From: Xanthomarina sp. F1114
Lineage (GTDB): Bacteria > Bacteroidota > Bacteroidia > Flavobacteriales > Flavobacteriaceae
Direction of reading: 5' to 3'
DNA length: 41,326 bases
NCBI RefSeq assembly: GCF_026410255.1
Contig: NZ_JAPMLL010000020.1
Coordinates: 1 to 41,326, forward strand
The notes below the pieces were generated by a model, which saw only the letters and a program-made list of their open reading frames with translations, was not told where the DNA came from and did no database searches. Within the stretch, counting starts at the first letter, position 1, and each line of letters opens with the position of its first letter. The position numbers were made by a program, and so were the translations under genes. Below, piece after piece: positions 1-41,326 of this stretch.

Positions 1-272
1 AACTCACAACAGATAACTCACAACATACAACTCACAACAGATACCTCACAACAGATAACTCACAACAGATAACTCACAACAGATAACTCACAACAGATAA
101 CTCACAACAGATAACTCACAACAGATAACTCACAACATACAACTCACAACATACAACTCATAACATACACATCCCTCATACCTAATACCCAACCTCTAAC
201 AACTCACCACTAACAACTAACCACTCACAACTCACCACTCACAACTCACAACTCACAACTCACCACTAACCC
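1..272. repeat. Heptamer tandem array downstream of the ABC-F gene
   Basis: Positions 1-168 are twelve 14-bp units, each made of two 7-mers (mainly AACTCAC + AACAGAT, with AACATAC variants). From 175 to 272 fourteen further 7-mers follow in one register (CTCACAA, CTCACCA, CTAACAA and similar). The last unit, CTAACCC, contains the complement of the ABC-F stop codon, so the array runs directly into the gene end. It probably continues left of the window. It is the same class of array as those at 5502, 10932, 11475, 28331 and 35226, but with different words. Confidence 0.9.
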
Positions 273-2125
273 TCCATCTTCGCACTCAACTCAAACCACC
301 TCATTTCTTTCTCATCAATCTCGTCCATTACTTTTTGAAGTTTTTCTGAGAGTTTTGCTATGTCATCAGGCGTGAGACTTTGGTCGTGAAACTTTTCTTC
401 TAATTCCTTTTTATCAAACTCTAAAGAATTTAATTTGCTTTCCAGATTATTATACTCTTTCTGTTCGTTATAAGACAGGGTAGATTTGCTTTCTTTTTTC
501 CATTGTTTCTTCTCTTTCTTAGATTCTGTAGTAGCTTCTTGAGCTACACTGTCTTCATAGGTTCTAAAGTCGGAATAGTTTCCTGGGAAGTCCTCAATAA
601 CTCCTTGTCCTCTAAACACAAATAAATGGTCCACCACCTTATCCATAAAATACCGGTCGTGAGACACCACAATCAAGCAGCCCGGAAAATCTAATAAAAA
701 GCTTTCTAAGACATTTAGGGTTACAATATCTAAATCGTTCGTAGGTTCATCTAGGATTAAAAAGTTAGGGTTCTGAATTAACACCGTGCATAAATACAGA
801 CGTTTGCGTTCCCCACCACTTAGTTTTTCAACAAAATCGTATTGTTTTTTACGGTCAAATAAAAAGCGCTCTAACAATTGCTGTGCACTAATTTGTCGGC
901 CTTTCTTTAAGGGAATAAACTCACCAAATTCTTTAATAACATCAATCACTTTTTGCTCTGGTTTTACCTGAATCCCTGCCTGAGTATAATACCCAAACTT
1001 GACCGTTTCTCCTAAAACTATTTTCCCAGAATCTGGTTGTTGGGTTTGTGTAATTAAGTTTAAGAACGTCGATTTCCCTGTACCGTTTTTACCAATAATG
1101 CCTAAACGTTCACCTCTTTGGAAATTATAATCAAAGCCATCTAAAATGGTTAAATCTTTATAAGCCTTAGACACCTTATGTAGCTCTAGAATTTTACTCC
1201 CCATGCGTTCCATGTTTAATTCTAACTGAACCTCATGGTCGTTTCGGCGTTGCTGTGCTTTGTGTTTTATATGATGGAAGTCGTCAATTCTGGATTTGGA
1301 CTTTGTAGTTCTGGCTTTAGGCTGCTTACGCATCCAATCCAGTTCTTTTTTAAAGAGTTGTTTCGTTTTCCCAAGCTCTATGGCTTCATTTTCTATCCGA
1401 GCTTCTTTCTTCTCTAGGTAATACGAGTAGTTCCCTTTATAAGTATAGAGTTGTCCTTGATCTAATTCAATTATTTCATTACAAACACGCTCCAGGAAAT
1501 ACCTGTCGTGCGTCACCATAAACAAAGTCATTTGTTCTTTAGCAAAGAACGCTTCCAGCCACTCAATCATTTCTAAATCTAAATGGTTGGTTGGCTCGTC
1601 TAAAATAAGCAGATCGGGTTTTTTAAGTAAGGCAATGGCCAGAGCCAGTCTTTTTTTCTGTCCCCCAGATAGGGTGCTTACTTTCTGACTGAGGTTCTCT
1701 AATTTTAGCTGAAATAAAATCTGCTTATACTGAGTTTCAAAAACCCATGCTTCATGGATTTCCATCTGCTCAAAAGCTTTCTGATAAGCTTCAGCATCTT
1801 CCGGATTTTCTAAAGCTTTTTCGTAGTTTTTAATAACATCTAAAATGGGATTCTTAGTGTCAAAAATGGCAGCTTCAACGGTTAAGTCGTTGTTAATATC
1901 TGGTTCCTGAGATAGAAAGGCCACCTGGATGTCTTTTCTATAAATAATATTCCCAGAATCGGGGGTGTCTTTCCCCGATAGCATATTTAAAATGGACGTT
2001 TTTCCAGTCCCGTTTTTAGCTACAAAGGCTATTTTCTGATCCTTATGGATACTAAAAGAAAGATCTTGGAAGAGGTTTAGCTCTCCGTAAGATTTCGAAA
2101 TATTTTCAACTGTTAGATAATTCAA
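266..2125 (-). CDS. ABC-F family ATP-binding protein (Uup-like)
   Basis: A soluble ATPase with two ABC domains and no membrane segment, which is the ABC-F (Uup/EttA/antibiotic-resistance ABC-F) layout; such proteins act on the ribosome rather than in transport. Walker A motifs AKNGTGKTS near residue 36 and GKNGTGKST near 343, signatures LSGGQKKR and LSGGERKR, and Walker B LILDEPTNHLD and LILDEPTNDLD are all intact. A charged C-terminal coiled coil (about the last 80 residues, rich in K and E) resembles the Uup tail. I chose TTG at 2125, giving MNYLTVENISKSYG; a longer TTG start at 2164 adds 13 residues that do not look like the family. The gene is divergent from the polysaccharide operon and probably unrelated housekeeping. 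Exact subfamily is inferred from the coiled-coil tail. Confidence 0.93.
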   Translation of the reverse strand: MNYLTVENISKSYGELNLFQDLSFSIHKDQKIAFVAKNGTGKTSILNMLSGKDTPDSGNIIYRKDIQVAFLSQEPDINNDLTVEAAIFDTKNPILDVIKNYEKALENPEDAEAYQKAFEQMEIHEAWVFETQYKQILFQLKLENLSQKVSTLSGGQKKRLALAIALLKKPDLLILDEPTNHLDLEMIEWLEAFFAKEQMTLFMVTHDRYFLERVCNEIIELDQGQLYTYKGNYSYYLEKKEARIENEAIELGKTKQLFKKELDWMRKQPKARTTKSKSRIDDFHHIKHKAQQRRNDHEVQLELNMERMGSKILELHKVSKAYKDLTILDGFDYNFQRGERLGIIGKNGTGKSTFLNLITQTQQPDSGKIVLGETVKFGYYTQAGIQVKPEQKVIDVIKEFGEFIPLKKGRQISAQQLLERFLFDRKKQYDFVEKLSGGERKRLYLCTVLIQNPNFLILDEPTNDLDIVTLNVLESFLLDFPGCLIVVSHDRYFMDKVVDHLFVFRGQGVIEDFPGNYSDFRTYEDSVAQEATTESKKEKKQWKKESKSTLSYNEQKEYNNLESKLNSLEFDKKELEEKFHDQSLTPDDIAKLSEKLQKVMDEIDEKEMRWFELSAKMEG

Positions 2126-2181
2126 AAGAGCTATGTTTTCTGCAAATAAACGTATAAAAACCAAAATTAACTACATTAGTT

Positions 2182-2210
2182 TTGATATTCCTATCGAAAA
2201 GTTATATTTG
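2182..2210 (+). promoter_or_regulatory. Predicted Bacteroidota-type promoter of the export operon
   Basis: TATATTTG at 2203-2210 matches the Bacteroidota -7 consensus TAnnTTTG exactly, and a TTG lies 18 bp upstream at 2182-2184, matching the -33 element. Transcription would start a few bases before the wza-like ATG at 2232. It is the best promoter match in the window and sits at the head of the unidirectional gene run. Confidence 0.6.
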
Positions 2211-2231
2211 TGAATAACTATTTAAGTCCTC

Positions 2232-3026
2232 ATGAAGAAACCTTTTGTTCTTGTGTGTTTTATTATTTGCATCAGTTTTATGTCTTGTATTCCAAACAAG
2301 GAATTGGTGTATTTACAAAACCAGGAAACAGCCATGGATACGACCCAGGTAATTACTGAGAAACAAAAACCTTATCGCGTTCAAATAAATGATATTTTAA
2401 ATATCCGTGTCAAGTCTATGGATCAAAAAAATGTCCAGATATTCAACCCGGTGGGGGAAGAGAATTTAAATGCTGATGGGGATCAAAGAGCTTATTTTGA
2501 TGGTTTTACGGTAGACCTGCACGGGAATATTAGAATCCCTGTTCTTGGGGAGATTAATGTCTTAGGTTATACCACCGAAGAATTGGAACAAATGCTGGAG
2601 AAAAAACTACTGGAAAAAGAATTTAAAGAAACGGCTAATATTTTTGTGTCTGTAAAACTAACGGGAATTCGGTTTACAGTAAATGGCGAAGTAGGTTCCA
2701 CAGGAACGCAAACCTTGTATCAGGCACGGGTTAATATTTTTGAGGCCCTGGCAAATGCTGGAGATATTGAAATAACAGGAAACCGGAAAGATGTTTTAAT
2801 TATCAGGCAGTATCCGCAAGGACAGCAAATTCATCATGTTAATTTATTAGATGCTGCTGTTATGCAATCGCCTTATTATTATATTCAACCCAACGATATT
2901 ATTTATGTCAAGCCTTTAAAACAAAAGTCTTGGGGTACTGGAACCACGGGAATGCAAACATTGGCTACCATTATTACAGCCTTGTCTTTAGTAACTACCA
3001 CGCTCTTGTTAATAGATAAAATTTAG
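2232..3026 (+). CDS. Wza-like polysaccharide export lipoprotein
   Basis: Outer-membrane polysaccharide export protein, 264 aa. The N-terminus is a lipoprotein signal peptide with the modified Cys at residue 19 (SFMSC). The poly-export domain follows at about residues 45-135 (YRVQINDILNIRV is its typical opening), then an SLBB-type domain at about 145-230 (FTVNGEVGSTGTQTL). A hydrophobic C-terminal segment (about 240-260) ends the protein, as in Bacteroidota homologues, which are shorter than E. coli Wza. Two bases separate it from the Wzc-like gene, so the two are cotranscribed and probably form one trans-envelope export complex. Confidence 0.93.
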   Translation: MKKPFVLVCFIICISFMSCIPNKELVYLQNQETAMDTTQVITEKQKPYRVQINDILNIRVKSMDQKNVQIFNPVGEENLNADGDQRAYFDGFTVDLHGNIRIPVLGEINVLGYTTEELEQMLEKKLLEKEFKETANIFVSVKLTGIRFTVNGEVGSTGTQTLYQARVNIFEALANAGDIEITGNRKDVLIIRQYPQGQQIHHVNLLDAAVMQSPYYYIQPNDIIYVKPLKQKSWGTGTTGMQTLATIITALSLVTTTLLLIDKI

Positions 3027-3028
3027 CC

Positions 3029-5503
3029 ATGGCAGAATACGAATACGACGATGTAGAGCAGAGCGAAGGTGGGAGTATCAACTTCGATTTTAAAGGGTAT
3101 TTATTTAAAGTATTAAACCTCTGGAAGTTTGTTTTGGCATGCATTGGGGTGGCGCTTATTATAGCCTATCTCATTAATGTTAGAAAGCAAAACGTCTATA
3201 AATTAGACTCTTTGATTTCCGTTGAAAACGATCAAAATCCTTTTTTTACAGCAAATACCAGCATATCTTTTAACTGGGGAGGGGTGTCTGGAAAAATGGG
3301 AAAAACCATTACTACCCTGCAAACCCGTACACATAATGAGAAGGTTGTAGATTCCTTAAAATCTTATATGAACTATTTTGTAGAGGGAAAATATCGCAAA
3401 ATAGATGTCTATACAGATGCGCCTTTTATTTTTGAGCTGGATAAATCCAAACCACAAGTATTGGGACAGTTTATCGGGATTCGCTTCTTGTCTAGCAACA
3501 GCTTTGAGGTCTTTACAGAGTTTAGTTCAGAAAGAGGTTCTGGTCAGCGTTACGATACCAAAGAGCGTCTCCCCGTAGATCTTCCTGTGGGTACCTTTAC
3601 AAAAGAATATCAAATAGGTCAAAAAATAGATTTACCCTTCTTTCAGGGTGTGGTCCAATTAAGAAACGACCGACCTATTAAACCGGGGGTGGAGTTTTTT
3701 ATGCAGTTCAGTAATTTCGATGGCATTGTAAATGGCTATAAGCATGGTATTGGAGTCAAGCCTTATAGCAACGCTTCGGCTTCTGTTTTGGTTTTATCTC
3801 TAGCTGGGAATAACAAGAAGAAAATAGTAGATTATTTAAATACCACAGCTGTTATTTTAAGTGAAACGGAATTGGAACGTAAAAACTTATACGCTACCAA
3901 TACCATCAAGTTTATAGACAGTAGTCTGGCTGCTGTTAATACCAACTTAAAAGATTTTGGAGAGGAGATGAATACCTTCCGAAAGCAAAATAAAGTCTTT
4001 GATGTATCTACAGAAATGACCGAGGTTTCCAACAAACTTCGGGAATTAGAATCTCAAAAGGAGGTCGAGCAATCCAAATTGGATTATTTAGATGCTCTAG
4101 AAACCTATTTACGCACTAAAACGGACTATACAGGCATTGCAGCTCCCAGCTCCGTGGGGATTGAGGAGTCGAATATTATGACTTCCGTATCAAAAATTAC
4201 GAGCCTGGCCATTGAGCGTCAGAGTTTGGAATATACCACCAGAGAGAATTCAGATATTTTTAAAGATATAGACAGACGTATTGACGCCGAAAAGAATGTG
4301 CTTTTGGAAACGATAGCAGCTACAAAAAGCACCATTCGCACGCTAATGAATACCCTGCAGCGTAATATGGCTATCTCTGAAGCTAAATTAAGCGACTTGC
4401 CAGAGAACCAGCAGGAGTTTTTAAAGATTCAGCGTAAGTTAGATATCTCTCAAGAGGCCTATAACTTATATATGGATAAACGCAGTGAGGCTGCCATTGT
4501 AAAAGCGGCTAATATTTCGGATATCAGTATTATAGACGAAGCTAAAGATATTGGGGGTGGCTTGATAGGGCCTAATAAGTCCTTAAATTATATGATGGGA
4601 CTCATGCTGGGATTCTTTATTCCTATGTTCCTTATTTTTGTCATCTTTCTGCTGGATCATACCATTCATGGGTCCGATGAGGTGGTGCGTCTTTCAAAAA
4701 TTCCTATTATCGGACTTATTGGAAAATACCGTTACCACAACAATCTGGTTGTTTTCGAAAAACCGAAGTCGGCCGTAGCAGAATCCTTTCGTTCCATTCG
4801 TTCCAGTTTGCAGTTTGTACTTAATAAAACACCCCGGGAAGGCGGAAGAACCATTCTGGTAACCTCTTCAGTATCAGGAGAAGGTAAGACATTTTGTTCC
4901 ATTAATACGGCCACGGTATATGCGCTAAGTGGAAAAAAAACAATACTTTTGGGACTGGATTTACGGAAACCTAAGATTTTTGACGATTTCGGACTGTCTA
5001 ACGACAATGGAATGGTAAACTATTTAATTGGCGAGAAGCCTTTTGAAGAAGTGAAATATGCTACTCACATCGAAAATTTAGATGTGGCCTCAGCAGGACC
5101 TATTCCTCCAAACCCGTCCGAATTATTAATGAGTCCGTTGTTGACAGAGCTTATTGAAAAACTGCGTCAGGAATATGATATTATTGTATTAGATACACCA
5201 CCTTTAGGTTTGGTGACTGATGCTTTGGAACTGGTAAAATATGCAGATACCTCTATATTTATGATTCGTTTGGACTATACCAAAAAGGGCATGTTACAAC
5301 TTATTAATGCGAAGTATCGCGGAGGGGAAGTTAAAAATATTCATTTTATACTAAACTTCTATAAGCATAAAACCAATCATAATTACGGCTATGGTTATGG
5401 CTACGGATATGGCTATGGTTACGGCGTGTATGGAAATGCCTATCATGAAGATGGAAAACAAACCTGGCTAAAGAAAATTAAGGCCTTTTTGAGGAAGATA
5501 TAG
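3029..5503 (+). CDS. Wzc-like polysaccharide co-polymerase and tyrosine autokinase
   Basis: Inner-membrane chain-length regulator fused to a BY-kinase, 824 aa. The first membrane segment is at about residues 31-50, the second at about 522-546, with a long periplasmic coiled-coil region between. The cytoplasmic kinase has Walker A SVSGEGKT (about 614-621), Walker A' LLGLDLRKPK and Walker B IIVLDTPP (about 718-725). The C-terminus (about 785-805) has nine tyrosines in a Tyr-Gly run, the expected autophosphorylation cluster. The kinase is expected to cycle phosphorylation during export with the preceding Wza-like protein. The stop codon TAG overlaps the first unit of the heptamer array that follows. 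Confidence 0.95.
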   Translation: MAEYEYDDVEQSEGGSINFDFKGYLFKVLNLWKFVLACIGVALIIAYLINVRKQNVYKLDSLISVENDQNPFFTANTSISFNWGGVSGKMGKTITTLQTRTHNEKVVDSLKSYMNYFVEGKYRKIDVYTDAPFIFELDKSKPQVLGQFIGIRFLSSNSFEVFTEFSSERGSGQRYDTKERLPVDLPVGTFTKEYQIGQKIDLPFFQGVVQLRNDRPIKPGVEFFMQFSNFDGIVNGYKHGIGVKPYSNASASVLVLSLAGNNKKKIVDYLNTTAVILSETELERKNLYATNTIKFIDSSLAAVNTNLKDFGEEMNTFRKQNKVFDVSTEMTEVSNKLRELESQKEVEQSKLDYLDALETYLRTKTDYTGIAAPSSVGIEESNIMTSVSKITSLAIERQSLEYTTRENSDIFKDIDRRIDAEKNVLLETIAATKSTIRTLMNTLQRNMAISEAKLSDLPENQQEFLKIQRKLDISQEAYNLYMDKRSEAAIVKAANISDISIIDEAKDIGGGLIGPNKSLNYMMGLMLGFFIPMFLIFVIFLLDHTIHGSDEVVRLSKIPIIGLIGKYRYHNNLVVFEKPKSAVAESFRSIRSSLQFVLNKTPREGGRTILVTSSVSGEGKTFCSINTATVYALSGKKTILLGLDLRKPKIFDDFGLSNDNGMVNYLIGEKPFEEVKYATHIENLDVASAGPIPPNPSELLMSPLLTELIEKLRQEYDIIVLDTPPLGLVTDALELVKYADTSIFMIRLDYTKKGMLQLINAKYRGGEVKNIHFILNFYKHKTNHNYGYGYGYGYGYGYGVYGNAYHEDGKQTWLKKIKAFLRKI

Positions 5504-5557
5504 GTGTTAGGTATGAGGTGTGAGGTGTTAGGTATGAGGTATGAGGTATGAGGTATG
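5502..5557. repeat. Heptamer array (AGGTATG words) at the Wzc-like stop codon
   Basis: Eight consecutive 7-mers in one register (AGGTGTT, AGGTATG, AGGTGTG). The first overlaps the TAG stop of the upstream gene and the last merges into the first copy of the 59-bp repeat. A second short run of the same words lies at about 5733-5768. Confidence 0.88.
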
Positions 5558-5827
5558 AGAAGCCAGTTGGAAGCTCTGCGAAAATCTGCGTCATCTGCGG
5601 GAAATTGATAGGTATGAGAAGCCCGTTGGAAGCTCTGCGAGAATCTGCGTCATCTGCGGGAAATTGAGAGGTTTGAGAAGCCGGTTGAAAGCTCTGCGAA
5701 AATCTGCGTCATCTGCGGGAAATTGATAGGTTTGAGGAATTAGGGATGAGGTATGAGGTATGAGGTATGAGAAGCCCGTTGGAAGCTCTGCGAGAATCTG
5801 CGTCATCTGCGGGGAATTGATAGACAT
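5557..5827. repeat. 59-bp direct repeat, four copies
   Basis: Units begin at 5557, 5616 and 5675 (exact 59-bp spacing) and at 5769 after a 35-bp heptamer insert. Each contains GAAGCTCTGCG, then AATCTGCGTCATCTGCGGG, then AATTGA. Copies differ at a few positions (GCCAG/GCCCG/GCCGG; GCGAAAA/GCGAGAA). With the AT-rich stretch 5828-5964 this fills the 461-bp gap before the tviB-like gene; I see no gene in it. Confidence 0.9.
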
Positions 5828-5964
5828 GAGGTTAATTGAAAACCTTTATCAATATTACTAGCATACTAGTGCTTTTATCTAGTAAAAATTAACAGTATAT
5901 ACCTGTCGGAGTATTTTGCGAAGGCGGGAGAAACATTAAAAAAATAATAATTACCAATTATCAT

Positions 5965-7251
5965 ATGAATTATAAAATCACCATTGTAGGACTGGGCTAT
6001 GTAGGCTTACCTTTAGCCGTAGAGTTTGCAAAAAAATATCCTGTTGTTGGCTTTGATGTTAACGCCAGACGTATTTCAGAATTACAAGCTGGAAAAGATA
6101 GAACCTTAGAAGTGTCAGATAACTTATTACAAGAGGTACTTGCTTTAAGTCCTTCCAATAATAACGGACTTTATGTAAGTGATCAATTAGATGCTATTGA
6201 AGATTCCAATATTTATATCATTACGGTTCCAACACCAACAGACGAACTCAATAAACCCATCTTTACGCCACTAGTTAAAGCAAGTGAAAGTATTGGGAAG
6301 GTTTTAAAACCTAAAGACATTGTTATCTACGAGTCTACCGTATATCCAGGAGTTACCGAAGATATTTGTGTGCCTATTCTAGAAGAAGTTTCCGGACTTA
6401 AGTTCAATACAGACTTCTATGCAGGCTATTCTCCAGAACGTATTAATCCGGGAGATAAGAAGCATACGGTGACAAAAATATTAAAAGTAACATCAGGTTC
6501 TACCCCAGAAATAGCTGTGGAAGTAGATAATTTATACAAGTCTATTATTACGGCCGGTACCCATATGGCGCCGTCTATAAAAGTAGCTGAAGCCGCTAAG
6601 GTTATTGAAAACTCACAGCGTGATATCAATATTGCTTTTGTAAACGAGCTTTCTAAAATCTTCAGACTCTTAGACATTGATACTAAAGCTGTTTTAGAAG
6701 CTGCAGGCACCAAATGGAACTTTATTAATTTCACCCCAGGTTTAGTAGGTGGGCACTGTATTGGTGTCGATCCGTATTACTTAGCACAGAAAGCCATTGA
6801 ATCCGGATACAATCCAGAGATTATTTTGGCCGGGAGAAAGATGAACGATAGTATGGGGGCTTATGTGGCTACAGAAACCGTGAAAATGATGATTAAAAAG
6901 GGAGCGACTATCAAAGGCGCGAAAGTGCTGGTATTAGGAATTACCTTTAAAGAAAACTGTCCGGATATTAGAAACTCCAGAGTTATTGATATTATTAGAG
7001 AATTAGAAAGTTATAATGTGAATGTGGATGTCTTCGATCCTTGGGCGTCTTCCGAGGAAGTAAAAGAAGAATACGGTTTTGATTTGCTTTGCGATAAAAA
7101 AGAAGTGAGTCATAATTACGATGCGATTATTTTAGCAGTCAGTCACAACGAATTTATTGAGATAGATATCGAACGGTTAAAATCGCCAATAGGTGTTATT
7201 TTTGATGTGAAGTCGCTATTACCACGAGAAATGGTTGATGGGCGTTTGTAA
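5965..7251 (+). CDS. tviB: TviB-like UDP-GlcNAc/GalNAc 6-dehydrogenase
   Basis: NAD-dependent nucleotide-sugar dehydrogenase, 428 aa, oxidising C6 of a UDP-HexNAc to the uronic acid. The N-terminal Rossmann motif GLGYVGLPLAVEF is at residues 9-21. The catalytic cysteine is Cys265 in GLVGGHCIGVDPYY. The C-terminal UDP-binding domain contains FKENCPDIRNSRVIDI. Segments such as YESTVYPG and YSPERINPGDKKH match the Vi-antigen TviB/WbpA branch rather than UDP-glucose dehydrogenases. Together with the TviC-like epimerase at 8606 it should supply UDP-GalNAcA. The ATG lies behind a long repeat-filled gap, so it may have its own promoter. Confidence 0.93.
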   Translation: MNYKITIVGLGYVGLPLAVEFAKKYPVVGFDVNARRISELQAGKDRTLEVSDNLLQEVLALSPSNNNGLYVSDQLDAIEDSNIYIITVPTPTDELNKPIFTPLVKASESIGKVLKPKDIVIYESTVYPGVTEDICVPILEEVSGLKFNTDFYAGYSPERINPGDKKHTVTKILKVTSGSTPEIAVEVDNLYKSIITAGTHMAPSIKVAEAAKVIENSQRDINIAFVNELSKIFRLLDIDTKAVLEAAGTKWNFINFTPGLVGGHCIGVDPYYLAQKAIESGYNPEIILAGRKMNDSMGAYVATETVKMMIKKGATIKGAKVLVLGITFKENCPDIRNSRVIDIIRELESYNVNVDVFDPWASSEEVKEEYGFDLLCDKKEVSHNYDAIILAVSHNEFIEIDIERLKSPIGVIFDVKSLLPREMVDGRL

Positions 7252-7596
7252 TCCTCTAAATCCCCGAAAGGGGGCTTTACTGTTGCGGGGCCCCACCCAA
7301 GCGTCATTACGAGTCTATAATTAAGGCCGTCATTGCGAGTCGTCCCCACCCAAGCGTCATTGCGAGGGAGGTACGACCGTGGCAATCTGTTAAATGGAGC
7401 GCCGAATTAAATAAGTTATAACAATACCGGAAAAAGACAGGCTCGCTACTGTAGGAATACTAGAAGTGTCGGAATGAAATAACCTACAGATTGCCACGTC
7501 GTTCCTACGTCACTCCTCGCAATGACATCTAAACAGGGGGGCTCACAATGACAGGCTCATACTCTAATTAAAAACAATTCAAATAAAAGTCAAAGT
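7252..7596. repeat. Gap with CATTGCGAG-type inverted repeat
   Basis: A 35-base left arm (7356-7390, beginning GTCATTGCGAGG and ending GTGGCAATCTGT) pairs imperfectly with a right arm at 7486-7526 (ACAGATTGCCAC ... CTCGCAATGAC), with about 95 bp between. Two partial direct copies of the left end precede it at about 7292-7315 and 7328-7340. CATTGCGAG/GCAATCTG palindromes are a widespread class of dispersed bacterial repeats. A short CCCC/GGGG hairpin at about 7262-7275 follows the dehydrogenase stop. No coding sequence seen. Confidence 0.8.
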
Positions 7597-7854
7597 ATGA
7601 AGCCAGGTTTCACATACATACTCACAAGCAAAAACAACACCACCTTATATGTGGGAGTTACTTCTAACCTTGTGCTGCGTGTGAAACAACACAAAGAAAA
7701 ACACAACCCAAAATCGTTTACTGCAAGATATAATTTGGATAAACTCGTGTATTTTGAAGCTTATCACATGATTGGTGATGCCATAGGCAGAGAAAAACAA
7801 TTAAAAGCAGGACGTAGAGCACAAAAAGTGAATTTGATAGCGGGTTTGGAGTAG
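7597..7854 (+). CDS. GIY-YIG domain endonuclease-like small protein
   Basis: 85 aa, single GIY-YIG domain of the YhbQ/UPF0213 type. The motif appears as YILTSKNNTTLYVGVTSN (the GIY and YIG halves are YIL and YVG), followed by an Arg in the helix (LRVKQHK) and a Glu in AIGREKQLKAGRR. Family members in Bacteroidota usually end with a further NPEW-DL type segment; this one stops after NLIAGLE, so the C-terminus looks about 10 residues short. It is flanked by an inverted repeat on the left and a CAAAC/GTTTG-ended composite repeat on the right and has no obvious role in glycan synthesis. Activity is uncertain. Confidence 0.85.
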   Translation: MKPGFTYILTSKNNTTLYVGVTSNLVLRVKQHKEKHNPKSFTARYNLDKLVYFEAYHMIGDAIGREKQLKAGRRAQKVNLIAGLE

Positions 7855-7887
7855 AACTCCCTGCCTGTCCTGCAGGTATCGCTATTC

Positions 7888-8133
7888 TTCAAACTCCCCG
7901 TCCAGACTCCGTCTGTCCACCCCTCTTCAACTGAAGAGGGGAGCCATGCAGTTACTTTTTATAATACTTGAATAGTATTAATTATATTTTCTTTTTAATT
8001 ACACTTGAAAATAAGGTTTAGTCTTGCTATTTAAATATTGTAATAAGAATTCCAAAATGGCTCCTCCCTTTAGTTAAAGGGAGGTGGCTAGCACGACGAA
8101 AGGAAGGCTAGACGGAGGGTTTGCTTTTAAAAG
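7888..8133. mobile_element. Composite repeat element E1, CAAAC...GTTTG ends, with DUF559 remnant
   Basis: Begins CAAACTCCCCGTCC and ends GACGGAGGGTTTG, so its termini are inverted. The left unit carries a perfect 10-bp hairpin (CCCCTCTTCA/TGAAGAGGGG, 7920-7941) followed by GAGCCATGCAGTTAC. The right unit has a hairpin CCTCCCTTTA/TAAAGGGAGG at about 8063-8084. Between them lies the end of a DUF559-type gene. Related copies are at 8155, 40855 and 41072, with single units at 9658 and 26965. I see no clear target-site duplication. Mobility is inferred. Confidence 0.6.
7999..8058 (-). pseudogene. C-terminal remnant of a DUF559-type gene
   Basis: Reading the - strand from 8058 gives ILEFLLQYLNSKTKPYFQV followed by TAA at 7999. 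It resembles the end of the DUF559 fragment at the right edge of the window (VLKGIINLTPIFKFT) in both sequence character and distance to the repeat hairpin (58 versus 55 bp from stop codon to hairpin). The rest of the gene is absent. The short length limits certainty. Confidence 0.4.
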
Positions 8134-8154
8134 CTAATAGATTTATTTAGTTAT

Positions 8155-8447
8155 TGCAAACTCCCCGTCCAGACTCCGTCTGTCCATGCCCACGCGCCAG
8201 CTCGCCCCTTCGCTAAAATAGTCCACAGGACTATTTTTATACGCTCGGTCGTAACTAAAGAGGGGAGCCGTGCAGTTAACATCCATTTAACTACATATTT
8301 TAGAAAATAACAATCTAAGCTCCTCCCTTCAGATGAAGGGAGGTGGATCATCTGAACGCAGAGAAGATGAGACGGAGCCTGCCCGACTAGGTCATTCAGG
8401 CGGGCTTGCCCGAATGCCGAACAGACAGGGAGGCAGGCGGGGGTTTG
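8155..8447. mobile_element. Composite repeat element E2 with nested insertions
   Basis: Begins GCAAACTCCCCGTCC and ends GGGGGTTTG. Its middle (CATTTAACTACATA ... AACAATCTA) is shared with the element at 40855. Compared with E1, its left unit has about 65 extra bases (about 8189-8255) and its right unit about 68 extra bases between GACGGAG and GGTTTG (about 8384-8442). The right hairpin is CCTCCCTTCA/TGAAGGGAGG. With E1 it accounts for most of the 751-bp gap between 7854 and 8606; the remaining AT-rich bases before 8606 show no clear feature. Confidence 0.6.
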
Positions 8448-8605
8448 AAAACATCCCTAATTTAATTTAAATTAAATCTTCTTTTAAAACTAGATAATGT
8501 AATTAGTAGGATTTACTATTACTTCAACAAATAAATAATACAATAAGCGTTTTTATTTTCTGTGTTTGTTTAAAACCGTTACTTTTAGCTTCTAAAATAA
8601 AAACC

Positions 8606-9586
8606 ATGTACAGTAAACCACATCATGCCCATAATCTATCCACCCTAAACTTCTTAGTAACAGGGGGTGGAGGCTTTATAGGAAGCAATCTTGTAGAATA
8701 TCTCTTAAAACACGGGGCTAAAAAAGTAAGAGTTTTAGACGACTTTTCTAATGGCTATCGCGAAAACCTGGCAGAATTTGAAGCTCATCCGGCCTTTGAA
8801 TTATTAGTAGGAGATATTAGAGATCTTGAAACTTGCAAAAAAGCCATGGAAGAGATGGATTATGTAAGTCACCAAGCGGCTTTAGGTTCTGTACCTCGTT
8901 CTATAAACGATCCTGCAACCACCAATGCCGTGAATATTTCTGGTTTCTTAAACATGATGATTGCTTTAAAAGAAAGTAAATCCGTGAAACGCATGGTTTA
9001 TGCAGCTTCTAGTTCTACCTATGGAGATAGCAAAACCCTGCCTAAAGTAGAAGAACATATAGGGAAACCTTTATCGCCTTACGCCGTGACAAAATACGTG
9101 AACGAACTCTATGCCGATGTCTTTGGAAAAACCTATGGCACCGATGTGGTAGGGTTGCGTTATTTTAATGTTTTTGGCCCAAAGCAAAGTCCCAATGGTG
9201 CTTATGCAGCTGTTATTCCCTTATTTATGCAGGCGCTTAAAGATAAGGAAGCACCAACTATTAATGGGGATGGCGGACAAACCCGGGACTTCACCTTTGT
9301 GGATAATGCGGTGCAAGCCAATATAAAAGGCTTCTTTGCACCTAAAGAAGCATCCAATGAGGTGTTTAATGTAGCCTGTGGCGAACGTATTTCTGTCAAT
9401 TATTTATGGGAGTCCTTACAACAAGCAGCAGTCTCCGACTTAAAAGCTAATCACGGCCCAGACCGTCAAGGAGATGTGCGAGATTCTTTGGCCGATATTT
9501 CAAAAGCCCAAAAGCTGTTGGGCTATCAGCCGGAGTATTCTGTGAGGGAAGGTTTGAAGGTGACTTGGGATGCGTTTAATGGGTAG
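8606..9586 (+). CDS. tviC: TviC-like UDP-GlcNAc(A) 4-epimerase (extended SDR)
   Basis: NAD-dependent epimerase, 326 aa, of the WbpP/TviC group. The cofactor motif GGGGFIG is at about residues 20-26 and the catalytic pair is Tyr159/Lys163 in SPYAVTKYVNELYADVF. HQAALGSVPRS, AASSSTYGD and RYFNVFGPKQSPNGAY are strongly conserved with Vi-antigen TviC. It inverts C4 of UDP-GlcNAc or its uronic acid to the galacto form, completing UDP-GalNAcA synthesis with the dehydrogenase at 5965. The ATG start leaves a 20-residue leader before the Rossmann fold, as in TviC. Confidence 0.93.
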   Translation: MYSKPHHAHNLSTLNFLVTGGGGFIGSNLVEYLLKHGAKKVRVLDDFSNGYRENLAEFEAHPAFELLVGDIRDLETCKKAMEEMDYVSHQAALGSVPRSINDPATTNAVNISGFLNMMIALKESKSVKRMVYAASSSTYGDSKTLPKVEEHIGKPLSPYAVTKYVNELYADVFGKTYGTDVVGLRYFNVFGPKQSPNGAYAAVIPLFMQALKDKEAPTINGDGGQTRDFTFVDNAVQANIKGFFAPKEASNEVFNVACGERISVNYLWESLQQAAVSDLKANHGPDRQGDVRDSLADISKAQKLLGYQPEYSVREGLKVTWDAFNG

Positions 9587-9657
9587 TTGGTAAATCTACA
9601 TACTATGAAACTTTAGAGAATCTGATATTTATTGTTATTTAAATACATATAATAAAA

Positions 9658-9795
9658 AGTAACAGTTTAAGGCTTCCCGCTAAAAAGCGGGATGGCTAGC
9701 CCAACGACAGGAGGGCTAGACGGAGCCTGCCCGACTAGGTCATTCAGGCGGGCTTGCCCGAATGCCGAATAGACAGGGAGGCAGGCGGGGGTTTG
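9658..9795. repeat. Single repeat unit with CCCGCT/AGCGGG hairpin
   Basis: Starts GTAACAGTTTAAGGCTTCCC, has hairpin CCCGCT-AAAA-AGCGGG, then GATGGCTAGCC ... GACGGAG, the same 68-bp insertion as in E2, and ends GGGGGTTTG. The copy at 26965-27075 is its reverse complement with part of the insertion missing. Confidence 0.8.
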
Positions 9796-9868
9796 TTTTT
9801 CTACCCACTACCCGCCAGCCTGTCCGTAGCAAAAGCAAAGGCAGGTAGTATTTTCCTAGGTACGGGCT

Positions 9869-9963
9869 GGTTGCTATACGGACAGGTTGCTATACGGGCA
9901 GGTCGCTGTACGGACAGGTTGTTATACGGACAGGTCGCTGTACGGACAGGTCGCGACCTGTCC
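9869..9963. repeat. 16-bp tandem repeat ending in a perfect 20-bp palindrome
   Basis: Five 16-bp units (for example GGTCGCTGTACGGACA and GGTTGCTATACGGACA) at 9869, 9885, 9901, 9917 and 9933, then a divergent unit. The end, 9944-9963, is a perfect palindrome, GGACAGGTCGCGACCTGTCC. A CCTGTCCGTAGC copy of the word on the opposite strand lies at about 9810. Reading frames over this stretch are repeat-derived and not credible genes. It occupies the gap 9587-10064 together with the unit at 9658. Confidence 0.85.
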
Positions 9964-10064
9964 CTACAACAAATAAATAATTTCCCATTTTTTTCATTCT
10001 TAATTTTTCATTCTTAATGCCTCATTACTTATATTAGCCACAACCAAAAAAAACAGGACCCACA

Positions 10065-10928
10065 TTGAGTAAGCTTGAAGACGAAGACTGGTTATATACC
10101 ATATCTTCCAAACGTAAATTAATTGACTTTAATTTTGCCGAAATATGGCGTTATCGCGATTTACTCATGCTTTTTGTAAAACGCGATGTGGTAACCGTTT
10201 ATAAGCAAACCATTTTAGGGCCGCTTTGGTATTTAATTCAGCCCTTATTTACAGCGCTCACCTTTACACTTATATTTAATAAAGTCGCCAATATAGAAAC
10301 TGGAACCGTACCGCCATTCTTATTTAACCTGGCAGGCGTATCCATCTGGAATTATTTTAATACCTGTTTAACAGCAACCTCCGACACCTTTAAAACCAAT
10401 GCCGCTATTTTTGGAAAGGTGTATTTCCCAAGAATTATTGTGCCTCTCTCTATCATCATTTCTAATTTGATGAAGTTTGGAATTCAATTACTCATCTTTA
10501 TTGCGTTTTATATCTATTATTACCTTAATGGGGCAGATATACATATAAGTAACAGTATTGTGTTTTTTCCTGTAATAGTGATGCTCATGGGCATATTAGG
10601 CCTGGGTATGGGCATGATTATCTCCAGCATGGTTACCAAATATCGCGACTTAAAGTTTTTAGTCGGTTTTGGAGTGCAGTTACTTATGTATGTTTCGGCA
10701 GTGATGTATCCGTTGGCCTTAATGCGCGAGAAATTACCAAAAATAGCCTGGATTGTCGAGTACAACCCCTTGGCCTATATTATAGAAACAGCCAGATATA
10801 TGTTGCTGGGAACCGGAACCATAAGTTGGTCTGGCATAGTATATACGGTTGCAGTAACAATTATTATATTTTTATTAGGAATTATTATCTTTAACCGAAC
10901 GGAGAAGACCTTTATTGATACGGTGTAG
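10065..10928 (+). CDS. wzm: ABC-2 type polysaccharide exporter permease (Wzm-like)
   Basis: Inner-membrane permease of 287 aa with about six hydrophobic segments. The motif VKRDVVTVYKQTILGPLWYL just before the first segment is the family hallmark, and IVEYNPLAYIIETARYMLLG is the typical region before the last one. It would pair with the ATPase at 11683 to move undecaprenyl-linked glycan across the inner membrane. The start is TTG (MSKLEDEDWLY); no ATG lies between it and conserved sequence. The stop is followed after 3 bp by a heptamer array, and an unrelated gene separates it from its ATPase. Confidence 0.92.
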   Translation: MSKLEDEDWLYTISSKRKLIDFNFAEIWRYRDLLMLFVKRDVVTVYKQTILGPLWYLIQPLFTALTFTLIFNKVANIETGTVPPFLFNLAGVSIWNYFNTCLTATSDTFKTNAAIFGKVYFPRIIVPLSIIISNLMKFGIQLLIFIAFYIYYYLNGADIHISNSIVFFPVIVMLMGILGLGMGMIISSMVTKYRDLKFLVGFGVQLLMYVSAVMYPLALMREKLPKIAWIVEYNPLAYIIETARYMLLGTGTISWSGIVYTVAVTIIIFLLGIIIFNRTEKTFIDTV

Positions 10929-10931
10929 ATG

Positions 10932-11078
10932 GTTGTGAGTTGTGAGTTGTCCGTTGTGAGTTGTCCGTTGTGAGTTGTCCGACAACCGAACACCGACAAC
11001 AGACAACCGAAAACAGACAACCGACAACAGACAACCGACAACCGAACACCGAACACCGAACACCGACAACAGAGAACC
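10932..11078. repeat. Heptamer array with strand-switched arms
   Basis: Exactly 21 consecutive 7-mers. The first seven (10932-10980) are GTTGTGA/GTTGTCC words; the next fourteen (10981-11078) are GACAACC/GAACACC/GACAACA words, close to the reverse complement. The arms meet at GTTGTCCGACAAC, so the array can fold on itself. It starts 4 bases after the wzm-like stop codon. Confidence 0.92.
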
Positions 11079-11110
11079 AAAATGTTTAATAATCAAAAGA
11101 AATACTTATT

Positions 11111-11470
11111 ATGAAATCATACAGAGATCTAGATGTTTATAATTTAGCATTTGATTATGCCTTGGAAGTGCATCATGTTTCTTTAAAACTACCAAAGTTT
11201 GAATTATACGAACAAGGAAGTCAAGTAAGACGTTCCTCCAAAAGTGTTAAAGATAATATTGTTGAAGGATACGGCAGACGACGCTATAAACAAGACTTTA
11301 TAAAATTTTTAGTTTACGCACATGCCTCATTATTGGAATGTGTCTCTCAATTAGAAATGATTCAAAAATTATATCCAGAATTAGAAACAGACGATTTGTT
11401 GACTAAATATGATATTTTAGGAGCAAAATTGTTCAAGTTTATAATGTATGTAGAAAAAGAGTGGAAGTGA
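11111..11470 (+). CDS. Four-helix-bundle protein (23S rRNA intervening-sequence type)
   Basis: 119 aa, predicted all-helical. MKSYRDLDVYNLAFDYALEV, then SQVRRSSKSVKDNIVEGYGR and KDFIKFLVYAHASLLE-like sequence, match the family first found inside 23S rRNA intervening sequences and related to the Avd accessory protein of diversity-generating retroelements. Function is unknown for free-standing copies. It separates wzm-like and wzt-like genes, which normally adjoin, and is bracketed by two heptamer arrays, so it looks inserted. The start is ATG. No reverse transcriptase or template repeat accompanies it. Confidence 0.88.
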   Translation: MKSYRDLDVYNLAFDYALEVHHVSLKLPKFELYEQGSQVRRSSKSVKDNIVEGYGRRRYKQDFIKFLVYAHASLLECVSQLEMIQKLYPELETDDLLTKYDILGAKLFKFIMYVEKEWK

Positions 11471-11474
11471 TTCC

Positions 11475-11677
<203 letters not shown>

Positions 11678-11682
11678 AGAAA

Positions 11683-12912
11683 ATGATCATCCTAAAAGCC
11701 GAAAATATCTCAAAACAATACCGCCTAGGCCTCGTAGGCACTGGCACCATCAGTCACGATTTAAACCGTTGGTGGGCAGGTATTCGTGGGAAAGAAGACC
11801 CCTATTTAAAAGTGGGTGCTGTTAATGATAGAAGCACCAAAGCCGATAGCGACTATGTCTGGGCCTTAAAGGATATTAATTTTGAAGTCCAGCAGGGCGA
11901 AGTTTTAGGGATTATTGGTAAAAATGGCGCAGGAAAATCTACCCTGCTTAAAATACTATCTCGGGTGACCATCCCCACCACTGGAGAGATTAAAACCAAA
12001 GGCCGGATTGCTTCTTTATTAGAAGTAGGTACTGGCTTTCACCCGGAACTCACAGGACGAGAAAACATCTATTTAAACGGGGCTATTTTAGGCATGAGTA
12101 AAGCCGAAATTAAAACCAAAGAGCAGGAGATTATAGAATTCTCTGGTTGCGAGCGCTATGTAGATACCCCGGTAAAACGCTATAGTTCAGGTATGCGGGT
12201 GCGTTTGGCTTTTGCTGTAGCCGCCTTTTTAGAACCGGATATCTTGGTGATAGATGAGGTCTTGGCGGTTGGCGATGCCGAGTTCCAGAAAAAAGCCATT
12301 GGGAAGATGCAGGATATTAGCCAAGGCGAGGGGAGAACGGTCTTGTTTGTGAGCCATAATATGGCGGCGGTGAAGAGTTTGTGTACTCGGGCTATTGTAT
12401 TGGAGCATGGGGAAACTGTTTTTGAAGGGGGAACGAATGAGGCTGTGGATTTTTATTTGAATAACGCTGAAGGAGAAAGCGTTTATAAGTTTGAACATAA
12501 CAGTGGTGATGGAATTCTTAAAAATATTAAAATTTATTCAGAAGAAAAAACAAATACAATTTTCACTTTAGGGGCAAAGATGTTTATAGATATAGAATTA
12601 AGGAATCCTTTGAGTAATTTCAGAATGGATATAGGTATATATAATTTTAACGAAGAAAAAATATCGAATTTATCCACGGATTACTCTAAAAATATAAACA
12701 AGGAAAAACTTGAATTTAGTTGTGTTATTGACAAAATAATGATGGCAACGGGCTCTTATTATTTTAAGTTGGCAATTTTAGATAATAATACATTAATAGA
12801 ATTTCATGAGCGCATTATTAGTTTTGAGGTATTAAGTAGCGATTATTATAATACAGGAATTGTAGTAGGTAAAGTGCCAAGCTATGTGTTTTTTGATCAA
12901 ACGTGGAAATGA
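11683..12912 (+). CDS. wzt: Polysaccharide ABC exporter ATPase (Wzt-like) with C-terminal glycan-binding domain
   Basis: 409 aa. The ATPase half has Walker A GKNGAGKST (residues 79-87), signature YSSGMRVRLAF (about 167) and Walker B ILVIDEVLAVGD (about 187-198). Residues about 265-409 form a beta-rich Wzt_C-type domain (GSYYFKLAILDNNTLIEF). In characterised systems this domain binds a terminal modification of the chain before export. Base composition changes sharply at the domain border (about 12480): the ATPase half matches wzm, the C-terminal half is AT-rich like the downstream glycosyltransferases. The ATG arises from the last unit of the upstream heptamer array, and the stop forms an ATGA overlap with the next gene. 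Confidence 0.93.
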   Translation: MIILKAENISKQYRLGLVGTGTISHDLNRWWAGIRGKEDPYLKVGAVNDRSTKADSDYVWALKDINFEVQQGEVLGIIGKNGAGKSTLLKILSRVTIPTTGEIKTKGRIASLLEVGTGFHPELTGRENIYLNGAILGMSKAEIKTKEQEIIEFSGCERYVDTPVKRYSSGMRVRLAFAVAAFLEPDILVIDEVLAVGDAEFQKKAIGKMQDISQGEGRTVLFVSHNMAAVKSLCTRAIVLEHGETVFEGGTNEAVDFYLNNAEGESVYKFEHNSGDGILKNIKIYSEEKTNTIFTLGAKMFIDIELRNPLSNFRMDIGIYNFNEEKISNLSTDYSKNINKEKLEFSCVIDKIMMATGSYYFKLAILDNNTLIEFHERIISFEVLSSDYYNTGIVVGKVPSYVFFDQTWK

Positions 12913-13913
12913 AAATACTTATAGCAAATAATCAGTTAAACAATTTAGGAGGTTCAGAAACATTTACTTTTACCTTAATAGAAGAACTTGTTAGTCGTGG
13001 TTATCATGTTGAATATTTTACTTTCGAGTTTGGGTTGGTTTCAGATAGAATTGAGCAGGATTTAAAGGTATCCTTTATGTCCAAAAAGAAGTACGATTTA
13101 ATATTAGCAAATCATAATACATGTGTGAAAAAGCTTTATAAATTTGGGTTTATCATTCAAACCTGTCATGGTATATTTCCAAAATTAGAACAACCCTCAT
13201 CTAAAGCAAATGCTTATGTTTCCATATCAACAGAGGTGCAAAATCATTTAGGAACACTAGGGTTTCCTAGTATTTTAATACATAATAGTATTAACTTAAA
13301 ACGATTTCAATCTATAAAACCTATAAATAAAAAGTTAGAAACTGTATTAAGCTTATGTCACTCTAAAGAAGCTAATGAATTTGTAAAAAGAGCATGTACT
13401 GATTTAGAAGTTAACTTCTTAAAAGCCTTCAAGTATGGTGATACGATTTGGAATATTGAAGAAAAAATAAATGAAGCAGATTTGGTTGTTGGTTTGGGAC
13501 GTAGTGCATATGAGGCAATGGCCTGTGGGCGTCCAGTATTAGTTTATGATAATCGACGTTATTTCGATTCGTGTGGTGATGGCTACGTTAAGGATAAATT
13601 AGGCTTTAGTTTACAGAATAATTGCTCTGGACGTTATACGAGACAGAGTTTTACACTTGATTTATTTAAAAAAGAGCTTCAAAAGTATAATGCTAATGAC
13701 GGTTTGTATTTTAGAAATTTTGCAGAGAAAGAACTTAACGTGAAACATAATATAGAACGGTATTTAAACTTTTGGAAAGAAAATGTTAAAAATAATATAC
13801 AAGCTAAAAAACAAAGGAAAATAAAATTAAGTCAAGAAATAATTGGTGTCAAGAATACCCAAAGATTAATAAAAGCTTTAAAACAAATAAGTATAATTAA
13901 TAATGATGATTAA
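12909..13913 (+). CDS. Glycosyltransferase, GT-B fold (GT4-like)
   Basis: 334 aa from the ATG at 12909, which overlaps the wzt stop as ATGA. MKILIANNQLNNLGGSETFT is a typical GT4 opening with the GG loop after the first strand. The C-terminal half has GLGRSAYEAMACGRPVLVYD, the nucleotide-sugar binding region of a GT-B enzyme. The N-terminal domain is shorter than in most GT4 enzymes. Donor and acceptor cannot be told from sequence. Strong AT bias, shared with the next two genes and with the Wzt C-terminal domain. Confidence 0.8.
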   Translation: MKILIANNQLNNLGGSETFTFTLIEELVSRGYHVEYFTFEFGLVSDRIEQDLKVSFMSKKKYDLILANHNTCVKKLYKFGFIIQTCHGIFPKLEQPSSKANAYVSISTEVQNHLGTLGFPSILIHNSINLKRFQSIKPINKKLETVLSLCHSKEANEFVKRACTDLEVNFLKAFKYGDTIWNIEEKINEADLVVGLGRSAYEAMACGRPVLVYDNRRYFDSCGDGYVKDKLGFSLQNNCSGRYTRQSFTLDLFKKELQKYNANDGLYFRNFAEKELNVKHNIERYLNFWKENVKNNIQAKKQRKIKLSQEIIGVKNTQRLIKALKQISIINNDD

Positions 13914-14823
13914 TACTTTTATCATAATTGTAACATACAACGGCATGAAATGGATTCCAAAATGCCTTGAAAGTTGTAAAGATTACCCCGTAATTATAGT
14001 TGATAATGCATCTTCCGACGATACCATTTCTTTTATTGAAACCTATTACCCAAATGTTACCCTATTTAAACAGTCCGAAAATCTAGGTTTTGGTCAAGCC
14101 AATAATATAGGGATTCGTTACGCTTTGGATCAAGGAGCGGAACATGTTTTTTTACTAAATCAGGATGCATATTTGGTGGATAATGTTTTAGATAAACTAA
14201 TAATTGTTCAAAAACAATATCCAGCATACGGAATTCTAAGCCCAATTCATTTAGATGGATCTGGAAGTAAATTAGATAGAAAGTTTTGTAATTATGTAGC
14301 TTATAGAAAAAATCCGGACTTCTATTCTGATTTTGTATTAGGAAAATCTTTGAAAAAAGTATATGAGGTTCCGTTTGTCAATGCAGCCGGGTGGTTGTTG
14401 TCTCGCAAGTTGTTGGAAACTGTAGGTGGTTTCGATCCATTGTTTTATCATTATGGTGAAGATGATAATTACTGTCAAAGAACAATCTACCACAATTTTA
14501 AAATTGGAGTGGTTCCCACTGCTTTCTTATTGCATGACAGAGCAGATAGAGTAGAGCCGAAATATAAAAAGGGTTCTACTGATTATTTTAAACATATAGA
14601 GCTTAATTTAAAGGCTCAATACGCAAATGTAAACCTACCCTTAATGGAGAGATTTCAGGAACTCAAACGTAGACGTATAAGAAGTAAATGGAGAGCATAC
14701 ATTGAGTTTAAGTTTCAAGAAGCTTTGTATTTAAAAAAGGAAGTAAAATTAATTCAAGAACTAGAATCTAAAATTAAATCAAGTAGAAAAAGAAATCAAA
14801 CTCAAAGAAGTCATTATTTGTAA
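13903..14823 (+). CDS. GT2 family glycosyltransferase (rhamnosyltransferase-like)
   Basis: 306 aa, GT-A fold. TFIIIVTYNGMKWIPKCLES, VDNASSDDT and NLGFGQANNIGIRYAL are the nucleotide-binding half, LLNQDAYL replaces the usual DXD region, and GGFDPLFYHYGEDDNYCQR carries the acidic ED motif. These features are typical of the rhamnosyltransferase-like GT2 group, but the sugar is not determined. Two ATGs (13903, 13906) are possible; both overlap the end of the previous gene by 8-11 bases. Confidence 0.88.
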   Translation: MMINTFIIIVTYNGMKWIPKCLESCKDYPVIIVDNASSDDTISFIETYYPNVTLFKQSENLGFGQANNIGIRYALDQGAEHVFLLNQDAYLVDNVLDKLIIVQKQYPAYGILSPIHLDGSGSKLDRKFCNYVAYRKNPDFYSDFVLGKSLKKVYEVPFVNAAGWLLSRKLLETVGGFDPLFYHYGEDDNYCQRTIYHNFKIGVVPTAFLLHDRADRVEPKYKKGSTDYFKHIELNLKAQYANVNLPLMERFQELKRRRIRSKWRAYIEFKFQEALYLKKEVKLIQELESKIKSSRKRNQTQRSHYL

Positions 14824-14877
14824 CTTAAATAATGTTACCAAATACAAAGATTGAATGTATAAATTATAAAACTTTAC

Positions 14878-15999
14878 ATGACTAAAAAAATATGTCACTT
14901 ATTAATTGCTTATGGCAATAAAAATCAGAATTATACTTCAAGACTCTTGGAAGGATTAAGTGAAAACTCTACGGATATGCATTTTGTATTCTGCCATTAT
15001 AACTTTAGCAGGCCTCAAAAAACCAAAGTGGTTATTTCGCATAGTTATTCACTTTTTAATGCTATTCTTAAAAGTATAAAGCATTATACTAACAGTGCAA
15101 GTTTTAGAAGCTTAGTAAAAGAAGTTGGCTTAAAAGAAATATTAAAATGGATTTGGTTAATAGATTATAAAATTGACGTTCTACATGTACATCATGAACA
15201 TGCTATTTCCTTACCTATACTAAAATATTTCAAGTCTATTGAAACTAAAATAATTATTAGCTTACGAGGAAAAGATTTATTAGTGAATTCTAAACAGCCA
15301 GAAAATTTTAAAGCATTACAATTAAAACTTTCACAAGCATCCAATATTCATTGTATTAGTAATTACATGGCAAAAGAACTACATAAAACATATAATATGA
15401 CTTCTAATATTGTTTATAGAGGATTACCAGATCCAATTGCTATAAATATTAAAAGGAAAAACTTACCTACTAATGTTATAAAGATAATTGCTGTTGGTAG
15501 ATTAGCATGGGAAAAAGGACATATATATATCATTGAAAGCGCTTATCGATTAAAAGCTCTAGGATATACTATACAGTTAGATATATATGGTGATGGAAAA
15601 TTGAAAGAGTTTTTAACTTTTAGAGTAAAACAACTTCATTTAGAAAATGAAATTTCTTTAAAAGGATTTGTAGATAATGAAACATTGAGGAGTAAATATA
15701 AAAACTACGACATGGCTGTACAGCCTTCATTATACGAAGCCTTGTCTAATGGTTTAATTGATTTTGTCTTTCATAACATACCTTGTGTAATTTCTAACGT
15801 TGGTGGTATGACAGAGGTCATTGAACACGATAAAAACGGTTTTGTTTTCGATAATAAAAATATGCAACTGCTAGATAAAGCTATTTTACAAACCAAAAAT
15901 ATAAATTTTCAAAAAGTGGTTGCTTATAATGAGCAACACAATAGTAAATTTTCATCACAAAAGGAAATTAATGGTTTATTAGGGCTTTACTTGCAATAG
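14878..15999 (+). CDS. GT4 family glycosyltransferase with altered EX7E motif
   Basis: 373 aa, two-domain GT-B enzyme. HVHHEHAISLPI in the N-terminal domain and IIAVGRLAWEKGHIYIIESA, DIYGDGKLKEF and ISLKGFVDNETL in the C-terminal domain are standard GT4 signatures. The usual E-x7-E pair is E-x7-D here (YEALSNGLIDFV, about residue 285), and the surrounding PSLYEALSNG departs from the common EGxPN pattern. Donor unknown. It may be active with the conservative change or have reduced function. One of the most AT-rich genes of the window. Confidence 0.86.
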   Translation: MTKKICHLLIAYGNKNQNYTSRLLEGLSENSTDMHFVFCHYNFSRPQKTKVVISHSYSLFNAILKSIKHYTNSASFRSLVKEVGLKEILKWIWLIDYKIDVLHVHHEHAISLPILKYFKSIETKIIISLRGKDLLVNSKQPENFKALQLKLSQASNIHCISNYMAKELHKTYNMTSNIVYRGLPDPIAINIKRKNLPTNVIKIIAVGRLAWEKGHIYIIESAYRLKALGYTIQLDIYGDGKLKEFLTFRVKQLHLENEISLKGFVDNETLRSKYKNYDMAVQPSLYEALSNGLIDFVFHNIPCVISNVGGMTEVIEHDKNGFVFDNKNMQLLDKAILQTKNINFQKVVAYNEQHNSKFSSQKEINGLLGLYLQ

Positions 16000-16053
16000 A
16001 GTAATTTTTATTAATAACTCATTTTTGTGAGTTTTCAAGTTTAGCACAGATAG

Positions 16054-16191
16054 TTGACTATCAGTAAATTAAAAGCTAAAGAAGAAGATTTTATATTAAA
16101 TCGTGTTAAATTTATTACTACAAAAAGCAGATTAAATCTTGCTGCATTGAATAATTATCCTTTATTAGTATTTTGTAAAAAAAAATATTAA
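16054..16191 (+). pseudogene. Possible gene remnant in the gap before asnB
   Basis: An open frame of 45 codons from TTG 16054 to TAA 16189-16191 (ISKLKAKEEDFILNRVKF ... YPLLVFCKKKY) directly follows an in-frame TAG. Composition is protein-like, with many Lys and Leu. I do not recognise the family; it could be the tail of a deleted transferase gene. The 222-bp gap otherwise holds AT-rich sequence and a promoter-like site. Confidence 0.3.
16147..16175 (+). promoter_or_regulatory. Weak Bacteroidota promoter candidate before asnB
   Basis: TTG at 16147-16149, then 19 bp, then TATTTTG at 16169-16175, one base short of TAnnTTTG. It lies 47 bp upstream of the asnB ATG and inside the possible gene remnant, so it may be coincidental. 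Confidence 0.3.
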
Positions 16192-16221
16192 CTAATTTAA
16201 ACCTATTTTCAGATAACAACT

Positions 16222-18045
16222 ATGTGTGGATTTTTAGGCGAATTTTGCTTTCGAAATAATTTACTTTCAGAGGTAGATGAATTTTCAAATCTTTTAGCTC
16301 TTTCAAAATATAGAGGGCCAAATCATACAGGTACTTCTAGAATGGATAGCTTTCAACTCGGTTTTAATCGTTTAGCTATAATAGATACATCTTCTCAAGG
16401 AAATCAGCCCAAAACAAGCCCAAGCAATCGCTATCACGTCGTGTTTAATGGAGAGATTTATAATTATCAGGATTTAGCCAAAACGTATAGGTTGAATAAC
16501 TTAAGGTCTTCGTCTGATACCGAGGTTCTTATTCATTTACTAGATAAACTTGGTGTAAAAGATACAATCTCACTTCTTAATGGCATGTTTGCCATCGCGA
16601 TTATTGACACTGAAGAAGGTTGTTTGTTTTTAACTCGGGACTTTGCAGGCATTAAGCCTTTATTTTATGGAATGGCTAGAGGAGGCTGTGTGTTTGCTTC
16701 ACAGTTTGATCAGGTGTTTAAGCATAACTGGTTTTTTGATACTTTAGAGTTACGGCCAGAGATTATGAAAGAGTATTTTGGTTTTGGTTATATGCAAGCA
16801 CCCAATACTATTTATAAATCTATTTATCAGGTAAACCCTGGAGAATTAATACGTATATCTGAAAAAGGAGAGGTTTCTAAAAAAACCTTGGTCTCATTTA
16901 GTAAAACGCAAGAAAAGCAAGAATTAAAATCAGACTTATCTTCTGTTTTGCAAACAGCTGTTTCCAAACAATTAGTAAGTGATGTACCTATTGCTACTTT
17001 TTTAAGTGGCGGGATTGATAGTCCGATAATTTCGGCTTATGCTAAAAAACAAATTGATACTATAGAGGCTTTTACCTTAAAAGTTGATAACCCGAATTTA
17101 AATGAAAGCGACATAGCTAAAGCCTATGCTGAACATTTAAATATTAAGCAGCACATTTTATCTGTAAGTGAAACGGATTTATTGTCGGAAATCGATGCAC
17201 ATTTTAAAGCTTATTCAGAACCCTTTGGCGATTATTCTAGCATTCCAACTTATGTTATTTCAAAAGAAGCGAAAAAAGAACATACGGTTATGTTGTCTGG
17301 TGATGGAGGTGATGAGTTGTTTTTTGGTTACCCTAGAATGTTAGATGTGTTACAAAAACGCTGGTGGTTTAAACTGCCTTATGTATTAAGGAAGCCTTTA
17401 GCCCAAGTGAGCAATAAAATAGGGTTCACTAAAACTTGGGCTCCATATTTTAAAACTTTTGATACTTTTATTACGAATAAACAATTAAAACTACCCGAAG
17501 GAATTTTAAATAAGATGTTTCCTAATACAGCGTTTTCTAAATCTATAAACGACCTATATAAATTTAATAATTTCAACAAGAAAGAGCTTTTACACCAGTT
17601 ACGCTGGAATGAATTTTATGCCCACATGCAACGTGTTTTAATTAAGGTAGATCGGGCTAGTATGGCACATAGTCTAGAGGTACGTGTGCCATTTTTAGAT
17701 AAAAATAGTATTGAATGGGCTTGGAAACAAACTAGAACATTAAGCACTAAACAAGATTTAAAAAAAGATCTTAAAACATTATTGGCTAAGGAAGTTCCAG
17801 AATCTTTAATAAACCAAAATAAAATGGGGTTTACTGTACCGTTAAATGAATGGCTGCATCAGCACTTAAAAGCGGATGTTATGCAAGTTGTTTTTAAGGA
17901 ACCGTTTTATGGAGAACAAGTTATGGATGTAAGTGTTTTACGCGGTTATGTACAAGATTTTTTTGATGCGAAACATGATAATGCATGGGGGGTTTGGCAT
18001 ATTTATGCCTGGCAGAAGTGGTGGTTAGTTCATGGTTTAGAATAA
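16222..18045 (+). CDS. asnB: AsnB-type glutamine-dependent amidotransferase
   Basis: 607 aa with both halves of asparagine synthetase B. Cys2 (MCGFLGEF) is the class II glutaminase nucleophile, and FNGEIYNYQDL and SSDTEVL bind glutamine. The synthetase domain has the PP-loop SGGIDSP at about residues 262-268 and GDGGDELFFGY. Homologues in O-antigen loci (for example WbpS of Pseudomonas aeruginosa) amidate uronic acids, which fits the TviB/TviC-type UDP-GalNAcA supply here. True asparagine synthesis cannot be excluded. The Pro after the PP-loop, where Ser is usual, and the position among glycosyltransferases favour the glycan role. Confidence 0.88.
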   Translation: MCGFLGEFCFRNNLLSEVDEFSNLLALSKYRGPNHTGTSRMDSFQLGFNRLAIIDTSSQGNQPKTSPSNRYHVVFNGEIYNYQDLAKTYRLNNLRSSSDTEVLIHLLDKLGVKDTISLLNGMFAIAIIDTEEGCLFLTRDFAGIKPLFYGMARGGCVFASQFDQVFKHNWFFDTLELRPEIMKEYFGFGYMQAPNTIYKSIYQVNPGELIRISEKGEVSKKTLVSFSKTQEKQELKSDLSSVLQTAVSKQLVSDVPIATFLSGGIDSPIISAYAKKQIDTIEAFTLKVDNPNLNESDIAKAYAEHLNIKQHILSVSETDLLSEIDAHFKAYSEPFGDYSSIPTYVISKEAKKEHTVMLSGDGGDELFFGYPRMLDVLQKRWWFKLPYVLRKPLAQVSNKIGFTKTWAPYFKTFDTFITNKQLKLPEGILNKMFPNTAFSKSINDLYKFNNFNKKELLHQLRWNEFYAHMQRVLIKVDRASMAHSLEVRVPFLDKNSIEWAWKQTRTLSTKQDLKKDLKTLLAKEVPESLINQNKMGFTVPLNEWLHQHLKADVMQVVFKEPFYGEQVMDVSVLRGYVQDFFDAKHDNAWGVWHIYAWQKWWLVHGLE

Positions 18046-18143
18046 TTTCAAAGAGAAAATAAATAATTATGTAAAGTCTCAACAATTAATAAAAAACAAT
18101 TAACCTGTACAAAAAAGTAAATCAATATAGGGGCTTGAGCTAA

Positions 18144-18377
18144 GCTAATAATTTCAATAGGTGTGTTTTTAGCAGTCCAGAATCGGATGTTTATAATCAA
18201 GGCATTTTTATCGCACATTATATAGACAATAGCCAAAAAGTAAAAGATTATTTTAATAGCCGACTAGAAAAAATATTGGTTTTTAATGTGACCAACCCCA
18301 AAGATTATGCTAAATTATGTGCATTTTTAAATAAATTGCCACAAGGCAATGAATTTCCTAGGGAAAATAAAACTTAA
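18144..18377 (+). pseudogene. C-terminal remnant of a sulfotransferase gene
   Basis: A frame open from 18144 to TAA 18375-18377 reads NQGIFIAHYIDNSQKVKDYF, then LEKILVFNVT, YAKLCAFLNKLPQGNEFPREN. The pattern (H...V..YF..R...L.V.....WEKLC.FL....P...FP..N) is the C-terminal end of PAPS-dependent sulfotransferases. The PAPS-binding N-terminal part is missing and no start codon fits, so this is a fragment. Together with the 5' AT-rich stretch and the chimeric ORF at 18392 it forms a decayed zone. Confidence 0.6.
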
Positions 18378-18391
18378 CTAGAATTTCGCTT

Positions 18392-18655
18392 ATGATAATC
18401 GTAACCAAAACTTTTTTGCCGCCTCAAAATGACTGTCATGCCATCTTAAAACGTGCTTGGGACATGGGTTGGATAACCAATAGAGGCGTATTGGTAGAAG
18501 AGTTGAAAGAAAAATTAAGCACGTATTTACATATTAAAATTGGAAAAGGGGATAAAGTTGCTGTCGGCGCTGTAGTAACCAAAGATGTGCCCGATTATTG
18601 TATGGTGGCTGGTGTCCCTGCTGTTATAAAAAAACAATTAAAACCTCAACTCTAA
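18392..18655 (+). pseudogene. Deletion chimera: aminotransferase N-terminus fused to acyltransferase C-terminus
   Basis: An intact 87-codon frame made of two unrelated pieces. Residues 1 to about 48 (MIIVTKTFLPP ... WDMGWITNRGVLVEELKEKL) are the start of a DegT/DnrJ/EryC1 PLP-dependent sugar aminotransferase. Residues about 49-87 (IGKGDKVAVGAVVTKDVPDY, then VAGVPAVI) are the last turns of a left-handed beta-helix sugar N-acyltransferase. The junction is at about 18533-18541. The simplest reading is an in-frame deletion of an adjoining aminotransferase-acyltransferase pair of the sort that makes N-acylated amino-deoxy sugars. Neither active site remains, so a function is unlikely. Confidence 0.75.
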
Positions 18656-18661
18656 GTATAG

Positions 18662-19624
18662 ATGGAAAAACCTCAATTAAGCGTTTTTGTTATTACTTAT
18701 AATCAAGCTGCTTTTGTTAAACAAACTATTGATAGTATTTTATGTCAAGAAACTAGTTTTGACTATGAGCTTATTGTAGCAAATGACTGTTCCCCAGACA
18801 ATACGACCGAAGTTGTAGACTCTATTATTACCACGCATCCAAAGAGAAATTGTATTCGTTATTTCGAACATAAAAAAAACTTGGGTATGTACGGGAATTT
18901 TATGTTTACTCTTAATAAATGTCAAGGTAAATATATAGCCATTTGTGAAGGTGATGATTATTGGACCGATGCTTTAAAACTTCAAAAACAGGTGGATTTT
19001 CTAGAAGCTAACCCAGAGTATGAAGTTTGTTTTACAAATATTCGTATTGTTGATGAAAATGATACGATTACAAAACAAGCTTTAATTACTGATAATCGTA
19101 GAACAGACTACGAGCGTAAACATTTACCTATTTGGGCACCAACCTTAACACGTGTATTTAGAAATCGCGATTTTAGCACGTTGCCTTCAGCACCAGGATT
19201 AGACACGGTTATGTTATTATGGCAATCGCAGTTTGGGAAGATTAAATTTTTAAACGAAATAACAGGGTCTTACCGTAAACATGCAGGGGGTATATATAGT
19301 GCGCAAACCGAAGGGAAACGCAAAGAGCAAATAATTTTGACAGATATAATAAGTTTAGGTTTGATAGATAGCTATTTGTATTCGAAGTACTTTGGAATTC
19401 TATTAAAAAAACTCGTGGAGCTTCGATTTATAGATAAGGCACTTTTTAAAATAAATAAAGTACGAGTAAAGAAGGCTTTTGAAGATTTTAAGAATGAAAT
19501 GACTTGGTTTTTAAGGCTAAAAATCCGGTTTTCTTTTTTATTAATAGCATTGCCCTTTACTAAGAGAGTTAAAAAGGTAGAAGTTTATTTGTTGAGGGTT
19601 TTAAATCGTTTGTTTATATATTGA
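18662..19624 (+). CDS. GT2 family glycosyltransferase
   Basis: 320 aa GT-A enzyme. LSVFVITYNQAAFVKQTIDS and ANDCSPDNTTEVV form the nucleotide-binding half, and CEGDDYWTDALKLQKQVDFL carries the acidic DD metal site followed by the W and KLQKQV typical of this subgroup. The C-terminal third is basic and amphipathic (FLRLKIRFSFLLIALPF), probably membrane-associating. The ATG is 6 bases after the chimeric ORF. Sugar specificity unknown. Confidence 0.9.
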   Translation: MEKPQLSVFVITYNQAAFVKQTIDSILCQETSFDYELIVANDCSPDNTTEVVDSIITTHPKRNCIRYFEHKKNLGMYGNFMFTLNKCQGKYIAICEGDDYWTDALKLQKQVDFLEANPEYEVCFTNIRIVDENDTITKQALITDNRRTDYERKHLPIWAPTLTRVFRNRDFSTLPSAPGLDTVMLLWQSQFGKIKFLNEITGSYRKHAGGIYSAQTEGKRKEQIILTDIISLGLIDSYLYSKYFGILLKKLVELRFIDKALFKINKVRVKKAFEDFKNEMTWFLRLKIRFSFLLIALPFTKRVKKVEVYLLRVLNRLFIY

Positions 19625-19700
19625 TTGATATTAAATATCTTTATTTCAAATTCTCAAGCATCGATTTTTATTTTATTATATTAGTCCACTTTTTCATTAT

Positions 19701-21086
19701 ATGACTACCTTAACCACCCCGATAATACCTAGCAAACTAAGATTTGCCAAAAGGCCAAACACACCTCATGAGCTGGATAAAAAAGCCATCTGTGTGTTTG
19801 TAGCTACAGGTTTTTTTATGGGAGACGATACCTATTGGAAGGACGAAGTATGCTTATTGCCAGCGCATGATCATACAATAGATGCTGAGGGGTGTTTAAT
19901 TAAGAGCACCCCTAATTTTGATTGGCATTATAGCCCTAGAGACATTTCATTTAAACAAGCTACCGAAGAATATATACAGCTACTTAAAACCATTACCAAA
20001 GAGCAGGTGGGGGATAAGCCAGTTATCTTGGCGCTTTCTGGGGGACTAGACAGTAGAAGTCAGGCCCTTATTTTAAAAGATTTTGAGAATCCGGTACATG
20101 GTTTTAGCTATTCATTTGATGGCGGCTATCCAGAACATAAAATTAGTGAACAAATTGCAAAAGTGTGTCATATTACCTTTGATGGTTTTAAAATCCCGAA
20201 GGGCTATTTATGGGATTGTATCGATGAGTTAGCCGATATCAATGGTTGTTATTCTGAGTTTACACATCCCAGACAAATGGCCATTTTACCACAATTAACA
20301 GCCATGGAAGGCGTGTTTTCTCTAGGCCATTGGGGTGATGTGTTATTTGATAGAGGAGCTCCACCAGGAACTACCGAAGCAGATATTATTCCCTTGCTTT
20401 TTAAAAAGATGATAAAGCCAAAAGGTCTTGAGCTTGCAGAAAAATTATGGCAAGTTTGGGGTTTGGAAGGCGACTTTAAATCTTATATAATTAGTAGAAT
20501 TGAAACCGACTTGGCAGCTATTAAAATAGATAATGTGAGTGCTAAAGTACGGGCTTATAAAACCAGTCAGTGGGCCCACCGTTGGACCACCACCAACTTA
20601 TCTGTATTTGAAGCAGCCCACCCTATTACTTTACCATATTATGACAATCGAATGTGTGAGCTTATTTGTGGCATCCCAGAGGAGTATCTTGCCGATAGGC
20701 GGATGCAGCTAGCCCATTTGCAGCAAGATAAAGCCTTAGCAAAAATTACCTGGCATGCCGAAAAGCCATTTAATCTGACGAATTACCAATATAATAAAAC
20801 ACCTTATAATTTGCCGTATCGCATACTGAATAAATTGCAACGTGAAGCTATGGAATTACTAGGAAAACCTTATATACAGCGCAATTGGGAATTGCAGTTT
20901 GTAGGAACTACAAATGAGCAAGCCCTAAAAAGTTATATTTTTAATTCAGATTTTAATTCCTTTATTCCTAAAGCACTTGTGGAAGATACCTATCAACATT
21001 TTTTAAAAACGGATGCTATACATTATGCCCATCCTTTAAGTATGTTATTAACCTTGTCACTTTGGCAAAAACATTATTATCATTAA
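19701..21086 (+). CDS. Asn-synthase-domain ATPase without glutaminase domain
   Basis: 461 aa. The PP-loop LALSGGLDSRSQAL (113-118 for SGGLDS) defines an asparagine-synthase-type AMP-forming ligase. The first 100 residues contain no N-terminal Cys and no glutaminase motifs, and replace the usual Ntn-hydrolase domain. The body (HWGDVLFDRG, AHPITLPYYDNRMCELI) keeps the C-terminal helical domain of the family. It could activate a carboxylate and use another amine or ammonia from a partner such as the AsnB-type enzyme at 16222. In this locus an amide on a uronic acid or an amino-acid substituent is plausible; this is inference. The start is ATG, 76 bp after the previous gene. Confidence 0.8.
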   Translation: MTTLTTPIIPSKLRFAKRPNTPHELDKKAICVFVATGFFMGDDTYWKDEVCLLPAHDHTIDAEGCLIKSTPNFDWHYSPRDISFKQATEEYIQLLKTITKEQVGDKPVILALSGGLDSRSQALILKDFENPVHGFSYSFDGGYPEHKISEQIAKVCHITFDGFKIPKGYLWDCIDELADINGCYSEFTHPRQMAILPQLTAMEGVFSLGHWGDVLFDRGAPPGTTEADIIPLLFKKMIKPKGLELAEKLWQVWGLEGDFKSYIISRIETDLAAIKIDNVSAKVRAYKTSQWAHRWTTTNLSVFEAAHPITLPYYDNRMCELICGIPEEYLADRRMQLAHLQQDKALAKITWHAEKPFNLTNYQYNKTPYNLPYRILNKLQREAMELLGKPYIQRNWELQFVGTTNEQALKSYIFNSDFNSFIPKALVEDTYQHFLKTDAIHYAHPLSMLLTLSLWQKHYYH

Positions 21087-21088
21087 TT

Positions 21089-22084
21089 ATGAAGTTATCG
21101 ATAATCGTTCCAGTATATAATGGAGAAAAGTTTATTAAAAGATGTTATAATTCTTTAATGAATCAGCATTTAGATTCAGTGGCTTATGAAATTTTATTTA
21201 TTGATAATAACTCAACGGATAATTCTGTTGATATTATTAAGGATATATCTATTTCGAACTATAATGTGAAACTTATTTCACAGCCAAAACAAGGGGAGGC
21301 CCAAGCTAGAAACATGGGGGTAAGTCGGGCTCAAGGAGAATATGTTTACCAGTTGGATGTTGATGATGAGGTGTTTCCAAATGCTTTAAATCGCATGATA
21401 GATGTGTTAAATTCTTACCCTAATATTGAGGCTGTTTTTGGGAAAATGCTAAAAACTGATAAAAATTTAGCAGCATATGACGGGAGTTTAGAGGAAACTC
21501 ATGAAGTTGTTTTTAAAGAGAAACCTTATTGGGGCTTAAAGTGGTTTTCGAATTTAGGCACTGTAGTTGGAGAGGGAGCTTTTATGCACCGACAGACAGT
21601 TTTTCAAAAAATAGGTGTTTATTCGGAACAACTTCCAGTCATTGGAACTGACTTAGCCTTTGATGTTAAATTAGGAATGACTTGTAACCTAGCATTTATT
21701 GATACATATATTTATTTGTATTTTAAGCATGAAGTGTCCTTGATTCAAGGTGTTAAGAGAAAAATGCCGAGAGCCTTTATGGTTTGGCCACGATTGGTAA
21801 AGGAACACTTGCCTTTTTATTTTGAAAATAAAACACCAGCCCGATTTAAAAGCTTATTATTTAGTCAACTTTTTCAATCTATGGGGAGGCAGATTGTTTT
21901 TACTAAAGGCTATACTAATCGTAAACAATTAAAACAACAGTTAGAAAAGGATCTTAAAGCCATTAAGATTCCTTGGATCATTCGTTTATATTTATCTATT
22001 TTAGTTATCTTACCAATAGAAACATTGCGTAAAGTATATGGGTACCATGTGGTGCCTTATTCGGTAAAACAACTTACGAAATAA
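21089..22084 (+). CDS. GT2 family glycosyltransferase
   Basis: 331 aa from ATG 21089, two bases after the previous stop; a longer start at 21062 would overlap that gene and add sequence unlike the family. MKLSIIVPVYNGEKFIKRC, DNNSTDNSVDII, QGEAQARNMGVSRAQGEYV and LDVDDEVFP are standard GT2 motifs, the last with the metal-binding DXDD. A hydrophobic C-terminal stretch (IIRLYLSILVILPIETL) may anchor it to the inner membrane. Confidence 0.9.
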   Translation: MKLSIIVPVYNGEKFIKRCYNSLMNQHLDSVAYEILFIDNNSTDNSVDIIKDISISNYNVKLISQPKQGEAQARNMGVSRAQGEYVYQLDVDDEVFPNALNRMIDVLNSYPNIEAVFGKMLKTDKNLAAYDGSLEETHEVVFKEKPYWGLKWFSNLGTVVGEGAFMHRQTVFQKIGVYSEQLPVIGTDLAFDVKLGMTCNLAFIDTYIYLYFKHEVSLIQGVKRKMPRAFMVWPRLVKEHLPFYFENKTPARFKSLLFSQLFQSMGRQIVFTKGYTNRKQLKQQLEKDLKAIKIPWIIRLYLSILVILPIETLRKVYGYHVVPYSVKQLTK

Positions 22085-22096
22085 AATAGTATACTA

Positions 22097-22684
22097 TTGA
22101 AAACAAGTCATTTTATAAAACATGCTTTTAAAAGGTTGCTGCTACGTCGTTTGTATAAACGCTATGTTCCAAGTAATTTGGTGATTCAGGCAGATATTAA
22201 GCAAACACTTCAGGTGCGCGGTAGTAAAGTCCAAAAGGAGTCTATAGAAAAGCAGTTTAATCATTTGATGTTGTATTATCCGGAATATGCCCATATTTTT
22301 TTCTGGAGAATTAATGGAAGATATCATCCATGGAAATCTTACTTTACTAGAGACTTTAGTTGTAAAATATTTGGAAGCACTAAAATTGCAGGCGGTTTGA
22401 TGTGTTACCATCCATTTGCAACTGTGATAAATGCCAAATCTATTGGTAAAAACTTTCAGTTTAGAAATGGATTAACCATTGGGAATAAAAATAACGACAA
22501 CAATCTGGTTCCAGTAATAGGAAACAATGTTGTAGTTGGTGCTAATGTGGTTATAATTGGAGATATTATAATTGGAGATCATGTTATTATTGGCGCTGGT
22601 TCTGTGGTAGTAAAAGATGTACCTTCTAATTGTGTCATTGCTGGTAACCCAGCCCAAATTATTAGACAGATTGAAACACAATAA
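22097..22684 (+). CDS. Hexapeptide-repeat acyltransferase (serine acetyltransferase-like)
   Basis: 195 aa. The C-terminal half (about 100-190) is a left-handed beta-helix with hexapeptide turns such as IGNNVVVGANVVIIGDIIIG and the closing VKDVPSNCVIAGNPAQII. CYHPFATVINAKSIGKNF is the catalytic-His region of this SAT-like family. In polysaccharide loci such enzymes O- or N-acetylate sugars. The start is TTG (MKTSHFIKHAF); no ATG is available upstream. It overlaps the next gene by 14 bases. Confidence 0.87.
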   Translation: MKTSHFIKHAFKRLLLRRLYKRYVPSNLVIQADIKQTLQVRGSKVQKESIEKQFNHLMLYYPEYAHIFFWRINGRYHPWKSYFTRDFSCKIFGSTKIAGGLMCYHPFATVINAKSIGKNFQFRNGLTIGNKNNDNNLVPVIGNNVVVGANVVIIGDIIIGDHVIIGAGSVVVKDVPSNCVIAGNPAQIIRQIETQ

Positions 22685-23774
22685 AAAAATACGCATTCTT
22701 TTTACAATTTCAAACTTCAACACAGCTGGTTCGGGGAAGGTTGTTTACGACCTGGCTAAAGGTCTTGATAAATCTAAATTCGAAGTACATATTGCTTGTG
22801 GTGATGATAAAGGAGCGTTTTTTAAAACTGTTAAAGCTCTGGGATTACCCATTCATATTTTTGAGACTAAAACTGCTTATAGGCCTTATTTTAGTTTGCC
22901 AATACGTGTATGGAGAATTTCAAGGTTTTATAAAAGGCATCAATTCGATATTATACATTCCTGGCAATGGAGTAACGATTGGACAGAGGCGCTTGCTGCA
23001 AGATGGATTGGTATTAAATGGCTCTATACTAAAAAAGCTATGGGGTTTAATAAACACTGGAGAATAAAAAGCTATTTGGCTCATTTTATTATTACTATAA
23101 ATGATGACATGAGGCAGTATTTTCCAAAGAAGAAACAACAAGCCTTAATTCCTTTAGGAATAGATACCAATTATTATAATCGAGACGTTGTTAACGCTGC
23201 TTTTAAGAGTAACCTCAAACAATTCCATATTATAACAGTTGCAAATTTAGTACCTGTAAAAGGAATACAGGTTTTAATTGAGGCTGTAAACAAACTTAAA
23301 GATAAGCGGGTCTTATTGACTATTTTGGGCGATTACGACAATGATTATGGGCATGCTATGGTTGCCTTAAGCGAAACCATGGGAATTAAAAATCAAATTC
23401 AGTTTTTGGGGAAACAATTAGATGTTAGGCCGTATATAAAATCTGCCGATTTATATGTGATTCCTACTTTAGACGAAGGTCGGAAAGAAGGAATGCCCAT
23501 GGCTTTGGTGGAGGCTATGAGTATGGGGATACCTGTATTAGGCTCAGATATTACGGGCATTAACTATGTATTAAAAGATTTTAAGGAACTTTTATTTCCT
23601 GCCGGTAGTAGTACAGATTTAGCTTCAAAAATAGAAAAGTTACAAGGTATGGATATAGAAGAACGTTTAATCTTGGGGCAGAGCTTACGTAATTATTGCG
23701 AATTACATTTTACCATGAATGCCTTTATTGAAGCCCATGAAGTCTTGTATAAAAAACTCCTTGGTTGTGAGTAA
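22671..23774 (+). CDS. GT4 family glycosyltransferase
   Basis: 367 aa from TTG 22671, giving MKHNKKIRILFTISNFNTAGSGKVV; the upstream extension to 22617 overlaps the acyltransferase and is not conserved in character. ITVANLVPVKGIQVLIEAV, ILGDYDND and FLGKQLDVRPYI are the C-terminal GT-B motifs, and EGMPMALVEAMSMGIPVLGSD supplies the EX7E pair (about 274-282). Donor unknown. It shares 14 bp with the next gene as well, so the three genes are tightly coupled. Confidence 0.88.
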   Translation: MKHNKKIRILFTISNFNTAGSGKVVYDLAKGLDKSKFEVHIACGDDKGAFFKTVKALGLPIHIFETKTAYRPYFSLPIRVWRISRFYKRHQFDIIHSWQWSNDWTEALAARWIGIKWLYTKKAMGFNKHWRIKSYLAHFIITINDDMRQYFPKKKQQALIPLGIDTNYYNRDVVNAAFKSNLKQFHIITVANLVPVKGIQVLIEAVNKLKDKRVLLTILGDYDNDYGHAMVALSETMGIKNQIQFLGKQLDVRPYIKSADLYVIPTLDEGRKEGMPMALVEAMSMGIPVLGSDITGINYVLKDFKELLFPAGSSTDLASKIEKLQGMDIEERLILGQSLRNYCELHFTMNAFIEAHEVLYKKLLGCE

Positions 23775-24618
23775 ATTTAACAAACATATTATTGTTGTGG
23801 GCTCTGCAAGAAGTGGCACCAGTTGGTTAGGTGAAACTTTGGCACAACCGTTTCGATATAGAATGTTGTTTGAGCCTGAGCAAGAAACACGTACCAAACG
23901 TGGTTATTTACTTTGCGACCAATGGTTGACTTCTAAAGCAGAATCGCCAGAAGCTTATACATATCTAAACTCGGTTTTTAAAAACAGGGTTGATTGCAAT
24001 TGGATTGCACAAAACAGTAATCGGAAGTGGAAACGTCATTTATGGCCGTTTATACCTAAAAAGTTTATCATTAAATTTGTGCGTTGCAATTTATCTGCTC
24101 ATTTTATGAATAGGACATTTGATATTCCTATTATTCATATCATTAGAAATCCCTATGATACGATTCAATCGCAGCAACAAGTTAAATTTCCTTGGTTATA
24201 TGACCTGTCTCATTTTGCCAAGCAAGAGAAATTAGTTAAACTTATTTTAGATAATTATAATTATGATCTCTTGAAGTATAACAACTTAACAGATGTTGAG
24301 GTTTTAGCTTTACGCTGGTGTATTGAAAATGTGATTCCCTTAGAGTTGTTAGAACCTTATTCGGGAAAAGCTTCGGTAGTTAAATATGAAGACCTGTTGA
24401 CCAATATGGAGTTAATTTATGAGCTATGTGAAACTTATAATATGGAAGCTGTACCCAATTTGCAGAAACATTTTAAACAACCATCTTCTAAAACGCATCC
24501 AAATAGCACATTACATAAAAATAATGTAGAGAAAAAGAGGCTCTCTAAAGAAACCTTACAGGACATAAACACAATTTTAAATATTTTTAAAACAAATTTA
24601 TACTCCAGAAGGAACTAA
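23761..24618 (+). CDS. Sulfotransferase
   Basis: PAPS-dependent sulfotransferase, 285 aa. VVGSARSGTSWLGETL is the 5'-phosphosulfate-binding loop near the N-terminus, and IIHIIRNPYDTIQSQ is the 3'-phosphate-binding motif with the Arg and Ser correctly spaced. The start is TTG 23761 or GTG 23767; the 23719 start would add 14 residues overlapping the previous gene. Sulfated glycans are common in marine bacteria; it probably sulfates the exported polysaccharide or a precursor in the cytoplasm. A decayed relative lies at 18144. Confidence 0.88.
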   Translation: MVVSKFNKHIIVVGSARSGTSWLGETLAQPFRYRMLFEPEQETRTKRGYLLCDQWLTSKAESPEAYTYLNSVFKNRVDCNWIAQNSNRKWKRHLWPFIPKKFIIKFVRCNLSAHFMNRTFDIPIIHIIRNPYDTIQSQQQVKFPWLYDLSHFAKQEKLVKLILDNYNYDLLKYNNLTDVEVLALRWCIENVIPLELLEPYSGKASVVKYEDLLTNMELIYELCETYNMEAVPNLQKHFKQPSSKTHPNSTLHKNNVEKKRLSKETLQDINTILNIFKTNLYSRRN

Positions 24619-24624
24619 CTTATT

Positions 24625-26052
24625 ATGCTATTTAACTCCTTAGACTTTGCTGTTTTTCTTCCAATTGTTTTTGTGCTCTATTGGTTTATATTTCAGCGTT
24701 CATTAAAATGGCAGAACCTATTATTATTGGTAGCCAGCTATGTGTTTTATGGCTGGTGGGATTGGCGGTTTCTAGGCTTAATTATGTTTAGCACCTTAGT
24801 AGATTATTTGGTAGCCCTGGACTTAGCCAAACAGCAACAATTAACTAAGCGAAAATTATTATTAGCCATAAGCTTGATTTGTAATTTAGGTTTGTTAGGG
24901 TTTTTCAAGTACTATAATTTTTTTATAGAAAGTTGGGTAGATGCCTGGGAGAGTCTAGGTATAAATATGTCTGTTAGCACTTTATCCATTATTTTACCTG
25001 TAGGTATTTCATTTTATACCTTTCAGACCTTGAGTTATACTATTGATGTGTATCGAAAGCAGTTGAAGCCCACCAAGAATCTCATTCAATTTGCAAGCTA
25101 TGTGGCCTTTTTTCCTCAATTAGTTGCAGGACCTATAGAACGTGCCAAGCAGTTGCTTCCTCAATTTTCTAGGCCACGTGTATTTAATACGGATATGGCT
25201 TTAAGTGGCGTATCCTTGATTATTTGGGGTTTATTTAAAAAAATGGTAGTTGCGGATAATTGCGCTTTTTTTGTCAATCAGATTTTTGATGGTGCCGGAA
25301 ACTATTCTTCAGCCGAACTGTTTTTAGGAGCTGTACTTTTTGGGTTTCAGATTTATGGCGATTTTTCAGGCTACTCAGATATTGCCATTGGAGTCGCCCG
25401 ATTATTTGGATTTTCTTTAATGACTAACTTTTCTTTCCCTTATTTCTCTAGGGATATAGCGGAGTTTTGGAGACGTTGGCACATTTCTTTGTCTACCTGG
25501 TTTCGAGATTATCTGTATATTCCCTTAGGAGGCTCACGAGGTACTAAATGGCAAGGTATTAGAAATGTGTTTATTGTATTTCTAGTGAGTGGCTTTTGGC
25601 ATGGTGCCAATTGGACCTTTATAATATGGGGCGGCCTACATGGACTGTTGTTTTTACCCTTATTGATACAGAAGAAAAATAGAAAGTATATAGATGCTAC
25701 ATATTTGAAATTAAATCAACTACCACGTATTTTGTTTACTTTTATATTGGTGTGCTTGGCCTGGGTGTTTTTTAGAGCAGATACTTTAAGTATAGCTTGG
25801 GATATGCTACAACAGATTTTTAGTTTCAGTTCAGGTTCATTAGTACTATTTTACGCTACTTCCAAATCGCTCCTGTTTTCTCTGATTACTATATTTGGAA
25901 TTTTAGTATTGTTGTTTTTTGAATTTAAAACGGTGCAAACCAATAAAAAAGAAGTTACTTTATCCACTTCTAAGCTTATTTTTATAGCCTTATTAATTGT
26001 ATTTATGGGAGTTTACAAAAACCCATCGGACTTTATATACTTTCAGTTCTAA
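24625..26052 (+). CDS. MBOAT family O-acyltransferase (AlgI/PatA-like)
   Basis: 475 aa polytopic inner-membrane acyltransferase with about ten to twelve hydrophobic segments. LNSLDFAVFLPIVF-like start, YKYYNFF-type loop, DFSGYSDIAIGVARLFG and FWRRWHISLSTWFRDYLYIPLGGSR are hallmarks of the AlgI branch. The invariant His is in SGFWHGANWTF (about residue 326). It transfers an acetyl group from the cytoplasm to the periplasm for glycan O-acetylation, with the next gene as likely partner. The next ATG overlaps its TAA by one base (TAATG). Confidence 0.93.
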   Translation: MLFNSLDFAVFLPIVFVLYWFIFQRSLKWQNLLLLVASYVFYGWWDWRFLGLIMFSTLVDYLVALDLAKQQQLTKRKLLLAISLICNLGLLGFFKYYNFFIESWVDAWESLGINMSVSTLSIILPVGISFYTFQTLSYTIDVYRKQLKPTKNLIQFASYVAFFPQLVAGPIERAKQLLPQFSRPRVFNTDMALSGVSLIIWGLFKKMVVADNCAFFVNQIFDGAGNYSSAELFLGAVLFGFQIYGDFSGYSDIAIGVARLFGFSLMTNFSFPYFSRDIAEFWRRWHISLSTWFRDYLYIPLGGSRGTKWQGIRNVFIVFLVSGFWHGANWTFIIWGGLHGLLFLPLLIQKKNRKYIDATYLKLNQLPRILFTFILVCLAWVFFRADTLSIAWDMLQQIFSFSSGSLVLFYATSKSLLFSLITIFGILVLLFFEFKTVQTNKKEVTLSTSKLIFIALLIVFMGVYKNPSDFIYFQF

Positions 26053-26948
26053 TGCGTTTATTTCTAAAACATATGTTGTTTGCTTCTCTCGTTTTTATCG
26101 GGTTGTCCCTTCTTATCTCGTTTGCTAGTTTATGGGCTTTGAGACAAGGTAGTTTTTATAAGCCTTCTTTTTTAGAGTATCAGGTTGAAGCATCCAAATT
26201 TGATTATATAGTTTTGGGCTCTAGCATTGGATTAACAACTTTAAATACAGAAGTAATTGATTCGGTATTAGGGACTCGTGGTTTAAATTTGTCCATGGAC
26301 GACACCGCCTTATCTAGTCAGTATATGATGTTAGAACACTTTATTGCTTCGGGAAAACAAACCAACATTTGTGTTTTAGCTGCAAGCATTCTTGATTATG
26401 ACGTAGTAAACAACAGGTTGAGTGGAAATGATTATCGCTTTCTGCCTTATGGGTCACGCACTTATGTACAGGATTATTATAAGTCGTTTTCGGGACGTCC
26501 TGCTCAAATTCTGTTTTACTCCAAATGGTTTCCCATGCTTGGCATTGGATATTATAATACGGAGTTGTTTTATCCTTCCATTGTAAGTTTGATAGATTCT
26601 AAAAAACGTAACCGTTTTAATGCCTTTGGAAATTACAGTTATCCAGAAGTTTCAAAAGAATCTAAATCTATTGAAGCACGACGTGAGCTAAAAGTTGCAT
26701 TTAAAAATCCTTATATGCAACGCATTCAGGATTTATGCGCTAAACATAAGATACAATTAGTTGTGTATATACCACCTCATAAGCAAATAAAGGTTCAACC
26801 TGTTGAAATGCCATTCCATATAATTAACCACAGTGCGACTCTAAAGAACACAGAATATTTTTATGATGTGCAACATGTGAATGTTTTGGGGAGACAGGCC
26901 GCTAGTTTGAGGTTTGCTCAGGAGGTTTCTGGATTGATGGGGTTTTGA
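26052..26948 (+). CDS. SGNH-like partner of the MBOAT acyltransferase
   Basis: 298 aa with an N-terminal membrane anchor (about 7-30) and an extracytoplasmic domain. YIVLGSSIGLTTLN resembles SGNH block I with the nucleophile Ser, and YFYDVQHVNVLGRQAAS near the C-terminus gives the D-x2-H block V. LDYDVVNN is a possible additional Asp. The layout and the one-base overlap with the MBOAT gene match AlgI-AlgJ and PatA-PatB pairs, where the SGNH protein places the acetyl group on the glycan. Sequence divergence leaves the fold assignment moderately certain. Confidence 0.7.
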   Translation: MRLFLKHMLFASLVFIGLSLLISFASLWALRQGSFYKPSFLEYQVEASKFDYIVLGSSIGLTTLNTEVIDSVLGTRGLNLSMDDTALSSQYMMLEHFIASGKQTNICVLAASILDYDVVNNRLSGNDYRFLPYGSRTYVQDYYKSFSGRPAQILFYSKWFPMLGIGYYNTELFYPSIVSLIDSKKRNRFNAFGNYSYPEVSKESKSIEARRELKVAFKNPYMQRIQDLCAKHKIQLVVYIPPHKQIKVQPVEMPFHIINHSATLKNTEYFYDVQHVNVLGRQAASLRFAQEVSGLMGF

Positions 26949-26964
26949 ATTTCTGAATAGCTTT

Positions 26965-27075
26965 GCAAACCCCCGCCTGCCTCCCTGTCTGTATGGCATT
27001 CGAGCAGGCTCCGTCTGGTTCTCTGTCGTCGGATTAGCCATCCCGCTTTTTAGCGGGAAGCCTTAGATTAGTTAC
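26965..27075. repeat. Single repeat unit, reverse orientation
   Basis: Starts GCAAACCCCCGCCTGCC, has hairpin CCCGCT-TTTT-AGCGGG and ends AAGCC ... GTTAC. It is the reverse complement of 9658-9795 with about 25 bases of the internal insertion missing. It fills much of the gap between the SGNH-like gene and the next glycosyltransferase. Confidence 0.8.
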
Positions 27076-27155
27076 TGTTTATTGGATTTGTTTAAAGTTT
27101 GAAATAGTTCGGTGGAATTGAGAAAGATTTTTACCTTTAGGTTTTAAAACAGGAC

Positions 27156-28325
27156 TTGTTGGAAAAACCCTTAAAAATTGCTATTTATTCTGGAGAAATT
27201 CCTAGTACTACTTTTATTGAGCGTCTCATAAAAGGCATTGCAGATTCTGGATCAGAGGTGCTTCTTTTTGGGGCGGTAAAAAAGAAAATCAATTATCAGC
27301 CTAGAGTTAAAGTAGTAGCTTATAAACATTCACAAATGTCTAAGTTCTGGCACTTATTAAAGTTTACGACTTTATTGGTCTTGTTTAAACCAGCAGAAAA
27401 AAAACGATTAGACAGTTATTTGAAGCATCAAAAACGGAACGATTTATATACTAAAGTAAAGTGCTATCCGGTGCTGTGGTATCAACCCAATGTGTTTCAT
27501 GTGCAATGGGCTAAAGGCATTGACGATTGGATGTGGGTGCAAGACTTTAATATAAAATTGGTATTAAGTTTAAGAGGCGCCCATATTAATTATTCGCCAA
27601 TTGCCAATTCCAAGTTGGCTGCTATGTATAGAAAGAACTTTCCTAAAGTGGATGGTTTTCATGCTGTTTCTAGGGCTATTGGATTAGAAGCTGAAAAGTA
27701 TGCTGCTCCTAAAGAAAACATACATGTGGTGTATAGTGGGTTGCCTATTGTCAAAGACCTACGGACTCCCAAGAAAGAAAATACAGTTTTTAAAATAATT
27801 TCTGTTGGCAGATCACATTGGAAAAAAGGTTATACTTACGCTTTAGATGCCTGTAAATTATTAAAAGATTCAGGTTTAGATTTTCATTATACAATAGTTG
27901 GAGGTGCAACCGATATTGAATTTGCTTACCAAATAAATGACCTCGATCTCTCAAATCAAGTTACACTTTTAGACCGACTCCCTTATAATAAGGTTCAATA
28001 CTTAATTATGAACTCAGATTCACTTCTATTGCCTAGCGTTGAAGAAGGTATTGCTAACGTCGTATTGGAAGCCATGGCCTTAGGAACTTTAGTTGTAAGT
28101 ACAGCTTGTGGAGGCATGGCAGAGGTGGTGATTCCAAAGCAAACAGGGTTTTTAGTACCTGTACGGGATGCACAGGCGATGGCACAGGCATTAAAAGAGG
28201 TGTCTGAATTGACTGGGGAACCCTATCAAAACATCACACAGCAAGCCAGAGCGTTTATAGGAACCCATCATAATGAGGAGCAAATGGTTAAAGGGATGCA
28301 GGAATTATATGAAAGCTTAAATTGA
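27156..28325 (+). CDS. GT4 family glycosyltransferase
   Basis: 389 aa. FHVQWAKGIDDWMW and LSLRGAHINYSPIA in the N-terminal domain, then ISVGRSHWKKGYTYALDACK, VTLLDRLPYNKVQYL and EEGIANVVLEAMALGTLVV (EX7E at about 297-305) in the C-terminal domain. The N-terminal domain resembles the enzymes at 14878 and 28618 (LRG/FRG loop), suggesting these three are paralogues. Start is one of two adjacent TTG codons (27156 or 27159). Donor unknown. The stop is followed after 5 bases by a long heptamer array. Confidence 0.9.
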   Translation: MLEKPLKIAIYSGEIPSTTFIERLIKGIADSGSEVLLFGAVKKKINYQPRVKVVAYKHSQMSKFWHLLKFTTLLVLFKPAEKKRLDSYLKHQKRNDLYTKVKCYPVLWYQPNVFHVQWAKGIDDWMWVQDFNIKLVLSLRGAHINYSPIANSKLAAMYRKNFPKVDGFHAVSRAIGLEAEKYAAPKENIHVVYSGLPIVKDLRTPKKENTVFKIISVGRSHWKKGYTYALDACKLLKDSGLDFHYTIVGGATDIEFAYQINDLDLSNQVTLLDRLPYNKVQYLIMNSDSLLLPSVEEGIANVVLEAMALGTLVVSTACGGMAEVVIPKQTGFLVPVRDAQAMAQALKEVSELTGEPYQNITQQARAFIGTHHNEEQMVKGMQELYESLN

Positions 28326-28330
28326 GTGGC

Positions 28331-28554
28331 GATTAACGATTAAAGAATGATGAATAAAGAATGATGAATACCGAATGATAATTGGCGATTAATGAATTAA
28401 GATTAAAGAATTACATTTAACAACTAACAACTAACAACTAACAACTAACAACTAACATTTAACAACTAACAACTAACAACTAACATTTAACAACTAACAA
28501 CTAACAACTAAAAACTAAAAACTAAAAACTAACGATTGAAGATTGACGATTGAA
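28331..28554. repeat. 32-unit heptamer array with changing words
   Basis: Exactly 32 consecutive 7-mers. It opens with GATTAAC, GATTAAA, GAATGAT, GAATAAA and GAATACC words, passes to ATTTAAC and AACTAAC (with ATTTAAC every fourth to sixth unit), then AACTAAA, and closes with GATTGAA and GATTGAC. The 7-bp register never slips although the word changes completely. It fills most of the 292-bp gap between two GT4 genes. Confidence 0.93.
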
Positions 28555-28617
28555 GATTTTGAAGTCTGAATAATGATACTTCAATAATATTAGAACAAAC
28601 CTCTTGCTAATAAATAA

Positions 28618-29826
28618 ATGCGTAAAAAAAAACAACATATCCAACGAATAGGGCTAGTGCTTTCAGCAGTTCCTGGATATTCAGAAACTTTTTTTCGGAA
28701 TAAAATAGCTGGGTTACAAGCTCAGGGTTTTGAGGTGGTTTTATTTGTTACGGATCAATCCGGGAGCATTCCAGATGCTTTTGGTTGTACAGTAATATCA
28801 GCAGCTTCTTTTAAAGGTTCCTTTTGGCGTGTTTTGATTATTAGTGTCTGGACTTTGATAAAAGCATTCTTATTTACGCCAATAAGAAGTTATAAGCATG
28901 TAAAATTAGATGTGGCCGATAATTTCACCTTAAAGCAAAGTTTGAAACGTTTAATTCAAAATGCCTTTTTATTTTCTCAAAATGTGACATGGCTTCATTT
29001 TGGTTTTGGGATGCTTGCCGTAGGAAGAGAAAATGTGGCAGCAGCCATTGCAGCCCAAATGGCGGTGAGTTTTAGAGGCTTTGATTTGTATTTGTCTCCT
29101 TTAAAGCATCCAAATTGTTATAAGCTGCTATTTAAAAAAGAGGTTCGGTATCACGTGCTTTCTAATGAGATGAAACAAGATTTAGTTTCAGAAGGTGTAT
29201 TGGAGTCTGCCATATATGTGATAACTCCAGCTATTGATGTGTCATTCTTTAAATCTAATACCAACCAGTTAACCAGGGAGCTTCAATCTAAAATACAATT
29301 AATAACCGTAGCGCGACTACATTGGATAAAAGGTTTGGAATACACCTTGCAAGCGATGGCCGAATTAAAAAAAGCAGATATTTCTTTTCATTATACCATT
29401 ATTGGAACAGGGGAAGAACGGGAACGACTTATGTTTGCAGCCTATCAATTGGATGTTTTAGATCAGGTAAGCTTTGCTGGGCGATTAGAGCCTGTTGCAG
29501 TTCGAGAACAACTTAAGGTTTCTGATATTTATATACAGTATAGCATACAGGAGGGTTTTGGTAATGCGGTTTTAGAAGCTCAGGCTTTGGGCGTATTATG
29601 TGTTGTATCAGATGCAGATGGTTTACAGGAAAATGTCCTGCACGAAAAAACAGGATGGGTGGTACCTAAACGACAACCAAAATTTTTAGCAGCGCAGATT
29701 AAGGAATTAATAAAACTGACACCCCAGGAGAAAGAACTTATAAGGGGTCGTGCTGTCACTAGAGTTCAACGCAATTTTAACCTGGATAAACAGCAAGATG
29801 AGTTTGTAGCTTTTTATGAAGTCTAG
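28618..29826 (+). CDS. GT4 family glycosyltransferase
   Basis: 402 aa. GLVLSAVPGYSETFFRNKI is a common GT4 opening of this subgroup, and WLHFGFGMLAVG and VSFRGFDLYLSP belong to the acceptor domain. ITVARLHWIKGLEYTLQAM, TIIGTGEERERL and QEGFGNAVLEAQALG (EX7E at about 312-320) form the donor domain. A hydrophobic segment (VLIISVWTLIKAFLF, about 75-90) may associate with the membrane. Starts with ATG after the heptamer array. Sugar unknown. Confidence 0.9.
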   Translation: MRKKKQHIQRIGLVLSAVPGYSETFFRNKIAGLQAQGFEVVLFVTDQSGSIPDAFGCTVISAASFKGSFWRVLIISVWTLIKAFLFTPIRSYKHVKLDVADNFTLKQSLKRLIQNAFLFSQNVTWLHFGFGMLAVGRENVAAAIAAQMAVSFRGFDLYLSPLKHPNCYKLLFKKEVRYHVLSNEMKQDLVSEGVLESAIYVITPAIDVSFFKSNTNQLTRELQSKIQLITVARLHWIKGLEYTLQAMAELKKADISFHYTIIGTGEERERLMFAAYQLDVLDQVSFAGRLEPVAVREQLKVSDIYIQYSIQEGFGNAVLEAQALGVLCVVSDADGLQENVLHEKTGWVVPKRQPKFLAAQIKELIKLTPQEKELIRGRAVTRVQRNFNLDKQQDEFVAFYEV

Positions 29827-29931
29827 CTAAGTTGTCTCTTGTATATGACATATTTTTATAGCTTTTAAACAAACCTTATGGAATTCTTAGAGATAACACC
29901 TATTATTGTAACTTAAAACGAAACATATTCC

Positions 29932-30669
29932 ATGACATCCTACGAATTTATGCGTTGGCTTAGCTTTCCACTTATGACCACTCACTTGGTAACAGTTAGA
30001 AACGATATTAAACAACTTGTAAAATCTAAAAGGACTTCAGGTAGTAACATATCACTATTGGATGTAGGAGGGCGAAAATCGCCTTATACAATCAATTTGC
30101 CCGTTGATGTAACCTTATTAGATGTGCCGCAAGAAGCTGGAACCAAGGAGCAGTTAAATTTAGGGTTTACGGAGACCATTTTATCAAACATACAAAAAGA
30201 ACGCTCCAATATTACAGATATTATTATTCAAGATATGACTCAATCTACTTTGCCTGATGAAACTTATGATGCAGTGGTAAGTATTGAAGTTATTGAGCAT
30301 GTGCCAGCCGATGATTTGTTTGTAAAACATATAGCCCAAGTGATAAAAAAAGGAGGCTGGGCCTATTTTACAACCCCCAATGGAGATTATATAAAAAATG
30401 AAGGACCCGGGAAAAATCCTGATCATATTAGACACTATACAAAAGCACAGTTACAAACATTATTAGAGAAGTATTTTGATAAAGTAGAGGTGCATTATGC
30501 GGTGAAAACGGGAAAATATCGCGTATGGAGTTTAAAAAGTTTAAAAACTAATAACCCTGTAAACATGATAAAGTCACTTGTGGGTACTATGGTCAATAAA
30601 CAGCAATCTAAAGGACTTAAACAACAATCTCAAGAAACAGCGCATTTGGTGGCTGTGGCTTATAAGTAA
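29932..30669 (+). CDS. Class I SAM-dependent methyltransferase
   Basis: 245 aa. LLDVGGRKSPY is the glycine-rich motif I (about residues 42-52) and VVSIEVIEHVPADDLFVKHI, KKGGWAYFTTPN and HIRHYTKAQL are the conserved later motifs of the Methyltransf_11-type fold. Placement among glycosyltransferases suggests O-methylation of a sugar or of the chain end, which could be a signal read by the Wzt C-terminal domain. The substrate is not visible from sequence. The ATG is 105 bp after the previous stop. Confidence 0.85.
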   Translation: MTSYEFMRWLSFPLMTTHLVTVRNDIKQLVKSKRTSGSNISLLDVGGRKSPYTINLPVDVTLLDVPQEAGTKEQLNLGFTETILSNIQKERSNITDIIIQDMTQSTLPDETYDAVVSIEVIEHVPADDLFVKHIAQVIKKGGWAYFTTPNGDYIKNEGPGKNPDHIRHYTKAQLQTLLEKYFDKVEVHYAVKTGKYRVWSLKSLKTNNPVNMIKSLVGTMVNKQQSKGLKQQSQETAHLVAVAYK

Positions 30670-30758
30670 TTAACAATTTTAGTCACGAATTAAGTTTTTG
30701 ATTCTTAGAAATAACATTAAATTTTGATTACTAAAATAAAGAGTAAAGTGAAATAAAT

Positions 30759-31832
30759 ATGAAGACTTGTTTTCTCTCATACAATTTAATGGCTAACTCT
30801 ACTGCTGATTATTTTATTTCCCTGAGTAATAAACTTTCAGAGGAACATAGGGTTATAGTTATTACGAACAAAATTCGAAAAACAAATATTAGTTTAAGTA
30901 ATAATATAACTGTTTTAAAGTTGCCTACAAATAAGGTGAACTCGTGGCGAAATTTTTGGTTCCTTTATAAACTAGTGCGGACTCATAAGCCAGACATGAT
31001 GATATCCATGTTTAGTTTTGTTAATTTGTTTTTAATAGTAGGTTGGTTGTTTCGAGTAAAAGTAAGAGTGGCTTGGATACGGACACTAAGTTCTCAATAT
31101 GCACAGAAAAAATATAAGGTATTGAGAAAGTCTATTATTTATAGTTTATCTACAAATATCATAACAAATTCTGAAGCTACAAAAAATGATACTTCGGGAT
31201 TTTTTAGAATACCAAAGACTAAAATTACTGTACTACCAAATTCTGTAAAAGATTATAGTGGTGGTTTAAACCACATAAAAACAGACCGAAATAATTTGTT
31301 ATACGTCGGTCGTTTGCATCCTAGTAAAGGTGTTGATATTTTATTACAGTCATTTTCTACGCTATCACTGAATCATCCGGATATTTATCTAATCATAATT
31401 GGTGATGGACCACTTTTAAAAGAATTAGTTAATATTACAAACTCTTTGAATATTTCAGATAAGGTGTCTTTTTTAGGAGAGAAAGATAAAGCATCGGTTC
31501 TGGAAGCTTATAAGAGGTCCTATTGTACTATTATACCTAGTTATTCGGAAGCTTTTGGCTTTACCGTTATAGAAGCCATGAGTGTCGGCACTTGTGTGGT
31601 AGGTGCTAATAATACAGGGATTAAAGAAATTATAAAGCATAATAAGTCTGGAATACTATTTGAAACTGGAAATTCACTTGATTTAGCTCAAAAATTAGAA
31701 AAGCTACTATTGAATTTAGATTATCGGAATGACTTAGCTGATGAAGGTTATAGACGATTTAAAAGTAATTATGAGAATTCTTTTGCCATAAATCGTGATA
31801 TTAAATTTTTTAAGAAGTTTTTAGTAGAATGA
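30759..31832 (+). CDS. GT4 family glycosyltransferase
   Basis: 357 aa. The donor domain has LLYVGRLHPSKGVDILLQSF, IIGDGPLLKEL, VSFLGEKDKASVLEAY and PSYSEAFGFTVIEAMSVG (EX7E at about 265-273). The N-terminal domain (MKTCFLSYNLMANSTADYFI, MISMFSFVNLFLIVGWLF) resembles the enzyme at 32764. AT-rich. Its TGA overlaps the ATG of the next gene (ATGA). Confidence 0.9.
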   Translation: MKTCFLSYNLMANSTADYFISLSNKLSEEHRVIVITNKIRKTNISLSNNITVLKLPTNKVNSWRNFWFLYKLVRTHKPDMMISMFSFVNLFLIVGWLFRVKVRVAWIRTLSSQYAQKKYKVLRKSIIYSLSTNIITNSEATKNDTSGFFRIPKTKITVLPNSVKDYSGGLNHIKTDRNNLLYVGRLHPSKGVDILLQSFSTLSLNHPDIYLIIIGDGPLLKELVNITNSLNISDKVSFLGEKDKASVLEAYKRSYCTIIPSYSEAFGFTVIEAMSVGTCVVGANNTGIKEIIKHNKSGILFETGNSLDLAQKLEKLLLNLDYRNDLADEGYRRFKSNYENSFAINRDIKFFKKFLVE

Positions 31833-32761
31833 TTATAAAATATAAAATAGCAAAAACTATTTGTAGGTTTTTACCACCACTTTTCGCACAATCGGTTCGA
31901 AATAGAATTATCTCTATAGAGGAAGGGGAGTTGTTGAATATGGATTTTAGAAAAAAGAGTTTTACAGGAAATGTTTTTAGTGGAAATACATCCGATTTTC
32001 ATGCTTTTAAATTTAGTATTCATGGTTATTTCGATTGGCGAAACATTATCATTTCTAATGAAGTTTTAAAATATAAGAACGGAGGCAGTATAATAGAGGT
32101 TGGTGCAAATATTGGTACAGAAACTGTTTCGTACTGTGATGTTGCAAAAAAATATCATTCAAAAGTAATTTCATTTGAACCTTTAGTTACTAATCTCGAT
32201 TCGGTTATTCGGAATAAAACAGAAAACAAGATTAACAATTTAGAGGTTTTTAATTGTTTAGTATCCAATGCTCCAGGAAAGGCAAGTTTCAATGTCCCTA
32301 CAGGTAATAATTCAGGCTCTGGTTTTATTACAAATACGACTGAAAAAAATACGCAAGAATTTGATGTTGTTACATTAGATGAGAAAATCAAAGATGAGTT
32401 AGTCGCATTAATTTGCGTAGATGTTGAAGGTTTTGAATATCAGGTTTTACAAGGAGGTGAGGATATTATAAAGCGAAATATGCCTGTTTTAATTTTAGAA
32501 GTAAATAAGCGGTATTTAGAAAAACGAGGCCAGGTACCATTTGAAACGTTTTGTAATTATATAAACGCTTTAGGTTATGACTGTTATTCGATTAATAAAC
32601 TGGGAATCTCAAAAGTGGATTTTAACAACCATAAAACACAGGCAAATAAAAATTGGGTGTGTTTAGCCAACAAGGATCTTCCGATTATTAAAAAAATCAA
32701 TAAAAATCTTATTTTTTCTGCTTTTAATCCGTTTATGCAAATAAATCAAGAATTGAACTAG
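31829..32761 (+). CDS. FkbM family methyltransferase
   Basis: 310 aa. SIIEVGANIGTETVSYC is SAM-binding motif I, VISFEPL is motif II with the acidic ribose-binding Glu, and VDVEGFEYQVLQGGEDII is the FkbM hallmark. Likely O-methylates a sugar of the exported glycan. Translationally coupled to the preceding GT4 gene by a 4-base overlap and 2 bases from the next gene's TTG. Confidence 0.9.
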   Translation: MIIKYKIAKTICRFLPPLFAQSVRNRIISIEEGELLNMDFRKKSFTGNVFSGNTSDFHAFKFSIHGYFDWRNIIISNEVLKYKNGGSIIEVGANIGTETVSYCDVAKKYHSKVISFEPLVTNLDSVIRNKTENKINNLEVFNCLVSNAPGKASFNVPTGNNSGSGFITNTTEKNTQEFDVVTLDEKIKDELVALICVDVEGFEYQVLQGGEDIIKRNMPVLILEVNKRYLEKRGQVPFETFCNYINALGYDCYSINKLGISKVDFNNHKTQANKNWVCLANKDLPIIKKINKNLIFSAFNPFMQINQELN

Positions 32762-32763
32762 TA

Positions 32764-33852
32764 TTGAAAATTTTAATCCTCTATACCCATAACAAAGGCC
32801 TGCTCTCCGAGTTTTTCCAAGAACTGTCCGAAAAACTTTATTCCGATGGTTTTGAAGTGGACAATTTTTACTTAAAACATGAAAAAGCAGTTTTTATGCA
32901 GAATGGTGTGTCTGTATATGGGGAAAAGCGTCGTGGTTTTATTGCTAATTATACAGCCATCTATAGCATGATAAAACAATCTCAGCCAGACGTGGTGATT
33001 TCAAATTTTTCCTATATCAATCCAGCCATCTTATTTGGTAAACTGCTGGGGGTGAAACATAATATTGCTTGGTTTCATACGGCTTTTGGTCACACGAAGC
33101 CCAATTGGTTAAAAATATGGAATAAAGCCATGTATTTAAATATGGCAGATCTGGTTCTCACAAACTCCAAATCTTTACAAAGTGAAATGCATAGTGTTTA
33201 TAAGGTTTCAAAAGCCAAAACAAGGCGCATTCCTTTTTGGACCAATATAGATAAGTATCGGTCAAAAAAGCACAGCCTAAGCATCCAAGACAAGCAATCC
33301 GTGATAAACATCGGTTGTCCAGGGCGATTGGTAGCCGATAAAAATCACCGCTTAGTTATTGAGGCACTATACCAGTTAAAACAGTCTGATAATCGACATG
33401 TTTGCCTATATATTGCAGGAAGCGGTCCGTATAAGAGCCAATTGGAAGCATTGGTGAAGGATTTAAACTTAGAACAAGAGGTTGTTTTTTTAGGACTTTT
33501 AAATGTCGCTGAGATGACAGCCTTTTATGAGGCTATGGACCTGGTTGTCTTACCAAGCCATCATGAAGCTTTTGGCTTGGTCTTTATAGAAGCTATTGCT
33601 TTGGGGACTCCTGTGCTTGTTTCTAAGGCTTTTGGGGCTTTGAGTTTTATAGACACTCAAAAATTTAACTTAGATGACTTTTGTTTTAATCCGAGTGCTA
33701 TTCAAGAATTAATTGATAAATTAGAACCTTATGTAAATAGGAAGGGGTTAGAATCAGACTATTTTAAATCCATGTATAAACAAACTTTTGAAAAAGATGT
33801 GATTTATAATCAGATAAAAGCTGTTATTTTGAACCAGAATAATACATCGTAA
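32764..33852 (+). CDS. GT4 family glycosyltransferase
   Basis: 362 aa from TTG 32764 (MKILILYTHNKGLLSEFFQE). INIGCPGRLVADKNHRLVIE, YIAGSGPYKSQLEALV, VVFLGLLNVAEM and PSHHEAFGLVFIEAIALG (EX7E at about 266-274) define the donor domain. VISNFSYINPAILFGKLLG and WFHTAFGH in the N-terminal domain resemble the enzyme at 30759. Composition is less AT-biased than the two preceding genes. Confidence 0.9.
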   Translation: MKILILYTHNKGLLSEFFQELSEKLYSDGFEVDNFYLKHEKAVFMQNGVSVYGEKRRGFIANYTAIYSMIKQSQPDVVISNFSYINPAILFGKLLGVKHNIAWFHTAFGHTKPNWLKIWNKAMYLNMADLVLTNSKSLQSEMHSVYKVSKAKTRRIPFWTNIDKYRSKKHSLSIQDKQSVINIGCPGRLVADKNHRLVIEALYQLKQSDNRHVCLYIAGSGPYKSQLEALVKDLNLEQEVVFLGLLNVAEMTAFYEAMDLVVLPSHHEAFGLVFIEAIALGTPVLVSKAFGALSFIDTQKFNLDDFCFNPSAIQELIDKLEPYVNRKGLESDYFKSMYKQTFEKDVIYNQIKAVILNQNNTS

Positions 33853-33876
33853 AAAATAAATGCTATAACACTTTTA

Positions 33877-35205
33877 ATGCCTTTCCAATTTTTAACATAT
33901 CTACAACCCACCCATTATTTTCGATTGTTTAAGACATCGGGCAAAAGCATATTCCCTAAAGCATCCATCTTACCAGAAGCTGTTTTAGAGCAACTCATAG
34001 TAGATTCAGACTACAAATCGAAGGTGGCTCAGGATTACGATTTGTCTTGGCAGGCTGTGCAACAAGGCTATATAGGGGCTACTGAAACCTATAGTAGCTT
34101 TAAAAAGGTTCCCATTAAAGACGAATACCATTTTATTAGAAAACAATTTCATCCAGCCTGGGTGTTTTATGTCTTATTCATGCGTTTGGTGACCTTTCAT
34201 AACCCCATAAAAGAAATTCAAGGCTGGTTGTCAACCATGCATATTAAACAACGAACTAAAGACTTAACTCCTATAGCTTACCCCAAATGGGACACCTATT
34301 CATCCGAATTAATTGAGGAAAAACCTCTGGTGTCTGTGGTGATTCCCACCTTAAACCGCTATACCTATTTAAGAGATGTGCTCCAGGATTTTGAAAAACA
34401 AGAGTATCCCCATTTTGAAATCCTTGTGGTGGATCAGTCGGAACCCTTTCAACCTGAGTTTTATAAAGAATTTAATTTAAACCTTCGTGTGCTTCGTCAG
34501 GAAGAAAAAGCCTTATGGCTGGCACGAAATACAGCAATAAAGGAAGCCAAAGGGACTTTAATAGCCTTATCAGAAGACGATGTACGCATAAAACCGGATT
34601 GGTTGTCAACGCATTTAAAATGCCTGGATTTTTTTGATGCGCAGGTATCTGCAGGCGTCTTTTATCCCGAAGGGCAAAGCATCCCAAAAGACCGGAATTT
34701 CTTTGCATTAGCCTCACAATTTGCTACGGGAAATGCCATGCTTTATAAAGATGTTTTTAAGCAGGTAGGCTTATTCGACAGACAGTTTGAAAAACAACGT
34801 ATGGGCGATGGGGAATTTGGTCTGCGTGTGTATTTGGAAGGAATGAGATCGGTGTCTAATCCGTTGGCCTCTTGTATTGATGTCAAGGCAGGCACAGGTG
34901 GCTTACGAGAGATGGGCTCCTGGGATGCTTTTCGGACTAAAAAATGGTTCGCTCCAAGACCCATTCCCAGTGTGTTATATTATTTTAGAACCTATTATGG
35001 GAATCATGCGGCACGATGGGCACTATTACGTACGGTTCCTTTGTCTATCATGCCCTATCAATTTAAAAAAAACAAACCCATGTTGGTACTTGGCGTGTTT
35101 TTGAGTATGCTGCTGCTGCCGGTGGTAGTTTTTCAGGTGTTTAAGAGTTGGGGGTTGGCTGGTAAAAAATTAAAGCAAGGCCCATTAATTGAAAAGTTAG
35201 AATAA
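33877..35205 (+). CDS. GT2 family glycosyltransferase with N-terminal extension
   Basis: 442 aa, longer than a minimal GT2. Residues 1 to about 145 are an extension of unknown role (HPAWVFYVLFMRLVTFHNP includes a hydrophobic patch). The GT-A core begins at VSVVIPTLNRYTYLRDVLQD (about 152), with VVDQSEP, ARNTAIKEAKGTLIALSEDD (acidic metal site) and FDRQFEKQRMGDGEFGLRVY. A membrane segment near the C-terminus (LVLGVFLSMLLLPVVVFQVF) anchors it. Similar extended enzymes occur in Bacteroidota glycan loci. Confidence 0.87.
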   Translation: MPFQFLTYLQPTHYFRLFKTSGKSIFPKASILPEAVLEQLIVDSDYKSKVAQDYDLSWQAVQQGYIGATETYSSFKKVPIKDEYHFIRKQFHPAWVFYVLFMRLVTFHNPIKEIQGWLSTMHIKQRTKDLTPIAYPKWDTYSSELIEEKPLVSVVIPTLNRYTYLRDVLQDFEKQEYPHFEILVVDQSEPFQPEFYKEFNLNLRVLRQEEKALWLARNTAIKEAKGTLIALSEDDVRIKPDWLSTHLKCLDFFDAQVSAGVFYPEGQSIPKDRNFFALASQFATGNAMLYKDVFKQVGLFDRQFEKQRMGDGEFGLRVYLEGMRSVSNPLASCIDVKAGTGGLREMGSWDAFRTKKWFAPRPIPSVLYYFRTYYGNHAARWALLRTVPLSIMPYQFKKNKPMLVLGVFLSMLLLPVVVFQVFKSWGLAGKKLKQGPLIEKLE

Positions 35206-35225
35206 ATAAAATACATAGAAAAAAC

Positions 35226-35309
35226 CGACAACAGATAACCGACAACCGACAACCGATAACCGACAACCGATAACCGATAACTGATAACCGACAACCGACA
35301 ATCGATAAC
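35226..35309. repeat. Heptamer array abutting a GTG start codon
   Basis: Twelve 7-mers (CGACAAC, AGATAAC, CGATAAC, TGATAAC, CGACAAT) in one register end at 35309; the GTG start of the next gene is at 35311. The array thus replaces the whole leader of that gene. Words are nearly the same as at 11475. Confidence 0.92.
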
Positions 35310-35310
35310 A

Positions 35311-36405
35311 GTGAAAAAAAACATCCTCATAATAACCTCCGAATTCCCTCCACAACCTGGGGGCATAGGAAACCATGCCTACTACTTAGCGATGTATTTG
35401 GCTAAGAATGGCTATGCCGTTTCTGTGATTGCAGATCAGCGTGATTTGGAGAATGAAGCAGAAATAGCCTTTGATAGTGCTTTGCCTTTTGCTATAAATC
35501 GGGTGGCTTTAAAATCCCCCAGAGGTTTTATGTATGTACATAGGGTGTTTAAAACTCTGAAAGGGTTTAGACAGGCAGATCATATTATAGCTACTGGGAA
35601 ATTCTCTCTTTGGAATGTGGCCTTTTGTTCCTTGTTTTATAAACGCCATACCATGGCTGTGACTCATGGGACGGAAGTGAACTTTAAATCGGCCGGCTTA
35701 AAAAGGGCCATTAATATGTCCCTCAAGCGTTTTGATACCGTCATAGCTGTGTCTAAGTATACCAAACACCTGGTGGCCAATTTAAACTTGGATGTGAAGG
35801 TAATTCCTAATGGGATAGATGTAAGTGAATGGCAGCCAGATAAGCTTAGCAAGATAAATTTAGAAGGGGACCCTGTTTTAACCACCGTAGGGCGTGTAAG
35901 TACGCGAAAAGGGCAGCTGCAAATGATTCAACTTTTGCCCGAATTAATAAAGAACCATCCCAAGATTCAGTATCATTGTATCGGGATTCCTACCGAAGCC
36001 CCTGCTTTTTTAGAGCAGGCCAAACAACTGGGGGTTGAAAAGCATGTGATATTCCATGGGGCTGTTTCAGAGGCCGACTTAAAGTCTATGCTATTAGCAA
36101 CCGATGTTTTTGTGATGCTAAGCACCGAAAGTACTAGTGGAGATGTGGAAGGTTTTGGAATTGCTATTTTAGAGGCTAATGCCATGGGCGTTCCTGCCCT
36201 TGGTTCTAAAGGCTGTGGGATAGAAGATGCTATTAATCATGGGATTTCTGGCTTTTTAGTGGATGCCAAGGATGTTGTGGATTTTGAAGCAAAGTTGTCC
36301 ATGCTATTAGAGGCTCCAAAAACCTATAAAGAGCAGGCAAAAGCATGGGCTCAGCAACATGACTGGAACCAAATTATTAAACAGTATATAAAGTATCTGT
36401 CATGA
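35311..36405 (+). CDS. GT4 family glycosyltransferase
   Basis: 364 aa from GTG 35311. MKKNILIITSEFPPQPGGIG is the classic GT4 opening with the PGGIG loop, and VTHGTEVNFK, VIAVSKYTKHLV and VIPNGIDVSEW belong to the acceptor half. LTTVGRVSTRKGQLQMIQLL, VIFHGAVSEADLKSML and EGFGIAILEANAMGVPALGS (EX7E at about 281-289) make up the donor half. ATGA overlap with the next gene. The start depends on the boundary of the heptamer array. Confidence 0.9.
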   Translation: MKKNILIITSEFPPQPGGIGNHAYYLAMYLAKNGYAVSVIADQRDLENEAEIAFDSALPFAINRVALKSPRGFMYVHRVFKTLKGFRQADHIIATGKFSLWNVAFCSLFYKRHTMAVTHGTEVNFKSAGLKRAINMSLKRFDTVIAVSKYTKHLVANLNLDVKVIPNGIDVSEWQPDKLSKINLEGDPVLTTVGRVSTRKGQLQMIQLLPELIKNHPKIQYHCIGIPTEAPAFLEQAKQLGVEKHVIFHGAVSEADLKSMLLATDVFVMLSTESTSGDVEGFGIAILEANAMGVPALGSKGCGIEDAINHGISGFLVDAKDVVDFEAKLSMLLEAPKTYKEQAKAWAQQHDWNQIIKQYIKYLS

Positions 36406-37526
36406 GAAGTTTATGTATTATTTCGCATACAGAGCATTATCTGTTACCAGATGGGAGCGTGGTAGGCCTGGGATCTACGGTAACAGAAATCAACCAGCTT
36501 TTAGCTGTTTTTGATAAGATAATACATGTGGCTATGCTGCATAAATCCCAAGCACCTGCAAGCGCTTTACCTTATACATCCAATCACATTGAATTTGTGG
36601 CTTTGCCGGAAGTAGGCGGAGCTGCTTTAAAAGATAAATTGGAAATCCTACTTCAGGCTCCTAAAATGATAGCGATTATCCATAAAGCCTTAAAGAGATC
36701 TGATTGTTTTCAATTTAGAGCTCCCACAGGAATTGGCGTTTATATAATTCCTTATTTGATATTATTTAGCTCAAAAAAAGGCTGGTTTAAATATGCTGGA
36801 AACTGGAAGCAGAAAGATGCGCCTTTGGCTTATAGTTTTCAAAAATGGCTCTTAGAAAAACAATCTCGTCCGGTAACTATTAATGGTTTTTGGGAAGATC
36901 AGCCCAAGCAGTGTTTGAGTTTTGAAAACCCCTGTTTAACTGAAACGGAAATCCAATCTGGACAGCAAGTTATAGCAGATATATCCTTTCAGTTTCCTTT
37001 ACAGTTATGTTTTGTTGGGAGATTAGAAACTGCCAAAGGCGTAGATTTAATTATAGATACCTTGGCTAGTTTAAAACCTGAGATTCTTGAAAAAATAGGA
37101 AGCCTTCATTTGGTAGGGGCAGGCGCACAAATGGAAGCTTATCAAAAGCAAGCAAAAACTTTGGGTTTACCAATTGTGTTTCATGGGTATTTGTCAAGAA
37201 ATGAAGTTCATAATATTTATAAGAAATCACATGCTATTGTATTACCATCTGCCTCTGAAGGTTTCCCGAAAGTGATTGCCGAAGCTATGAATTACGGCTG
37301 TGTTCCTATTGTTTCCAGGGTATCTTCTATTGGTCATTATATAAAAGATAATGAAAATGGGTTTTTAATGGCCAACTTAAGTCAGGCTTCTTTAGAAACC
37401 TGTCTGATGAATTTATTGACTCTGGAACAAGCAGCCTATCAGCAGCTATCGTCCACTTCTTTAGATTTTATCGGTAGGTTTAGTTACCCCTATTATAACC
37501 AACGGATTTTAAAAGATATTTTATAA
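36402..37526 (+). CDS. GT4 family glycosyltransferase
   Basis: 374 aa. The N-terminal domain is divergent (SHTEHYLLPDGSVVGLGSTV, FRAPTGIGVYIIPYLILF). The donor domain is standard: LCFVGRLETAKGVDLIIDTL, HLVGAGAQMEAY, IVFHGYLSRNEVHNIY and SEGFPKVIAEAMNYGCVPIV (EX7E at about 286-294). Coupled to the preceding GT4 by a 4-base overlap, so the pair may add consecutive sugars. Confidence 0.88.
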   Translation: MRSLCIISHTEHYLLPDGSVVGLGSTVTEINQLLAVFDKIIHVAMLHKSQAPASALPYTSNHIEFVALPEVGGAALKDKLEILLQAPKMIAIIHKALKRSDCFQFRAPTGIGVYIIPYLILFSSKKGWFKYAGNWKQKDAPLAYSFQKWLLEKQSRPVTINGFWEDQPKQCLSFENPCLTETEIQSGQQVIADISFQFPLQLCFVGRLETAKGVDLIIDTLASLKPEILEKIGSLHLVGAGAQMEAYQKQAKTLGLPIVFHGYLSRNEVHNIYKKSHAIVLPSASEGFPKVIAEAMNYGCVPIVSRVSSIGHYIKDNENGFLMANLSQASLETCLMNLLTLEQAAYQQLSSTSLDFIGRFSYPYYNQRILKDIL

Positions 37527-37608
37527 ATAGTCATTTTTTGAAATAACACCCATCTATTAAAAAAAAATTGATATTTTTAACTCAGAATAATACCATCCTA
37601 TTTCTTTA

Positions 37609-38415
37609 ATGCTACTTAAAAAACTTCGCTGGACCATAAAAAGACACCCTTTCTTGTATATGACCCGTTTTAGGTTATTATCCAGGAATTCCACTGAGGA
37701 TGCCATTGATTCCATCTCTTATAATACCTGGAATAAAAAGGAAGATATTCCTGAGTATTTTCAGGAGATGAATGCGAAGATTTTTGAAAGAGGGAAACCG
37801 GATTCCGATTTAGAACGTGTTAAACACCTGGTGTCCTGGCTATGTGCACATACCAGAGTAGGGCCTGGCTTGAGTGAACCTTCGGCCAAAGCTTTGGAAA
37901 CAATGGTTTATGGAAAGGGCGGGGTGTGTTCTGATATGGCACAGATCTTTAATAATTTTTGTGTGATTAATGATATTCAAGTTCGGGAATGGGGCACCAC
38001 CTCGGCGCCTTTTAGTCGCGATAATGGAGGTCATTCTTTTAATGAAGTGTATATAAAAGAACTCCAAAAATGGGTCTTGATAGACCCGTCTTTAGGCATG
38101 TTGTTTTATAACGAACAGGAAGCACCCTTATCGGTTGTTGACATGTATCAATTAGTCCGGGGCGGGCAGAAAGTACATTTCCGTTCGTTTATTACAGATA
38201 AGAGGATTGAAGAAACTCAGGTAAATAAAAACTATTTAAATCCAGATATTACGCCCTTCTTAATTTGTGACTACCGAAACAAAACTTACGACCGGTATTT
38301 AAAAATAGCCAGACCTTATCTGCCAGTTTTTGTCATTCATTTTTTTGTGTATCTCTCGGGTAAAAGTTATCATTATAAGTTTCCTTTAGACGATTATAAA
38401 CGAATTTTTTCATAA
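37609..38415 (+). CDS. Transglutaminase-like cysteine protein
   Basis: 268 aa. A papain-like transglutaminase-core triad is visible: Cys107 in GKGGVCSDMAQIFNNF, His142 in NGGHSFNEVYI and Asp159 in WVLIDPSLG, with normal spacing. There is no signal peptide, and only a weak hydrophobic patch near the C-terminus (LPVFVIHFFVYLSG). Family members include proteases, amidases and acyl-transferring enzymes. Inside a glycan locus it might cleave or form an amide on the polysaccharide or act on a locus protein; no substrate can be named. The ATG is 82 bp after the GT4 gene. Confidence 0.8.
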   Translation: MLLKKLRWTIKRHPFLYMTRFRLLSRNSTEDAIDSISYNTWNKKEDIPEYFQEMNAKIFERGKPDSDLERVKHLVSWLCAHTRVGPGLSEPSAKALETMVYGKGGVCSDMAQIFNNFCVINDIQVREWGTTSAPFSRDNGGHSFNEVYIKELQKWVLIDPSLGMLFYNEQEAPLSVVDMYQLVRGGQKVHFRSFITDKRIEETQVNKNYLNPDITPFLICDYRNKTYDRYLKIARPYLPVFVIHFFVYLSGKSYHYKFPLDDYKRIFS

Positions 38416-38440
38416 AAACAGTGTCTTTATTAATACAGTT

Positions 38441-38448
38441 TAAATTTG
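38441..38448 (+). promoter_or_regulatory. Candidate -7 element before the ligase/polymerase gene
   Basis: TAAATTTG matches TAnnTTTG exactly and lies 58 bp before the TTG start at 38507. No TTG is present at the expected -33 distance, so only half the promoter is supported. Confidence 0.3.
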
Positions 38449-38506
38449 GTAATTTAATAGTACCTTGCCAAAAATACAGTACTAATAAAACTCAAAATGC
38501 TTTTGT

Positions 38507-39871
38507 TTGAAAACTAATATCACCTACATATCTGCTGTTGGTTTCCATCTAATTTTAGGAATTTTAATTTACCTAAATGAGAGTATTGCCAAGGCTTATT
38601 TCTTTATTGCTGTTTTTTATTTTTTGTACCGCATTATTACAGTAGCAGATAATAAAAAAACCTATGAAGTTTTAAAAGCCTGTGCTTATTTTGTGGGGGC
38701 CGAAGTGTTTTTTAGAACAACGGGAGGAGCCATTTCTTACGAGGCTGGAAAGTATCTGGTCATTGTATTTGTCTTGATAGGAATGTTTTATAGTGGCTTA
38801 TCAGGAAAAGGCTACCCTTACTTTATTTATTTGATGTTTTTAATTCCCTCTATTTTTGTAGCTTCTACCACTTTAAGCTTTGATGCCAATTTTAGAACCA
38901 ATATTGCTTTTGTTTTAAGTGGCCCTGTGTGTTTGGGTTTGGCAGCCTTATTCTGTTATGACAAACGGATTAGTCACAAACAGATGTCTCAGATACTCTT
39001 ATTTATGCTTCTGCCTATTATTGCGCATACAGCTTATGTATATCTTTATACGCCAAACTTGAAAGAAGTTCTTTCAAGTACAGCTTCTAATCGTGCGGCT
39101 TCTGGAGGTTGGGGGGCTAATCAGGTATCTGCTGCTCTAGGGCTGGGGATGTTTTTGATAGCCATCCGGCTGTTTACAAAGTCTCCCAGTTTGCCATTAA
39201 AACTGTTAAATGTGGGTGTCCTTGGATTGATCACTTTTCGAGCTATTACAACCATGAGCAGAGGTGGGGTAATCGCGGCCATCATGACAATAATTGTATT
39301 TTTGTTTTATTATTATAGACAGTCCCGCTCTAAAAAGCGTAATGAACTCATCGCTATTTTTGGGCTGTTTTGTATAAGTTTGGTAATGACCTGGTTTGTA
39401 AGTGTTAATCAAACAGGTGGATTAGTTGGTTTGCGCTATGAGAATAAGGATCATTTGGGACGCGAAAAAGAAAGTTTAACTACAGGAAGAGAGCAGTTAT
39501 TTAAAAGCGAACTAGAAGGTTTTATAGAAAGTCCGTTTTTTGGAATTGGATCCAGTCGCGCTAAAGACCAGCGGATTGAAGAGGAGGGACAGGGAGTGAC
39601 TTCACATAGTGAATTTAGTAGAACCTTAGCAGAACATGGGCTTCTGGGTGTCATGATACTATTAATTCTTATTTTTAAACCTTTAGAAGTGCGGTCAAGA
39701 AATAAGGGTAATTACTATTTTTATGCGTTTTTAGCCTTCTGGTTTTTAACTATTAATCATATGTCTATGCGCTTAGCCATGCCTGCTTTTATCTATGCCT
39801 TAGCCTTATTAAACGTCACACATGAAAAACGTCCTTTACATAGGAAACAACTTAAAGCAACAGAACGCTAA
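38507..39871 (+). CDS. O-antigen ligase/polymerase family membrane protein
   Basis: 454 aa with about ten to twelve membrane segments. TTMSRGGVIAAIMTIIVFLF and a large loop holding FIESPFFGIGSSRA and THSEFSRTLAEHGLLGVMIL are the Wzy_C/WaaL signatures, the latter with the conserved His and the G-LG before the next helix. It may polymerise repeat units or ligate the finished glycan to a lipid; the two cannot be separated by sequence. The start is TTG (MKTNITYISAVGF). Its 3' end overlaps the next gene by 50 bases. Confidence 0.87.
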   Translation: MKTNITYISAVGFHLILGILIYLNESIAKAYFFIAVFYFLYRIITVADNKKTYEVLKACAYFVGAEVFFRTTGGAISYEAGKYLVIVFVLIGMFYSGLSGKGYPYFIYLMFLIPSIFVASTTLSFDANFRTNIAFVLSGPVCLGLAALFCYDKRISHKQMSQILLFMLLPIIAHTAYVYLYTPNLKEVLSSTASNRAASGGWGANQVSAALGLGMFLIAIRLFTKSPSLPLKLLNVGVLGLITFRAITTMSRGGVIAAIMTIIVFLFYYYRQSRSKKRNELIAIFGLFCISLVMTWFVSVNQTGGLVGLRYENKDHLGREKESLTTGREQLFKSELEGFIESPFFGIGSSRAKDQRIEEEGQGVTSHSEFSRTLAEHGLLGVMILLILIFKPLEVRSRNKGNYYFYAFLAFWFLTINHMSMRLAMPAFIYALALLNVTHEKRPLHRKQLKATER

Positions 39872-40832
39872 TATCTCTGCCATAGGTATTCTGGGACCTA
39901 AATTGGAGCAGGAGGGGTATCAGGTCTCTTATGCCTCTTCTAAGTCTCATAAATTGGCTAGACTGCTGGACATGCTTTGGGCTTGCTTTAAACATAGAAA
40001 ACAAACGGATGTAGTGCTCATTGATACCTATAGCACTCAAAATTTTTACTATGCGCTTTTGGTAAGTCAGCTATGTCGGGTTTTAAATCTAAAATATATT
40101 CCCATTCTTCATGGCGGGAATTTACCCCAGCGCTTAAAAACCAGTCCTAAACTTAGTCGTGCTATTTTTAAAAACGCCTATAAATTAGTCTCCCCTTCCA
40201 TCTATTTAAAAGAGGCCTTTGAAGCCCATGGCTATCAGCAAGTGCAGTTTATACCTAATAGCCTGGACATTGAGAACTACACGTTTCATAAAAAAGACTT
40301 TCAGGAGGTAAACCTCCTTTGGGTGCGTTCTTTTTCAACCATATACAACCCCTTACTGGCTTTAAGTGTGTTAAAAGCTTTAAAAGACCAGGGCATAAAT
40401 GCCAGCCTCTGTATGGTGGGGCCGGATGCTGATGGCACTTTGGCTAGCGTGAAACAGCTAGCCTTAGATCTGGATATTCCTGTGAAGCTAACAGGGAAAC
40501 TGCCTAAAAAAGAATGGCTTGCCCTGGCTAAAGATTATAATTTTTTTATAAATACCACCAATTTCGATAATATGCCCGTCAGCGTGATAGAAGCTATGGC
40601 CTTGGGCTTAGCAGTTGTATCCACTAATGTGGGAGGCCTGCCTTATTTAATAGCTCAGGGAAAAGATGGCGTCTTAGTCCCCCCGGAAAATGTAGAAGCC
40701 TTTGTAGAAGCTATTAAAAACCTTCTTTACAGCCCGGAAACCACAAGAGAAATGACAATTCAGGCTAGAAAAAAAGTAGAGAGATTTGATTGGGAGCTGG
40801 TGAAACACAAATGGTTTGAGCTGCTGAGTTAG
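39822..40832 (+). CDS. GT4 family glycosyltransferase
   Basis: 336 aa from ATG 39822, which lies 50 bases inside the ligase/polymerase gene. LVSPSIYLKEAFEAHGYQQV and FIPNSLDIENY precede the donor domain, in which NLLWVRSFSTIYNPLLALSV replaces the common VGRL motif. The phosphate-contact pair is D-x7-E (FDNMPVSVIEAMALGLAVVS, about 248-256), a variant seen in some GT4 enzymes. WELVKHKWFELL at the C-terminus is typical. This is the last intact + strand gene of the locus. Confidence 0.87.
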   Translation: MKNVLYIGNNLKQQNANISAIGILGPKLEQEGYQVSYASSKSHKLARLLDMLWACFKHRKQTDVVLIDTYSTQNFYYALLVSQLCRVLNLKYIPILHGGNLPQRLKTSPKLSRAIFKNAYKLVSPSIYLKEAFEAHGYQQVQFIPNSLDIENYTFHKKDFQEVNLLWVRSFSTIYNPLLALSVLKALKDQGINASLCMVGPDADGTLASVKQLALDLDIPVKLTGKLPKKEWLALAKDYNFFINTTNFDNMPVSVIEAMALGLAVVSTNVGGLPYLIAQGKDGVLVPPENVEAFVEAIKNLLYSPETTREMTIQARKKVERFDWELVKHKWFELLS

Positions 40833-40854
40833 ATGATTTCTGGATTTTAAGATT

Positions 40855-41044
40855 TGCAAACTCCCCTTTCTTTACCTCCGTTGCCCTTCGGTAAATTCAT
40901 TCCCCTCTTTAACTAAAGCGGGGAGCTTGGTGTAGTTATTATTCATTTAACTACATATACTTAGTAAATAACAATCTAGGCTCCTCACTTTAGATAAAGG
41001 GAGGTGGCTCATCTGAACGCAGAGAGGATGAGACGGAGGGTTTG
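40855..41044. mobile_element. Composite repeat element E3
   Basis: Starts TTGCAAACTCCCC and ends GACGGAGGGTTTG. The left hairpin is at 40902-40923 and the right one is a slightly mismatched CCTCACTTTA/TAAAGGGAGG. The middle (CATTTAACTACATA ... AACAATCTAGG) is shared with E2 at 8155. It lacks the internal insertions of E2. No gene lies in 40833-41193. Confidence 0.65.
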
Positions 41045-41071
41045 AAAGAAACAAGAGTTAATTTATAAGTA

Positions 41072-41180
41072 GCAAACACCCCTTTCTTTACCTCCGTTGC
41101 CCTTCGGTAAATTCATTCCCTTCTTCATCTGAAGAGGGGAGCCGTGTAGTTAATGTTTATTAATATTTGTAATATTATTA
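41072..41180. mobile_element. Repeat unit adjoining the DUF559 gene (element E4, partial)
   Basis: Starts GCAAACACCCC, shares CTTTACCTCCGTTGCCCTTC with E3, and carries hairpin CCCTTCTTCA/TGAAGAGGGG (41118-41139, one mismatch) followed by GAGCCGTGTAGTTAA. It precedes the 3' end of a DUF559 gene on the opposite strand in the same spacing as the remnant inside E1. The matching right end would lie outside the window. Confidence 0.6.
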
Positions 41181-41193
41181 ATAATTTGTTTTT

Positions 41194-41326
41194 TTAAGTA
41201 AACTTGAAAATAGGAGTTAGGTTTATTATTCCTTTTAAAACAGAAGGTAAATAATCAAATACCATTTTGTTTTCAAATCGGATGACTTTATAGCCTTGTC
41301 TTTCTAGATAGTTAGTTCGTTTTTTA
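41194..41326 (-). CDS. DUF559 domain (Vsr-like PD-(D/E)XK) endonuclease, 3' part
   Basis: Only the last 43 codons are inside the window; the 5' part lies beyond 41326. The - strand reads RTNYLERQGYKVIRFENKMV, then FDYLPSVLKGIINLTPIFKF, T and TAA at 41194-41196. RTNYLE-GYKVIRF-N is the strongly conserved C-terminal block of DUF559 proteins, a family related to very-short-patch-repair endonucleases. The catalytic residues would be upstream, out of sight. Its stop is followed by a hairpin repeat unit. Physiological role of the family is unknown. Confidence 0.85.
   Translation of the reverse strand, partial: KKRTNYLERQGYKVIRFENKMVFDYLPSVLKGIINLTPIFKFT

Follow-up and report, generated by a model that had tools for sequence, protein, structure and literature searches.

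Heptanucleotide tandem arrays with drifting words at gene junctions of Xanthomarina and other Flavobacteriaceae

The window and its arrays

The window, by which we mean the whole stretch of 41,326 nucleotides analysed here from Xanthomarina sp. F1114, belongs to a gene cluster for the synthesis and export of polysaccharide; families were assigned to eight of its proteins by domain search and to the rest by reading of the translations. The cluster contains a poly-export protein, a wzc-like protein, an ABC transporter pair, for which we use the names wzm and wzt, and many glycosyltransferases. Two glycosyltransferase genes of the Glycos_transf_1 family, both on the plus strand (27156..28325 and 28618..29826), are separated by a gap of 292 nt, and in this gap lies the focal heptamer array (28331..28558). 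The stop codon of the upstream gene ends 5 nt before it. An earlier note on this DNA had read positions 28331-28554 as 32 exact heptamers in a single frame, and our parsing confirmed this. Along the array the words drift from GAATGAT-type through AACTAAC-type to GATTGAA-type (AATGATG-, ACTAACA- and ATTGAAG-type in the same frame). The strand composition is mixed, with the C-rich AACTAAC words in the middle, and none of the words carries a GGG run. We found no RNA hairpin in the focal gap (fold z -0.18) and no ORF of at least 80 aa.

Heptamer arrays were also verified at every other site named before (1-272, 5502-5557, 10932-11078, 11475-11677 and 35226-35309), some with slightly different limits, and one more was added. 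The array at 1..272 is built from a 14-nt higher-order unit, AACTCACAACAGAT, followed by ACCACTAACAACTC, and reaches the stop codon of a minus-strand ABC-F gene; the contig starts within it, which would be expected if short-read assemblies break at arrays. An AGGTATG array (5502..5559) begins at the stop codon of the wzc-like gene. The second AGGTATG array (5728..5771), absent from the earlier list, lies past a 59-bp repeat and has one unit with GGG. This 59-bp tandem repeat (5551-5736), with CTCTGCGAAAATCTGCGTCATCTGCGGGAAA, is framed on both sides by AGGTATG heptamers, and its unit includes the heptamer edge. From 3 nt past the wzm stop codon runs a bipartite array (10932..11078) of GTTGTGA/GTTGTCC words and then CCGACAA words, which gives a long regular hairpin in the RNA fold (z -5.57; 0 of 200 shuffles as good). 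It is followed by a plus-strand gene of the PF05635 family (23S rRNA-intervening sequence protein; 11111..11470, E 4e-23), which thus has an array on each side. The second bipartite array (11475..11680) consists of a short G/T-rich part, the palindrome TCTGTTAACAGA and a long AACCGAC/AACAGAC part that reaches the wzt start codon; its fold z is -3.44, again with 0 of 200 shuffles as good. Finally, an AACCGAC/AACCGAT array (35223..35309) ends just before the GTG start of the next longest ORF. At the array sites of the window Tandem Repeats Finder returned rows of period 7, 14, 21 and 28, all with 0% indels, and showed higher-order units of 14 and 21 nt. No array of the window reaches into a main gene, apart from overlaps of a few bases with stop codons. 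Elsewhere in the window we noted 16-bp repeats of TACGGACAGGTTGCTA type (9861-9951) and an ORF of the GIY-YIG family (7597-7854).

Period, insertion and growth of the arrays

A scan of the window over lags 2-30 (42-nt windows, 72% identity) found 875 nt of self-similarity at lag 7, in 7 segments, as well as at the multiples 14, 21 and 28; otherwise only one segment, at lag 16, appeared. The shuffled window had no long self-similarity (one mononucleotide shuffle each for lags 6, 7, 8 and 14). Arrays with a score of at least 18 occupy 5 of the 23 gaps of the window, compared with 3 of 201 in 20 other stretches of the same genome (Fisher p = 3.4e-4); these stretches cover 370,572 of 3,250,511 bases, many at contig starts, and are not a random draw. 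Within its own genome the array enrichment is thus local to the window. The pooled intergenic autocorrelation of the window is 0.357 at lag 7 versus 0.293 at lag 6 and 0.284 at lag 8. It falls to 0.324 versus 0.308 and 0.303 in 70 polysaccharide-cluster loci, and the own-genome sample shows hardly any excess (0.306 versus 0.305 and 0.302). When the array gaps are left out, the lag-7 excess disappears, so that the period is confined to discrete arrays and no pervasive 7-nt periodicity exists outside them. The lag-7 autocorrelation check that the earlier note had proposed is therefore positive for array-bearing gaps only.

The period is specific. Among 552 gaps from the 70 loci around a wzm gene, 32 hold a strong lag-7 array (score of at least 18), compared with 0, 0, 3, 3, 2, 1 and 5 strong gaps at lags 4, 5, 6, 8, 9, 10 and 11, respectively. 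Four copies of the core AGTGA occur at a spacing of 7 in 69 of 299 Flavobacteriaceae genomes, while the separate control searches at spacings 6 and 8 gave 0 and 6 genomes. The AACNNAC pattern was found in 12 of 40 genomes searched, our own included, and in six of the seven other genomes of the genus; all six are at least 90% complete, and the seventh, which is without the pattern, is 75% complete. Because arrays occur also in single-contig genomes (G108, G144, G021), an assembly artefact is an unlikely source. The excess of a 7-nt tandem unit over other unit lengths, the intergenic location at several loci of one genome and the close likeness of neighbouring units described below, which points to local duplication as the origin, are all observed here and place the arrays among the heptanucleotide long simple sequence repeats.

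We next turn to the junctions themselves. The upstream focal glycosyltransferase was sought in 199 genomes of the family, and 12 loci, the window among them, were read. In 6 of the 11 other loci (L317-L322) the two genes abut or overlap (-14 to +13 nt); here a second glycosyltransferase match lies directly downstream, its start was likened to that of the window gene by eye, and starts were taken from the longest ORF. A seventh locus (L315) has a 111-nt gap with its own lag-7 array (score 16.5) that runs from the stop codon and uses a different word. The remaining four (L316, L323, L324, L325) carry other sequence at the junction, with weak lag 7 in L325 only (score 13). The closed junction in six relatives and the different word in the seventh show that the arrays are insertions born in place. 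Of 21 array gaps, 8 of them wzm-wzt gaps, 19 are longer than the median of orthologous gaps that lack an array. The median excess of 104.5 nt surpasses the median array of 56 nt, meaning that other DNA was added too. The words differ between species: at the wzm-wzt junction different array words are found in Winogradskyella, Bizionia, Lacinutrix and Flavobacterium species, and in many Flavobacterium species this junction is without an array.

How the arrays grow can be read from their units. Units were compared in 42 arrays with 12 or more units each, and 36 of these arrays hold at least three different units; 36 of the 42 contribute at short distances and 22 at a distance of 12 units. The identity is 0.80 between neighbours and declines to 0.55 at 12 units apart, while shuffling of the unit order gives 0.62-0.68. 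The 42 long arrays comprise 30 canonical words, so that there is no single fixed heptamer of the TAACTGA type. For 40 of the 42 arrays the phase of the two halves could be compared unambiguously; it was kept in 33 and shifted in 7, a tally biased to the kept phase by the selection of arrays on their lag-7 score. The previous claim that the word changes and the phase does not is hence correct for 33 of the 40 and fails for seven. Since substitutions leave the phase unshifted, repeated local slippage plus point mutation gives drifting blocks of words, and a single word per array would be expected only if the array were very young. The argument that simple slippage predicts one word per array was accordingly mistaken, as the decay of unit identity with distance is what local duplication and point mutation predict.

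Our preferred reading, to which we give a probability of about 80%, is that the arrays are heptanucleotide tandem repeats that are born at gene junctions, grow by local duplication in 7-base steps, most likely by slippage, and diverge by point mutation. An array would arise in place at a junction, often right at the stop codon, and would lengthen by local duplication of seven bases at a time, for which polymerase slippage is the most likely source. Point mutations would make the units diverge, by which the word would drift while the phase would mostly stay. Purifying selection at the gene edges (G-poor leaders, perhaps C-poor 3' ends) would then filter which strand survives. In this scheme we infer both slippage as the enzyme-level cause and purifying selection as the strand filter. 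The focal array is a heptanucleotide repeat of the known kind, derived from local 7-base duplication and mutation at a gene junction, and its likeliest state is that of tolerated, fast-turnover spacer DNA.

Two causes had been put forward in the earlier note, copying in 7-base steps or selection on the period. The first is backed by the counts for spacings 7, 6 and 8 (69, 0 and 6 of 299 genomes), while the second is not needed. Additionally, the length differences between orthologous gaps are not enriched in multiples of 7 (7 of 53 pairs with arrays in both gaps, 56 of 376 pairs with an array in either) in a comparison between species, with one genome per species, that left out equal lengths and differences of 500 or more. 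Indels of other sizes may add to these differences, or the species may be too distant from each other. In a post hoc comparison, three Winogradskyella wzm-wzt gaps of 71, 78 and 190 nt differ by multiples of 7, and the fourth (135 nt) is off by one extra base. Local duplication leaves unexplained why seven is chosen over 5, 6 or 8. We think that the system is a good test bed for why seven is a favoured bacterial repeat unit, given that one site keeps the period but changes the word from one related species to the next, and is closed in yet other species.

Among the closest known systems are the STRR repeats of filamentous cyanobacteria, which are heptanucleotide repeats. For the heptameric long simple sequence repeats of prokaryotes (Mrazek 2007, as cited in the accessible parts of PMC4679880 and PMC4692102), the seven-base unit is given as the most abundant, slippage is proposed, and 7 nt is suggested as a polymerase contact length. 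The present arrays share the seven-base unit with both systems and differ in having many related words per genome, even per array, and in being concentrated in the polysaccharide cluster. Contrary to the earlier supposition that such a system is undescribed in Flavobacteriaceae, heptamer arrays of this family are already in print. The available text of MacGregor 2015 (PMC4679880) describes TAACTGA arrays in Beggiatoaceae, Cyanobacteria and some Bacteroidetes, reports heptamer arrays in Gramella, Aequorivita and Elizabethkingia, with other heptamers in the same gaps, and mentions 7-nt indels between two Cyanothece strains. Like ours, those arrays are heptameric, intergenic and oriented relative to start codons, and again an array in one species faces a shorter gap without obvious repeats in a relative (Gramella, Aequorivita). 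As far as that text goes, the survey followed one word, whereas the present arrays have drifting words and are anchored mainly at stop codons.

Gene edges and the strand rule

The arrays are anchored at stop codons. In 30 of 49 co-directional array gaps the best array begins within 10 nt of the upstream stop codon, where 9.3 are expected and the maximum in 2000 placements was 17. Array ends near start codons showed no clear enrichment in the same gaps (15 of 49; 9.2 expected; maximum 18 in 2000 placements). The stop codon as a seed of the array is not supported: the modal residue of the array stop triplets relative to the stop codon was 0 in 11 and 6 in 12 of 48 cases.

The arrays are also polar. 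Over the sampled genomes, with the two array ends counted apart and several arrays per genome included, G outnumbers C on the sense strand of 55 of 60 stop-touching arrays, and C outnumbers G on that of 22 of 28 start-touching arrays (ATG-only starts; Fisher 6e-11 versus the stop set). A narrower count, in which arrays touching both ends were entered at the stop only, gave 51 of 55 and 17 of 19. After removal of the wzm orthologues by BLAST, the sense strand is G-rich in 41 of 45 stop-touching arrays, and 28 of 30 upstream gene families agree. The rule is weaker in pattern-fetched loci, where it holds for 6 of 10 AACNNAC loci judged by hand and for 18 of 22 when AGTGANN loci and other stretches are included. 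In short, the G-rich strand tends to run outward from whichever gene edge is closest. This is stronger than local duplication alone predicts, because array-free gaps have only a weak skew (+0.07 in the first 40 nt and -0.13 in the last 40).

One may ask whether the arrays are themselves selected sequence, with the start-side strand kept G-poor and unstructured and the stop-side strand kept C-poor, for example against Rho loading, or rich in stops in all frames. The polarity at both edges (55 to 5 and 22 to 6), its persistence without wzm orthologues (41 to 4) and its breadth over gene families speak for such selection. So does the finding that 36 of 55 stop-anchored arrays have stops in all three frames within the first 35 nt, for which column-permuted words average 27.7 and 0 of 500 permutations reach 36. 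With most wzm orthologues removed, however, this excess becomes modest (26 of 44; 10 of 500 permutations reach the count), and some words, for instance AACCGAC or GTTGTCG, are free of stops, so that all-frame stops as the purpose of the arrays have partial support only. Long C-rich arrays such as 11507-11680 exist even though they are predicted to be good Rho sites, and selection would account for the strand, not for the period of 7. We consider this reading possible but less likely than not. A telomerase-like or otherwise template-directed extension of DNA ends at gene edges by G-rich heptamers, followed by joining of two ends, would also yield outward G-words with a palindrome at the switch. 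It fits the outward polarity at both kinds of gene edge and the palindromic switch points in the two bipartite gaps of the window. Against it, most sites have a word of their own (the 42 long arrays comprise 30 canonical words), meaning that there is no common template, and the decay of identity with distance fits local duplication. We regard it as very improbable and keep local 7-base duplication at gene junctions as the preferred origin.

The strand rule itself has precedent. The same rule appears, in the accessible part of PMC4692102, for quadruplex-forming repeats of two Xanthomonas genomes and one Nostoc genome, where the GGGAATC and GGGGA(T/C)T repeats are strongly biased to the stop codon. 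Those words form G-quadruplexes with a preferred copy number of four. A run of at least three G in each unit is not a feature of the present arrays: none of the 60 stop-touching arrays has a sense-strand quadruplex motif, and 13 of them contain any GGG. Quadruplexes therefore cannot be the general cause of the strand rule, and since the rule holds for arrays without such motifs, a more general cause must be sought.

PF05635 genes and their flanks

The PF05635 gene between the two bipartite arrays of the window is not an isolated case. Of 13 PF05635 genes in the sampled loci, 9 are accompanied by an array at most 250 nt away, compared with 111 of 2319 other genes (p 1e-9); the 13 include the window gene, and 8 of them lie in the wzm-wzt junction of different species. 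Wzm-wzt gaps have an array in 7 of 9 cases with a PF05635 gene and in 14 of 62 without (p 0.002). Searches for genes of this family gave a match in 60 of 80 genomes of Flavobacteriaceae and in 90 of 118 of Bacteroidota. We took the best match of each of the best 30 of the 60 Flavobacteriaceae genomes with a match, which is not a random set, and compared these 30 loci with GIY-YIG controls, for which 25 of 30 loci were kept and 5 dropped for length. The mean lag-7 flank score is 12.2 at the PF05635 loci versus 4.1 at the GIY-YIG loci (p 6e-8), and a score of at least 10 is reached by 13 of 30 versus 0 of 25. By junction the 30 loci make up 16 types, one of which is shared by 12 loci; in 9 types at least one locus scores 10 or more. 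Among operon-internal control genes 33 of 239 reach this score, and the PF05635 loci are higher (p 3e-6).

The flanks are skewed and inverted as well. Upstream of PF05635 genes the skew is +0.42 (G-rich) and downstream -0.30 (C-rich), with +0.01 and +0.06 at the GIY-YIG loci. The two flanks pair with a mean z of -2.1 versus -0.16 in 150 operon control genes (p 4e-7; mononucleotide shuffles), and the inverted-repeat score of 14.9 exceeds the direct-repeat score of 11.5 at the same loci (p 0.015). All 30 PF05635 loci have a co-directional upstream neighbour, compared with 22 of 25 GIY-YIG loci. In 26 PF05635 loci of the phylum outside Flavobacteriaceae, a set without control genes, a score of at least 10 is reached at lag 7 in 11, at lag 8 in 2 and at the other lags from 4 to 13 in none; here the inverted score is 15.2 versus 9.9 direct (p 2e-4). 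The excess at lag 7 is one of averages, as 17 of the 30 and 15 of the 26 loci score below 10.

These loci resemble in their anatomy the intervening sequences (IVS) of 23S rRNA. In the accessible text of PMC4990558 the Coxiella IVS is a selfish element with complementary ends and an S23p ORF in the loop, cleaved by RNase III in vitro; a PF05635-type (S23p) ORF between complementary ends is described for Coxiella and Leptospira, as at many PF05635 loci here. Unlike the rRNA elements of that account, the present loci lie in protein operons, and their flanks are often built of heptamers. PF05635 is moreover related to the Avd protein of diversity-generating retroelements, according to the part of PMC10053308 available. 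Among the matches listed in the open-access literature searched, we found no report of PF05635 genes with flanking repeats outside rRNA. The period-7, inverted flanks in Bacteroidota are thus a lead on this family that may possibly be new.

It follows to ask whether the arrays at large could be stems or ORF-less remnants of IVS-like intercistronic elements, in which a PF05635 gene sits between inverted, heptamer-built flanks that pair in the transcript. The proximity counts, the flank scores, the pairing in comparison with operon controls, the loci outside the family and the wzm-wzt gaps would all agree with this. Yet a PF05635 gene lies nearby (about 1.2 kb) at only 2 of 47 distinct array loci, compared with 1 of 351 random 3-kb stretches (p 0.04). 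The PF05635 link is hence good for the genes and weak for arrays at large, and it does not explain most arrays. The GIY-YIG flanks pair too, without heptamers (mean z -2.04 in 25 Flavobacteriaceae loci), and the inverted score of the PF05635 loci is not significantly above theirs (14.9 versus 12.6, p 0.08). Likewise, lag 7 is not significantly above lag 8 when 4 same-family loci are kept in the phylum set (p 0.08). On average, the folding of ORF-less array gaps does not exceed that of control gaps (mean z -0.67 versus -1.00), with z below -2 in 12 of 31 versus 11 of 50 and an inverted-repeat excess at p 0.06. The focal gap has no terminal inverted repeats that form a stem (z -0.18) and no PF05635-family ORF, which sets the focal array apart from the 23S rRNA element as described in the accessible text of PMC4990558, and its locus lies in a polysaccharide cluster. 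We therefore consider a remnant origin of the arrays unlikely. Similarly doubtful is the wider proposal that PF05635 genes across Bacteroidota are intercistronic relatives of IVS, small elements inserted co-directionally with the gene before them, whose inverted flanks of period 7 (G-words on the upstream side, C-words on the downstream side) would pair around the ORF in the mRNA, that ORF-less arrays including the focal one stem from the same process, and that the outward-G rule seen in three phyla is its footprint. Duplication in 7-base steps at gene junctions remains our preferred origin for the arrays.

Two sites of PF05635 genes recur. The wzm-wzt junction is occupied in L094, L096, L101, L128, L129, L130, L134, L140 and the window, with sequence types that are visibly different by eye. 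At the second site a neighbour gene, which we take to be an acyl-CoA acyltransferase, is common to 12 of the 30 loci (L255, L257, L261, L264-L266, L268, L270, L274, L276-L278). Finally, in the PF05635 flanks of L343 and L327 period-8 arrays replace those of period 7, and the words of L343, of CTTTGTGC type, are inverted around the gene.
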